The notes under the pieces: model-generated
Databases searched by the model: none
Told to the model about the DNA's origin: nothing
Seen by the model: only the letters and a program-made list of their open reading frames with translations
Assembly (NCBI GenBank): GCA_903882875.1
Contig: CAIRYQ010000078.1
Location: forward strand, 1 to 51,069
DNA from: an uncultured Spartobacteria bacterium
GTDB lineage: Bacteria; Verrucomicrobiota; Verrucomicrobiia; Chthoniobacterales; Chthoniobacteraceae
Length of the DNA: 51,069 nt
Reading direction: 5' to 3'
Translations under genes and position numbers: made by a program
Shown: positions 1-51,069 of the stretch, one piece after another
Numbering within the stretch: the stretch's first letter is position 1
Layout of the letters: each line of letters begins with the position of its first letter

Positions 1-1
1 C

Positions 2-325
2 ATCCCCGGCGTGCCCACCGTCGCGCAAGTCCTCCGCGCGCTCATGAGCGTGCTGCCCTTCGACGCCATCAACACCATGGGCATCCCCGCCGATGATCCG
101 TATGCGAAATTCGGCGAGCCGCCCGTGTGGAAGGAACTGCGCGCCATCGCCGCCGAAGCCGGCGCGAGCAAGGGTGCGGATCGCACCGAGGTCACCATCG
201 AGCCGATTTCCAAGTGGGACTTCTACAAGGCCGTCGAGTCGTCCGACCACGTGCTCACGATCCAGACCGCCGACCAGGCGCTGTGGGCGAATGTGCTGCT
301 CACCGTCGGCGTCCGCACGACGTAG
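2..325 (+). CDS. RbsD/FucU-family mutarotase, 3' part only
   Basis: This reading frame is open from the window edge and ends in TAG, so only the C-terminal 107 or so residues are visible. The end of the protein, with DFYKAVESSDHVLTIQT followed by ANVLLTVGV, matches the conserved C-terminus of the RbsD/FucU fold, where E. coli FucU has an FYERAQKAFAIVITGE stretch and GNILLKKGV. That family interconverts sugar anomers (fucose mutarotase or ribose pyranase) in the cytosol. The insert containing PVWKELRAIAAEAG matches the variable middle of FucU. The substrate cannot be decided because the N-terminal half with the catalytic His lies outside. A GTG at 11 could start a shorter product, but nothing favours it over an upstream start. 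Confidence 0.7.
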   Translation: MPGVPTVAQVLRALMSVLPFDAINTMGIPADDPYAKFGEPPVWKELRAIAAEAGASKGADRTEVTIEPISKWDFYKAVESSDHVLTIQTADQALWANVLLTVGVRTT

Positions 326-691
326 CGCGGCGCGCGGATGCCACACTCACGCAGGCTCACAGCTTTTGCGGACAAAGTGTCGAGGTACAACAGTTAGGCG
401 TTGCAGATGTTGGGAAAACACAGTGCATAATGGAACTACCAAAAACGCCACCACGGCTTCGGCAATTGCTGTTCGGGTGGATGTGGCTGGTCTCCGTCGC
501 ACCCAATGGCTTCGACTGGGCATGCCTCAACAGCCTGAAGACACAGCGCAATCTCTTCGGGTGTCTCCGGCTGCTGATAGACTTAATAATGCCCACCCTC
601 GTCGTCGCGTTTGAAGTTCTTGGGGCATAGATGGGCGCAGAGGTCATGGTCGAGGCATTGATCATCGACGTAGAACCCGGAACGCGGTGCG
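326..691. other. Gene-poor gap
   Basis: Open frames here, on both strands, are short and lack recognisable motifs or a codon pattern like the neighbours. Base composition is less GC-rich around 360-600 than in the flanking genes, so this may be decayed coding DNA or a long intergenic space. I see no tRNA, strong hairpin or repeat in it. Confidence 0.5.
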
Positions 692-895
692 ATGACGGAT
701 GCGATGACTCCGAAGGAAACCGAGCTGCTCAAGCTTCTCGCCGACAGTTACAGCAACAAGATGGCGCATTTCCTCGGCATCAGCGAGAGCACGGTGGCAA
801 ACCGCAGCGACAGCCTCATGCACAAGCTGGACGTGCATGACCCGCAGGGCCTCACGCGCGCCGCCGTGAGGCTGGGGCTGGTGGACTGCGGCTAA
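692..895 (+). CDS. Orphan LuxR-type HTH DNA-binding protein
   Basis: The 67-aa product is almost entirely a LuxR/GerE helix-turn-helix: MTPKETELLKLLADSYSNK, then LGISESTVANRSDSLMHKL and a C-terminal AAVRLGLV helix. This is the DNA-binding half of NarL-type response regulators. A stop codon lies in frame at 671, so no receiver domain is attached. It is either a free-standing HTH protein or the tail of a broken regulator. ATG at 692 or 704 could be the start. In the recognition helix the usual K-N-H is replaced by A-N-R. Its TAA overlaps the stop of the convergent WavE-like gene at 892. Confidence 0.6.
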   Translation: MTDAMTPKETELLKLLADSYSNKMAHFLGISESTVANRSDSLMHKLDVHDPQGLTRAAVRLGLVDCG

Positions 896-1866
896 CTCCC
901 CGCTGCCGGGCTCCCGCCTCTCCTTTCTCGCCAAAAATCCCTCAGCTTCACGAGCGGGCACAGCATCCGTTTCAGCCACGCCTCAAAGTCGGGTGCAGGC
1001 CGGAATGAGGGATCGCAAAAGCGGGCATATAACCGCTGCCATTCGCCGATAGTGTAATGGGATACCTTAGCGAGGCCGCCATGATGATGGAACTTATGCA
1101 CGTACACTCCGAGCTGGCCCAGGCTCGCCAGGACATAGTTGTTAGCCAGATAGAGATCGTGCAGCCGTCGCATTGTGGGGACGGGCTGGATCAAGTCCGA
1201 ACAGGGCAAATGGATGTGACCATGCAGAAAACTCGCGTGCAGGTATTGCTCCTGAGTTTGCCGGGCCTGAAAATCGGCCCTGGCCCGCTCGGGGTCGTCC
1301 GGCGCAAACTCCTCCGGCACGCAGCGCACAGGGGGCATCGGGCTGGAGAAAAGACTCAGCAAGTCATCGGTCCGTCCGAAGAAAAACAGGTCGCTGATAT
1401 GGAAGAGCCTCGGCTCCAACCGGTCCGGGTTCCATGAAATAAATGTGGGAACGACCATACGTTCCTGAAACAGCCGGAGATCATCGCTCCTTGCGGGATA
1501 CCGCTGCTGGAGTTCCATGAATGCCGTGCTGCGCAGTTCCGCGTCCGCGCGGAGCTTGATGGCATAGGGACGGGTGGCTTCGCGAAGTCCCGCACGGGTG
1601 GACACCATCTGGCGGCGGATGTTAGCCGCCGGCTTCAAGACGCCGCCCTCCATTCGGATATTTTCACCGGGGTCCTCGTTTTCGAGCACGCGATCCGACG
1701 CCAATCCGGAAAAATCCGCGCCTCTCCAAGTCGAGAGGATCACTTCGGCACCCGGAAGATGATGTCGCACAGAGGCGATGCAGCGCAGGGTGCTTCCGCG
1801 ATCGTCCGCAGAGGCCGCCCGAAAAACTGGCCCCTGCACGATTACGGAAATGTGTTCGGGATTCAT
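892..1866 (-). CDS. WavE-like lipopolysaccharide/surface glycan synthesis protein
   Basis: The 324-aa protein has the hallmarks of the WavE family: an N-terminal SVIVQGPVF, then EVILSTWRGADF, NIRRQMVSTRAGL and YAIKLRADAEL, a nucleotide-sugar-fold arrangement with an acidic RADAE in the position of a glycosyltransferase DxD. WavE is a lipopolysaccharide-core synthesis protein in Vibrio, and relatives occur in O-antigen and capsule clusters. A longer frame opens at 1974, but ATG at 1866 is preferred because it overlaps the flippase stop in an ATGA, which is typical translational coupling. It is the last gene of the eight-gene operon. No signal peptide or membrane helix is seen, so the protein should act at the cytosolic membrane face. 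Donor and acceptor are unknown. Confidence 0.75.
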   Translation of the reverse strand: MNPEHISVIVQGPVFRAASADDRGSTLRCIASVRHHLPGAEVILSTWRGADFSGLASDRVLENEDPGENIRMEGGVLKPAANIRRQMVSTRAGLREATRPYAIKLRADAELRSTAFMELQQRYPARSDDLRLFQERMVVPTFISWNPDRLEPRLFHISDLFFFGRTDDLLSLFSSPMPPVRCVPEEFAPDDPERARADFQARQTQEQYLHASFLHGHIHLPCSDLIQPVPTMRRLHDLYLANNYVLASLGQLGVYVHKFHHHGGLAKVSHYTIGEWQRLYARFCDPSFRPAPDFEAWLKRMLCPLVKLRDFWRERRGGSPAAGS

Positions 1867-3089
1867 GGGGCGTTTTTCGGGCAGAGTGACTTTGCAAACA
1901 GGGCGCCGGAAAGGGATTCGATGGAAAAGGCTGCTATGATCGCCCAGGCAGCCGCGACGGCGCCTTTCTCCCACGATATGATGCTAATGAGACAACATGC
2001 TATAAAGCCCATGCTTCGAGACATGATGAACGAACGTTCCTTGCGCGCCGATCCCAGCACGGAGCCAGCGAGCGAAGCCCAGCCGAATACCAGCGGGAAG
2101 ACCGCCAAAATACATAGGAGCTGGATATCGAGTGGCTGCTGATGCCCAAGATAGTAAACTAACATTGCCCCGATGGACAAACAGCAAAGGCTGCCCAAGA
2201 GCCCGGCACCGGTCACAACACCCGCGCCGCTCCGGATCAGGGGGCGCACGGGAGTCCCGCGGTGGAATGCATTCACCAGTGAAGGCTGGAGAGACTGCAC
2301 ATAGAGCGTGGCGGCGAGGGCGAACGGTGCCAGATATTTGGAATATACCGAATAGCGGCCGATTTCCGCGAATGCGTGATGATACCCCATGATGAAAATC
2401 GGAATCACTCCGATGAGGTTTCCAGTCAGATCGAGGAAAAAGAAAGCGGGAGCCGCATCAAGGAGGTGCCGCCAAGGATAGCGAATCTTCCAGCCGACCC
2501 GGAGGATGCGACGCCACTGCCATAACAGCGAAAGCAGGATGACGATGGCTCCTGTTCCATAGGCCAGGGCAATCCCGAATGGATTCGGATGGCACGGGAC
2601 GATGATGATGACGAGGGCGAGCACGAAAACCGAGCGCGCAGTGGATGTCCAAAAATCCAGCCACGCCTTGTGCCGGGCGCGGTGCCATCCATTTCCAACG
2701 CGGAGAAATGACTCCACGGTGGCGGTGGCCGCGACTGCACCGAAGAGGCCCGGCGGGACCGGAAAGATGCCCAATATCACCAGTAGCCACATCACCGCAA
2801 GACTCGCAGAGATTCCTCCCAGTCGAATCAACAGCACCCTGGGAAGAGCCCCGCATGCGTGCCTGACAGGCATGCTGAATTCCCGGAAGGCGATGGCATC
2901 GGTGCCGACATGGCCCACGATAAGTGCGACTCCGATGAGCCCCAGGGCGTATTGATAGAGCCCGAATTGATCGTTTCCCAAGGCCCTGATGATGATTGAA
3001 ATCGTGACTAGGTTGAATCCCTGGGTGACAAAGGTCGTCTTGCCATAGATGAGCGCACGAAGGATTGCAGGATCAGGCTTGAGGCGCAT
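1863..3089 (-). CDS. Wzx-like polysaccharide flippase
   Basis: This 408-aa protein is highly hydrophobic, with about 10-12 predicted membrane segments, for example LGLIGVALIVGHVGTDAIAF near residues 50-70 and SLAVMWLLVILGIF near 100. It starts with RALIYGKTTFVTQGFNLVT, typical of the MATE-like polysaccharide-transporter (Wzx/RfbX) superfamily that moves lipid-linked glycan units across the inner membrane. Assignment rests on topology, length and operon position rather than on a diagnostic motif. The start overlaps the methyltransferase end by 17 bases and the stop overlaps the WavE-like start by 4. No Wzy polymerase or chain-length regulator is present in the operon. Confidence 0.75.
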   Translation of the reverse strand: MRLKPDPAILRALIYGKTTFVTQGFNLVTISIIIRALGNDQFGLYQYALGLIGVALIVGHVGTDAIAFREFSMPVRHACGALPRVLLIRLGGISASLAVMWLLVILGIFPVPPGLFGAVAATATVESFLRVGNGWHRARHKAWLDFWTSTARSVFVLALVIIIVPCHPNPFGIALAYGTGAIVILLSLLWQWRRILRVGWKIRYPWRHLLDAAPAFFFLDLTGNLIGVIPIFIMGYHHAFAEIGRYSVYSKYLAPFALAATLYVQSLQPSLVNAFHRGTPVRPLIRSGAGVVTGAGLLGSLCCLSIGAMLVYYLGHQQPLDIQLLCILAVFPLVFGWASLAGSVLGSARKERSFIMSRSMGFIACCLISIISWEKGAVAAAWAIIAAFSIESLSGALFAKSLCPKNAP

Positions 3090-3966
3090 TGATGACGGCT
3101 GGTGTCAATGGCTTCACGCCCGTAAAGAAGATCCAGTTAGGGTGATAGTCCCCGGGGCCAGTCGGTCTAATCCAGCATTCAAAATCCGTGAAGCCAATCG
3201 CGGCCAGATCGCCTCCGACTTCATCGGGTGAGGCGATTGCCACATCGCAGCCCCGGTTAGTTGCCGCAGCTTGGACAAAATTTGCGCGGTATGGGACGGT
3301 CTGCGGGGATGGCACGCCAAACCCCATCTGGATGCTGAGTCGTCCGCCGGGCCTGAGGCATTCGAACAGGCTGCGCAAGATGGAGAACCTCACGTCATAG
3401 ACACAGATGTGTTGCAGGCAGATGGTGGAAAATGCAAAGTCGTAGGCGGCTTTCGGTGCCTCTCCGCAGTCCATGCCGTCGGTGAGAAACAGATTGGGCA
3501 TCTTTGCCCTGAGGATCTGGCCTTCGAGGAAGGTCCGGGCATTTTGGAGGTTCGTTGCGGAAATATCAACCCCGTCAATCCGTGCGAAGCTGTCCGTCCA
3601 ACGGCGGATATTTCGCCCCGGTCCGCATCCGTATTCGATTGCAGTCCACGAGTTCCCAGGCGGGACATATTTCATGAGGTACGTGCCGAAATCCTCCCAT
3701 TCGTCGTGCTGTCTCCAGGAACCCACGACGAAATCTCCATCAATCAACCCGGGCTCCACATGATCCGCTGCGGCGAATGCCTCATAGGTGGACTTTTGCA
3801 TCCGGACATAGTCGTCCGGGGATCGCTGGGTGAAGCGTGCCTTCAGCCGTTGAATTCGCGCCAGCACGCTTCGGATGATCGGGAGTCCGTGGAGCGTTTG
3901 CCTGAGTAGAATCCGATCACGGGGTTCCGAGGAACGGACGAGTCGGATCAGTTCGGCGAATTTCAT
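3073..3966 (-). CDS. Class I SAM-dependent methyltransferase
   Basis: The 297-aa protein carries the SAM-binding motif I, AIEYGCGPGRNIRRW, around residues 109-123, then an acidic motif II in IDGVDISATNLQNAR and a motif IV/V region, YDFAFSTICLQHI and LRPGGRLSI. This is the standard Rossmann methyltransferase layout. The N-terminal 100 residues are a helical extension. Lying between sugar nucleotidyltransferases and the flippase, it probably methylates a sugar or phosphoryl decoration on the glycan (inference). It begins 36 bases after the upstream nucleotidyltransferase, the largest gap in the operon. Confidence 0.8.
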   Translation of the reverse strand: MKFAELIRLVRSSEPRDRILLRQTLHGLPIIRSVLARIQRLKARFTQRSPDDYVRMQKSTYEAFAAADHVEPGLIDGDFVVGSWRQHDEWEDFGTYLMKYVPPGNSWTAIEYGCGPGRNIRRWTDSFARIDGVDISATNLQNARTFLEGQILRAKMPNLFLTDGMDCGEAPKAAYDFAFSTICLQHICVYDVRFSILRSLFECLRPGGRLSIQMGFGVPSPQTVPYRANFVQAAATNRGCDVAIASPDEVGGDLAAIGFTDFECWIRPTGPGDYHPNWIFFTGVKPLTPAVINAPQA

Positions 3967-4002
3967 GAAAAGTTGTCAGGATCGGTGCCGGGGCCCCGTG
4001 GC

Positions 4003-4770
4003 TCATGCACGGTCATATGCCGATTTTTTGTAAAAGGCGGTGTTCCGAAAGATAGCCAAGTCTTCCGGTGTGCCGAGGCCGTGCATGGTGTCGAATTCCT
4101 CGCCGATGCGGTGGACGATGACTTTCTTATGTTCTGCGATGAGCTGGTTATAAGTCGGGGCGACGTAGAATTCTCCGTTCACGCGGAAGTTAGCCGCAAT
4201 CATCGCATCGGCGGCGCGGACATAGTCGGAGCCGCGCTGGAAGTTATAGATTCCGACGGTGGCTTCGTTGCTGACGACCTGCTTTTCCACCACTTCGGAG
4301 ACGGTGCCGTCGGCGCGCAGGCGGGCGTAGGACCATTTAGGATGGTCGGAGCCGAAGGTCATGATCCAGCCGTCCACGGCAGGGTCGTCGCCGGCGGCGA
4401 GGTATTGGTCTATGGCGACCTCGACGACCTGATCGCTGTTGGCGATCATGAGGGGGGCGTCGGAATCAATGATGTCGCGTGCGAGGAGGACGGTGCAGGC
4501 GGCGCCTTCGGTGACGGTTTTCACCGGGATGATGTTTGCACCGGGGCATATTTCGCACAGCCGGGGTGCGAGGGTGGGATAGCGTTCGAGATGCTCGGCG
4601 AGGCAGATGAAGGTGAAGACGTGCGGGCGCTGCGGACGGATGTTATTGATGACCCATTGGATCATGGGCTGTCCGCCGACGGGAATGAGCGGCTTTGGAT
4701 CGGTGAAGCCGGCGTGTGCGAAACGTGAGCCGCGACCGGCCATGGGGATGACGATTTGCAATGGTTTCAT
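4003..4770 (-). CDS. Sugar/alditol nucleotidyltransferase, second tandem copy
   Basis: The 255-aa protein starts LQIVIPMAGRGSRFAHAG with the family signature G-x-G-x-R-F, followed by DPKPLIPVGGQPMI, where the Lys binds the NTP phosphate. APLMIANSDQ supplies the metal-binding Asp. This is the NTP_transferase fold used to activate sugar or polyol phosphates as nucleoside diphosphate derivatives. ATG at 4770 was chosen because it overlaps the upstream paralogue's stop by four bases, and a longer upstream extension of the frame looks non-coding. It lacks the C-terminal beta-helix of glucose-1-phosphate enzymes, suggesting a short cytidylyl- or uridylyl-type enzyme. The substrate is unknown. Confidence 0.8.
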   Translation of the reverse strand: MKPLQIVIPMAGRGSRFAHAGFTDPKPLIPVGGQPMIQWVINNIRPQRPHVFTFICLAEHLERYPTLAPRLCEICPGANIIPVKTVTEGAACTVLLARDIIDSDAPLMIANSDQVVEVAIDQYLAAGDDPAVDGWIMTFGSDHPKWSYARLRADGTVSEVVEKQVVSNEATVGIYNFQRGSDYVRAADAMIAANFRVNGEFYVAPTYNQLIAEHKKVIVHRIGEEFDTMHGLGTPEDLAIFRNTAFYKKSAYDRA

Positions 4771-5513
4771 CGGCCGGGGATGGTGCCTGCGCGCTGGCGT
4801 TGTACGAAGTCGTCGAAGTCTTCGGGTGTGCCGAGGCTGTGCATGGTGCCATCGGGCAGGTGGTGGGCGACGACGCGCTGGCCTGCGAGGATGAGTTCGT
4901 TGTACACGGGTGCGACGAAGAACTGCCCGGCGGTGGTGAGGCCCTTGCTGACGATGCTTTCGGCGGCTTTGAAAAATGTCCCGGCGGTGCGGAAATAGTA
5001 GAGCCCCGCAGTGGCCTGACGGCTGATAGGACGCTTTTCGGCGACGGCGGTGACTTGCCCGACGGCGTCCGTCTTCACAAAGGACCAGCGCGGGTGAGTG
5101 GCGCCGAAGGTGAGGATGCAGCCGTCCACGCCCGGCTCGCGGCACGCGGCGTAGTAGGCGGAGAGATCGCTGGCGATGAACTGGTCGCCGTTGGCGATGA
5201 GAAGTTCGGCGTCGGGATCGAGGTCGTCCACGGCGAGGAGGACGGAGCAGAGCGCGCCGGCGGTCTCATTTTCCAGCGGGATGATCCCGCAGCCCGGCGA
5301 GAGGAGACGGAGCATGTCGCCGAGGTAAAATTTCGTGAGGTGCTCCTTGCGGCAGATGAAGACGAAGCGGTGCGGCTGCGGTGGCGCGAGGTTGCGGAGG
5401 ACAACCTCGATCATGGACTCCTTGCCGATTTCGATCAGCGGCTTGGGAAAAGTGTAGCCGCGTTCCTGAAAGCGTTCGGCGCGGCCGGCGAGCGGGATGA
5501 CGATCTGGAGCAT
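4767..5513 (-). CDS. Sugar/alditol nucleotidyltransferase, first tandem copy
   Basis: The 248-aa product is a clear paralogue of the next gene. Both share the LQIVIP-AGR-RF start, a PKPLI loop, the IAN-DQ metal site, a DG-x-LTFG segment followed by HP-x-WS, and the GTPED near the C-terminus. The glycine-rich loop here is GRAERF, so it lacks the second canonical Gly found in the neighbour's GRGSRF. The stop of this gene and the start of the next overlap as ATGA, and its own ATG overlaps the HAD gene's TAA by one base. Two adjacent copies imply two activated precursors or a heteromeric enzyme (inference). Confidence 0.8.
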   Translation of the reverse strand: MLQIVIPLAGRAERFQERGYTFPKPLIEIGKESMIEVVLRNLAPPQPHRFVFICRKEHLTKFYLGDMLRLLSPGCGIIPLENETAGALCSVLLAVDDLDPDAELLIANGDQFIASDLSAYYAACREPGVDGCILTFGATHPRWSFVKTDAVGQVTAVAEKRPISRQATAGLYYFRTAGTFFKAAESIVSKGLTTAGQFFVAPVYNELILAGQRVVAHHLPDGTMHSLGTPEDFDDFVQRQRAGTIPGR

Positions 5514-6154
5514 TACGCGGCCTCCTTTTTTCCCTGCTCGATGTCGGCGATGAATCGGCGGATGCGCTCGTATTCCACCTCGCCGAAGCCGCTCACGCGG
5601 CAGAGGTGGCCGCCTGCGCGCCGCGCGGCCTCGGCACCGTGGTCGGCGTCTTCGACGATCACCGTTTCGCCGGGAGCTAGTTGCAGGGCGGACATCGCAT
5701 TGAGGTACATCTCAGGGTCGGGCTTCGGGTGTTGCACGTCCTCGTTGCTCACGAGGACTTCAAATTGATCGAGGATGCCGCTGCCGCGCAGCATGAGTTC
5801 GAGGCTGTCGCGGATGGAATTCGAGCAGCAGCCGAGCCGGTAGCCGTCGCGGCGGAGCTGGCGGATCATGTATTCCTTTTCAAAGACGGGCGTGCATTGC
5901 CGCAGGATTTCCTCGCGGGTAAATTTCTGCTTGATGCGGTTGATCATCGTGTGGAGCCCGCGCGGGAGGCCCTTTTCGACGGAGAGCATCTCGAGTTTTT
6001 TGCGGGTTGGCAGGCCGTTGTAGATGGTGAGGTGCTCGTAACGGGCGATGGTGTAGCCGAAGAGCGCGAGCGCGCGGTTGAGCGCGTCGTAGTGCCATTC
6101 CGTGGCATCCACGAGCACGCCGTCGAGGTCGAATAAGACGGCTTTGATCTTCAT
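5513..6154 (-). CDS. HAD-superfamily sugar-phosphate phosphatase/mutase-like hydrolase
   Basis: All four HAD motifs are present in this 213-aa protein: FDLDGVLVD with nucleophile D9 and acid/base D11, CCSNS as motif II, the Lys of HPKPDPEMY as motif III and VIVEDADHG as motif IV. An alpha-helical cap lies between motifs I and II, as in the phosphoglucomutase/phosphatase subfamily. Chosen start ATG 6154 overlaps the cupin stop by four bases. Within this operon it probably dephosphorylates or isomerises a precursor feeding the nucleotidyltransferases (inference). Confidence 0.85.
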   Translation of the reverse strand: MKIKAVLFDLDGVLVDATEWHYDALNRALALFGYTIARYEHLTIYNGLPTRKKLEMLSVEKGLPRGLHTMINRIKQKFTREEILRQCTPVFEKEYMIRQLRRDGYRLGCCSNSIRDSLELMLRGSGILDQFEVLVSNEDVQHPKPDPEMYLNAMSALQLAPGETVIVEDADHGAEAARRAGGHLCRVSGFGEVEYERIRRFIADIEQGKKEAA

Positions 6155-6489
6155 TTGGAAAACGGGCCGGGATATTTGTCGCCCGCGACTGAGGGCATCT
6201 TGACAACCGTCGTGATCGCGTCGGTGATCGCGGTGAAGTCCGTCGCCTCGCCGGGTGCGATGCGGATGATGTCGCCGGCGGTGAATTCCCGGCCGGCCAT
6301 CCGCACTCGGCCCGCGACGACGACGGTGAGTTCGACTGCGACGCGGTGATGGTGCTCCGGCTCGTGGTCGCCTGCGCGGTAATTTTTCACGGCGACCTCG
6401 ACGTCTTCGGACGGAATGAGCGTCGGCGTGAAGCGTCCGACGAACCAGCCGCCGGTGAAATCGGTGAGACGATGAAGTTCGAAGGCCAT
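6151..6489 (-). CDS. Small single-domain cupin protein
   Basis: The 112-aa protein fits a cupin barrel. Motif 1 appears as EPEHHHRVAVELTVVVAGRV, with the metal-binding His cluster and Glu, and motif 2 is seen in AGDIIRIAPGEATDF. Cupins of this kind in glycan operons are often sugar-phosphate isomerases or metal-dependent lyases, but nothing here decides the reaction. It lies 3 bases after the GDPD-like gene and overlaps the HAD gene by 4, so all three should be co-expressed. Confidence 0.7.
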   Translation of the reverse strand: MAFELHRLTDFTGGWFVGRFTPTLIPSEDVEVAVKNYRAGDHEPEHHHRVAVELTVVVAGRVRMAGREFTAGDIIRIAPGEATDFTAITDAITTVVKMPSVAGDKYPGPFSK

Positions 6490-6492
6490 GCG

Positions 6493-7167
6493 CTAGGATT
6501 GGAAAAATTCGCGGGCCTCGACGGGGAAATCCGTGCAGAGGCCGTCCACCTTCCACGCCTTGAAATCGGCCCAGCGTGCGCGGCGTTCCGCGGCGCTGAA
6601 GCCGTGCAGTTCGGGCGAGATGGCATACACTTTCCGCCCCGCGCCGTGGATGGCGGCGATCTCCTTTTGCGTGAGCCACAGTCGGTCGAATTCGTCGGCC
6701 CACACGACTTCCGCTGGAATCGCGAGACACTGCCCGAGCGGCTCGCCGCGGTCGCTCAACCGTGCCGCGAGGCGCACGCCGCTGCCGCCAGGAAGCGCGC
6801 GCACATTCCGCTGTGCCTCACCGGGAGTCCGGGGTTCGAGCAGTTCGAAGTCGAAGCAAAACGCGGCGTCGCCGAATGTGCCTTTTTGAAAAAGTCCGAC
6901 CAATTCGATTTCGTATCCGAGTTCCTTGATATTCACGGCGAGCGGCGCAGAGCGGTGCCCCGAGAACAACGCGGCATAGGTGCGCAGGTCATTCCTCTCC
7001 GAAAAAGGCGCGGGATCGTGGCTGATCACAAATCCCCGAGGCGTTCGCCGCAGATCAATTTCGAGGCCGAATCCCTGCGCAAGCGCGTCGGCGCATGCCT
7101 GGAGCGAATTCTCACGCGCCGGATCGGGACCGCTGAGATTGGCGCGATGGGCGAGGATTTCGATCAT
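6493..7167 (-). CDS. Glycerophosphodiester phosphodiesterase-like protein of a glycan operon
   Basis: The 224-aa protein begins EILAHRANLSGPDPARENSL, containing the GDPD catalytic HR and E-N signature. It continues with GFGLEIDLRR and FVISHDP, which provide the other metal ligands and catalytic His. This is a TIM-barrel GDPD, somewhat short for the family, without a signal peptide and so probably cytosolic. It is the first gene of the operon. Cytosolic GDPD-like enzymes in capsule clusters are thought to act on activated glycerol-phosphate-type precursors. That role here is inference from context. Confidence 0.75.
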   Translation of the reverse strand: MIEILAHRANLSGPDPARENSLQACADALAQGFGLEIDLRRTPRGFVISHDPAPFSERNDLRTYAALFSGHRSAPLAVNIKELGYEIELVGLFQKGTFGDAAFCFDFELLEPRTPGEAQRNVRALPGGSGVRLAARLSDRGEPLGQCLAIPAEVVWADEFDRLWLTQKEIAAIHGAGRKVYAISPELHGFSAAERRARWADFKAWKVDGLCTDFPVEAREFFQS

Positions 7168-7245
7168 GAAAATGAACCGCGGATATTTTCGGCTGCATGG
7201 AGGTTGGCAAACGGGAAAGCGGTCGGAGATGCTTTCAGTTGTCTG

Positions 7246-7824
7246 CTATTTTGGAGACGCAAGGACGCCGCGACCGGTCATCTGAGGCGTACCGTTGGGA
7301 TAAGTGTTCTTCGGCCAGAAATGCTCCACCTGCAACTGGCCCAGCCTGATGCTCAATCGTTCAATTTCGAACTCCGCGAGTTCGAGAAGGAGATGCTGGC
7401 CCTGCCGGGAGATCCGGGCCTTCTTCGGCGTCAACTTTTCACCATTTTCCTCATCCCAGGTGACTGTCCCATCCGCGGAGATCGAGTAGTGGCGCGTGCG
7501 CCCGTTGTTGAAAGTGATTTTCCAGTCCCCGGCCAGGCGGGCCACATCGCCGCCGGCGGCTGAGAGGTTCTTAATGCGGTCAATTTCCTCCTGAACCACG
7601 AGGGCGACCCGTACATCGCCGCGCGCGCCCAAGCTGCGCTTGAGCGACTCCAATTTTAAGAGATACCGGTCGCGGATCGGGCGGAGGGCAAACTCCACGT
7701 CCCGTTCGTAGGAAGCCTTTGCCTGAGTGAATTCCGGAGGCAGCTCCTCGGCGAACACCTGCCAGACCGTGGAAAGGAGCACGATGAGCAGCACGATGAC
7801 TGAGTGAAGGCGCGGGGTGATCAT
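7246..7824 (-). CDS. Secreted protein of unknown function
   Basis: The 192-aa product starts with a Sec signal peptide, a hydrophobic VIVLLIVLLSTVWQ followed by VFA-EE around residues 23-26. It then has a charged helical region (residues 28-95, rich in ER, KLE and RIK) and ends in a beta-rich segment, GDWKITFNNGRTRHY and GTVTWDEENG. I recognise the architecture as common in Verrucomicrobia but know no function for it. It is divergent from the haem protein gene at 8020, and their promoters must lie in the 195-bp gap between them. Confidence 0.65.
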   Translation of the reverse strand: MITPRLHSVIVLLIVLLSTVWQVFAEELPPEFTQAKASYERDVEFALRPIRDRYLLKLESLKRSLGARGDVRVALVVQEEIDRIKNLSAAGGDVARLAGDWKITFNNGRTRHYSISADGTVTWDEENGEKLTPKKARISRQGQHLLLELAEFEIERLSIRLGQLQVEHFWPKNTYPNGTPQMTGRGVLASPK

Positions 7825-8019
7825 TCCGGCATTGGATAGCCGTGGCGATGTCCGCCGTCAATCACGGGCGGGTCGGGCCGCCGAGATGCGGGGATTGCGT
7901 TGCGGGGGCAAGTCTGCAATGACCCACGCCCCGCAAAACGCGCCGGTGCTGCATTGGCACTAAGCCGACGCGTTCATGCGGGTTCATCCCGCGCAATTCC
8001 TGATTCACTAATAAATCCC

Positions 8020-11000
8020 ATGAGACCATTCCCGTTCCTCGCCACCTCAATCATCGCGTGTGTCGCGCCTGCCGTCCTCGTCGCGCCTGCATCTGCACAG
8101 GAGAAGCTCGTGCTGCAAAAGGGCGATCACATCGCCATCGTCGGCAGCGGGCTGGCGGACCGGCAGCAGCATCATGCGTGGCTGGAGTCGCTGATTCACA
8201 AGGCGTATCCCGATTTCGAACTCACGGTGCGCAACCTCGGCTTTGCGGCGGATGAGGTGAATGTGCATCCGCGCAGCGACGAGGTGCCGACGACGGAGCA
8301 GTTCCTGAACATGAAGCCGGGGACGACGACGGTGAAGGTGGGCGCCAGCGAGGTGAGCAAGCCGAATGGCACACGTGAGCTGAAGGGCGGCGTGGAGGTG
8401 ACGTATCACTGGGGCTCGGATTTCCATGCGAATGTGATCCTCGCGTATTGGGGCTTCAATGAGTCGTTCAAGGGCGAGGCGGGCATCGCGGATTTCAAGA
8501 AGGCGCTCGACGAGTATCTGAAAAAACTCGCGGGCGCGGATTACGGGAAGGGCAAGCCGCGCGTGGTGCTGCTCTCGCCCATCGCGCATGAGAATGTGAA
8601 GAGCCCCGATTACCCGGATGGCGCGGCGAACAACAAAAACCTCGCGCTTTACACGGCGGCGATGAGTGAGGTGGCTAAGGCGAATGGCGTGCAGTTTGTG
8701 GATCTCTTCGCGCCGTCGCAGCAACTTTACGCGGGCGCGGCGCGTCCGCTCACGATCAATGGCATCCATCTCACCGAGGAGGGCGACAAGGTGCTCGCGC
8801 CGGTGCAGTTCAAGGCCATCTTTGGCAAGGAAGCGCCGAGCACGACCGATCCCGCCGTGGAAAAGATCCGCGCAGCGGTGCTGGAAAAGAACGTGCAGTG
8901 GCACCACCGCTACCGGACGGTGGATCAATACAACATTTTCGGCGGACGTTCGCGCATCAAGTACGCCGCGCCGGATGACCCGAAGAACGCGCCGGACAAT
9001 GCGACGATCATGGGCGAGGAGCTGTCGCAGCGCGACGTGAAGGTGGCGAACCGCGACAAGGCCGTGTGGGCCGTGGCGCAGGGAAAGAAGTTTGTGGTGA
9101 AGGACGACAATCTTCCGAAGGTGGACCCGGTGCCGCCGAACCGCTACGGGCCGATCCCGGTGGAGAGCAAGCAGGCGGCTGCGGTGAACACGACCAACGC
9201 GAAGCCTTCGCCGAAATCGCCGCTGCGTCCCTTCATCGAGAAGGGTGAGGACACGCTGAAATTCATCAAGGTGCCCGAGGGCTGCAAAGTGGACTTCGTC
9301 GCGTCGGAGAAGGAATTCCCGGAGCTGATCAATCCCGTGCAGATGAACTTCGACACGCGCGGCAGGCTGTGGGTCGCCGTGTGGCCGAACTATCCCGAGA
9401 CCACGCCGACGACCAAGGTGTTCGACAAGCTGGTGGTGTTCGACATTGACCCGAAGACCGGGAAGTTCACGAAATGCACGACCTTCGCCGACGGGCTGAA
9501 CTGCCCCACGGGCTTCCAGCTCTACAAGGACGGCGTGATCGTCATGCAGTCGCCGGACATGTGGTTCCTGCGCGACTCGACGGGCAAAGGCGAACACGCC
9601 GACACGCGCGAGCGCATCGTGCATGGGCTCGACGCGGCGGATTCGCATCACGAGACAAACTCGATCTGCTACGAGCCGGGCGGCGCGGTGTATTTCAGCG
9701 ACGGTGTTTTCCACCGCACGAATGTCGAGACGCTGAACGGCCCCGTGCGCAATACCAACGGCGCGATCTACCGCTTCGAGCCGCGCACGTCGCGCTTCGA
9801 CCGCTACGTGCCCTACGGCTTCGCGAATCCGCATGGCCGCGTGTTTGACTACTGGGGCAATGACATCATCACCGATGCGACCGGCAACGCGTCGTATTTC
9901 GCCCCGGCATTCAGCGGGCATCTCGACAGCGGCGCGCATCCGAAGATGAAGGAATTCTGGAACCGCCCGTCGCGTCCGACCCCCGGCACGGCGCTCCTCA
10001 GCAGCGGGCACTTCCCGGACGACTGGCAGGGGCAGTTCCTCGACACGAATGTGATCGGCTTCCAGGGCATCTTCCGCGCGAAGGTTTCCGAGGAAGGCTC
10101 GGGGCTGAAGGGCGAGACCATTGATCCGCTCGTCGAGGGCCTCCTCGGCGACGACGAGCACGAGGGAAACCCAAACTTCCGCCCGAGCGGCATCGCCGTG
10201 GCGCCGGATGGCTCGATGTATTTCATGGACTGGTCGCAGATGCTGATCGGCCATCTCCAGCATCATCTTCGCGATCCGAACCGCCACCACGATTACGGGC
10301 GCATCTACCGCATCACGTATCCCTCGCGTCCGCTGCTGCAGCCGAAGAAGATCGCCGGCGAGAGCATCGAGAACCTGCTCGAACTGCTGAAGGAGCATGA
10401 GGACAATGTGCGGATGCGCGCGAAGATCGAACTCGACACGCACGACACGAAGCAGGTCATCGCCGCCGTCGAGAAATGGGAGAAGGCGCTCGACAAGAAG
10501 GGCAAGGATTACGAGCACAACCGCCTCGAAGCGCTGTGGGTCCACCAGTGGCACAACGTCGTGAACCTCGACCTTCTCAACGCCGTGCTGAAGTCCCCCG
10601 AGCCGCGTGCCCGCGCGCAGGCCGTGCGCGTCCTTTGCTACTGGATGGACCGCGTGCCGAACACGATGGCGTTGCTCGACGCGGCCATGAAGGACAGCGC
10701 GCCCCGCGTGCGCCTCGAAGCCGTGCGCGCGCTCAGCTTCATCAAGGGCAAGGACGTGCCGCAGGCCATCGAACTCGCGAAGCTCGTGATGATGGAGAAG
10801 GACTACTACATTGACTACTGCTTCCGCGAGACGATGAAGCAGCTCGGCTCGCTCCCCGAGGCGAAGGACCTCATCAGCAAGGATCCCATCCTCGCCGCGC
10901 GCCTCCGCGCCGCGCCCGACGCGAAATTCGGCCCCACGCGCAAGAAGCTCACCGGGGCGGAGCAGAAGGCGTATGACCTCGGCAAGGAGGTCTTCAATCG

Positions 11001-11433
11001 CGACGCACACTGCGTGACGTGCCACCAGGCCGACGGCAAGGGCATCGAGAACATGTATCCGCCCATTGCGAAGAGCGAGTGGCTCGACGACGACGAGCGC
11101 ATGATTAAGATCGTCCTCAAGGGCTTGTTCGGTCCGCTGAAATTCCAGGGCAAGGAATACGGCAAGGCAGGCAACACGCCGCCGATGATCGGCTTCGGCC
11201 CGCTCGCGAACGACGAGGAAATCGCCGCCGTGATTTCCTACGTGCGCCAGTCCTTCGGCAATGATCTCAACTTCGTGAAGGCTGAGGACGTGAAGCGCAT
11301 CCGCGAGCAGGTGAAGGACCGCAACATCTTCTACATGGTGGAGGACATCCTGAAGGAAAACCCGCTCGGCCAGAAGAAGGCTGCGCCGGCGGACAAGCCC
11401 GCTGAGAAAAAAGCGGACGAGAAGAAGAAATAA
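8020..11433 (+). CDS. PVC-type exported haem-binding dehydrogenase-like protein with SGNH-like and HEAT domains
   Basis: The 1137-aa protein has a Sec signal (start ATG 8020, cleavage near PASA-QE). Residues about 27-285 form an SGNH/GDSL-hydrolase-like domain. About 395-790 is the PVC membrane-bound dehydrogenase-type beta-propeller (VPEGCKVDFVASEKEFP, MNFDTRGRLWVAVWPN). HEAT-like helices follow at about 800-960. A cytochrome c domain has C998-V-T-C-H1002 as haem site. The C-terminus is Lys/Ala-rich. In the SGNH block I the sequence reads G-S-G-L instead of G-D-S-L, so the nucleophilic Ser is displaced and esterase activity is doubtful. Such proteins are thought to oxidise sugars or polyols outside the cytoplasm. 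A strong terminator follows at 11449. Confidence 0.85.
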   Translation: MRPFPFLATSIIACVAPAVLVAPASAQEKLVLQKGDHIAIVGSGLADRQQHHAWLESLIHKAYPDFELTVRNLGFAADEVNVHPRSDEVPTTEQFLNMKPGTTTVKVGASEVSKPNGTRELKGGVEVTYHWGSDFHANVILAYWGFNESFKGEAGIADFKKALDEYLKKLAGADYGKGKPRVVLLSPIAHENVKSPDYPDGAANNKNLALYTAAMSEVAKANGVQFVDLFAPSQQLYAGAARPLTINGIHLTEEGDKVLAPVQFKAIFGKEAPSTTDPAVEKIRAAVLEKNVQWHHRYRTVDQYNIFGGRSRIKYAAPDDPKNAPDNATIMGEELSQRDVKVANRDKAVWAVAQGKKFVVKDDNLPKVDPVPPNRYGPIPVESKQAAAVNTTNAKPSPKSPLRPFIEKGEDTLKFIKVPEGCKVDFVASEKEFPELINPVQMNFDTRGRLWVAVWPNYPETTPTTKVFDKLVVFDIDPKTGKFTKCTTFADGLNCPTGFQLYKDGVIVMQSPDMWFLRDSTGKGEHADTRERIVHGLDAADSHHETNSICYEPGGAVYFSDGVFHRTNVETLNGPVRNTNGAIYRFEPRTSRFDRYVPYGFANPHGRVFDYWGNDIITDATGNASYFAPAFSGHLDSGAHPKMKEFWNRPSRPTPGTALLSSGHFPDDWQGQFLDTNVIGFQGIFRAKVSEEGSGLKGETIDPLVEGLLGDDEHEGNPNFRPSGIAVAPDGSMYFMDWSQMLIGHLQHHLRDPNRHHDYGRIYRITYPSRPLLQPKKIAGESIENLLELLKEHEDNVRMRAKIELDTHDTKQVIAAVEKWEKALDKKGKDYEHNRLEALWVHQWHNVVNLDLLNAVLKSPEPRARAQAVRVLCYWMDRVPNTMALLDAAMKDSAPRVRLEAVRALSFIKGKDVPQAIELAKLVMMEKDYYIDYCFRETMKQLGSLPEAKDLISKDPILAARLRAAPDAKFGPTRKKLTGAEQKAYDLGKEVFNRDAHCVTCHQADGKGIENMYPPIAKSEWLDDDERMIKIVLKGLFGPLKFQGKEYGKAGNTPPMIGFGPLANDEEIAAVISYVRQSFGNDLNFVKAEDVKRIREQVKDRNIFYMVEDILKENPLGQKKAAPADKPAEKKADEKKK

Positions 11434-11448
11434 CCGAATGCATTCACA

Positions 11449-11488
11449 CCGGGCGCGCAGCTTCACCGTTGCGCGCCCGGTTCTGTTT
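11449..11488 (+). terminator. Rho-independent terminator after the PVC haem protein gene
   Basis: A perfect 10-bp stem, CCGGGCGCGC pairing with GCGCGCCCGG across a 12-nt loop, is followed by the T-rich TTCTGTTTT. It lies 15 bases past the stop at 11433. Confidence 0.85.
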
Positions 11489-11733
11489 TCCAACCTAATC
11501 ATTCCGAGCGTTCCGGCCCAGCCGCCCAGATCGTAATCGCACGGGCGAAAACCGTTCCGATTGCCGATTTACGTCCGGCTTGTCCTGACTGCTACGCGAC
11601 GATTCATCACGGAAGAGACGCGATCGGCGTTGAAGAATTGAGGGCGAGAATCGAGAGTCAAAAAACTCGCGCCTTGCCGCTCTGCGTCCGGCTCGCTAGA
11701 CACAGCGTTCCTTTCGACAAACTCACTCTCATC

Positions 11734-12729
11734 ATGGGCAACATCTACAACAACATCATCGAGACCGTCGGCCGCACGCCGCTGGTAAAACTGAACCGCA
11801 TCCCGGCCGCCGAAGGCGTGGACCCGAGCACGACCATCGCGCTGAAGCTGGAGTTCTTTAACCCGCTCGGCAGCGTGAAGGACCGTATCGGCGCGGCGAT
11901 GATCGAAGACGCGGAGAAGAGCGGCATCTTGAAGAAGGACACCGTCATCATCGAGCCGACGAGCGGCAACACGGGCATCGCGCTCGCATTTGTCGCGGCG
12001 GCGAAGGGCTACCAGCTCATCCTCACCATGCCCGAGACGATGTCGGTCGAGCGTCGCACGCTGCTCGCGATGCTCGGCGCGAAGCTCGTCCTCACACCCG
12101 GTGCCGAGGGAATGAAGGGCGCCATCGCGAGGGCCGAGGCGCTGCACAAGGAGACGCCGAACTCGTGGATTCCGCAGCAGTTCAACAACCCGGCGAATCC
12201 GGAGGTTCACAAGAAGACGACGGCCGAGGAACTGTGGGCGGATACCGACGGGAAGATTGACATCTTCGTCTCCGCAGTCGGCACCGGCGGCACCATCACC
12301 GGCGTCACCGAGGTCATCAAGCCGCGCAAGCCGTCGTTCACCTCAATCGCCGTGGAGCCCGCGGATTCGCCGGTCATCTCGCAGACGCTCGCAGGCGAAC
12401 CTGTGAAGCCCGGCCCGCACAAAATCCAGGGTACCGGTGCGGGCTTCGTGCCGAACAATCTCCACCTCAAGGACAGCGCGGGGAACCCGCAGATCGTCGA
12501 GGCGATCAAGGTCAGCAACGACGACGCCTTCGCCATCGCCCGTCGCCTCGCGAAGGACGAGGGCATCCTCGCGGGCATCAGCTCCGGTGCGAACGTGTGG
12601 GCCGCCATCCAGATCGCGAAGCGCCCGGAGAACAAGGGCAAGCTCATCGTCACCGTCGCCTGCTCAACTGGCGAGCGCTACCTCTCCACCGCGCTCGCTG
12701 CGGAAGCCCGCGCAGCCGTCGGCGGCTAG
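11734..12729 (+). CDS. cysK: Cysteine synthase (O-acetylserine sulfhydrylase)
   Basis: This 331-aa pyridoxal-phosphate enzyme makes L-cysteine from O-acetylserine and sulfide in the cytosol. The PLP Lys is K49 in NPLGSVKDR. The substrate loop PTSGNTG is at residues 75-81, the phosphate-binding GTGGTITG lies near 185, and an SSGAN loop is near 280. Length and motifs fit CysK/Cys[19 protein letters not shown] at the N-terminus favours CysK-type. An in-frame ATG exists at 11638, but ATG 11734 begins exactly where the family does. It is a single-gene unit ended by the terminator at 12757. Confidence 0.93.
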
Positions 12730-12756
12730 TCGCGACGCGCACACAAACGCTCCTCG

Positions 12757-12789
12757 AAAACGCGGGCACACCACCCGCGTTTTCTTTTT
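12757..12789 (+). terminator. Rho-independent terminator after cysK
   Basis: AAAACGCGGG pairs perfectly with CCCGCGTTTT around a 7-nt loop and runs into CTTTTT. The structure ends only 17 bases before the ATG of the ABC-F gene, so it could also attenuate read-through into that gene. Confidence 0.85.
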
Positions 12790-12805
12790 CCCAAAATCAC
12801 TTCCC

Positions 12806-14701
12806 ATGTCCGCACCCGCCAACTCCACACCCGTCGTCAGCGCCAACGGCCTCGTCGTCCGCTATGGCGCGACGACGCTGCTCGGCGGCTCCACCATTGC
12901 GCTGCACGAGGGCGAGCACGTCGGCCTTGTCGGGCGAAACGGCTGCGGAAAAAGCACGCTGCTCAAAATCATCGCAGGCGATTTGGAACCGGATGAGGGC
13001 GAAGTCTCGCGCCGTCGCGGAATCATGACGGGCTTCCTGTCGCAGACGTTTGATCTCGATCTGGATGCGACCGTGGAGGCCAACGTCCTCAGCGGCGCGC
13101 AGCACATCCTCGACATCATCGCCGAATACGAGAACACGCCCGGCGACTCGCACCGCGGCGCGGACTTGCTCGATGAGATCGAGCGGCACGACGGCTGGAA
13201 TCTCGATTCGCGCCTGAAAAGCCTGCTGCAAAATCTCCACGCGCCTGCACCGGATCGCATCGTGCGCCCGATGAGTGGCGGGGAAAAACGCCGTGTCGCA
13301 CTCTGCCGCGCGCTCATCGCGCAGCCGGAGCTTCTCATCCTCGACGAACCGACGAACCACCTCGATCCGCAGAGCGTCGAGTGGCTGGAGAATTTCCTGC
13401 GCAGCTATCCCGGCACCTGCTTCCTCGTCACGCACGACCGCTACTTTCTCGACCGCGTCGCCACGCGCATCGTCGAGCTGAAGGCCGGGCAGTTCTATTC
13501 CTATCCGGGCAACTACCAGCAATACCTCACGACGAAGGCCGAGCGCGAGGCGGGTGAGGAGTCGAGCGAGCGCCAGCGGCAGAAATTTCTCGCACGCGAA
13601 CTCGAATGGGTGCGCAAAGGCCCGAGCGCGCGCCGCACGAAGAGCGTGGACCGCATCGCGCGCTACCACGAACTCGCCGCGCAGGCCGGCCCGGCGCGCG
13701 AGGAGGATGTGGACCTCATCATCCCGCCGCCGCCAAAACTCGGGAACACGATCCTCGATCTCATCAATGTCGGCGTGGAAATGGGCGGGCGAAAACTTTT
13801 CGACCGCCTCTCGCTGGAGCTTCCTCCCGGCGCGCGCGTCGGTTTCGTCGGACGCAATGGCGCGGGTAAGACCACGCTGCTGCGCATCATCCTCGGGGAG
13901 CAGGAGCCGACGTGGGGCGAAGTGAAACTCGGCGTGAAGACGGTGATCAATTACGTGGACCAGAACCGCGAAGTCCTCCGCGACGAGGAGAGCGTGATGG
14001 AAGCCATTTCCGGAAAGAGCGACTGGGTCGTGCTCGGCGACCACAAACTGCATGTCCGCAGTTACCTGAAGCGCTACCTTTTCACCGACGAGGCGATCAA
14101 TGGCCGCATCAAATCCCTCAGCGGCGGAGAGCGCAGCCGTCTCGCGATTGCAAAAATCCTCCTGCGCGGCGGCAACCTGCTCATCCTCGACGAGCCGACG
14201 AACGACCTCGATCTCTCGACGCTGCAAATTTTGGAAGAAGGTCTCGCGGAATTCGGCGGCTGCGTGCTCGTCGTCAGCCACGACCGGTGGTTTCTCAATC
14301 GCGTCTGCACGCACATCCTCGCATTCGAGGACGACGGGCGTGTCGAGTTGAACGTCGGCGACTACGACTACTACCTCGAAAAGAAGCGCACCGCCGCGAA
14401 GCCGGTGCTCGTGGAAGCACCGAAGCCAGTCGCGAAGCTTGTCGAGCAGCCGCAAAAGGCGCGCGGACGCAAGCTCAGCTACAAGGAGCAGAAGGAACTC
14501 GAAGTCATCGAGGACGCGATCCACGCCGCGGAAAAGGAGGCATCCGACATCGAGAAGATGCTGGCCGATCCCGCATTCTTCGTCTCGCGTTCACGCGAGT
14601 TTCCCGAGTGGGAGGCGAAGCTCGAAACGGCGAAAGCACGCGCGTCATCGCTGTTCGCGCGATGGGAGGAGTTGGAAGCGATTCGCGCGGCGTCGGCGTG
14701 A
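12806..14701 (+). CDS. ABC-F family ATPase (Uup-like)
   Basis: The 631-aa protein has two ATP-binding cassettes and no membrane segments, the ABC-F layout. Cassette 1 has Walker A GRNGCGKST (43-51), signature MSGGEKRR and Walker B LLILDEPTNHLD. Cassette 2 has GRNGAGKTT (349-357), LSGGERSR and LLILDEPTNDLD. A long charged linker (KAEREAGEESSERQRQKF) joins them. The C-terminal part (about 560-631) is a coiled-coil-like region starting SYKEQKELEVIED, as in Uup. ABC-F proteins act on ribosomes, and Uup has also been linked to branched-DNA metabolism. The specific role here is not resolvable from sequence. Confidence 0.88.
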   Translation: MSAPANSTPVVSANGLVVRYGATTLLGGSTIALHEGEHVGLVGRNGCGKSTLLKIIAGDLEPDEGEVSRRRGIMTGFLSQTFDLDLDATVEANVLSGAQHILDIIAEYENTPGDSHRGADLLDEIERHDGWNLDSRLKSLLQNLHAPAPDRIVRPMSGGEKRRVALCRALIAQPELLILDEPTNHLDPQSVEWLENFLRSYPGTCFLVTHDRYFLDRVATRIVELKAGQFYSYPGNYQQYLTTKAEREAGEESSERQRQKFLARELEWVRKGPSARRTKSVDRIARYHELAAQAGPAREEDVDLIIPPPPKLGNTILDLINVGVEMGGRKLFDRLSLELPPGARVGFVGRNGAGKTTLLRIILGEQEPTWGEVKLGVKTVINYVDQNREVLRDEESVMEAISGKSDWVVLGDHKLHVRSYLKRYLFTDEAINGRIKSLSGGERSRLAIAKILLRGGNLLILDEPTNDLDLSTLQILEEGLAEFGGCVLVVSHDRWFLNRVCTHILAFEDDGRVELNVGDYDYYLEKKRTAAKPVLVEAPKPVAKLVEQPQKARGRKLSYKEQKELEVIEDAIHAAEKEASDIEKMLADPAFFVSRSREFPEWEAKLETAKARASSLFARWEELEAIRAASA

Positions 14702-15010
14702 GCGCCGGTGCGATTTTCAAATATTTGCCGCCGGCGGAAATTTTCCGCCGTTGGATGTCGTCCGTCGCAGGAAGGACAACAGACCCCAAGGCGCATGATG
14801 TCCGCATGTGAGCAGGTGAGGGAGAGGCATGGGATGACGACGCGTATGGAAAAAGGTGCGCCTGTGAAAGCGCGGCGCCAAAAGTTCAGGGCTCCACTGA
14901 CTCTCCCGTTCGATATTCCCTTTCGGTTGCAGCCAGAATGTTCTGAGAGGCTGCTGCCACGGAAGCACAGCCTTGTCCGCCGGTTTCCAGCGACTACATT
15001 CCGCGCGTCC
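14702..15010. other. Intergenic region with a perfect 9+1+9 palindrome
   Basis: No coding pattern is visible in this 309-bp gap between the ABC-F gene and the exported mono-haem protein. Its one clear structure is the palindrome at 14732-14750, listed separately. A frame running through it into the next gene has no motif and a skewed Arg-rich composition typical of non-coding GC-rich DNA. Confidence 0.5.
14732..14750. promoter_or_regulatory. 19-bp perfect palindrome, candidate operator or short hairpin
   Basis: CGGCGGAAA-T-TTTCCGCCG is a perfect inverted repeat with a one-base centre, 30 bases after the ABC-F stop and 260 bases before the next ATG. It reads the same on both strands, as operators for dimeric regulators do. 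As RNA it could fold only with a loop of about 7 nt, and no T-tract follows, so a terminator is less likely. Confidence 0.4.
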
Positions 15011-16255
15011 ATGTCCTTCCGGCTCCTCTCATTTCTGCCCGGCATTCTCCTTGCCGTGTCCGTGTGCGCGGAGACGACCTACAAGGATTTTGACGAGCCG
15101 CCGCACAACTACCACACGGCGCCGCTCAAGGATCGCTTCACAAAATTGAGGGCCGATCTGGAATCGGGCCGCATCCCGCTCGACCGAACGAGTGAAAAGG
15201 CCTTTGTGATCAGTCTGCTCAAGGCGCTCGATATTCCCGCGTCTTCGCAGATGCTCGTTTTCTCCACGACGAGCCTCCAGCTCCGCTTCATCACCCCGCG
15301 GAATCCGCGCGCGATTTTTTTCAACGACGGTCTCTACGTCGGCTACATCCCCGGTGCGAAAATCGAGATTCTCTCGATGGATCCGGAGCTTGGCGCGATT
15401 TTCTACATGTTCGACATCCCGAGCGGATCGCGTCCGATCACCGTCGAGCGATCCGAGCGTTGCGTGAACTGCCACACGCGCGAGGACACGGGCTTCGTGC
15501 CGGGGCTGGTGATCAAGTCCGTGATTCCCGGCCCGACGGGCGGCAGTCTGAAGACATTTCGCAAGGAGCGCACGGGGCACGACATTCCGTTCAGCGAGCG
15601 TTTCGGCGGATGGTATGTGACCGGCGACCGCGGCATCGCGGGCGAGTGGGGGAACATCATCGGACACTACTCGGGCGATGACATCGCGAAGACTGTCGTG
15701 AAGCCCGGCGAGCTGTTTGATTTTTCAAAGTATCCCGTCGCGACGACTGACATCCTCCCGCAGCTCGTGCACGAGCATCAGGCCGGAGCCGCGAACCGGA
15801 TCCTTCAGGCATCGTATCGTGCGCGCACCGCGTTCTATCACGACAAAGACCGCCTCACTCCTGCGCACTACGCGGAACTGGATGAGCAGGCGCGCAACGT
15901 CGTCCGTTATCTTCTGTTCGCCGATGAAGTGCCGTTGCCGACCGGCGGAATCGAGGGCGACGCGGCGTTCAGGACGGATTTTGTGAAGGCTGCACGCGTG
16001 GCGCCAAGCGGTGCGTCGCTGCGGGAATTTGATCTGCACACGCGGCTTTTCAAATACCGGTGCAGCTACATGATCTACAGCCCGGAATTCCAGGGTCTGC
16101 CGCCGCGGATGAAGCAGCAGATTTACATCCGTCTGCGCGAAGCACTGAGTGTGGAGAAACCTGCGAAGGATTACGCCTACATGCCTGCCGCGGAGAAGCA
16201 GGCGATCCGAGCGATCCTCAAGGGCACGCTGCCTGATCTGCCCGCTGGCTGGTGA
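15011..16255 (+). CDS. Exported mono-haem protein of unknown function
   Basis: The 414-aa product starts with a Sec signal (FRLLSFLPGILLAVSVCA, cleavage before ETTYKDF). A single c-type haem motif C-V-N-C-H lies around residues 153-157 within ERSERCVNCHTREDTGFVPG. The surrounding sequence is unusual for a cytochrome: PRNPRAIFFNDGLYVGY before it, and RFGGWYVTGDRGIAGEWGN and LVHEHQAGAANRIL after it. The family seems to be a large exported haem protein common in Planctomycetes/Verrucomicrobia without an assigned reaction. It is convergent with the exported rhodanese gene. Confidence 0.7.
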   Translation: MSFRLLSFLPGILLAVSVCAETTYKDFDEPPHNYHTAPLKDRFTKLRADLESGRIPLDRTSEKAFVISLLKALDIPASSQMLVFSTTSLQLRFITPRNPRAIFFNDGLYVGYIPGAKIEILSMDPELGAIFYMFDIPSGSRPITVERSERCVNCHTREDTGFVPGLVIKSVIPGPTGGSLKTFRKERTGHDIPFSERFGGWYVTGDRGIAGEWGNIIGHYSGDDIAKTVVKPGELFDFSKYPVATTDILPQLVHEHQAGAANRILQASYRARTAFYHDKDRLTPAHYAELDEQARNVVRYLLFADEVPLPTGGIEGDAAFRTDFVKAARVAPSGASLREFDLHTRLFKYRCSYMIYSPEFQGLPPRMKQQIYIRLREALSVEKPAKDYAYMPAAEKQAIRAILKGTLPDLPAGW

Positions 16256-16269
16256 TCATTTCTGTACGC

Positions 16270-16304
16270 AAAAAGGGCGTCTCCCACTTTCGCAGGAGAC
16301 GCCC
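16270..16304 (-). terminator. Terminator of the rhodanese gene, between convergent genes
   Basis: GGGCGTCTCC (16275-16284) pairs perfectly with GGAGACGCCC (16295-16304) around a 10-nt loop. Read on the minus strand the stem is followed by TTTTTGCG, a good U-tract. On the plus strand the tail is less T-rich, so stopping there would be weaker. Confidence 0.85.
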
Positions 16305-16327
16305 GTGAATTTTCGCGTGAGCGAGGA

Positions 16328-16714
16328 TTACTTCGCGGCTTCGAGCGGCGCGTTCGCGGCCTTCCAGCCGGAGATGCCGGCGGAGAGGTGCTTCACGTTC
16401 GTGTAGCCGAGTTCCTTCGCGGCCTTGGCGGCGGCGGAGTAGGCGTTGCACGTCGGGCCGCCGCAGTAGGCGACGACGAGCGCGCTCTTGTCGGAGGGCA
16501 GGACCTTCGCGAGTTCCGCCTTCTGTGCGCGGAAATCAATCGCGCCGGGGACGTGGCCGGCCTTGAATGAGTCGGTGCCGTTCACGTCAATGACGGTGAC
16601 TTTCTTGGCCGTGATGGCGGACTTCAGCTCATCAATGCTGATGTCTGGGAATTCACCGGCCTGTGCGCTGACGGCGATGAATGCGGTGGCGAGGAGTGCG
16701 AGCAGTTTCTTCAT
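16328..16714 (-). CDS. Exported single-domain rhodanese
   Basis: The 128-aa protein has a Sec signal (KKLLALLATAFIAVSAQA-GE) and one rhodanese domain. Recognisable are VTVIDVNGTDSFKAGHVPGAI (CH2A-like region) and the active-site loop starting at C84 in YCGGPTCNAYSAAAKAAKEL. The catalytic Cys should carry a persulfide and shuttle sulfur or reduce thiols in the periplasm. A second Cys, C89, in the loop could form a disulfide with C84, linking the protein to the DsbD at 20784 (inference). It has its own terminator at 16270. Confidence 0.85.
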   Translation of the reverse strand: MKKLLALLATAFIAVSAQAGEFPDISIDELKSAITAKKVTVIDVNGTDSFKAGHVPGAIDFRAQKAELAKVLPSDKSALVVAYCGGPTCNAYSAAAKAAKELGYTNVKHLSAGISGWKAANAPLEAAK

Positions 16715-16919
16715 GTTGGTTTTGGTTGTTGGTTCTGTCGTTTGGCTTTGCCCTTTGTGGGGAAAAAGCGGTGAGGGTTTTTACCCGCCGCGTGAGCGGC
16801 AAGTATCAAAGAGCGTAAATGCTCGGAAGTTGCGAATCTTTGAGCGGTTTTTTGAGCGGCGACACTTCCGAATGAGATCGTCCGGGCTGCGGTTTTGGAT
16901 GCCTGAAAAAATGGTTGCC

Positions 16920-17492
16920 CTATTTGCTGTCTGACACTTCGCGATGCCGGAAGCAGCTCGTGAGATGATCGTTCACCATCCCGGTCGCCTGCATGAATGC
17001 GTAACAGATCGTCGAGCCGACGAACTTGAATCCGCGCCGCAGCAGTTCCTTGCTCATCGCGTCGGACTCCGCCGTACGGGTGGGCACGTCTTTCATGCTG
17101 CGCCGCTTGTTTTGGATCGGGCGGCCATTCACAAAGCTCCACAGCAGTGCATCAAGGCTCCCGCATTCCTTCACGGCGGCGATGGTCGCCTTCGCATTCT
17201 GGATCGCCGCCGCGATCTTCAGCCGGTTGCGGACGATGCCGGGATTCGCGAGCAGTTGCGCGACCTTGCGCGGCGTGTAGCGCGCGATGCGCTCCACGTC
17301 GAAATCATCGAACGCCTCGCGGTAGTTTTCGCGCTTCGCGAGAATCGTGGACCAACTCAGCCCCGCCTGCGCGCCTTCGAGGATGAGCATCTCGAAAAGC
17401 CGCCGGTCATCGTGCAGCGGCACGCCCCACTCGGCGTCGTGGTAGTGGATGTCGAGCGGCTTTGTGGGCCACGGGCAGCGGGTGAGATTCAA
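16920..17492 (-). CDS. tag: DNA-3-methyladenine glycosylase I
   Basis: The 190-aa protein matches E. coli Tag along its length. YHDAEWGVPLHDDRRLFEML is the signature, with the catalytic-pocket Glu in LEGAQAGLSW and the aromatic pocket in KRENYREAF. The family's structural zinc ligands can be placed: C6 in TRCPW, a His in the YHD region and the His and Cys of NDHLTSCFRH. The enzyme excises 3-methyladenine from alkylated DNA. The start at 17492 fits the family N-terminus (MNLTRCPW). Confidence 0.93.
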   Translation of the reverse strand: MNLTRCPWPTKPLDIHYHDAEWGVPLHDDRRLFEMLILEGAQAGLSWSTILAKRENYREAFDDFDVERIARYTPRKVAQLLANPGIVRNRLKIAAAIQNAKATIAAVKECGSLDALLWSFVNGRPIQNKRRSMKDVPTRTAESDAMSKELLRRGFKFVGSTICYAFMQATGMVNDHLTSCFRHREVSDSK

Positions 17493-17538
17493 GCGGTAAT
17501 TTCTCGGTCAAAATGACAGCATCTGTTTTCCGACAGCG

Positions 17539-18144
17539 TCAGGATTCGGCTTGCGGCTGAGTGCCGTAGAGAAGCTCATCCTCGAAATTCTTTACGGCAC
17601 GGAGGTGGTTGACGCGAAGAACATAGGCGATCTCGCTTCGTGAGACAGATCCGTCGCTCGAACGAACGACGGTCAAGCTGGGATTCAACTCTTGAACGCG
17701 CTCGATAAACTGACCGTAGCTGATGCGGCCAGAATGGATGCGCTCCAGAACTATGTCGGCCATTCGGTAAAACTCGTAAGGCACCGAAGGACGCGACACG
17801 TTGCCGCGCTCGCGACGATGGAACTCATGAATCTCGGCTAAATCTAGATCGAGAAACGGGCCGAACGTCATCTGAACTGTGCAATCCTCGATGCGTTTTG
17901 CGAATGGATCGATGTTGTATGGGCCGATCTTGCGCCCAAGATCTCGCTCGGGTGAATTGGCCAGAGCGCGTCGCACCTCAGTCATGGGCACCTGAATTAC
18001 AGGACCATCACTCAGGGCGTAGCGAGCCGCGCGAACATGAGGATCACCGAAGACAGAGGTTGGTATGTCGGTGCGCCAATGACTGCCACTTGGCCACTTG
18101 ACGTTTCGGAACCAGACGCCTGCGGTGATGTTTGCTCTGGGCAT
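17539..18144 (-). CDS. Hypothetical cytosolic protein
   Basis: I do not recognise this 201-aa protein. It has no signal peptide or membrane segment. Features are a Trp-rich start (AGVWFRNVKWPSGSHWRTDI), VFGDPHVRAARYALSDGP and a charged helical C-terminus ending FEDELLYGTQPQ. ATG at 18144 is preferred, and a GTG at 18174 would add ten residues and leave only 3 bases to the upstream oxidoreductase gene. Its lower GC and AGA/CGA-type Arg codons differ from neighbours, hinting at horizontal acquisition. Confidence 0.55.
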   Translation of the reverse strand: MPRANITAGVWFRNVKWPSGSHWRTDIPTSVFGDPHVRAARYALSDGPVIQVPMTEVRRALANSPERDLGRKIGPYNIDPFAKRIEDCTVQMTFGPFLDLDLAEIHEFHRRERGNVSRPSVPYEFYRMADIVLERIHSGRISYGQFIERVQELNPSLTVVRSSDGSVSRSEIAYVLRVNHLRAVKNFEDELLYGTQPQAES

Positions 18145-18177
18145 TTCAGTGAGTGCGTTGAAAACGCCTGCCACTGC

Positions 18178-19590
18178 TCACACATACCACTCCTGCCAGT
18201 TCTTCCCCTTCTTCAATCCGGGCGTTGGCACGGGATATTTTCCGTCCTTGTCGGAGAGCAGCGGCGGCGGGCTGTCCATCGTGAGCTTGTCGGCGTTCGG
18301 GCAGTACTCGTGCTCGTGGTTGAGCATTTCGTCGAAGGTGATTTCCTGTCCGGTGTGCGCGGCCATGCGGCCCATCGAGGTCACGACGCTGGCCTCGACG
18401 CCGTATTTGACTTCGTTGAACGGCTTGTCGCTGCGGATCGCGTCAATGAGATCGGTCCACTCGTTGAAGTGTGACTCGACTTCGTTCTTCGGCACGTCGG
18501 AGGTCCAGATGAGGTTGCTCTTGCTCGGGTTCTGCCCCTTGAAGGTGCTCGAAGGCAGCCCGGTGTCACCGCTCTTCGCGGCGATGGCCATGCCTTTCGT
18601 GCCATGCACGTAGCTCGAGTAGATCTGGTTCGCGCCGATCATGCAGCGGCCGTCCATGTAGAGTTTCGCGCCGTCCTCGAAGGTGTATTCGACCGCATAG
18701 CTGTCGAAATTTTGATCCACGTAGTTGTCGCGGTAGTGGCGTCCGCCGAGGGCCTGGGCCTTCACGGGCCACGCATTTTTCATCCAGCTCAGGTGATCGA
18801 TGTGGTGGATGTAGAAGTCGCTGAAGCAGCCGCCGCTCGCCCAGATGAAGCTGTGGAAACGGGATATCTGCCACTGCAACTCAGTCGGCTTGCCGGGCAG
18901 GTTGTTATCGGGGCCGGGATATTTTTCCGAAAATGCCGAGCCGATCGGTGGGGACATGCGGTAGCCGCGCATGAGCATGATGTCGCCGATTTCGCCGTCC
19001 TGCACGCGCTTGTGGAGTTCCTGAAGCGCGCGGCTGTGGCGGCTGTTGAGGCCCACGCCGACCTTCAGGCCCTTCTTGAGCGCCTCCTCGTTCAGCTTCA
19101 GCATCAGGCGCGACTTCGGGCCGTCCGCGGTCACCGGCTTTTCCATGAAAATGTTCACGCCCTTTTCAATCGCGTACTTGAAGTGAACCGCACGGAACGC
19201 CATCGGCGTCGTGAAGATCGCGACGTCGCCCTTCTTCAGGCAGTCAATCGCCTTCTTGTAGCCGTCGAATCCGATGAACTTCGTGTCCTCTGAGACCTTC
19301 ACGTTGTTGGGCAGGGCTCTTTTCAGCGAGTCGTGGCTGCCCTTCATGCGGTGCTCGAAAATGTCCGCCATCGCGACGAGATTGATCGGCGGGCCGGTCT
19401 GATCCATCGCGTTCTTCGCCGCACCGGTGCCGCGTCCGCCGCAGCCGACGAGCGCGATGTTGATCGTCTCGCTGCTGGCGGCGTGGACGAATGGAATGGA
19501 GACGCCCGCGAGCGCGGAGGCCGCGGCGATCTGGCCGGAGGTTTTCAGGAAATCGCGACGGGAGGAGAGAGGAGGCTGTGGGTTGTTCAT
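18178..19590 (-). CDS. Tat-exported Gfo/Idh/MocA-family oxidoreductase
   Basis: The 470-aa protein begins with a twin-arginine signal, SSRRDFLKTSGQIAAASALA, cleaved near VHA-AS. It is followed by a Rossmann NAD(P) site (INIALVGCGGRGTGAAKNA) and the EKPVT motif that carries the conserved Lys of this family. The C-terminal half has the Gfo/Idh substrate-domain pattern, with WASGGCFSDFYIHHIDHLSW supplying likely substrate His residues. Exported members typically carry tightly bound cofactor and act on sugars or inositol-like compounds. The substrate here is unknown. The RNA-like element at 19713 lies 120 bp upstream on the opposite strand. Confidence 0.9.
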   Translation of the reverse strand: MNNPQPPLSSRRDFLKTSGQIAAASALAGVSIPFVHAASSETINIALVGCGGRGTGAAKNAMDQTGPPINLVAMADIFEHRMKGSHDSLKRALPNNVKVSEDTKFIGFDGYKKAIDCLKKGDVAIFTTPMAFRAVHFKYAIEKGVNIFMEKPVTADGPKSRLMLKLNEEALKKGLKVGVGLNSRHSRALQELHKRVQDGEIGDIMLMRGYRMSPPIGSAFSEKYPGPDNNLPGKPTELQWQISRFHSFIWASGGCFSDFYIHHIDHLSWMKNAWPVKAQALGGRHYRDNYVDQNFDSYAVEYTFEDGAKLYMDGRCMIGANQIYSSYVHGTKGMAIAAKSGDTGLPSSTFKGQNPSKSNLIWTSDVPKNEVESHFNEWTDLIDAIRSDKPFNEVKYGVEASVVTSMGRMAAHTGQEITFDEMLNHEHEYCPNADKLTMDSPPPLLSDKDGKYPVPTPGLKKGKNWQEWYV

Positions 19591-19712
19591 GCGGCGTGAA
19601 TCACGCGGGATGTTTTGTGCGGTGTCAATCGCGTTGCGCCGCGCCGAGAAATATTCGTCCGAAAAAATCCCGCACTTTTTTCTAACGGAACTGGCCCCTG
19701 CCGGTCTTACTC

Positions 19713-19781
19713 ATTGTTCTGGGGGGAACACTCGGGGTCGCCGGAAGGTCCTATGGATACCGGCGGCCCCGAAACTTTTTT
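19713..19781 (+). ncRNA. Candidate small RNA / terminator element, copy A
   Basis: An 18-nt motif, ATTGTTCTGGGGGGAACA (19713-19730), whose TGTTC and GAACA ends can pair, is followed by a hairpin. GGGGTCGCCGG (19734-19744) pairs over 11 bp with CCGGCGGCCCC (19760-19770). A TTTTTT tract follows at 19776. The 18-nt motif recurs exactly at 44146, where a different hairpin and T6 follow. No plus-strand gene ends within 3.4 kb upstream, so the terminator should end a short independent transcript, or be a leader of the ureohydrolase-like gene about 85 bases downstream. The 5' end and promoter are not evident. Confidence 0.5.
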
Positions 19782-19867
19782 GAAGGAAGGCGCGGATTAC
19801 CTTCAAGACGGAATGCTTTCATCCATGCGCGCTTGCCGCCGCTGCGCCGCTGCGCTTGCATTGCCTC

Positions 19868-20719
19868 GTGGCCCATTCCGCTTTGCATCTCGACCTCGAC
19901 GGCGCGTGGTCGCGCGATGCCGTGAAGGGTGCGGAATATCTCGATGCCAGCGCATGGGGCCCGCGCCTCCGTTTTTCCGCGCCGCGCGCGGAAATGGAAA
20001 AATTTTTCGCCGAAGTGCAGCCGCGCCTCGCGCCGTTCACGCTTTACGGCTCGGGCGAATTTCACCACCTCAGCGCGCTGTGGCTCCGGCAGTTTCGCGA
20101 GCCGCTGGTGCTCGTGTCGTTCGACAATCATCCCGATTGGGACGTGCGCCCGCCGCACTGGGGCTGCGGTGGCTGGGTGAATCGCGCGCTCGAACTCCCG
20201 CACGTGCAGTCCGCGACCGTGTGGGGCTGCGGGAATTTCGAGTTCAACTGGCCGCACCGCTGGTTCGCAAACCACCGCGCGCTCGGCGACGGCACGCTCG
20301 CCGTGCATGTGTGGAAGGAGCGCATGAGCGAGCGCGTGCGCGAGCACTGGCCGGTGATTTCGCGCGACGACTGGCGCGGGCAGTTTGCGGAGTTCGCCGC
20401 TAAGCTGCGGGGGAAAAATGTGTACGTCACGATTGATACCGACTGCCTGCGACTTGAGGACGCCGTGACGAATTGGGAGCAGGGCCTTTTCACCTCGGAC
20501 GACATCGCCGACGCGCTGAAACTCCTCCGCACGGGCGGTGCGGAGATCGTCGGCGGCGACGTGTGCGGCGCGTGGTCTCAGCCTGCATACGCGCGGTGGA
20601 AGCAGAAGTTTGCCGCAAATTTCGACCGCCCAAAACTGCCGCCGATCGATCCCGAAAAAGCGCGTGCGATCAACGCCCGTTCCCTCGCAATCATCTGGCC
20701 CGCGCTCGTCGGCGCCTGA
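19868..20719 (+). CDS. Ureohydrolase (arginase/agmatinase)-like protein
   Basis: The 283-aa protein has two motifs that align with the manganese sites of the arginase fold. VLVSFDNHPDWDVRP corresponds to the DAHxD motif, and VYVTIDTDCLRLEDA corresponds to SxDxDxxDP, although the final Asp-Pro is not exact. GGDVCGAW near the C-terminus fits the family's terminal segment. Ureohydrolases release urea or formamide from guanidino or imino substrates. With one metal ligand uncertain, a different hydrolase of the same fold is possible. GTG 19868 is the likely start, and a TTG at 19856 is an alternative. Confidence 0.6.
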   Translation: MAHSALHLDLDGAWSRDAVKGAEYLDASAWGPRLRFSAPRAEMEKFFAEVQPRLAPFTLYGSGEFHHLSALWLRQFREPLVLVSFDNHPDWDVRPPHWGCGGWVNRALELPHVQSATVWGCGNFEFNWPHRWFANHRALGDGTLAVHVWKERMSERVREHWPVISRDDWRGQFAEFAAKLRGKNVYVTIDTDCLRLEDAVTNWEQGLFTSDDIADALKLLRTGGAEIVGGDVCGAWSQPAYARWKQKFAANFDRPKLPPIDPEKARAINARSLAIIWPALVGA

Positions 20720-20783
20720 GATGTCGCACGGTGCAGGGTTGGATTTCCGACACAGACCGCTAGCTTCCAGAAAAATCCGCATC

Positions 20784-22910
20784 ATGCCGAACCGCTCCCT
20801 TCTCCGCATCCTCGTTGCCTGCCTGCTGGCGGCGTTTCCGTTTTCCAACGCGTGCGCGCAAAACGACGGAAAGAAGGAAATCACGACACGCACATTTTTC
20901 GCGGACACGGCAGCGGTCGAAGAGGGGAAGCCGTTCTTTGTGGGCTTCCACTTCAAAGTCACCGCGGGCTGGCATCTTTACTGGCGCTTTCCCGGCGGTC
21001 CCGGAGAGCCGTTCAGGATTGCAAAGTGGGACTTGCCGCCCGGCTGGCAGGCGGAAGACATCGAGTATCCGCTGCCGGTGCTTGAGGACGACGGGAAAGG
21101 CACGGTCTTCTACGCGTACGAGCACGAGGTCCTTTTTCGTGCAAAAATCACTCCGCCGAAAAAGATCACGGGCAAGGAAGTGAAGATCGGCGCGAAAATG
21201 ACATGGCAGGTGTGCGCCGACATCTGCGTGCCGGGCAACGACAGCGTGGAAATGAATCTGCCTGTGGGCACGCCGGTGCCGGCGAATGCGGAGCTGTTCC
21301 AAACTTGGAATGCACGGATGCCGCTCACCACTCCGCCTCCGACAAAGGATGTGAAATTTGATTTCGTAGGAAAAAAACTCACGGTGCGCATCAGCGGGAT
21401 CCCTGCGGACACGAAGGTCGAATTTTTCGCAATCCCGCCTCTGAAATACGGCGGGCCGCTCGGCAGGTTCGGTGCGCCGTTTGACAGCACGCAAAAGCTG
21501 ACCGGTGAAACGTCGCCCGACGGCGTGCGCGTGTTCACCTACCCGTTCGACGAAGATCTGACGTGGAGCGGACTGCTCGTGACGACCGGCGCGGATGGCG
21601 TCCGCAAGGGCTGGTACATCGGCGACCCTCCGCCCGTCGAAACGGAGACGCCGGGCGAGAAATTCACGGCTGCGCCCGAGGACGACGGCGACGCGTGGGA
21701 TCCGTTCGACGACATCGCGAAGGGCGAGAAGGGACGCAATCAGTCCACGAGTCTGCTGAGCTGGCTCATCCGCGGATTCCTCGGCGGTCTGCTACTGAAT
21801 CTCATGCCGTGCGTGCTGCCGGTGATCAGTCTGAAAATCTTCGGTTTCGTGCGGCAGGCCGGGGAATCGCGCGACCGCGTGTTCAAACTCGGCCTCGCAT
21901 TCTGCGCGGGCGTCTTCGGATTCTTCCTCGTTCTCGCGCTGCTCGTGCTCGCGCTCGCGTCGGCGAACAAGTCGCTCGGCTGGGGCGCTCAGTTTTCCAA
22001 TCCGGTCGCGCTCACCGTCATGGTCGCGGTGATGTTCCTCTTCGGCCTCAGCCTGCTCGGCGTCTTTGAAATCACGCTCGGCGGCGCGGAATCGAAGCTC
22101 AGCGAGGCGTCGAACAAGGAGGGCGCGGGCGGTGCGTTCGTGCACGGATTTTTCACCACGCTGCTCGGCACTTCATGCACCGCGCCGCTCGTCGGCCCGG
22201 TGATCGGAGCCGCGGTGAACGAGCCGGGCAGCCGCATTTTCGCGCTGTTCGCCGCGGTGGCCACGGGACTTTCGCTCCCGTATTTCCTGCTGACGTGGCA
22301 GCCCGCGTGGATGAAATTTTTGCCAAAGCCCGGCATGTGGATGGTGCGCTTCAAGCAGATCCTCGGCTTCGTGATGGTCGGCTTCGCGGTGTGGCTGCTG
22401 AACTCGCTGCCGAGCGCCGCGATGGTCGTCACGGTTGCAGGCTTCCTGCTCACGCTCGGTTTCGCCGCGTGGCTGCTCGGCACTTTTCACGAGGCAAAAT
22501 GGGCGCTGCCCGCGGTGCTCGCGCTTGCAGTCGGCGGTTGGTTTGTGTTCGTCCGCGGGAAGGTGGAGCGTCCGCCTGGAGTGTCGTCGGGACTCGTCAC
22601 CGCGGTGAAGCGCGGGCTGAATGACAGCCGTCCCGTCTTCGTGGACTTCACCGCGGACTGGTGCCTGAACTGCAAATTTTTCGAGAACACGGTGCTGCAC
22701 ACGCAGCCCGTGCAGGACGCGTTCAAGGCGAAGAACGTCCTCTTCGTGAAGGCCGACTACACCGCCGCGCCTCCGGACATTTCTGCCGCGCTGAAAAAGA
22801 TGGGACGCGCCGGTGTGCCGCTGTACGTGCTCTTCCGCAAGCGCGGCGACTACTGGATTTCGGAGTCGCTGTCGCAGTCCGGGCTGCTCGAACAGATCAA
22901 CAGATTCTAG
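20784..22910 (+). CDS. dsbD: Thiol:disulfide interchange protein, DsbD/ScsB type
   Basis: The 708-aa protein has a signal peptide followed by an N-terminal beta domain with C144-A-D-I-C148. A membrane domain of about eight segments carries C343 in LMPCVLPVISLKIFGF and C465 in GTSCTAPLVGP. A C-terminal thioredoxin domain has C627-L-N-C630 in ADWCLNCKFFE. Electrons pass from cytosolic thioredoxin through the membrane pair to the periplasmic domains, keeping exported thiols reduced, including those of c-type haem motifs. The N-terminal pair is CX3C rather than the CX5C of E. coli DsbD, as in ScsB-like members. Given the many CxxCH proteins in this window, cytochrome maturation is a plausible role. 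Confidence 0.9.
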   Translation: MPNRSLLRILVACLLAAFPFSNACAQNDGKKEITTRTFFADTAAVEEGKPFFVGFHFKVTAGWHLYWRFPGGPGEPFRIAKWDLPPGWQAEDIEYPLPVLEDDGKGTVFYAYEHEVLFRAKITPPKKITGKEVKIGAKMTWQVCADICVPGNDSVEMNLPVGTPVPANAELFQTWNARMPLTTPPPTKDVKFDFVGKKLTVRISGIPADTKVEFFAIPPLKYGGPLGRFGAPFDSTQKLTGETSPDGVRVFTYPFDEDLTWSGLLVTTGADGVRKGWYIGDPPPVETETPGEKFTAAPEDDGDAWDPFDDIAKGEKGRNQSTSLLSWLIRGFLGGLLLNLMPCVLPVISLKIFGFVRQAGESRDRVFKLGLAFCAGVFGFFLVLALLVLALASANKSLGWGAQFSNPVALTVMVAVMFLFGLSLLGVFEITLGGAESKLSEASNKEGAGGAFVHGFFTTLLGTSCTAPLVGPVIGAAVNEPGSRIFALFAAVATGLSLPYFLLTWQPAWMKFLPKPGMWMVRFKQILGFVMVGFAVWLLNSLPSAAMVVTVAGFLLTLGFAAWLLGTFHEAKWALPAVLALAVGGWFVFVRGKVERPPGVSSGLVTAVKRGLNDSRPVFVDFTADWCLNCKFFENTVLHTQPVQDAFKAKNVLFVKADYTAAPPDISAALKKMGRAGVPLYVLFRKRGDYWISESLSQSGLLEQINRF

Positions 22911-22918
22911 CCGCGCGC

Positions 22919-24889
22919 CTACCTGCCTGCCGCGCCGTCGGCGGGTGCGGCTGCAAGCGCCTGTTTCACGCAGGTCAGCAGTTTCTCCGCAGTGTACGGC
23001 TTTTCGAGAAAGTGCTTCACGCCGAGTCCCTCGAGAATCGTCTGGTTTTCCTTTTGGATGTGGCCGCTGGAGACGATCACCCTGGCGTCCGGCGTGAGTT
23101 TTTTCAGCGACTTCGTGAGCGTGATGCCGTCCATCATTCCCATGTGGAGATCGGTGATGATGAGCTGGATGGACGCGCGGCGCTCGAAATACATCGCGAG
23201 CGCATCGGTGCCGTCCTCGGCGGTGTAGCAGCGGTAGTTGTGCGCCTCGAGGGTGCCGACGATGACCTCGCGGATCGGCGCCTCGTCGTCCACCACGAGC
23301 ACGAGTTCGCCGTTGCCGCGCAGATCGGCGAGGCTTTCGGCATGTTGTTCCTCGGAGCGGCCCTCGCAGTTGGCGGGAAGATGGACGCGGAACGTCGTGC
23401 CGACGCCGACTTCACTCTGGAGGGCGAGGAATCCCTTGTGGCCTTTCACGATGCCGATCACGGTCGCGAGGCCGAGGCCCGTGCCCTTGCCCTGCTCCTT
23501 CGTGGTGAAAAATGGGTTGAAGATTTTCTCCATCACTTCGGGCGTCATGCCCGTCCCGGTGTCCGTCACCGAGAAGCACACATGCGGGCCGACGGTCGCG
23601 CCGGGGTTCATGCTTGCGACCTGCTGATCCACCTCCACATTTTCGCACGACACCTTCAGCATGCCACCCCTCGGTGACATCGCATCGCGGGCGTTCACGC
23701 AGAGGTTCAGGAGCACCTGGTGGAGCTGCGTCGCGTCGCCCTGCACGGTCCACAGGTCGGGTGCGAACTGCGTCTTGATGTCAATATTCTTCGGGAAGGT
23801 CTGGTTCATCACCTTCACCATCTCGGTCATGAGATGCTTCGGCTGGAGCAGCACGCGCTCGCCCTCCACGCCACGGGCGAAAGTGAGCACCTGCTTTACG
23901 ATTCCCGCGCCCCGCTCCGCACTCGTCTCGATGATTTCCACCATCTGCTGGTCGTGCTTCGGCAGCGTCTGCCGGAGGATGCCCGTCGCCATGAGGATTG
24001 GCGAAAGGATGTTGTTCAAATCATGCGCGATGCCGCTTGCGAGCGTGCCGATGCTCTCCAGCCGCTGCGCGCGGAGAAACTGCGACTCGAGTTTTTTCGT
24101 CTCGGTGATGTCGGAATTGATGAGCAAAACGGACTTCGGCTGGCGTGTCTCCTCATCGCAGCCGAGCGTCCAGCGGCTGTTCACAATCACGTCGCTGCCT
24201 TCGCGCTTCTTGTGCGTCATCTGTCCGTTCCAGTCGCCTTTTTCCAACAGTCCGGACATGCACTTGAGGCACGTTTCCATGTCAATCTTCAGCAGATCAT
24301 CGGCCCGGCGGCCGATCGCCTCCGCGGCGCTCCACCCATACACGCGCTCAGCGCCCTTGTTCCAATACCGGATCTCCCGCTCGAGCGTGCATACGATGAT
24401 CGCATCCGCGGCGAGGCTGAGCACATGGGCCAGTTCGCGGCTTTCCTCCTCCGCGCGCAGGTGGCCGCTGCGATCGTGGATCGTGACGAGCAGCGCCCGC
24501 CGACCGTGGAAAGTCACGCTTTGCGAGGAGGTCTGCACTGCGACCACCTGGCCCGACTTCGTCTTGTGCCGCCAGTTTTGCGTCTGGTTGATGCCCGCGC
24601 CGTGCGACTCCACCTGCTTGCGGTATTCGACAAATGCCTCCATGTCCTTCGGCGGAAGAATGCGATCCATCGTCATCGCGAGGAATTCCTCGCGTGTCCA
24701 CCCGTACGATTTGAGCGCGGAAAAATTGACCGCGACGAACCGGAAAGTCTCCGCGTCGCAGATCCACATCGGGAGCGGCGCGCGATCGAAAAGCACTTCG
24801 AACCCCGGCACGTCATTCGGACCGGGCATTGGACGCAGGATCTGCGTCGGGACATCGGAAAATGGGATTGGGGCTCCGTAGGTGAGCAT
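22919..24889 (-). CDS. PAS-PAS hybrid histidine kinase with C-terminal receiver
   Basis: The 656-aa cytosolic protein has two PAS domains (about 28-140 and 155-275). The His-phosphotransfer box has H289 in GTLASGIAHDLNNI. An ATPase domain shows the N box (LLNLCVNARDA), VTDTGTGM as G1, FTTKEQGKGTGLGL as G2 and GVGTTFRVHLP. A receiver domain follows, with the acceptor D580 in LIITDLHMGMMDG and the conserved Lys in FLEKPYT. No membrane segment is seen, so the input is probably an intracellular ligand, redox or light-type signal. ATG 24889 begins the domain-bearing part, and a longer frame to 25036 looks non-coding. It is convergent with dsbD, 8 bp apart. Confidence 0.9.
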   Translation of the reverse strand: MLTYGAPIPFSDVPTQILRPMPGPNDVPGFEVLFDRAPLPMWICDAETFRFVAVNFSALKSYGWTREEFLAMTMDRILPPKDMEAFVEYRKQVESHGAGINQTQNWRHKTKSGQVVAVQTSSQSVTFHGRRALLVTIHDRSGHLRAEEESRELAHVLSLAADAIIVCTLEREIRYWNKGAERVYGWSAAEAIGRRADDLLKIDMETCLKCMSGLLEKGDWNGQMTHKKREGSDVIVNSRWTLGCDEETRQPKSVLLINSDITETKKLESQFLRAQRLESIGTLASGIAHDLNNILSPILMATGILRQTLPKHDQQMVEIIETSAERGAGIVKQVLTFARGVEGERVLLQPKHLMTEMVKVMNQTFPKNIDIKTQFAPDLWTVQGDATQLHQVLLNLCVNARDAMSPRGGMLKVSCENVEVDQQVASMNPGATVGPHVCFSVTDTGTGMTPEVMEKIFNPFFTTKEQGKGTGLGLATVIGIVKGHKGFLALQSEVGVGTTFRVHLPANCEGRSEEQHAESLADLRGNGELVLVVDDEAPIREVIVGTLEAHNYRCYTAEDGTDALAMYFERRASIQLIITDLHMGMMDGITLTKSLKKLTPDARVIVSSGHIQKENQTILEGLGVKHFLEKPYTAEKLLTCVKQALAAAPADGAAGR

Positions 24890-24920
24890 CAGAGGTTGGC
24901 TATGCCGTATTAGGAAGCAG

Positions 24921-25781
24921 CTATCGCGCCTGATTTTGCCCTGCTTTTCCCCTCCCCAATCCGAGCAATCCGCGTGCGGAAACCGCTCCGAGCACCAGTG
25001 CCGCACCCGCCATACTCCAGGCACCGGGACGCTCATGCAGAAAAATGAAAACCCAGAGCGGATTCAGCACCGGTTCGAGCGTCGGGAGCAGGATGCCCTC
25101 GATCGCCGTCACATGCCGGATCGCGATTCCGTACAGGATGTAGGGCAGGCCCAGTTGCAGCACCCCGAGCGCCAGGAGCGCGGCCCATCCCGCGGCGTCC
25201 GGCATTTTCCCGGCACCGTGTGCAAAGCCGAACGGCAGCCCGATCACGGCGGTCACGGCATTGCCGAGCAGCAGCGCGGCCACCGGCGAGCCGTCCTTTT
25301 CGCGCCGGAGAAAAAGCACCATCAGCGCCATCGAGAAACCGCTTGCGAGGCCGGCCGCGATCCCTGCGAAGCTGTTTGATGCGAGCCCGTCGCGGCACAT
25401 CATGCCGACACCCGCGATCGTGAGCGCCACGCACAGCCAGTCTCGCGGCTGCGTGCGTTCGCCGAGCATCCACGCGCCGAGCAGCGCGACGTATGCGGGC
25501 GCGGTGTATTGCAGGAAAATCGCGTTTGCCGCGCTCGTCAGATCGGTCGCGATCACAAAGGTCGAGACCGTGCTCGCGTACGCCATCGCACCGATAATCT
25601 GGTACCGCGACCATGAGAAATTCGGACGGCGCATCCACAGCCACATCACCGCCGCCGCGATCGCGCTGCGCGCACCCGCCTTCGCCATCGGGTGCCATTC
25701 CACCTGCTTCAGCAACACGCCGCCGAGGCTCCACAGCACCGAGGTGATCACGAGGAGCAGGACTGCGGAACGATGGCGCAC
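24921..25781 (-). CDS. EamA/DMT-family transporter
   Basis: The 286-aa protein has ten predicted membrane helices in two five-helix EamA repeats. The first begins [41 protein letters not shown] matches the conserved end of repeat 1, and [19 protein letters not shown] that of repeat 2. The family exports metabolites or amino acids, but the substrate is unknown. Its start at 25781 is only 54 bases from the divergent ruvB start. Confidence 0.88.
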
Positions 25782-25835
25782 GCCGTGCAGCTTGGGAGTT
25801 GCAACCGCACCGTGTCACGCCACACCTTTCCGTCC

Positions 25836-26855
25836 GTGCCCGACAACTACGCCCACACGATCGCCGAAGCGCCCGACACGCCGTTCGACATTTCGCTGCG
25901 CCCGCCCGCATTCAGCGAATTTGCCGGGCAGGAGAAGGTGCGCGAACAACTGCTTGTGATGGTCGAGGCGGCGCGGCAGCGCGGCGATGTGCTCGAACAC
26001 ATTTTGCTCAGCGGCCCGCCTGGCCTCGGCAAGACCACGCTTGCGCACATCCTCTCGCACGCGATGGGCGTGAACATCAAATGCACGAGCGGTCCCACGA
26101 TTGAAAAAGCCGGCGACCTTGCGGGCCTGCTCACCGGCCTCGAACGCGGCGACATCCTCTTCATTGATGAAATCCACGCGCTCTCGCGCATCATCGAGGA
26201 ATACCTCTACCCCGCGATGGAGGACTACAAGCTGGACATCATCATTGACCAGGGGCCGAACGCCCGCTCCGTGCGCCTGAACCTCCCGCGCTTCACGCTC
26301 ATTGCCGCGACCACGCGCGCCGGGATGATCACCGCGCCGCTGCGCTCGCGTTTCGGCATGACTTGTCGGCTCGACTACTACACCGCCGAGGAGCTGCAGA
26401 AAATCATCCTCCGCAGCGCGGGGCTGATCAGCGCGGAGATTGACGCAGCGGGCGCGCTCGAAATTGCCGCCCGCAGTCGCGGCACGCCGCGCGTCGCGAA
26501 CAATTTGCTCCGCTGGGTGCGCGACTACGCGCAAGTCCGCGCGGGCAATCACATCAACCGCGAAGTCGCCGACGCCGCGCTCACCATGCGCGACATTGAC
26601 CGCGACGGCCTCGACGAAATGGACAAGCGCATCCTCGAGGCCCTCGTGCAGAAATTCGAGGGCGGCCCCGTCGGCATCAGCTCCCTCGCCGTCTCCGTCG
26701 GCGAGGACTCCGGCACGCTCGAAGACGTGAACGAGCCCTACCTCATCATGCAGGGCTACCTGAAGCGCACCCCGCAAGGCCGCGTCGCCATGCCGCTCAC
26801 TTACAAAAAGCTCGGCATCAGCGTGCCGAGGCGGGATGGGGAGCTGTTCGGTTAA
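25836..26855 (+). CDS. ruvB: Holliday junction branch-migration DNA helicase RuvB
   Basis: The 339-aa AAA+ protein has Walker [10 protein letters not shown] (60-68), Walker [11 protein letters not shown], the RuvB-specific [20 protein letters not shown], the sensor ATTRAGM with following arginine finger region LRSRFG, and a winged-helix C-terminus ([20 protein letters not shown]). It drives branch migration with RuvA. GTG at 25836 was chosen because the conserved FSEFAGQ region then lies at the normal distance from the N-terminus. An ATG at 25773 would overlap the divergent transporter start. No ruvA or ruvC is in the window. Confidence 0.93.
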
Positions 26856-26918
26856 TGGCGGTGCAGAATCGGAATAGAGCGCCCTGCTCCCGTTTCCTCT
26901 TCCGATCACAAAGGGCAA

Positions 26919-28067
26919 TCAGGACGCTGCGGAACCTTTGCCCTTCGGTGAATTGGCCTCAGGGTTCAGTTGCCCCTTGAGCGCCTTGTTCGCCATGCTT
27001 GCAGCACTTTCAAAGCGCTGGATGAACAGCTCCGTAAAACTATCGGCGCTATATCCCGCGAAGAGCATCGCCTTCCAGTCCAGCTTCAGCCCCAAGTTGA
27101 GGAAGACCATGATCATATAGCCAATCCCGATCCACGCGATACTCGTAAGGATGACGCTCTTCTTTGCGTTGATCCAAATCGCCCAATTGTTCATTGCGGC
27201 AAATGCGGGGGTCGTGGCATCACGGCTCTGACGGAGGGCCGCGATGAAGACATGCATCACGGCACCGACAATCCACATGATGTAACCGACAAGAATGTCC
27301 TGCTGGGTGCCGACTTCGATGGGCCAGGTAGGAATCCATTTTTTCACATAGGGCAACCCCGCGCACGCGAGCCCGAACAGCACGATGAGAATCACAGGTT
27401 GCACATATCCTTTCCACCATTCCGATTTTGGCGGGATGCGATATACGATGCCGTTGGCTGCGTCCACAACGGCGGAATTCAATACACCGCCCTCCTGAGC
27501 GACTCCGAAAATCAGGTTCTTGCGCATGGCCGGGTCGAGTGGGAATTCCTTGCCCCACTTAAATTCGATGTCGAGGGGCTGTCCTATGGCCACATTCTCA
27601 AGGACGCCGTTCATGACCGGCGTCAGCCGCATATCCATGCAAATATAGACCATCCGATCCAATTCCGCCGCGCAGGACTGCATTATGGCGATGGCCGCCG
27701 CGGGCTTATCTGCACTTGGCGACCATAGATTGAGCGAGATTTTTTTCCAGATCAGATCCAGTTCCGTGAAATATCCGGCGCCCCATTCGTCTTCTTCCGC
27801 TGCCTCGTCATTGTCCGGCCGGCAGATTTCGCGAAGCTGACGCAGGCTTGTCGTCATGACCTCATCGATCTGTTTCATGCGCAGATTTTGCAGTTGGACA
27901 CTCGCAGCCGTGTCTGGCTGCTTGGCTGCCTCTAGGAGTTCGTCCCGCCAATGCAGTGCGGCGGAATTAATCTCATCGAGTCGTGCATAAGTCCTGCGGT
28001 CTGATCGGTTTCTCATAATCTTGAATCCAATGGCTGAGGTGAACGCACAAATGTATGTGCCTCCCAT
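26919..28067 (-). CDS. Membrane protein of unknown function
   Basis: The 382-aa protein has a charged cytosolic N-terminal 210 residues. Three hydrophobic segments follow in the C-terminal half: PVILIVLFGLACAGLPYV, ILVGYIMWIVGAVMHVFI and VILTSIAWIGIGYMIMVFLN. I know no family for it. ATG 28067 lies 6 bases after the preceding gene's stop and just behind an AGGAGG sequence, but that spacing is tight. ATG 28016 is the alternative. It is third in a minus-strand cassette of otherwise unrecognised genes. Confidence 0.6.
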   Translation of the reverse strand: MGGTYICAFTSAIGFKIMRNRSDRRTYARLDEINSAALHWRDELLEAAKQPDTAASVQLQNLRMKQIDEVMTTSLRQLREICRPDNDEAAEEDEWGAGYFTELDLIWKKISLNLWSPSADKPAAAIAIMQSCAAELDRMVYICMDMRLTPVMNGVLENVAIGQPLDIEFKWGKEFPLDPAMRKNLIFGVAQEGGVLNSAVVDAANGIVYRIPPKSEWWKGYVQPVILIVLFGLACAGLPYVKKWIPTWPIEVGTQQDILVGYIMWIVGAVMHVFIAALRQSRDATTPAFAAMNNWAIWINAKKSVILTSIAWIGIGYMIMVFLNLGLKLDWKAMLFAGYSADSFTELFIQRFESAASMANKALKGQLNPEANSPKGKGSAAS

Positions 28068-28073
28068 GACCTC

Positions 28074-28472
28074 CTACGGCCCAGGCGGCGGCGTGGCTGG
28101 CGGCGCGGGCGTGGGCGGGTTGTAGTCGCTGCTCGTGGGCACTTGCGCGCGAATGAGGTCGCCGATTTCGGTGCCTTCCACCAAGACCTTCGTGGCCTCG
28201 CCATACCAGTCCTGGCAGCCGTGCTCGACGATGGCAAGGCGGACGTTCAGGCGGCCGGTTTTGCGGCGGTCCATCGTGGGCACCCTGAGTATTCGATTTG
28301 CCATCCTGAGTTCCCGTTTTGCCATCTCGGGCTGTCGGATTGCCAGCCTGAGCTGGCGATTCGCCTGCTTGAGTTCTCGTTTTGCCAGCCCGAACTGTCG
28401 AATTGCCATCTTGGGTTGTCGTTTTGAGAGCCTCAGATGTCGTTTTGCCAGCTTGGGAGGGCATTCAGGCAT
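28074..28472 (-). CDS. Small protein with an N-terminal heptad-repeat array
   Basis: The 132-aa product has eight or so seven-residue repeats in residues 6-62, of the type L-A-K-R-E-L-R. They are encoded by degenerate 21-bp DNA repeats at 28281-28469. A different, non-repetitive part follows (NVRLAIVEHGCQDWYGEATK, EIGDLIRAQVP), and the tail is Pro-rich. The start overlaps the upstream stop as TGATG, which supports translation of the repeats rather than a downstream start at the internal Met of TMDRRKTG. The basic amphipathic heptads could form a helix or bind nucleic acid (inference). Family unknown. Confidence 0.5.
   Translation of the reverse strand: MPECPPKLAKRHLRLSKRQPKMAIRQFGLAKRELKQANRQLRLAIRQPEMAKRELRMANRILRVPTMDRRKTGRLNVRLAIVEHGCQDWYGEATKVLVEGTEIGDLIRAQVPTSSDYNPPTPAPPATPPPGP
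28281..28469 (-). repeat. Tandem array of nine 21-bp units inside a coding region
   Basis: Units start at 28281, 28302, 28323, 28344, 28365, 28386, 28407, 28428 and 28449. On the plus strand the shared core is C-A-K-C-Y-T-G-A-G-Y then TCG-W-TTTGC. The last unit is the most diverged. Because 21 is a multiple of three, copy number can change without breaking the frame. The units differ at many positions, so the array is old rather than freshly expanded. Confidence 0.8.
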
Positions 28473-29077
28473 CAGGGTTTCGGTGTTTTCGGAGGCTTGG
28501 GGGTGTTGCCGCGGGCGCGTTCGCGGCGCATGGCGCGGGCTTCGTCAATTTTTGGGCCGACGGCGTCGCGTTTCAGGTCGTTGTAGGCTTCGTTGGCAGC
28601 GTCGTAGGAATCGCTGTCGGCGGCGAGGAGGGTGTCCTCCATGTCGCTGGTGAGCTTTTGCGCGACGGCGACGACGGGGCGGAAGGTGGCGCTGAAGTTG
28701 CGGTCCTGATCCCATTTGGCGAGGGAGAAGTCGCCGGCGAGTTTGCCGGGATTTTCGTCGGCTGCGGCACGCATGATGTTCTCGAAGGCGAGATTGCCGG
28801 TGCCAAGTTTGGGGAAGTGGGATTTCTGTTCGGCGGTGTAGGCCTTGAGGAAGTCCATCTTTGCGCGGATGGCGGCGAAGTCGGTGATGATTTCATCGGC
28901 GAGGGTTTGTGCGAGATCTGCGGAGATGAGGTCTTGGGACATGGAGGGATTGGTTTGGTTTTGGTAGTAGCGCTCGGGCACCTTGCCGTCCCAGGTGAAT
29001 TCAGGCCCCATGTCGAAACGGAGCGGTTGTCCGTCGGGGAGGGTCATATCCATTCTGAGGGGTGGGCGCTCGGGCAT
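28472..29077 (-). CDS. Hypothetical protein, first gene of a three-gene cassette
   Basis: The 201-aa protein is soluble and mostly helical. Its core runs from MSQDLISADLAQTLADEII (residues 46-64) through FPKLGTGNLAFENIMRAAAD and DQDRNFSATFRPVVAVAQKL to a basic, Pro-rich tail (TPKPPKTPKP). I do not recognise a named family. ATG 29077 gives an N-terminal extension containing GPEFTWDGKVPERYY, and ATG 28942 would start directly at the helical core. Its stop shares a base with the start of the heptad-repeat gene, so the two are translationally coupled. Confidence 0.6.
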   Translation of the reverse strand: MPERPPLRMDMTLPDGQPLRFDMGPEFTWDGKVPERYYQNQTNPSMSQDLISADLAQTLADEIITDFAAIRAKMDFLKAYTAEQKSHFPKLGTGNLAFENIMRAAADENPGKLAGDFSLAKWDQDRNFSATFRPVVAVAQKLTSDMEDTLLAADSDSYDAANEAYNDLKRDAVGPKIDEARAMRRERARGNTPKPPKTPKP

Positions 29078-29456
29078 GGCGGGGAAATTGCGCCCCTGCC
29101 ATGAAGCGGAGTCAAGCTGTGATTTGAGGATTTTTTGGCATGACTGGGATAAGCGAGGGACTGGAATTGCAGTCGGTGCAGTGCCGCAGTCTGTCGCCCA
29201 ATGGAGAAGAAGGGCGGGAGCCTGTATCGAGCTTTGTCCTTATCCGAGTGCCATTCGGGACAGGCTACCAGAAGCGCCCGCCCCGGAGTCCCTCATTCGC
29301 GACTATCCTGAATCCAGAACCGCTAGAGGGGTCACATTGAAAGCGAAACCCGGTGCCTGTCGAAGCTGGATGTATCGCGCGATTACACCTGCACTCCCGC
29401 ACTGCCGCGGACTGTTTCCCCACAGCCTTTCTGGGCGGGCACAGCCGGGGAGGAAA
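29078..29456. other. Intergenic region upstream of the three-gene cassette
   Basis: I find no convincing gene. The minus-strand promoter of the cassette starting at 29077 should lie here, but no strong -35/-10 pair stands out. A 61-codon minus-strand frame beginning inside the terminator at 29457 is discussed under rejected items. Confidence 0.4.
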
Positions 29457-29494
29457 ATGAAAAGGCCGATGCCCAATAGGATGAGCATCGGCCT
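29457..29494 (-). terminator. Rho-independent terminator of the histone-like gene
   Basis: AGGCCGATGC (29463-29472) pairs perfectly with GCATCGGCCT (29485-29494) around a 12-nt loop. On the minus strand the stem is followed by TTTCATTTT. It lies about 20 bases past the stop of the basic protein gene. Confidence 0.85.
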
Positions 29495-29515
29495 GATCGC
29501 AAAAGGTTGGAGTTC

Positions 29516-29917
29516 TTACTTCTTGGCGGTAGGTGCGGGGGCTTTGCCGGCCTTTGCGGCTGCCCAGCGGGCCTTCATTGCTGCGGCGAGCTTGGCTTTC
29601 ACCTCGGGGGAGACGACGCGCGTCTTCTTGCCGGCCGCCTTTGCAGGCTTTGCGGCCTGGGCCTTCGGAGCGGGAGCCTTGCCGGCCTTGATCTTAGCCC
29701 AGCGGGCCTTCTGTGCGGCGACGATGCGCGCGCGGCCTGCGGCGGACATTCCGCCTTTCTTGCGCCCGGCGGGAGCCTTGGCTGCGGGGGCTGCTGCGGC
29801 CTTCGGGGCGGACGATCCGGAGAAGAGCGCGCCGAGTTCAGCTTGGAGTGCGGCGATCTGTTCTGAAATTTGGAGGCCGCGTTGGAGTTGTGCGAGGGTA
29901 GGTGTGGATTGTGACAT
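29516..29917 (-). CDS. Basic Ala/Lys-rich histone-like DNA-binding protein with a duplicated motif
   Basis: The 133-aa protein has a helical N-terminus (LQRGLQISEQIAALQAEL). Two copies of a roughly 32-residue basic unit follow at about 52-84 and 97-128, each with the pattern S-P/A-x(4-5)-R/K-I/L-x-A-A-x-K-A-R-W-A, joined by Ala/Pro/Lys linkers. The KARWA helix resembles the short helix-turn DNA-binding repeats seen in NUMOD3-like and histone H1-like bacterial proteins. A role in nucleoid binding is inference. A promoter and a terminator are both recognisable, so it is probably a monocistronic gene. Confidence 0.7.
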   Translation of the reverse strand: MSQSTPTLAQLQRGLQISEQIAALQAELGALFSGSSAPKAAAAPAAKAPAGRKKGGMSAAGRARIVAAQKARWAKIKAGKAPAPKAQAAKPAKAAGKKTRVVSPEVKAKLAAAMKARWAAAKAGKAPAPTAKK

Positions 29918-29930
29918 GGATAGGATGGCA

Positions 29931-29958
29931 TTCGTAGCATGTTACAAGAATACGTCAA
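29931..29958 (-). promoter_or_regulatory. Candidate sigma-70-type promoter for the histone-like gene
   Basis: On the minus strand, TTGACG (29958-29953) is separated by 16 bases from TACGAA (29936-29931), within the only AT-rich stretch nearby. The ATG at 29917 lies 13 bases past the -10 box, implying a very short leader without an evident Shine-Dalgarno sequence. Confidence 0.5.
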
Positions 29959-30470
29959 GTATGTTTCAATAACAAAATAGGGCGCAGTGTAAGTCCGCAT
30001 ATGCGGCCTCGGCTGCTTCTCGGCCGGCGCATTGCAATGAAGGAAGCCGGACGGGTATTTGAAAAGGCTGTGCGCATCCGGCCTTTCAGGATGAATGCGA
30101 GCAGGGACTTGTTTCTTCAATGGGCTGATTGCCGATCGCCGGGCGGCGATATGGGATGGCTGTCACCCACGGAAACGGACTGTGGTGGTGCAATGGATGA
30201 TCTGCGAAACACACGGACTGCACGAATGGAATGAACTGCTTGTCGTGCCTTTGGTGTATTTGCGAACTATCCCGCGCGCCCATTTTTCGTCCGGCCGGTC
30301 TGAAGCTCCATCCTGTCTCCGTGCAATGCCTCAATGAAACGCGCGGCAAGAGCACCAAGAGGCACCACCGGCTTCGATGCCGCCACGCATCACCGTTCGG
30401 AAAAACATTTCCATCGGGCCATTGGCGAACCAAAGAACTCGCACGCTGCCTCCTCTATTTCCCACTGATC
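29959..30470. other. Long intergenic region before the haem-protein operon
   Basis: I see no gene in these 512 bases. A perfect 12-bp palindrome, CCGCATATGCGG, lies at 29995-30006. Short frames have no recognisable product. The promoter of the operon starting at 30471 must be here, but I cannot place it confidently. Confidence 0.45.
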
Positions 30471-33400
30471 ATGAACATCCCGCGAATCCTCTCCATCACC
30501 TGCCTTTGGGCTCTCGTGTGCCTTCCGCTTTCCGCCGCCGAGCGAAAGCTCGATATCAAAGACGGCGACCGCGTGCTGCTCATCGGCGACGTGCTCATCG
30601 AGCGGGAAAATAATTACGGCCTCATCGAGGCGCGCATGAGGCGTGAGTTTGCGGGGCGCGACTTTGCGGTGAGGAATCTCGGTTACAGCGGCGACAGTCC
30701 GCTTGGTGCATCGCGTGCGAGCTTCGATCCAGTCGCGAAGGGCGAAGATTCGCTGAAGGAACAGCTCGCGGTGGTGAAGCCGACAGTCGCCATCCTCGGC
30801 TACGGCATGGCGGCGAGCCTCGATGATCTGACTTATCGGAAAAATGATCCCGTGCTGAATCCAGATCCTGTGCGCTACGGCCTGGAGCACAGTCCCGCGA
30901 AATTCCGGAATGAGCTTCTCGCGCTGATGGATCTGATCGTGAAGGCGAGCCCGGATGGAAAAGTGCGCTTCGTCTTTGTCGGTCCGATCCGGCACGAGGA
31001 TCTGCGCGCGACGCGTCCCGGCCTGCCTGATCCTGAGGAGCACAATGCGGTGCTCGCCGAGTACGAGAAAGTCGTCGAGCAACTCGCGGCGGAGAAGCAC
31101 GCGCCATTTGTGCGCGGCGAATGGAAGAACGCTGGCGTGAATCTCCCGCAGGGGACGGACAACGGAATCCATCTCACGCAGCGCGGCTATCGCGCGCTCG
31201 CCGAGAGCTTCTGCGCGCAGCTCGGCTGGAAGACGGATGCGGCGAATTGGGACATGGAGACGCCTGCGCAGCTCACATTGCGCGAGGCGATCCTGCGCAA
31301 GAACTCGCTCTTTTTCCACCGCAGCCGGCCCGCGAACTACACTTACATCTTCGGCTTCCGCAAACGCGAGCAGGGGCGCAATGCGGTGGAGATTCCGAAG
31401 TTCGATCCGCTTGTTGAAAAGGCGGAGGCGAATGTGATCGGCATCTCCGCGGGCAAGCCGAGCACGCTCGCGCCGGAGCCGAAGAGCGAGACCAAGCTGC
31501 CTTCGCTGCCGCCGTTGCCGCGGCCGGAGTTCACGCTGGACGAAGGTTTGCAGATGACGCTCTTCGCCGAGAATCCGCTGCTGCAAAAGCCAGTCGGCAT
31601 GAACTTCGACACGTCGGGCCGGCTGTGGGTCGCATCGTCGAACACCTATCCACAGGTGAACCCCGACGATCTCGGCGCGCAGATGGAGGGCAACTCCGCA
31701 AAGTTCGGCCCCTCGACGGGAAACGATCGCATCATTGTCCTCGAAGACACGAATCACGGCGGCGTCGCGGAAGTCTCGCGTGTGGTCGCGGACAAGCTGC
31801 TCATCCCCGCCGGCGTCGCGCCGGACAACACGGGCGGCTGCTTCGTTGGCGCGAGCACCGAGCTGCTGCACCTCACAAAGCCCGATGCGAACGGCCTGCT
31901 CTCCGAGCGGCGCATCGTGTTCAGCGGCTTCGGCACCGAGGACACGCACCACATCATCCACGGTCTGCATTGGGGCATTGATGGCCGCCTCTATTTCCAG
32001 CAGACGATCTACATCCATTCGCACATCGAGACGCCGTGGGGACTCGTTCGTGCGAACTCAGGCACGGCGTTCGCGTACGATCCAAACACCGAGCTGCTCG
32101 AAGTCCACTCGAAGGGCCTCGTGAATTGCTGGGGCCAGCAGGAGGACGCGGCGGGGCAGACATTCCTCACGTCGGGCGCGGATGGAAATGGCGTGAGTTG
32201 GAGTTTCCCCGGCGCGGTGCTTCCGCCGAGCGAAGGCGCGCGCCGCACGATCACGAGCATCAGCCCCGGCTCGTATCCGAAATTCGCCGGCCTCGAACTC
32301 GTGAACAGCCCGCTCTTCGGCCCCGAGTGGCAGGGCAATGCGATCACGAACGACTTCCGCGCGCATCGTATCGTGCGGTTCAGCTTCACTGATCTCTCAA
32401 AGTCGGAGAAAAAATCCGGCTACGTGACGAAAGTCGAAGCCGACGTCGTCCGCACGAGCGACGCGACATTCCGCCCAATCGCGCTGAGCATGGGGCCCGA
32501 CGGCGGGCTGTATGTCGCGGACTGGACGAACCCGATCATCAATCACGGCGAGGTGGATTTCCGCGATCCGCGCCGCGACAAGGAGCATGGCCGCATCTGG
32601 CGCATCGCGCCGAAAGGCAGCCAGCCGCTCGCGTGGCAGCCCGTCGCGGGACAGCCGGTGAATGCGTTGCTGGAAAAATTGCTCTCGCCGAACCGCTGGG
32701 ACTTCGAGGCCGCGCGCCGCGAACTCGCGAAGGTGCCCGTGGCCGATCTGCAAAAGGCGCTCGCGGGTTGGGTCAAAGATGAAACGACGCGGCGTCACGC
32801 GGCGTGGCTGCTGAGTGCGCGGACGGGCGACACGAAGCATCTGATCGCGCTGCTGGATGCGAAGTCGTCGGACAACGCGAGCGTGCAAGTCGCGCTGCGC
32901 GAACTCGGCAAGGCGCAGGGACGTTCGGGCGGCACGGACATCGGTGCGATCTCGCCATTTGTCGCGGCGGATCAGCATCCGCGCGTGCGGCTGGAGGCGT
33001 TCCGCGCGCTCGCCCGCGTGCGCACTTTCGAGAGCGCGGATGTCGTGCTGCGCAATCTGCCGACCGATGCGAGCGACAGCTTCCTCGATTTCGCAGCGTG
33101 GACTTCCGTGAACGAACTCGCGCGCCCGTGGCTCGAGGAAATCGCCACGCATCCCGAAAAAATCGCAGGCCGCGATCAGCAGCTCACCGCGCTCGCAGGC
33201 ATCGTGGATCCCGTCATCGCCGCGCCGTACATTCAGCGGCTGTTTGCAGGGCGCACGATTGATGCCGCGGGCACCGGCCCGTGGATCGAACTCATCGGCA
33301 AGTCCGGCGGGCAGGCGGAGATCAATACACTTTCGCAGGCGTTCATCGCGGACGACAAACTGCAGCCAGCCGCGCGCGTCCGTGCAGCGAAGGCGCTCGC

Positions 33401-34793
33401 CGAAGCCGCGAAAATCCGGCGGCTGCTTCCGCAGGGCGATCTCGGTGCGATCGCCGCCCTTGTGAAATCGCCCGACCGTGCGCTGCAACTCGCGAGCATC
33501 CGTCTCGCAGGCGAGTGGAAGCAGGGCGGGATGATCGGCACGCTCGCGGAATTTTCCGGCGATGCGAAGGACGGCGAGCTGCGCCGCGAATCGCTCGCCG
33601 CGTTGCGGCTGATCGGCGGCGGAGGCGCTGTCGAGGCTTTGAAAAAACTCGTCGCCGAGGATCGTCCCGCGAACGTACGTCGCGATGCGCTGATCCCGCT
33701 CGCAGCCCATTCGCGCGACGCGACGATCGCCGCGCTACCGTCCATCTTGAAGCAGACCGCTACAAAGTCCGAATCGCAGGCTCTGTGGCGCGAGCTTTTC
33801 CAAAATGCGCAGTTCGCGAATCAGTTTGCCAACAGGGTGCCAAAGACTCTGCCCGCGTCCGCATATTCCGACGCGCTGCAGGCTGCACGCGGACTTGGCC
33901 GCGGCGGAAATGCGCTCGTCGCCGCGCTTCAGCCGCTCGCAGGTGCGAAGGTTGCCCCGCGCGACTTCAAGGCCGAGATCGCTGCGTTCGTGAAATCCGT
34001 CCCCGAGGGCGGCAACAGCGCCGACGGCGAGATCGTGTATCGCCGCGCAGGCTGCGTTGCGTGCCATGCCATCGGCGGTGTCGGAGGAAATTTCGGCCCC
34101 GACTTTTCCAGCATCGGCGCGAGCGCGCCGCTCGACTACCTGATCGAGAGCACGCTGGATCCCGCGGCGAAAGTGAAGGAAGGCTACCACGGCTTCGCAT
34201 TCACGATGAAGGACGGAAACGTGCTGACCGGAATTCCAGCGCGCGAGACTGCGACCGAGGTGATCATCCGTCCCGGCCCCGGCGTGGAGATGCCCGTAGT
34301 GAAGGCGAACATCGTGAAGAAGGAAAACGTCGGCAGCCTCATGCTGCCCGGCCTCGTGGACGCGCTCAGCGTGGGCGACAAGCGGAACCTGTTCGCATTC
34401 CTCAGCCAGATCGGGCGGCCCGGCCCGTTCGATGCGAGCAAGGCTAACGTCGCCAGAATCTGGAGCTTCACGGCGGCGTCGCCCGGTGGCCCGGCGGCGA
34501 AAGATGAACCGGTGAATGTGACCACGCTGATCAACGGTCAGCTTCGCAAGGAGGACATGCCGGACAAGCCGTATGCCAGCGTGCGCTTCAGCGCCGCGAC
34601 TGCGACGAAGCAGCCGCTCATCCTCACCGGCGTGAAGTCCGCGTGGCTCGACGGCAAGCCCGTCGCGCTAAAGGACGGACGCTCCGACGCAGCCATCGCC
34701 GCAGGCCAGCACACGCTCACGATCACGCCCGACCGCGGCGCTCCGCACGCGAAGGCACAGTGCGACGACGTGACTTTTCTCGATGTGAAATAG
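30471..34793 (+). CDS. Giant PVC-type exported haem-binding dehydrogenase-like protein
   Basis: The 1440-aa protein starts with a Sec signal (ILSITCLWALVCLPLSA-AE). An SGNH-like domain (about 25-270) follows, with a PVC dehydrogenase-type propeller at about 345-770 (FTLDEGLQMTLFAENPLL, GMNFDTSGRLWVASSNTYP). HEAT-like repeats span about 780-1150. A haem domain with C1195-V-A-C-H1199 continues into LDPAAKVKEGYHGF, the type named for Pirellula/Verrucomicrobium, and ends in a short beta domain. In SGNH block I the sequence is G-D-V-L, so the catalytic Ser is replaced by Val although the later DNGIH is kept. It begins the operon with the two DUF1549/1553-DUF1501 pairs. Confidence 0.85.
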   Translation: MNIPRILSITCLWALVCLPLSAAERKLDIKDGDRVLLIGDVLIERENNYGLIEARMRREFAGRDFAVRNLGYSGDSPLGASRASFDPVAKGEDSLKEQLAVVKPTVAILGYGMAASLDDLTYRKNDPVLNPDPVRYGLEHSPAKFRNELLALMDLIVKASPDGKVRFVFVGPIRHEDLRATRPGLPDPEEHNAVLAEYEKVVEQLAAEKHAPFVRGEWKNAGVNLPQGTDNGIHLTQRGYRALAESFCAQLGWKTDAANWDMETPAQLTLREAILRKNSLFFHRSRPANYTYIFGFRKREQGRNAVEIPKFDPLVEKAEANVIGISAGKPSTLAPEPKSETKLPSLPPLPRPEFTLDEGLQMTLFAENPLLQKPVGMNFDTSGRLWVASSNTYPQVNPDDLGAQMEGNSAKFGPSTGNDRIIVLEDTNHGGVAEVSRVVADKLLIPAGVAPDNTGGCFVGASTELLHLTKPDANGLLSERRIVFSGFGTEDTHHIIHGLHWGIDGRLYFQQTIYIHSHIETPWGLVRANSGTAFAYDPNTELLEVHSKGLVNCWGQQEDAAGQTFLTSGADGNGVSWSFPGAVLPPSEGARRTITSISPGSYPKFAGLELVNSPLFGPEWQGNAITNDFRAHRIVRFSFTDLSKSEKKSGYVTKVEADVVRTSDATFRPIALSMGPDGGLYVADWTNPIINHGEVDFRDPRRDKEHGRIWRIAPKGSQPLAWQPVAGQPVNALLEKLLSPNRWDFEAARRELAKVPVADLQKALAGWVKDETTRRHAAWLLSARTGDTKHLIALLDAKSSDNASVQVALRELGKAQGRSGGTDIGAISPFVAADQHPRVRLEAFRALARVRTFESADVVLRNLPTDASDSFLDFAAWTSVNELARPWLEEIATHPEKIAGRDQQLTALAGIVDPVIAAPYIQRLFAGRTIDAAGTGPWIELIGKSGGQAEINTLSQAFIADDKLQPAARVRAAKALAEAAKIRRLLPQGDLGAIAALVKSPDRALQLASIRLAGEWKQGGMIGTLAEFSGDAKDGELRRESLAALRLIGGGGAVEALKKLVAEDRPANVRRDALIPLAAHSRDATIAALPSILKQTATKSESQALWRELFQNAQFANQFANRVPKTLPASAYSDALQAARGLGRGGNALVAALQPLAGAKVAPRDFKAEIAAFVKSVPEGGNSADGEIVYRRAGCVACHAIGGVGGNFGPDFSSIGASAPLDYLIESTLDPAAKVKEGYHGFAFTMKDGNVLTGIPARETATEVIIRPGPGVEMPVVKANIVKKENVGSLMLPGLVDALSVGDKRNLFAFLSQIGRPGPFDASKANVARIWSFTAASPGGPAAKDEPVNVTTLINGQLRKEDMPDKPYASVRFSAATATKQPLILTGVKSAWLDGKPVALKDGRSDAAIAAGQHTLTITPDRGAPHAKAQCDDVTFLDVK

Positions 34794-34847
34794 CGCACGG
34801 CGCTGGCGACGCAGCCCAAACAAAACGGGCAACACCGAGTCACTGAT

Positions 34848-37800
34848 ATGAAGATGTCCTCCATGAAAAAGTCCCTGTTCCTTTGCGTGCTGACGGCGGG
34901 CGTCACGCGCGCCGCCGAGCTGCCGCTGCCGGCGAAGATCGAGTTCAACCGCGACGTGAGGCCGATCCTCTCGGACAACTGTTTCTTCTGCCACGGCAAT
35001 GATCCGAAGCACCGCGAGGCGAAACTGCGGCTCGACGTGCGCGAGGAGGCGGTGAAAAGCGAAGCGTTCGTGCCGGGAAAAGCCGACGCGAGCGAACTCG
35101 TGAAGCGCATTTTCTCGACCGACAAGGACGAGCAGATGCCGCCGCCGGATTCGCAGAAGAAACTCACGGCGCGGCAGCGGGAGATTTTGAAAAAGTGGAT
35201 CGCTCAGGGCGCGGAATACCAGGGGCACTGGGCGTATGAAAATCCGGTGAAGGCGGCGGTGCCCGCGGGGCAGAATGGCGTGGATGTGCTGGTGCAAAAG
35301 CGGCTCGCGGAGATCGGACTGAAGCCGTCGGCGGAGGCGGATCGCCGCACTTTGATCCGCCGGCTTTATACGGATCTGATCGGGCTTCCGCCGAAGCCGG
35401 AGGAGGTCGCGCAGTTTGTCGCGGATCAGTCGCCGGATGCGTATGCGAAGCTCGTCGAGCGCGTGCTCGCGAGCCCCCACTACGGCGAGCGCATGGCGAT
35501 CGGATGGCTCGATGTGGTGCGCTTTGCAGACACGATCGGCTATCACTCGGACAATCCGCGCAACGTGTGGCCGTACCGCGACTGGGTGATCAAAAGCTTC
35601 AACGACAACAAGCGATTTGACCGCTTCACCATCGAGCAAATCGCGGGCGACCTCATGCCCGGTGCGAACCAGGAGACGCGCGTGGGCTCGGCGTTCAACC
35701 GGCTGCTGCTCTCGACGGAGGAAGGCGGTGCGCAGGCGAAGGATTACGAGGTGCGGATGCTCACCGATCGCGTGCGCGCAGTCGGTGCGGCGTGGATGGG
35801 GCAGACGACCGGTTGCGGGCAGTGCCACGATCACAAGTTCGATCCGTGGACGCAGCGCGACTTCTACTCGATGGGCGCGTTTTTTGCGGACATCAAGGAG
35901 CCGATCCTCGGACGCCGCGAGGACGGCATCACGGTGCTCGACGCGGAGCAGGAGAAAAAACTTGCGGACATCGGGGGGCAGCTCGCGGCGTTGCAGGCGG
36001 ACATTGTGAAGCCGCATCCCGAACTCGCCGCATCGCAGGCGGCGTGGGAAAAGACCGCGCTCGACGCGATCGCGAGCGGCAGCGCGTGGCAGACGCTGAA
36101 ACCTATCAGTGCGACTTCCTCGAAAAAGAACCTCACGCTCAAGGCCGACAAGGACGGCGTGGTGCGCGCGGCGATTGATGGAAAACGCGATGCGCGCAAC
36201 CAGAACGACGGGACGGAAACTTACACAATTACGGCGAAGGTGGTTGCGGGCGTGACGGGATTCCGCATCGAGGCGCTGAAGGAAAAATCCGCGGGCGTCG
36301 GGCTCGCATCGAACGGCAACTTTGTCCTGAGCGAGATCGCGATCACCGAGGGGAAAAAATCGGCGATCCAGATCGGCCATGCGAGCGCGACGTTCGAGCA
36401 GACGGGATTTGCAGCAGCGGCTGCGGTGGACGGCGTCGCGGACAAGAAGGACAACGGCTGGTCGGTGCTCGGTGGCACGGGCGCGGATCAGGCGCTGTTT
36501 CTCGAACTGGCCGAGCCGCTCGACGACGCGGATGCGGTACTCACGTTCAAGCTGACTTTTGCGCGCGGGGAAAATCATGAGATCGCAAGCCTGCGCCTGA
36601 GCGCGACGACCGCGCCGAAGCCGGTTCGTGCGCCGAACGTTTCGCTTCCGGCGAAGGACATCGTGGACGTTTTGAAAGTCGCGCCGGAGAAGCGCACCGC
36701 CGCGCAGAAGCAGAAACTCGAAGCCGCGTTCAAACAACTCGCGCCGGAGCTTTCTGATCTGCGGGCGAAGATTGCAAACGCTGAAAAGGAGAAGGCGGAT
36801 TTTGAAAAGGCCGCGCCGAAGTGCATCGTCTCGATCCACAGCGATGCGCCGCGTACGGTGCGGATTTTGCCGCGGGGAAACTGGATGGACGAGAGTGGCG
36901 AAGTCGTGAAGGCGGCGCTGCCGCATTATCTCCCGCAGAAAAAAATCGAGGGCCGTGAGCCCACGCGCCTCGACCTCGCCGAATGGCTCGTGTCGCGCGA
37001 CAACCCGCTCACCGCGCGCACGGTGATGAACCGGCTGTGGAAGCAGTTCTTCGGCACGGGCCTGAGCAAGGTGCTCGACGACCTCGGCGCGCAAGGTGAA
37101 CCGCCGCCCAATCCCGCGTTGCTCGACTGGCTCGCGTGTGAATTTGCGGACAGCGGATGGGACGTGAAACACATGGTGCGTGTGATCGTCACGAGCGCGA
37201 CGTACCGCCAGATCTCGACGGCGACAAAGGAGCAGCTCGCTGCCGATCCATACAACCGCGAACTCGCACGACAGAGCCCCTTCCGGCTCGACGCGGAACT
37301 CGTGCGCGACAATGCGCTCGCCATTTCCGGCCTCCTCGCGCCGAAGATCGGCGGCCCGAGCGCGAAGCCGTACCAGCCCGAAGACTACTGGGACAACCTG
37401 AACTTCCCGCGGCGGATTTATCCCGCGGACACCGGCGAGGCGCAGTACCGCCGCGGCCTCTACACTTGGTGGCAGCGCAGCTTCCTGCATCCGAGCATGG
37501 TCGCGTTCGACGCGCCGAGCCGCGAGGAATCCTGCGCCGAGCGCAACCGCTCGAACATCCCGCAGCAGGCGCTCGTGCTGCTGAACGATCCGACCTACGT
37601 CGAGGCCTCGCGCACTTTCGCTGCGCGCATCCTCGGCGAGTGCAAGGGCGACACCGCCGCGCGCATCCGGTGGGCGTGGCAGCAGGTGCTCCAGCGCGAC
37701 CCGGATGCCGCGGAGCAAAAGATGATCGCCGCGCTGCTGAATGAGCGGCTCTCGGCATACCGGCAGGAGGAAAAATCCGCCGACGCGCTGCTGAAAGTCG

Positions 37801-37904
37801 GCCTAGCGCCTGCGCCCGCTGCGCTCGACAAAGTCGAACTCGCCGCGTGGACGCACGTCGCGCGCGTGCTGTTGAACCTGCACGAAACCATCACCCGTTC
37901 GTAA
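34848..37904 (+). CDS. Planctomycete cytochrome (PSCyt1) + DUF1549 + DUF1553 protein, copy 1
   Basis: The 1018-aa exported protein has a signal peptide then a PSCyt1 haem domain with C45-F-F-C-H49 in ILSDNCFFCHGNDPKHREAK. DUF1549 covers about 145-340, containing LIRRLYTDLIGLPPKPEEV and C323-G-Q-C-H327 in the CGQCHDHKFDPW signature. A variable middle (about 350-680) contains a coiled-coil-like stretch, and DUF1553 lies at about 700-960 (ARTVMNRLWKQFFGTGL, NIPQQALVLLNDP). These proteins pair with DUF1501 proteins across the PVC group. The biochemical role is not established. ATG 34848 is used, with in-frame ATGs at 34854 and 34863 equally possible. Confidence 0.88.
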   Translation: MKMSSMKKSLFLCVLTAGVTRAAELPLPAKIEFNRDVRPILSDNCFFCHGNDPKHREAKLRLDVREEAVKSEAFVPGKADASELVKRIFSTDKDEQMPPPDSQKKLTARQREILKKWIAQGAEYQGHWAYENPVKAAVPAGQNGVDVLVQKRLAEIGLKPSAEADRRTLIRRLYTDLIGLPPKPEEVAQFVADQSPDAYAKLVERVLASPHYGERMAIGWLDVVRFADTIGYHSDNPRNVWPYRDWVIKSFNDNKRFDRFTIEQIAGDLMPGANQETRVGSAFNRLLLSTEEGGAQAKDYEVRMLTDRVRAVGAAWMGQTTGCGQCHDHKFDPWTQRDFYSMGAFFADIKEPILGRREDGITVLDAEQEKKLADIGGQLAALQADIVKPHPELAASQAAWEKTALDAIASGSAWQTLKPISATSSKKNLTLKADKDGVVRAAIDGKRDARNQNDGTETYTITAKVVAGVTGFRIEALKEKSAGVGLASNGNFVLSEIAITEGKKSAIQIGHASATFEQTGFAAAAAVDGVADKKDNGWSVLGGTGADQALFLELAEPLDDADAVLTFKLTFARGENHEIASLRLSATTAPKPVRAPNVSLPAKDIVDVLKVAPEKRTAAQKQKLEAAFKQLAPELSDLRAKIANAEKEKADFEKAAPKCIVSIHSDAPRTVRILPRGNWMDESGEVVKAALPHYLPQKKIEGREPTRLDLAEWLVSRDNPLTARTVMNRLWKQFFGTGLSKVLDDLGAQGEPPPNPALLDWLACEFADSGWDVKHMVRVIVTSATYRQISTATKEQLAADPYNRELARQSPFRLDAELVRDNALAISGLLAPKIGGPSAKPYQPEDYWDNLNFPRRIYPADTGEAQYRRGLYTWWQRSFLHPSMVAFDAPSREESCAERNRSNIPQQALVLLNDPTYVEASRTFAARILGECKGDTAARIRWAWQQVLQRDPDAAEQKMIAALLNERLSAYRQEEKSADALLKVGLAPAPAALDKVELAAWTHVARVLLNLHETITRS

Positions 37905-37907
37905 CCC

Positions 37908-39326
37908 ATGGACCCGCTCACTCCCGCTGAAATCACCCGCCGCGCCTTTCTCGGCAAGGTGTCGCAAGGGCTCGGTGCTGTTGCGCTCGCGTCGCTCATG
38001 CGGCCTTCAATGCTCGGCGCTGCGCAATCGCGCGGCGTTTTGAAAAATCTTCCGCTTCCGCAAAAGGCGAAGCGCGTGATCTGGCTCACGATGGCTGGCG
38101 GCCCATCGCACTTGGAGACCTTTGATCCGAAACCGAAGCTCGCGGAGATGGACGGCAAGCCGATGCCCGAGAGCCTCACGAAGGGGCAGCAGCTCGCGCA
38201 GCTCCAGGGCAAACCGCTGAATTGCTTTGGCCCGCAGCATCTGTTCGCAAAGTTTGGCAAAAGCCAGATCGAGATTTGCGCGCTCCTGCCGCAGATCGGC
38301 TCGGTCATTGACGACATCTGCCTCATCCGCTCGATGACGACGGACGCGATCAACCACGACCCGGCGCACATGTTCATGAACACGGGCTCGCAGATTGCCG
38401 GGCGTCCGAGCATGGGCGCGTGGGTCACATACGGGCTCGGCAGCGAGTCCGAGGAATTGCCGGGCTTCGTCGTGCTCACCTCGCTCGGCAAGGGCGGGCA
38501 GAACCAGCCGATCGCCGCGCGCCAGTGGAGCAGCGGATTTTTGCCGAGCAAATTCCAGGGCGTGCAGCTCCGCGCAAAGGGCGATCCCGTCTTGTATCTC
38601 ACGAATCCGCCCGGCATCTCGAAAGAGCGGCAGCACGGCGACGTGGATGCGATCAATGCGCTCAACCGCCGGCGCGACGCGCTCACCGGCGATCCGGAAA
38701 TTGCGACGCGCATCGCGCAGTACGAGATGGCGTTCAAGATGCAGGCCAGCGTGCCCGATCTCATGGACGTGAGCGCCGAGGGCGCAAAGACGCTGGAGCT
38801 GTACGGCTGCCAGCCGGGCGACGGATCGTTCGCGTCGAACTGCCTTCTCGCGCGCCGTCTCGCCGAGCGCGGCGTGCGTTTCATCCAGCTCTATCACAAG
38901 GACTGGGATCATCACGGTGGCGTGAAGGAAGGCATCGCGCAGAAGGCGCAGGAGATTGACCGCGCGTGCATGGCGCTGATCACGGATTTGAAACAGCGCG
39001 GCCTGTTTGATGACACGCTCATCGTGTGGGCCGGTGAATTCGGCCGCACGCCGATGTCGCAGGGCGGCAGCGGGCGCGATCATCACAACAAGGCGATGTC
39101 CGTGTGGATGTCCGGCGCGGGCATCAAAGGCGGCATCGTCTATGGCGCAAGCGACGATCTCGGATACGCGGCGGTGGAAAATGTGACGACCGTCCACGAC
39201 CTGCACGCGACGATGCTGCACCAACTCGGCATCCAGCACGAGTCGTTCTCATTCAAATTCCAGGGCCTCGACGCGAAGCTCAGCGGCGTGGAAGGCGCGA
39301 AGGTGATCAAAGACATCCTCGCGTGA
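37908..39326 (+). CDS. DUF1501 protein with Tat signal, copy 1
   Basis: The 472-aa protein starts with a twin-arginine signal (TRRAFLGKVSQGLGAVALAS). The DUF1501 core includes VIWLTMAGGPSHLETFDPKP and ends with WAGEFGRTPMSQGGSGRDHH and VHDLHATMLHQLGI. The fold is alkaline-phosphatase/sulfatase-like, and the Asp/His-rich motifs suggest metal binding. No substrate is known. It begins 3 bases after the DUF1549/1553 gene and its TGA overlaps the next start as TGATG. Confidence 0.88.
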   Translation: MDPLTPAEITRRAFLGKVSQGLGAVALASLMRPSMLGAAQSRGVLKNLPLPQKAKRVIWLTMAGGPSHLETFDPKPKLAEMDGKPMPESLTKGQQLAQLQGKPLNCFGPQHLFAKFGKSQIEICALLPQIGSVIDDICLIRSMTTDAINHDPAHMFMNTGSQIAGRPSMGAWVTYGLGSESEELPGFVVLTSLGKGGQNQPIAARQWSSGFLPSKFQGVQLRAKGDPVLYLTNPPGISKERQHGDVDAINALNRRRDALTGDPEIATRIAQYEMAFKMQASVPDLMDVSAEGAKTLELYGCQPGDGSFASNCLLARRLAERGVRFIQLYHKDWDHHGGVKEGIAQKAQEIDRACMALITDLKQRGLFDDTLIVWAGEFGRTPMSQGGSGRDHHNKAMSVWMSGAGIKGGIVYGASDDLGYAAVENVTTVHDLHATMLHQLGIQHESFSFKFQGLDAKLSGVEGAKVIKDILA

Positions 39327-42300
39327 TGCGCAGGCCAGCCGATTTTTTTCCGATGCACGAAACTCCACGCTCCATCGGCGCCGTCGCACGACCCCTGACA
39401 TTGCTGACGCGCATCCCGCGCGGTGCCATCGTCGGAATCACGGCATGGGCTGCGCTGCGTTTTTGCATTCCGGCTTTCGCCGCGGAAAATGCCGCGCCGT
39501 CGCCGGAAGGGATCGCATTTTTTGAGTCGAAAATCCGGCCCGTGCTCGCAGACGCGTGCTACCAATGTCACAGCGTCTCCGCGAAGGAAAAGGGCAAGCT
39601 GAAAGGCGGGCTTTTCCTCGACACGCGCGAAGGCGTGCTCGCGGGCGGCGACACCGGGCCGTCCGTCGTGCCGGGAAAACCGGACGCGAGCCTGCTCGTG
39701 AAAGCCGTGCGCTGGAGCGACCCGGACATGGAGATGCCGCCAAAGCACAAGCTGCCGCCGCAGCAGATCGCCGACCTCGCGAAGTGGGTGGAGATGGGCG
39801 CGCCCGATCCGCGCGACGGCGCGAAGGGCAGCACGAAACGGGAGATCAATGTCGAGCAGTCGCGCGACTTTTGGTCGTTCAAGCCGCTCGCAAAAGTGAC
39901 GCCGCCCGAGGTGAAAAATTCCGCATGGGTGCGTACGCCGGTGGACCGTTTCATTTTGGAAAAGCAGGAGGCCGCGGGTGTGACGCCCGCCGCGCCGCTG
40001 GGTCGCGAAAAACTTTTGCGCCGCGCATTTTTCGATCTGACGGGGCTGCCGCCTTCGCCCGCGGAGACGGATGAATTCCTGAAGGATTCGTCGCCGGATG
40101 CGTTTGCAAAACTCGTGGACCGGCTGCTCGCCAGCCCTCGCCACGGCGAACGGTGGGCGCGGCACTGGCTCGATGTCGTGCGCTTCGCGGAGAGCAACGG
40201 CTACGAGTTCGACGGATTCCGCAATGGTGCATTTCATTACCGCGACTGGGTGATCCGCGCGCTGAACGACGACATGCCGTACCGCGATTTTGTCCGCTGG
40301 CAGCTTGCCGGGGACAGACTCGCGCCGGGCACCTACGACGGTGGCGCCGCGACCGGCTTCCTCGTGGCGGGGCCGTATCCGGGACAGATCACGGCGAAGA
40401 CCGAGGAGCGCATCCGCTACGATCAGCTCGACGACATGCTTTCGACGATCGGCAGCTCGATGCTCGGGCTCACGATCGAATGCGTGCGCTGCCACGAGCA
40501 CAAGTATGATCCGATTCCGCATCCCGACTATTACGCGCTCGCGGCGACGCTCGGGCGGACGGTGCATGGGAACGAGCTCCTCGATACGGATCCCGCGGCG
40601 ACGAAGAAGGCGCTCGAAGCACACGCCGCCGCGCACGCACCGCTCGTCGCGGCGTTGCGGAAATATGAGGCGGAGGCGCTGCCTGCGCGTCTCGAAAAAT
40701 GGCAGCGCGAGGAGATGTCCGCGCTGTCCTCCACCGCGCGTTGGCAGACGCTCGATCCGATCGAGGCACGCGCGGACAAGGCGTGGCTCGACACGGAAGC
40801 GGACGGATCGGTCGTGTTCGCGGGGAGGACGAAGGCGGTCCAAAACCGTCCGGGCCGGGCGCAGGGCACCGACGATCCGAACAACATTACTTACTCGATT
40901 ACCGCGCACACTTTTCAAAAGAACCTCACGGCGATCCGGCTCGATGCGATCGCGGACAAGAAGTTTCCGAAGTCCGGCCCCGGCCTTGCGGCGGACGGGA
41001 GTTTCAATCTCGTCGAGTTCATCGTCACCGCCTCGCCGCTCGCCGCTGACAGCGCCGCGAAGCCTGCGGCGCTGAAGCTCGTCCCAGCGCAGGCGCGCTT
41101 TGCGGAGAAGACGAGTCCGATCCAAAATGTGTTGGACGGAAACCGCGCGACGGGCTGGCGCGCGAAGGACAATCCGGGCGTGGACAACGCCGCGGCGTTC
41201 GAGATCGTCGGCGGGTTTTCCGGCTTCGATGGCGGAACGGTGCTCACCTTTCACGTCGAGTTCCGCACCGACGCGATCGGGCGGCTGAAGCTCGCGATGA
41301 CGAATTCGCCGCTGCCGCCGCGCCCCGTTGAGAATGGAAAGCCAGCGCCGGAAATTCCCGATGCGCTCGGCGGAGAGACGGACGTGCAGCATTTGCGCGA
41401 ACTGCGCGCGATGCTCGATGCGAAGGGCGTCGCGGGAGCGCGGTCAGATGCGATGCGGTGGATGAGCCCGTTCGATGCAGAGGTGAAGGCGGTCTTCGAC
41501 GCGGTCGCCGAACACGAACGCAAGACGCCGAGGCCGAAGCTTTCCGAGATCTACACGACGCTCCAGGGCGGACGCGATGTATTCATGCTCCGCCGCGGCG
41601 ATGTCGCGAACAAGGAGGGCAAGGCTGCGCCGGGATTCCTTCAGGTGCTTGCGACCGCCGAACCGAAGCGATGGCTCGCGCAGCCGGAAGACGATCCGCG
41701 TGTGGCGCTCGGCGAGTGGATGACGGATGCGGAGCACGGTGCGGGACACCTGCTTGCGCGTGTGATTGTGAACCGGCTTTGGAAGCATCACTTCGGCCGC
41801 GGAATCGTCGCGACGCCTAATGATTTCGGAGCGCAGGGCGCGAGGCCAACGCATCCCGAACTGCTCGATTATCTCGCAGGCGAACTCATCCGCGGCGGGT
41901 GGAAACTGAAGCCGCTGCACCGGCTGATCATGCTCAGCGCAGCCTACGCGCAGGGCGGCGAAGCGAATGCCGCGAACCAGCAGCGCGATCCCGACAACAA
42001 GCTGTGGTGGCAGCGGCCCGCGCGCAGGCTCGAGGCCGAGGCGATCCGCGATGCGCTGCTGACCGTGGGTGGAAATCTCGACGCGCGGATATTCGGCCCG
42101 AGCGAGAGTGCGGTGGAGTCGCCGCGGCGCAGCATTTATCTGCGCGTGAAACGGAGCGAGCTGATCCCGTTTCTCACACTCTTCGATGCGCCGGATGCGA
42201 CTCATGCGCTCGGGGAACGCGGCTCGACAACGCTACCGACGCAGGCGCTCACAATGCTGAATTCGCCGTTCGTCCGCGACATCGCCGCGCGGCTCGCGAA

Positions 42301-42508
42301 GCGCGCGATGCCAGCGGGAGCGACGTCCGATGCCGCGCTGGATGCGGCCTTTCAGATCGCGCTCACGCGCCTGCCGACCGATGCGGAGCGCACAAAATTC
42401 GGCGCGTATTTTTCCAGGCAGAAGACGCTGCTCGGCAGCGATGAGAAGGCGTTCGCCGAGACATGCGTCGTGCTGCTTGCGACGAACGAGTTCGTTTACG
42501 TGGACTGA
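39326..42508 (+). CDS. Planctomycete cytochrome (PSCyt1) + DUF1549 + DUF1553 protein, copy 2
   Basis: The 1060-aa exported protein has the same plan as the one at 34848. It has a signal segment (IVGITAWAALRFCIPAFA-AE), C78-Y-Q-C-H82 in the PSCyt1 domain, DUF1549 with C386-V-R-C-H390 in the CVRCHEHKYDPIP signature, and DUF1553 near the C-terminus (ARVIVNRLWKHHFGRGI, TLPTQALTMLNSP). The start could be ATG 39326, overlapping the upstream stop, or ATG 39353. The variable middle region differs from copy 1, arguing for a different partner or substrate rather than redundancy. Confidence 0.87.
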   Translation: MRRPADFFPMHETPRSIGAVARPLTLLTRIPRGAIVGITAWAALRFCIPAFAAENAAPSPEGIAFFESKIRPVLADACYQCHSVSAKEKGKLKGGLFLDTREGVLAGGDTGPSVVPGKPDASLLVKAVRWSDPDMEMPPKHKLPPQQIADLAKWVEMGAPDPRDGAKGSTKREINVEQSRDFWSFKPLAKVTPPEVKNSAWVRTPVDRFILEKQEAAGVTPAAPLGREKLLRRAFFDLTGLPPSPAETDEFLKDSSPDAFAKLVDRLLASPRHGERWARHWLDVVRFAESNGYEFDGFRNGAFHYRDWVIRALNDDMPYRDFVRWQLAGDRLAPGTYDGGAATGFLVAGPYPGQITAKTEERIRYDQLDDMLSTIGSSMLGLTIECVRCHEHKYDPIPHPDYYALAATLGRTVHGNELLDTDPAATKKALEAHAAAHAPLVAALRKYEAEALPARLEKWQREEMSALSSTARWQTLDPIEARADKAWLDTEADGSVVFAGRTKAVQNRPGRAQGTDDPNNITYSITAHTFQKNLTAIRLDAIADKKFPKSGPGLAADGSFNLVEFIVTASPLAADSAAKPAALKLVPAQARFAEKTSPIQNVLDGNRATGWRAKDNPGVDNAAAFEIVGGFSGFDGGTVLTFHVEFRTDAIGRLKLAMTNSPLPPRPVENGKPAPEIPDALGGETDVQHLRELRAMLDAKGVAGARSDAMRWMSPFDAEVKAVFDAVAEHERKTPRPKLSEIYTTLQGGRDVFMLRRGDVANKEGKAAPGFLQVLATAEPKRWLAQPEDDPRVALGEWMTDAEHGAGHLLARVIVNRLWKHHFGRGIVATPNDFGAQGARPTHPELLDYLAGELIRGGWKLKPLHRLIMLSAAYAQGGEANAANQQRDPDNKLWWQRPARRLEAEAIRDALLTVGGNLDARIFGPSESAVESPRRSIYLRVKRSELIPFLTLFDAPDATHALGERGSTTLPTQALTMLNSPFVRDIAARLAKRAMPAGATSDAALDAAFQIALTRLPTDAERTKFGAYFSRQKTLLGSDEKAFAETCVVLLATNEFVYVD

Positions 42509-42540
42509 TTCCGCGCTCAGTTTTTTCCAAACCAACGCCC

Positions 42541-43989
42541 ATGTTCAATCATCACACACCCGGTGAACTCAGCCTTCCCACGCGCCGCCGTTTCCTCCAG
42601 CAGGTCGGGCATGGCTTCGGATCGCTCGCGCTCGCGGCGATTCTGGACGAGAAGGCGCGCGCCGCCGCGCCGAATCCACTGCTCTCACACGCGCCGCATT
42701 TCAGGCCGCGTGCGAAGGCGGTGATCTGGCTTTTCATGACGGGCGCGCCGTCGCAGGTGGACACATGGGACTACAAGCCGGAGCTGCAGAAGCGTCACGA
42801 CCAGGTGCTGCCTGGCAGCGATCCGCAGACGGGATTTTTCAAGACGAGCGGCAAGTGCCTGAAGTCGCCGTTCGCGTGGCAGCAGCACGGGCAGAGCGGG
42901 ACGTGGGTGCCGGAGATTTTTCCGAATCTCGCGCGGCATGTGGACGACATGACGTTCATCCACTCGTGCTATCTCAAGGGGAACAATCATGCGCCCGCGG
43001 CGATCGAGCTCATGTGCGGGACGAATGTGCCGGGACGGCCGAGCACGGGTGCGTGGGTGACGTACGGCCTCGGCACGGAGAACCAGAATCTCCCGGCATT
43101 CGTCGTGATGCACGACCGCAAGCCGCGCGGTGATGATCAGATTTGGTCCGCGGGATTTTTGCCGAAGACGTTCCAAGCCCTCGCGCTTGACGCGCGGCGG
43201 AAGGAGGCGATTGACAATGTTCTCCGCGCGAAGGACGAGACCGACGAGCAGCAGCGGGCCGCGCTCGATTTGCTGCGCGACGTGAATGGCGCACACGCGC
43301 AGGCACGCCCGACGCAGGCGGATCTCGCGGCGCGGATTGACAGCTTCGAACTCGCATACCGGATGCAGACCGCCGCACCCGAGGCGCTCGATTTTCAGAG
43401 CGAGAGCGAGGCGACGCGGCAGCTCTACGGGATCGGCAACAAGACGACGGAGACCTTTGGCCGCCAGTGCCTGATCGCGCGCCGGCTCGTCGAGCGGGGC
43501 GTGCGCTACATCCAGATTTTTGCGGGTCGCGGAACCGGCGGCGACGGCTCGGTGGACGACGTGCCATGGGACGGCCACAACAACATCGAGACGAATCACC
43601 GTTCGTGCGCCGCCGCGACGGACCAGCCTGCCGCAGCGCTGCTCGCCGATTTGAAATCGCGCGGCCTGCTCGACGACACGCTCGTGATCTGGGGCGGCGA
43701 ATTTGGCCGCACGAGCGACGCGCAAGGCACGGTCGGGCGCGATCACAATCCGCACGCTTTCACGATCTGGATGGCCGGCGGCGGCACGCGGGGCGGGGGA
43801 TTCCACTACGGGGCGACGGATGAGTTTGGCTACAAGGCCGTGGAGAAAAAAGTCCATGTGAACGATCTCCACGCGACAATCCTGCATCAGCTCGGCCTCG
43901 ACCACGAGAAGCTCACGTACCGGCACAATGGCCGCGATTTCCGCCTCACGGATGTGGGCGGGCATGTGCTGCGCGAGATTCTCGCGTAG
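42541..43989 (+). CDS. DUF1501 protein with Tat signal, copy 2
   Basis: The 482-aa protein has a twin-arginine signal (TRRRFLQQVGHGFGSLALAA) and a DUF1501 core: VIWLFMTGAPSQVDTWDYKP, FIHSCYLKGNNHAPA, WGGEFGRTSDAQGTVGRDHN and VNDLHATILHQLGL. It also has an FAGRGTGGDGSVDDVPWDGH segment in place of the shorter YHKDWDHHGG of copy 1, so the metal-site loops differ. It is the last gene of the 13.5-kb operon. The hairpin-T6 element at 44164-44205 is the first terminator-like structure after it. Confidence 0.88.
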   Translation: MFNHHTPGELSLPTRRRFLQQVGHGFGSLALAAILDEKARAAAPNPLLSHAPHFRPRAKAVIWLFMTGAPSQVDTWDYKPELQKRHDQVLPGSDPQTGFFKTSGKCLKSPFAWQQHGQSGTWVPEIFPNLARHVDDMTFIHSCYLKGNNHAPAAIELMCGTNVPGRPSTGAWVTYGLGTENQNLPAFVVMHDRKPRGDDQIWSAGFLPKTFQALALDARRKEAIDNVLRAKDETDEQQRAALDLLRDVNGAHAQARPTQADLAARIDSFELAYRMQTAAPEALDFQSESEATRQLYGIGNKTTETFGRQCLIARRLVERGVRYIQIFAGRGTGGDGSVDDVPWDGHNNIETNHRSCAAATDQPAAALLADLKSRGLLDDTLVIWGGEFGRTSDAQGTVGRDHNPHAFTIWMAGGGTRGGGFHYGATDEFGYKAVEKKVHVNDLHATILHQLGLDHEKLTYRHNGRDFRLTDVGGHVLREILA

Positions 43990-44088
43990 CACGCCAGGCT
44001 GGTTGTGTTGGCGGCATTCGAATTCACGGGTGGTTTCGCCGTTCGTTGGCATCGGTGTTCCGGCGGCAAATTCGGGGCCGACCACACC

Positions 44089-44108
44089 TTTGTGAAACAT
44101 TTCACAAA
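44089..44108. promoter_or_regulatory. Perfect CRP/FNR-family-type palindrome
   Basis: TTTGTGAAA-CA-TTTCACAAA is a perfect 9-bp inverted repeat with a 2-bp centre and contains TGTGA-N6-TCACA, the classical CRP consensus. It begins 57 bases upstream of the RNA-like element copy B and 100 bases past the DUF1501 stop, a position suited to control of a short transcript rather than of the upstream operon. Confidence 0.6.
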
Positions 44109-44145
44109 TTCCTGTTGCAATCTGCAGGGGATCGGTGAGAGTGAA

Positions 44146-44205
44146 ATTGTTCTGGGGGGAACAGCCGGGTCATTGGCTAATCGGTCAGTGGCCCGGCACT
44201 TTTTT
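44146..44205 (+). ncRNA. Candidate small RNA / terminator element, copy B
   Basis: The same 18-nt motif as at 19713 (here 44146-44163) is followed directly by a 14-bp stem with a few G-T pairs. GCCGGGTCATTGGC (44164-44177) pairs with GTCAGTGGCCCGGC (44184-44197) around a TAATCG loop. The stem is followed by AC and T6 (44200-44205). The stem sequence is unrelated to copy A's, but position, pairing and T-tract are conserved. It may be a free small RNA regulated through the palindrome at 44089, or the terminator of the DUF1501 operon. Confidence 0.5.
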
Positions 44206-44332
44206 GTACCGGCTGCTTCATGTGCTCCCGGTGGCTGCCTTTGAAAAGGCGTTGCGAATTCCGGCCGTGAGCGGGTTTTGATTCGCCGTGCAATTACGAT
44301 CTCGTCCGGCGCGGTTCGGGGCGGGGCAAATT

Positions 44333-44391
44333 TCATCGGCAGAATTCGGACATGAATATCGCCCTCATTGCCTGCCTGATTCCGCCGATGA
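44333..44391. repeat. Inverted repeat with 13-bp arms
   Basis: TCATCGGCAGAAT (44333-44345) and ATTCCGCCGATGA (44379-44391) are inverted copies with one mismatch, separated by 33 bases. No T-tract follows on either strand, so it is not a standard terminator. It may be the remnant of a small mobile element or a regulatory structure. Confidence 0.5.
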
Positions 44392-44427
44392 GCCTAAAAC
44401 CCTGTGTCCATCAGGGATTCAAGCTGA

Positions 44428-44468
44428 TCGGGCCGGCGGGATTCAAACCCACGGCCTCTTGAACCCGA
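44428..44468 (-). pseudogene. 3' half of a tRNA-Pro(CGG) gene, remnant
   Basis: On the minus strand, TCGGGTTCAAG is followed by AGGCC, a T arm (GTGGG-TTTGAAT-CCCGC), CGGCCCG and a final A. This matches the part of a tRNA-Pro(CGG) from the anticodon to the discriminator base, and C1-G72 with A73 is the usual proline pattern. The 5' half is absent. The T loop has T in place of the invariant C56, and the next bases are TCA rather than CCA. It is therefore not functional and is probably an integration scar. Confidence 0.55.
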
Positions 44469-44627
44469 GAAGAGAAACGAGCCTTTTCGGGTGATGAATT
44501 ACTTGACGCATGAGGCGTAAATCCGCGTGATTTCTGCGGAGAATGTCTCGACATAATCGTGATCAGACGCTCCCCAAGTTGCTTAATGGATGCCGGAACA
44601 CGCATGGATGCTAGGTCGCGATAAGAG

Positions 44628-44663
44628 AAACGCGCCCGGTGGCGTGTGCCTCCGGGCGCGTTT
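44628..44663 (-). terminator. Terminator of the minus-strand DUF1549/1553 gene
   Basis: AAACGCGCCCGG (44628-44639) pairs perfectly with CCGGGCGCGTTT (44652-44663) around a 12-nt loop, 24 bases past the stop at 44687. Read on the minus strand the tail is TTTCTCTT. Confidence 0.85.
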
Positions 44664-44686
44664 GCGTTTTGATTTTTTTGCCGGGC

Positions 44687-47104
44687 TCAGTGGTTGAACA
44701 TGAACTCCTTCGCGTTCATGAGCGCCCAGAAGATGTCGGTGTACACCTTCGGCTGCTCCTCGGTGACGCCCCAGTGTTCCTGGAGCTTCACGAGTTCCTG
44801 CTCGGTCGGAGCGCGGCCGAAGCAGCGGAGGTAGAGTTCCGCGGCGACTTCGCGCGGCGTCATGTTGGCCTTCATGAGTTTCGCGACGACTCCGCCAGCG
44901 GTGATTTTGCCTTCGACGGTGTCGCCGTTGAGCATGTGAAGCGCCTGACTGAGCGTGGGGCCGACTTTTTCGCGCGAGCAAATCTCCTCGCGGTCCGAGC
45001 GTCCGAATGTGGTGAGGAAGTAGCTCGTGGTGCGGCCGTCGGCGATCTCAACGGCACGCGCGCCGAGCGGGAGGCCCTTGTATTTGTCCTTCGTCTCGGT
45101 GACCTGCGTGATGCAGTCGAGCAACACTTCCGACCTCATGCGGCGGATGGTGCCCTTTGCAAAATTGCGGTCGTCGAGTTCGTTCGACTCATTCACGCGG
45201 GTCGCGCGCTGGTAGGCGACGCTGGTGCAGATGTCGCGCACGAGGTGGCGCAGGTCGTATTTGTATTCGACGAGCTTCGCGGCGAGCGCCTCGAGGAGCT
45301 CGGGGTTGCTTGGCGGGTTCGAGAGGCGCGAATCGTCCACGGGCTCGACGATGCCGCGGCCCATGTACTGCGCCCAGACGAGGTTCGCAATGTGGCGCGG
45401 GAAGAACGGATTTTTCGGCGAAGCGACCCAGTCGGCGAGCACCTGCCGACGATCCTTGCCGGTGCAATCGGGCTGCTCCTCGCCGAGAAATTTCGGCGGG
45501 ATAACGCGGCTGTCCACCGGGTGGCGCGCCTCGCCGCTGCCGGAATTATAGACGATGCGTTCGCGCGGATCTTCGCCCGGCTTGCGGGCGACCTGCGTGA
45601 AGAACGAGACAAAGCCGCGATAGTCGGCCATCGTCCAGCGGTCGAATGGATGGTTGTGGCACTGCGCGCACTGGATGCGCGTGCCGAAGAACGCCTGCGC
45701 GGTGTTTTCCGCGAGCTTGAGCGGGTCAATTTCCAGCTCGTAGTAATTGGTCGCCGGGCTGTCCATGTTCGAACCGGTGGCGAGGATGAGCTGCTTCGCC
45801 ATTTCGTTCACGGGGACATTTTTCTCGAGCTGCTCGCGGATCCATCCGTAGTACGTGAGCACGGACTTGTAGCTGGCCTGCTGCTGGTTGTTCGTCGTGC
45901 GGACCTGCAGGAGTTCGCTCCATTTCATCGCCCAGATGTCCACAAACTCATTTCTCGCGAGAAGCTGATCCACCTTTTTCGCGCGCTTCGCAGCGTCCTT
46001 GTCGGAGGTGAATGCCTTCACCTCCTCGGGCGTCGGCAGCGTGCCGGTGATGTCAATGTGCGCGCGGCGCAGGAACGTCTCGTCGTCGCATGTCGGGCTC
46101 GGGAAAATGCGGAGCTTGTCGAGCTTCGCGTCCACGAGCTGGTCCACGTAGTTGTGCTCGTCATATTTCGGTTTCGTGTACTGGAGGCCCTTCGGGATGA
46201 CGATGACCTGCGTGCCGACGGTGTAGGTGGCGTAGCGCGCCATGACGAACGCCTCGCCGCGCTGGCCGGTCGTGATCACACCCTCTTTGTCAATCTTCGC
46301 CGAGCCCTCGTTGCTGCTCAGGAAGAGCGCGAGGTTCGTCACGTCACGGTCGGTGCCGTCGCTGTAGTGCGCACGCACGGTGATTTTGAATTTCTGATCC
46401 GGTGCCTCGAGCAGGAGCTGTTTCGGCAAAATCTCGATGCTCGTGGCCTCGGCGACGTCCTTCGCGTCGTCGGGCGCACCGGCCTCGATCCAGCGGAGGA
46501 GCGTCTGGTTGTTCTCACTGTCCTTCGTGAAAAGTTTGCCGCCGGTGTGCGGCGCGTCGCCGTTGCACTTCGTCACAAGCATCGAGGCGTCGGGCGTGGC
46601 GAGGTTGATGCGCCGTCCGATCATCTCGCGTGTGAGGCGGTAGTGGTCGCCCGCGGGATCGTAGCCGAAGAGCGAGAGCCGGAAGCCGTCCTTGCCGCGC
46701 GCGGAGCCGTGGCAGCCGCCGCTGTTGCAGGTGTTGCGCATGAAGATGGGCATCACGTCGAGCCGGAAGGAAATCTGCTGGTCGGTCTTGGCCTCCTCGA
46801 CCTTCACCGGCACGTCCACGGTCTGGCCGTTGTAGGCGACCTTCAGCACGGTCTGGCCGTCGGCGACGGGATATACGATGCCGTTTTCGACGCGTGCCTT
46901 CGTCGCGTCGGAGAGCGTGAACTTCGCCTGCGTCGTCACGTTGCGCTGGACGCCGTTCGGCTCGGTGATGCGGCACACGAGCGACTGGCGGTCGCGCAGG
47001 AACTTGAGGTTCACCTCGGACGGGAAGACCTCGAAGTTGTTCGCGGCGAAACTTGCGCCCGCGAACGTGAAGACTAGAGGCAGGAAACGGATGGCTTTTT
47101 GCAT
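44687..47104 (-). CDS. Ig-like + DUF1549 + DUF1553 exported haem protein
   Basis: The 805-aa protein has a Sec signal (FLPLVFTFAGASFA-AN) and an N-terminal Ig-like domain (about 25-105). A cytochrome-like domain follows whose haem site is C126-N-S-G-G-C-H132, a CX4CH instead of CxxCH. A second Ig-like segment is near 245-310. DUF1549 (about 340-520) contains C479-A-Q-C-H483 in IQCAQCHNHPFDRW, and DUF1553 (about 560-790) contains ANLVWAQYMGRGI and LSQALHMLNGDTVEGKI. This is a subtype distinct from the two DUF1549/1553 proteins at 34848 and 39326. It lies 76 bases after the PPC-domain gene and ends at a strong terminator. Confidence 0.85.
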   Translation of the reverse strand: MQKAIRFLPLVFTFAGASFAANNFEVFPSEVNLKFLRDRQSLVCRITEPNGVQRNVTTQAKFTLSDATKARVENGIVYPVADGQTVLKVAYNGQTVDVPVKVEEAKTDQQISFRLDVMPIFMRNTCNSGGCHGSARGKDGFRLSLFGYDPAGDHYRLTREMIGRRINLATPDASMLVTKCNGDAPHTGGKLFTKDSENNQTLLRWIEAGAPDDAKDVAEATSIEILPKQLLLEAPDQKFKITVRAHYSDGTDRDVTNLALFLSSNEGSAKIDKEGVITTGQRGEAFVMARYATYTVGTQVIVIPKGLQYTKPKYDEHNYVDQLVDAKLDKLRIFPSPTCDDETFLRRAHIDITGTLPTPEEVKAFTSDKDAAKRAKKVDQLLARNEFVDIWAMKWSELLQVRTTNNQQQASYKSVLTYYGWIREQLEKNVPVNEMAKQLILATGSNMDSPATNYYELEIDPLKLAENTAQAFFGTRIQCAQCHNHPFDRWTMADYRGFVSFFTQVARKPGEDPRERIVYNSGSGEARHPVDSRVIPPKFLGEEQPDCTGKDRRQVLADWVASPKNPFFPRHIANLVWAQYMGRGIVEPVDDSRLSNPPSNPELLEALAAKLVEYKYDLRHLVRDICTSVAYQRATRVNESNELDDRNFAKGTIRRMRSEVLLDCITQVTETKDKYKGLPLGARAVEIADGRTTSYFLTTFGRSDREEICSREKVGPTLSQALHMLNGDTVEGKITAGGVVAKLMKANMTPREVAAELYLRCFGRAPTEQELVKLQEHWGVTEEQPKVYTDIFWALMNAKEFMFNH

Positions 47105-47180
47105 GGGTGGAGTCGTTGTTTCAGCTTGGAATCAAAATATCGGCGCAGGTTCGTTTTCTTTGGCCCGCTTGCAGTCAGGA

Positions 47181-49520
47181 TCAGGGATTGGCGGTGGCGA
47201 CCTTCGTCGAAGGCGTGGCTTTGTCCACACGCAGGATGCCGCCGCTGGCGATCGTGTTCGTCATCGTCTCGCCGTCGCGCACCAGCGTGAAGGACGCGAA
47301 GATCGTCTTGTGCTGGCCGGTCTGCGCCTTCGGCGTGGCCTTGAGCGGGAACTTCACTTCGGTGGAGTCCTTCGTGATCTCGCGCTCCTCGGAAATCACG
47401 CCTTCCGGCAGGCCGACGAGGGCGATCTTCGCCTTGCCGGAAAATTCCGCCTTCTGCTCGATCTTCACGGTCATCGAACCCTCGCCGCCCTGGTCAATGA
47501 ACGTGCGGACGATGGTCCCGGTGACGAACGGCGCGGCGACTTCGAGTTCAAAGAGCTGCGTGCTGAACCACGTCGGGCCTTTGCCGAAGTCCGCGGTGCC
47601 GACGATGGCCGTCTTCCATTTCGCGATCGGCGCATTGCCGTTTCCGCTGATGGTGATCTCGCCCTCGTTCTTGCCCTCGGGGATGGTCACCGTGCCCGGC
47701 GTGCCGACGCCCGGCGGCGCGTAGAGCACCTGGAAGTCAATCGGCCCCTTGTAGTCATTGCGGCGCTGCGCGACGACCTTCAGCGCCATCGAGCCGCTCT
47801 GAAGCAGCGGCACCTTCGGCTGGATGCAGTTGATCGTCACCGGAATTTCTTCGGTGACCGCGATGGGCAGCGCGTTTTCATCCACGCCGTAGTAGGCCTT
47901 GTTATTACCATTCTCGGAGACCTCTACGCGGTGCGCGACGCGCGTGCCGACCTTCACGTCCTTCGGCGGCTCCGTGAGCGTCGCCGCGATCGTGAAGCTC
48001 TTCTGCGCAGGCGCGGCGTCGGGTTTCGCCTCGAAGACCATCGCGATGCGATCCACAGACTTGTCCACCTTGTCAAAGGCGGCCGTCACGCCCGCCGGAA
48101 GATTCTTCGGCTCGAGGGTCGCCTCGCCGCCCACATCCGCGCGCTTGAGCTGCACGAGCGTGGCGTAACGGTTGCCCTTCGGCACCGGCACGGCGCGGCG
48201 CTGCTGCGAGCTGTTGATGACCATCTCCGGCAGATACGTGATCAGCGTCGGCTCGACCTTCGTGATTTCCACGCGATACGCGAACAGCGGGCCGCCGCGC
48301 ATGAGCTGGTCGTGGACCTGGATGAAAAAGTCGCCGTCATTCGGCGCGGTCCAGCGCAGGTAGCTGTCTGGCCCGCCCGCGTCGTCATTCAGCGCGAGGC
48401 GCGCGCCCTTCTCGTTGTAAATCTCCAGCACCGAATCCAGCGGCGAGCGCAACATGCGCGCACGGACGTTGATCTCGTACACCACGCCCTTCTGAGCGGT
48501 GATGCGGAAATAATCCACGTCACCCTTTTCCGAGATGATCCCGTTCAGCGCCACCGGCAGCGCGGTCTTCACCGGCGTCGCGGTCTCGATCGTGTTGTTC
48601 GGCTCCACTTCCATCACGTTCGGAAAGGGCGACACGCGGACAAAGTTCGGCTGCGGCGCGCTGAGGCCGTCCTTCTGCGCGATGATTTCAAATTTGTCCT
48701 GCGGCTCGGCAGGCAGCTTCACGGTCTGCTCGTACGGGCCGCCCGCGTCGCCGAGCATTGTGAATTTCACCGTCTCGCCCGCCATTCCGCCGAGCGGATA
48801 TGTGACAGTCGGGCGCGGATGCGAGCCGAGGTGCAGCAGGTAATTGCACGCGCCGCTACCGTTGTTCGTCGAGTCACGGAGGATCACGCGATACTTCCCG
48901 TCCTCCGGCGCGATGATGCTCGTCGCCGGATCCTGCCGCGTGAACGCACAGTCGTCCACCTCCGCAAGTTCCTTCCCCACAGCGTTCGTGATTTTCAGAT
49001 GGCCGTCAAAAAATGACCCCGTCGAAAGACGCACGCCGACGACCTCCGCGGAGAGGCGCTGCCCCTTTTTCAGCTCCACCTCGAAATGATCCTGATCCTC
49101 ACCCGGCGCACTGCCGTAGTAAGTCGTGCCGAGCGTCGCAGGCTGCACCTTGTACGGATCCTTCGGATCCTCATCGGCCTCCTTTACCACCGGATACGGC
49201 GTGACGTAGAAAAGCCGCACGTCGCCGACACCGGAATTTGTGATCGCCCGGAACGCATACTCGCCGAGACGCGCATCCGCCGCGATTTTCAGCTTCGCCT
49301 TGAACTTGCCCGCAGTCACTTCGCTCACGCTGACGCACTCGACGCCCGGCTGGTCGAACAGCAGCGTGCGCGCGTCGCCGAGGTTGTTTCCCGAAAGCGT
49401 GACCTCCGCCTCCGTCCCGCGCTGCCCCGCCGCCGGGACGACCTGGCCGACCGATGGCGAGCCGGCGAATGCGGAAATCGTGGGGACGATGCAGGAAGCG
49501 AGGATGGCGATGCGTTTCAT
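47181..49520 (-). CDS. Exported protein with IPT-like and PPC-type domains
   Basis: The 779-aa protein has a Sec signal (AILASCIVPTISAFA-GS) and an IPT/TIG-like domain (SVGQVVPAAGQRGTEAEVTL). Two bacterial pre-peptidase C-terminal-type domains follow, about 140-235 (EDQDHFEVELKKGQRLSAEV) and about 305-410 (GDVDYFRITAQKGVVYEINV). The rest is a series of beta-rich modules. No catalytic motif is visible, so it is likely a binding or scaffold protein outside the cytoplasm. It is transcribed first in an operon with the CX4CH haem protein, an association repeated in PVC genomes. Confidence 0.78.
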   Translation of the reverse strand: MKRIAILASCIVPTISAFAGSPSVGQVVPAAGQRGTEAEVTLSGNNLGDARTLLFDQPGVECVSVSEVTAGKFKAKLKIAADARLGEYAFRAITNSGVGDVRLFYVTPYPVVKEADEDPKDPYKVQPATLGTTYYGSAPGEDQDHFEVELKKGQRLSAEVVGVRLSTGSFFDGHLKITNAVGKELAEVDDCAFTRQDPATSIIAPEDGKYRVILRDSTNNGSGACNYLLHLGSHPRPTVTYPLGGMAGETVKFTMLGDAGGPYEQTVKLPAEPQDKFEIIAQKDGLSAPQPNFVRVSPFPNVMEVEPNNTIETATPVKTALPVALNGIISEKGDVDYFRITAQKGVVYEINVRARMLRSPLDSVLEIYNEKGARLALNDDAGGPDSYLRWTAPNDGDFFIQVHDQLMRGGPLFAYRVEITKVEPTLITYLPEMVINSSQQRRAVPVPKGNRYATLVQLKRADVGGEATLEPKNLPAGVTAAFDKVDKSVDRIAMVFEAKPDAAPAQKSFTIAATLTEPPKDVKVGTRVAHRVEVSENGNNKAYYGVDENALPIAVTEEIPVTINCIQPKVPLLQSGSMALKVVAQRRNDYKGPIDFQVLYAPPGVGTPGTVTIPEGKNEGEITISGNGNAPIAKWKTAIVGTADFGKGPTWFSTQLFELEVAAPFVTGTIVRTFIDQGGEGSMTVKIEQKAEFSGKAKIALVGLPEGVISEEREITKDSTEVKFPLKATPKAQTGQHKTIFASFTLVRDGETMTNTIASGGILRVDKATPSTKVATANP

Positions 49521-49646
49521 GAGCGGAAAAATGCGGGGGTAAGATGTTCGCCATGATAACGCACAACCGCACCGGGTCTTAGCGGGGAAGAATCACCTTT
49601 GATCGCAGGCTCGACACACCGCCGTTTGCGCGGCTTCCTCCCCGCG

Positions 49647-50390
49647 ATGAAACTCCCCTCCCCGCTCCGCCTGCTCCCGCTCCTGCTCATCGCCCGCGTC
49701 GCCTTCGCCGCCGACGCCCCCATCCCCGCCGAAATCCGCGCGCAGATGATCGCCTCCTTCGAAGCCACCCGCACCGAATCCACCGAAGCCCTCGCCAAGG
49801 AACCCGCGAGCACCGAATGGCTCACCCGCCGCGGCGACGCCCGCCTCTTCCTCGGCGATGCAAAAGGCGCGGTCGCCGACTTTGAAAAGGAGATCGCCCT
49901 AGACCCCTCGCACGACGCCCCACACTGGCGCCTCGGCATCGCGTATCTCTTCGCCGGCGAATTCGCGAAGTCCGCAAAGCAGTTTGAAAAATACCACGCC
50001 TACGACGACCGCGACCGCGAGAACGGCGTCTGGCAATTCCTCGGCAACGCCCGCGTCGTCGGCATCGAAAAAGCCCGCACCTCGATGCTCGCCTACACCC
50101 GCTTCGACCGCGAGCCCTTCCCCGCGATCTACGAAATGCTCGCCGGCAAAAAGACCGGCGCGGAAGTCCTCGCCGAGATGGAAAAGAAATCCCTCGGCGA
50201 AAATGCCGCCGTCATGTTCTTCGCCCACTACTACATCGGCCTGAACGAAGACCTCCTCGGCCACAAGGAAGCCGCCCGCGAACACCTCGCCAAAGCCGTC
50301 GCCCTATCCATGAAATCCAACGCCCGCGGCGGCCCCGGCTACATGGGCCAGGTCGCGCGCTTGCACTACGAGGCGATGGCGGAAAAATGA
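49647..50390 (+). CDS. Exported TPR-like protein
   Basis: The 247-aa protein starts with a Sec signal (LRLLPLLLIARVAFA-AD). TPR-type helix pairs lie at about 50-125: WLTRRGDARLFLGDAKGAVADF then WRLGIAYLFAGEFAKSAKQF. A further pair near the C-terminus includes HYYIGLNEDLLGHKEAAREH. TPRs mediate protein contacts, and no enzyme motif is seen. The ATG at 49647 begins the signal peptide, while an ATG at 49599 would put a charged extension before it. It is divergent from the PPC-domain operon. Confidence 0.75.
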   Translation: MKLPSPLRLLPLLLIARVAFAADAPIPAEIRAQMIASFEATRTESTEALAKEPASTEWLTRRGDARLFLGDAKGAVADFEKEIALDPSHDAPHWRLGIAYLFAGEFAKSAKQFEKYHAYDDRDRENGVWQFLGNARVVGIEKARTSMLAYTRFDREPFPAIYEMLAGKKTGAEVLAEMEKKSLGENAAVMFFAHYYIGLNEDLLGHKEAAREHLAKAVALSMKSNARGGPGYMGQVARLHYEAMAEK

Positions 50391-50579
50391 TGCTCTGCCG
50401 CATTTGCCGCGGCACTCTGCACATCGCCCGAATCATCCTCGACCCGCGCATCCTTCACCAAAAACTGCGGCAGGCGACCCTCAACCGCCTCACCGCATCG
50501 CGGCGGGAAGACACGGTTTACCGTGCTCCTTGCAAAAAACGTTTGGCAGGCCGCGCTACAACTGCGACTTTTTTTCACC

Positions 50580-50792
50580 ATGAGTCTCGCTGAAATCAAA
50601 GCGGAATTGAAATCCATGAACCGCGCCGAGCGCATGACGCTCGCCGAGTATCTGGAAACCCTCAACCGGCTCGACGATCCGGGTGTGCGTGAGGAAATCA
50701 GCACCGCCATGCAGCGCATGGATTCCGGGCGCAAGGTCACCGAGGAGGAAATCCTCGCCTCCCACCAACAGCTTCTCGCCGAGGGCCGCTGA
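50580..50792 (+). CDS. Antitoxin-like small protein
   Basis: The 70-aa protein has an N-terminal helical part, SLAEIKAELKSMNRAERMTLAEYLETLNRL, and a C-terminal tail rich in Glu/Arg (KVTEEEILASHQQLLAEGR). Size, composition and a stop immediately followed by the next ATG (TGA-ATG) fit the antitoxin of a type II toxin-antitoxin pair. The named antitoxin family is not certain. The 189-bp gap before it holds no clear gene. Confidence 0.5.
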   Translation: MSLAEIKAELKSMNRAERMTLAEYLETLNRLDDPGVREEISTAMQRMDSGRKVTEEEILASHQQLLAEGR

Positions 50793-51069
50793 ATGCCCGC
50801 CTGAAAGTTCATCCTTGATGAACAGGCCTTCGAGTTCTTCCGGGCAGTGCGCGGCACGGAACGCCAGGCACTCATCCGGGCTTTTGAGGAACTTCGCACG
50901 CACCCAACCGCCGAAGGCGACTGGCAAATCTCGCGCGCCGCCTTCCGAGCCCCGCGCACCGCCTTCCGAGCCTTGCACGCCGCCTTCCGAGCCTTGCACG
51001 CCGCCTTCCGAGCCTTGCACGCCGCCTTCCGAGCCTTGCACGCCGCCTTCCGAGCCTTGCACATCCGCC
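50793..51069 (+). pseudogene. Toxin-like gene with an early in-frame stop, running into a repeat array
   Basis: The ATG at 50793 directly follows the antitoxin stop. Codons 1-3 are followed by TGA (50802-50804) and the same frame then reads KFILDEQAFEFFRAVRGTE, RQALIRAFEELRTHPTAEGD and WQIS, a pattern seen at the start of RelE/ParE-like toxins. A TGG-to-TGA change at a Trp codon would explain the stop. The expected C-terminal half is replaced by 21-bp repeats that keep the frame open to the window edge. Both damages suggest an inactive toxin, with the antitoxin surviving. Confidence 0.5.
50937..51062 (+). repeat. Tandem array of six 21-bp units at the window edge
   Basis: Units starting at 50979, 51000, 51021 and 51042 are identical: GCC-GCC-TTC-CGA-GCC-TTG-CAC, read A-A-F-R-A-L-H in the toxin frame. 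The two before them, at 50937 and 50958, are slightly diverged. The array may continue past the window. Identity between units suggests recent expansion or a sequence-assembly artefact. Confidence 0.8.

Follow-up and report, generated by a model that had tools for sequence, protein, structure and literature searches.

Several described small RNAs (sRNAs) invite comparison with the element reported here. The RsaE/RsaA-type sRNAs of the Firmicutes are loop-based and Hfq-independent and have C-rich loops. The alphaproteobacterial alpha-r14 'cuckoo' RNAs are sibling sRNAs that expose a C/U-rich, anti-Shine-Dalgarno loop, and the CsrA-binding RNAs of the CsrB/RsmZ type have conserved G-containing hairpin loops, an intrinsic terminator and multiple siblings. 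The present element comes from the Verrucomicrobiota, which are abundant in soil and water, and its resemblance to each of these types is partial. Like the RsaE/RsaA type, it would be a short, structured, Hfq-independent RNA with its own promoter and terminator and an exposed loop run as the likely seed, although its loop is G-rich, the RNA is shorter, almost no stretch of it is unpaired and no Rfam family matches it. As with the 'cuckoo' RNAs, several genome copies have different promoters and a common loop, but what is exposed is the reverse, G6. With the CsrB/RsmZ type it shares a conserved G-containing hairpin loop, an intrinsic terminator and the existence of siblings; however, there is a single G loop and no series of A-N-GGA loops, and CsrA is found in none of the 10 genus members searched, as detailed below.

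Specifically, Rfam 15 has no match in the window, and permissive scans of 3 and of 14 loci returned no match to the element above the gathering threshold, in keeping with the statement of an earlier, sequence-only reading of this DNA that no named RNA family with the motif was known to it. The plasmid counter-transcribed RNA ctRNA_pGA1 (RF00236) produced a sub-threshold match on one of the 14 loci scanned (L101; 26.5 bits against a gathering threshold of 45, E 0.39), but this lies far below threshold, and the present family is spread over the genomes of the order. No description of the element was found in the accessible parts of the open-licence literature (including PMC4782308, PMC8565304 and PMC2864571), and no account of sRNA regulation in the Chthoniobacterales was found in the open-licence literature. 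On comparative grounds, we consider it very probable that the two copies described here are members of a real sRNA family, which is best read as a set of intrinsically terminated RNAs of ~60-70 nt with differently regulated siblings. Taken as a whole, the best explanation, with a probability that we put at roughly 60%, is an order-wide family of intrinsically terminated, trans-acting G-loop RNAs.

Two copies in the window and their siblings in the genome

The window, by which we mean the whole stretch of 51,069 nucleotides that was analysed, contains the 18-mer ATTGTTCTGGGGGGAACA exactly at 19713-19730 and 44146-44163, in both cases on the plus strand, as the sequence-only reading had noticed; in shuffles of the window, only 0.01 chance matches are expected even at up to three mismatches. 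At both places the 16-mer core TGTTCTGGGGGGAACA (starting at 19715 and 44148) is followed by a strong hairpin and T6, and RNA folding bore out the long stem and T6 that had been proposed after each motif. The stems are real, although their lengths needed correction: that of copy A comprises 13 bp plus an inner 4 bp and not 11 bp, and that of copy B 15 bp and not 14. Hairpin 1 and the terminator stem are separated by 0-1 nt in both copies, and the folding z-scores against shuffles are -4.96 for copy A and -6.56 for copy B. A consensus terminator scanner, which is restricted to loops of 3-8, did not report the terminator of copy A. The covariance model R1, built from the five copies of the window's own genome, matches copy A at 19709-19781 with E 1.1e-15 and copy B with E 3.4e-20, and the corresponding values for model R2 are 9.9e-16 and 6.0e-21, both copies being part of both training sets. 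The coordinates are collected in Table 1.

Table 1. Positions of predicted and putative features of copies A and B within the window
Feature	Position	Strand	Basis
Copy A, predicted ~69-nt small RNA, 5' end approximate	19713-19781	+	covariance-model matches
Copy A, predicted 5' hairpin UGUUC-UGGGGG-GAACA, G6 loop	19715-19730	+	RNA folding
Copy A, predicted terminator: stem 19732-19772, T6 19776-19781	19732-19781	+	fold; family stem covariation
Copy A, putative promoter TTTCTAAC-N17-GTCTTA	19679-19709	+	sole pattern match in window
Copy B, predicted ~60-nt small RNA, 5' end approximate	44146-44205	+	covariance-model matches
Copy B, predicted 5' hairpin, G6 loop	44148-44163	+	RNA folding
Copy B, predicted terminator: 15-bp stem 44164-44197, T6 44200-44205	44164-44205	+	fold and terminator scan
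Copy B, putative promoter: TTGCAA 44115-44120, weak -10 GAGAGT 44137-44142	44115-44142	+	family TTGC enrichment
Palindrome TGTGAAA-CA-TTTCACA (TGTGAAACATTTCACA) just upstream of copy B promoter	44091-44106		only window match at up to 2 mismatches, 0.11 expected

The earlier statement that no plus-strand gene ends within 3.4 kb upstream of copy A holds only if the plus-strand open reading frames (ORFs) there are judged spurious; one example, at 18604-19293, lies antisense to a Gfo/Idh-type gene at 18178-19590 on the minus strand. A search of the whole genome of the source organism yielded five exact 16-mers, on contigs C37, C47, C78 (twice) and C80, and all five have the terminator, with its stem and T run. 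A sixth match, with one mismatch, on C107, lacks the terminator and sits in long open frames.

Conservation in the Chthoniobacterales

Judged by genome searches, the element is near-universal in the order Chthoniobacterales. The 16-mer is present within one mismatch in 53 of 57 relatives, the own genome counted, and in 24 of 26 genera, whereas the reversed-pattern control gave 0 in each; together with the five genome copies, this provides the further copies on which the sequence-only reading had staked its proposal. There are 1-7 matches per genome, some of them unconfirmed as copies, and among the 57 relatives the 16-mer is absent at up to one mismatch from G012, G029, G041 and G050. Across 286 genomes of the class, R1 matches 54, namely 52 of the 54 from the same order (own genome included) and 2 of the 232 others, of which one is an ordinary terminator and one a diverged G-loop hairpin. 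Among the same-order misses listed there are two, both 0.9-Mb genomes. G041 and G050 are strongly reduced 0.9-Mb genomes of the same order without a match, and the larger G137, which has the same genus label, has one. The loop of the G-loop hairpin is conserved almost to the letter across 13 families of the order.

A pattern scan of genome_contigs returned at least 112 stretches, and among the 80 matches listed the titles are mostly Spartobacteria, Chthoniobacterales, Chthoniobacter flavus Ellin428 and other or unclassified Verrucomicrobia, some titles of metagenome-assembled genomes being evidently mislabelled. The exceptions among the matches listed are a Streptomyces and a Niyogibacteria record, both of which fail the terminator rule, and one record titled only 'bacterium'. 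Chthoniobacter flavus Ellin428, a species that belongs to the Chthoniobacterales, has two copies, and as a named strain it makes the family directly testable.

A predicted rho-independent terminator closes the element at its 3' end. The sequence-only reading had argued that the pairing of this stem is conserved; two copies are insufficient for covariation, and it is in 98 distinct members that covariation becomes apparent. In this alignment all 15 pairs of the terminator are changed on both sides in at least one sequence, two-sided changes amount to 411 cells versus 122 when shuffled, and the covariation score is 0.597, falling to 0.168 on shuffling and to no more than 0.099 on sliding the partners. 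The 98 rows were aligned to R1 and are hence fitted to the model, and for this reason independent checks were made copy by copy. When motif copies were folded individually, 122 of 127 formed a stem of less than -10 kcal/mol and had, 32-61 nt past the motif, a T-rich run. Applied to all fetched DNA, this rule is passed by 193 of 200 motif copies; it is a loose rule, which 129 of 1000 random positions also pass. A strict rule asks for a stem below -15 kcal/mol with its start at most 3 nt from the motif and its end at most 4 nt from the T run; here 189 of 200 pass versus 26 of 1000, and with the loci fetched by a T5 requirement set aside the figure is 78 of 85, again versus 26 of 1000. Seven copies do not pass the loose rule: two come from unrelated bacteria, L059 is stemless, L098 sits at a contig end, and in L076, L086 and L115 the T run is weak. 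L055 and L087, counted among the 193 members, pass by the loose rule only and have poor R1 scores.

The 5' hairpin behaves differently from the stem. GUUC-UGGGGG-GAAC is nearly unchanged over the 98 members, and the first pair of hairpin 1 is non-standard in 22 of the 98 sequences; because the hairpin hardly varies, its pairing is predicted and unproven by covariation. Among the 193 members the core 16-mer is TGTTCTGGGGGGAACA in 142, the CG variant CGTTCTGGGGGGAACA in 46 and another variant in 5; its first T is replaced by C in 47, and the spacer is [TC]GGGGG in every one, within the variation that the pattern allowed. The invariance of the core is partly a matter of ascertainment, because most members were found by a pattern that allowed one mismatch. 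Of 18 covariance-model hits within the order that were fetched as new or weak, 15 keep GTTCTGGGGGGAAC and one has the loop U changed to C, and in L159 and L161, also among these 18, the stems are altered and the G run is kept.

The covarying stem argues against coding, and reading frames were also considered directly. The distance from the core to the T run, modulo 3, is 0, 1 and 2 in 45, 95 and 53 members, respectively. The most open frame, TTC TGG GGG GAA, has a stop inside the element in 48 of 183 members, and in each frame 12-15 of the 183 have ATG as their outermost start. In the most open frame, however, 167 of 183 have an ATG, GTG or TTG at most 90 nt upstream, which is often the TTG of the motif itself; the 47 members with the C variant are without this motif-made TTG.

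Promoter-like sequences, partners and competing readings

Upstream of the element, 103 of 140 non-redundant members have TTGC in the interval from -50 to -25, versus 21.4 when shuffled and 9 of 140 farther upstream; an A-rich stretch comes before it, and around -11 to -6 the sequence is rich in T/A. This suggests dedicated promoters that differ between copies. By eye, the start would fall at the hairpin in one arrangement and ~10-16 nt before it in another. Matches to the sigma-70 consensus at 7 of 12 positions number 57 among the 140 members (21.8 shuffled, 3 far upstream) and at 8 of 12 positions 18 (9.6 shuffled, 2 far upstream); at 9 of 12 positions there are none, with 2.35 shuffled and 1 far upstream. 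The excess over shuffles is thus modest at 7 and 8 positions, and the promoter-like sequences fall short of a strong consensus. The family has at least three promoter arrangements, and a crude classification of the 193 members gave 78 of class B, 55 of class C, 55 other, 1 of class A and 4 too short, several of the 'other' being visibly class A.

For copy A, the putative promoter resembles those of extracytoplasmic-function (ECF) sigma factors. With spacers of 14-20, the TTTCTAAC/GTCTTA pattern has 6 matches in 10 genomes versus 2 in the reversed control, and 5 of the 6 lie directly upstream of element copies and 1 upstream of a decayed copy. At this last place, L316, the promoter and terminator stem are retained and the G-loop hairpin is partly gone. 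Upstream of copy B there is no consensus-level sigma-70 match, and the palindrome that precedes its promoter is probably the site of a regulator. GTGAAANNTTTCAC is likewise found before the C47 copy and before copies of G002 (C124) and G009 (C279); at L083, L259 and L291 no adjoining element copy was seen beside it. Because the promoter arrangements and the copy B palindrome differ between copies, the siblings look differently regulated. Tandem copies with a spacing of ~195-330 bp, in which every copy has promoter-like sequence of its own, were seen at L035/L091 (G002:C6), L094 (G006:C15), L073 (G009:C240), L099 (G046:C59) and L112 (G040:C37).

Of its two proposals, the sequence-only reading had put first a small RNA whose G6 run lies open in the TGTTC-GAACA loop, and the terminator, the stem covariation and the promoter-like sequences lend this proposal support. 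Each RNA would begin with, or a few nucleotides ahead of, the 5' hairpin whose loop shows U-GGGGG-G, and the terminator helix would follow directly, leaving single-stranded the G loop, the terminator loop, the U tail and little else. We take the loop to be the active part because a two-hairpin RNA of this form has one constant open loop and no linker. If the sRNA is real, the reading we lean towards, by a modest degree, is antisense pairing by the G loop: the G6 loop would pair with C-rich stretches of target RNAs independently of Hfq, much as the loop-based sRNAs of Staphylococcus pair with their targets without it. Many genomes hold several siblings, and we infer that these RNAs are expressed and that siblings made under different conditions would deliver the same G6 loop. 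In an underpowered test, no enrichment of C runs was seen around 297 start codons.

Searches for general RNA-binding proteins bear on this proposal. None of the 57 genomes, some of which are incomplete, yielded Hfq, with the control positive in 5 of 14; an Hfq-dependent sRNA was rejected on this basis. CsrA was found in 0 of 10 genus members and in 22 of 57 genomes of the order sample, with the control positive in 3 of 14, and a CsrA sponge is unlikely because no CsrA was found in these 10 genomes, which have 4-6 motif matches each. Neither Hfq nor CsrA is likely to be the general partner. A tiny RNA in an order in which no Hfq was found would offer a clean system for the study of chaperone-free sRNA action.

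It is also worth considering that a real RNA might have its loop bound by protein instead of by RNA, which we regard as the less probable case. In its specific form, this reading takes the UUCU-GGGG-GGAA hairpin as the recognition site of a protein that the RNA titrates or guides, in the way that CsrA is titrated by CsrB-type RNAs. The near-invariance of the 14-nt hairpin in both stem and loop would fit such a role, with the caveat of ascertainment given above, as would the recurrence of the hairpin on a different scaffold in the genus and the occurrence of siblings in multiple and tandem copies, which is usual in sponge RNAs. However, the two proteins searched for are unlikely to be the partner in general, for the reasons just given, and we judge that a single loop per RNA makes an inefficient sponge. 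On balance protein titration appears rather unlikely, although it is the most serious of the rivals.

Far less probable is that the element is a 5' leader, either attenuator or riboswitch, of the genes downstream. The order of promoter, hairpin and terminator is that of a leader, and 87 of the 142 members with a downstream ORF call share their strand with the nearest such ORF. In 14 of the loci (L152-L155, L106, L100, L102 and others) a copy stands upstream of one large gene on the same strand, with the ORF start 55-1251 nt downstream, and the product of this gene has a TamB match below the Pfam cut-off. Yet the nearest downstream ORF is on the opposite strand in the other 55 of the 142, albeit with crude ORF calls, the downstream genes are unrelated between many copies, and the folds as computed are two adjacent closed hairpins with no obvious alternative pairing. 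In view of the same observations, opposite strands in 55 of 142 and neighbours that differ between copies, the alternative that had been proposed for copy A, a leader of a ureohydrolase-like gene, lacks support for the family; the product of this gene has no Pfam match. At six further loci (L039, L064, L066-L068 and L110) a copy follows a DNA polymerase III delta-like gene, and these locations and those beside the TamB-like gene may be ancestral. Considering either strand, 57 of 146 members overlap an ORF of at least 100 aa and 15 one of 300 aa, where ORF calls are crude in this G+C-rich DNA.

A DNA operator was also weighed and has hardly any likelihood. The palindrome TGTTC-N6-GAACA could be the site of a repressor such as LexA placed over the start site, since the Verrucomicrobia LexA box is TGTTC-N4-GAACA, with a free spacer and matching half-sites, and the palindrome overlaps the predicted start. 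But the spacer is 6 and not 4 and is [TC]GGGGG in 193 of 193 members (in a pattern of limited variation), a constraint that an operator has no need of; the symmetry is broken in the 47 of 193 members that have C as their first T; and a stem and T run follow the palindrome at a narrow distance. Over 13 genomes, matches to the loose pattern GTTC-N4..6-GAAC exceed the reversed control, for example 298 versus 130 per strand in the own genome, among the matches listed. A mobile repeat or an ordinary protein-operon terminator, brought to mind by the near-identity of the C47 and C78 copies and by the multi-copy class II hairpin of some genomes, is just as improbable, because the likeness between the C47 copy and copy B runs, by eye, from the upstream palindrome through the promoter and RNA to the T run and stops there, copies occupy matching places in different genera (for example, the six loci after the delta-like gene), and the stems differ among copies yet retain their pairing.

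The G loop on other scaffolds

Returning to the reading of an order-wide, trans-acting G-loop RNA family, it is informative to examine where the loop occurs outside the two-hairpin arrangement. In 6 of the 10 genus members there is a second type of structure, class II, a near-perfect hairpin of ~80 nt that is unrelated in its scaffold and bears UUCUGGGGGGAA at its tip (L336:1353-1457, L342, L351 and others, in genomes G001, G002, G006, G007, G008 and G009). Class II copies occupy 1-6 places per genome and have a T run in some cases and not in others. The outer stem covaries, with 41 cells versus 11. The first copies were found via the 12-mer UUCUGGGGGGAA itself; four that were found by the model alone retain UCUGGGGG, with G5 in two. 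Class II was not found in the window's own genome or in the 26 other genomes searched. One can imagine that a single G6 'key' (UUCU-GGGG-GGAA), carried on several differently controlled RNAs of ~60 nt and, in one genus, on class II, serves a single undescribed dedicated partner, either a protein or a C-rich RNA, independently of Hfq and throughout the order; we offer this more specific proposal tentatively.

More distant matches were found in family f15 of the same class, in which 5 of the 15 weak-match loci read have retained a G6-G8 loop followed by a terminator-like stem of different sequence; the G-loop loci of this family are L166, L172, L173, L177, L180 and L300-L303. One of these elements recurs in 4 of 60 f15 genomes, which belong to a single genus. 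These weakly matching hairpins may be deep relatives, or they may be convergent. The 10 of 15 f15 loci without a G loop are mostly plain terminators, and L178 is tRNA-like. In the phylum sample, R2 matches 21 of 280 genomes outside the order at E up to 0.001, and the four places that were read (L184-L187) are plain terminators; because low-scoring outside matches prove on reading to be plain terminators, R2 scores below ~35 bits do not identify the family.

Complements of the loop region were searched as well. Exact matches to the complement of the 12-mer beyond the known copies exceed the reversed control (2 matches in 57 genomes). The 40 places fetched among the matches listed contain 41 matches, comprising 15 class II copies in 14 regions, one family copy (L345) and 25 others, and in 11 of these 25 the F-W-G-E frame is open for at least 150 codons. 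In the remaining 14 of the 25 read (L318, L324, L327-L329, L353, L355, L356 and others), the TTCCCCCCAGAA complements are not explained by this frame and may be targets of the RNA or chance occurrences.
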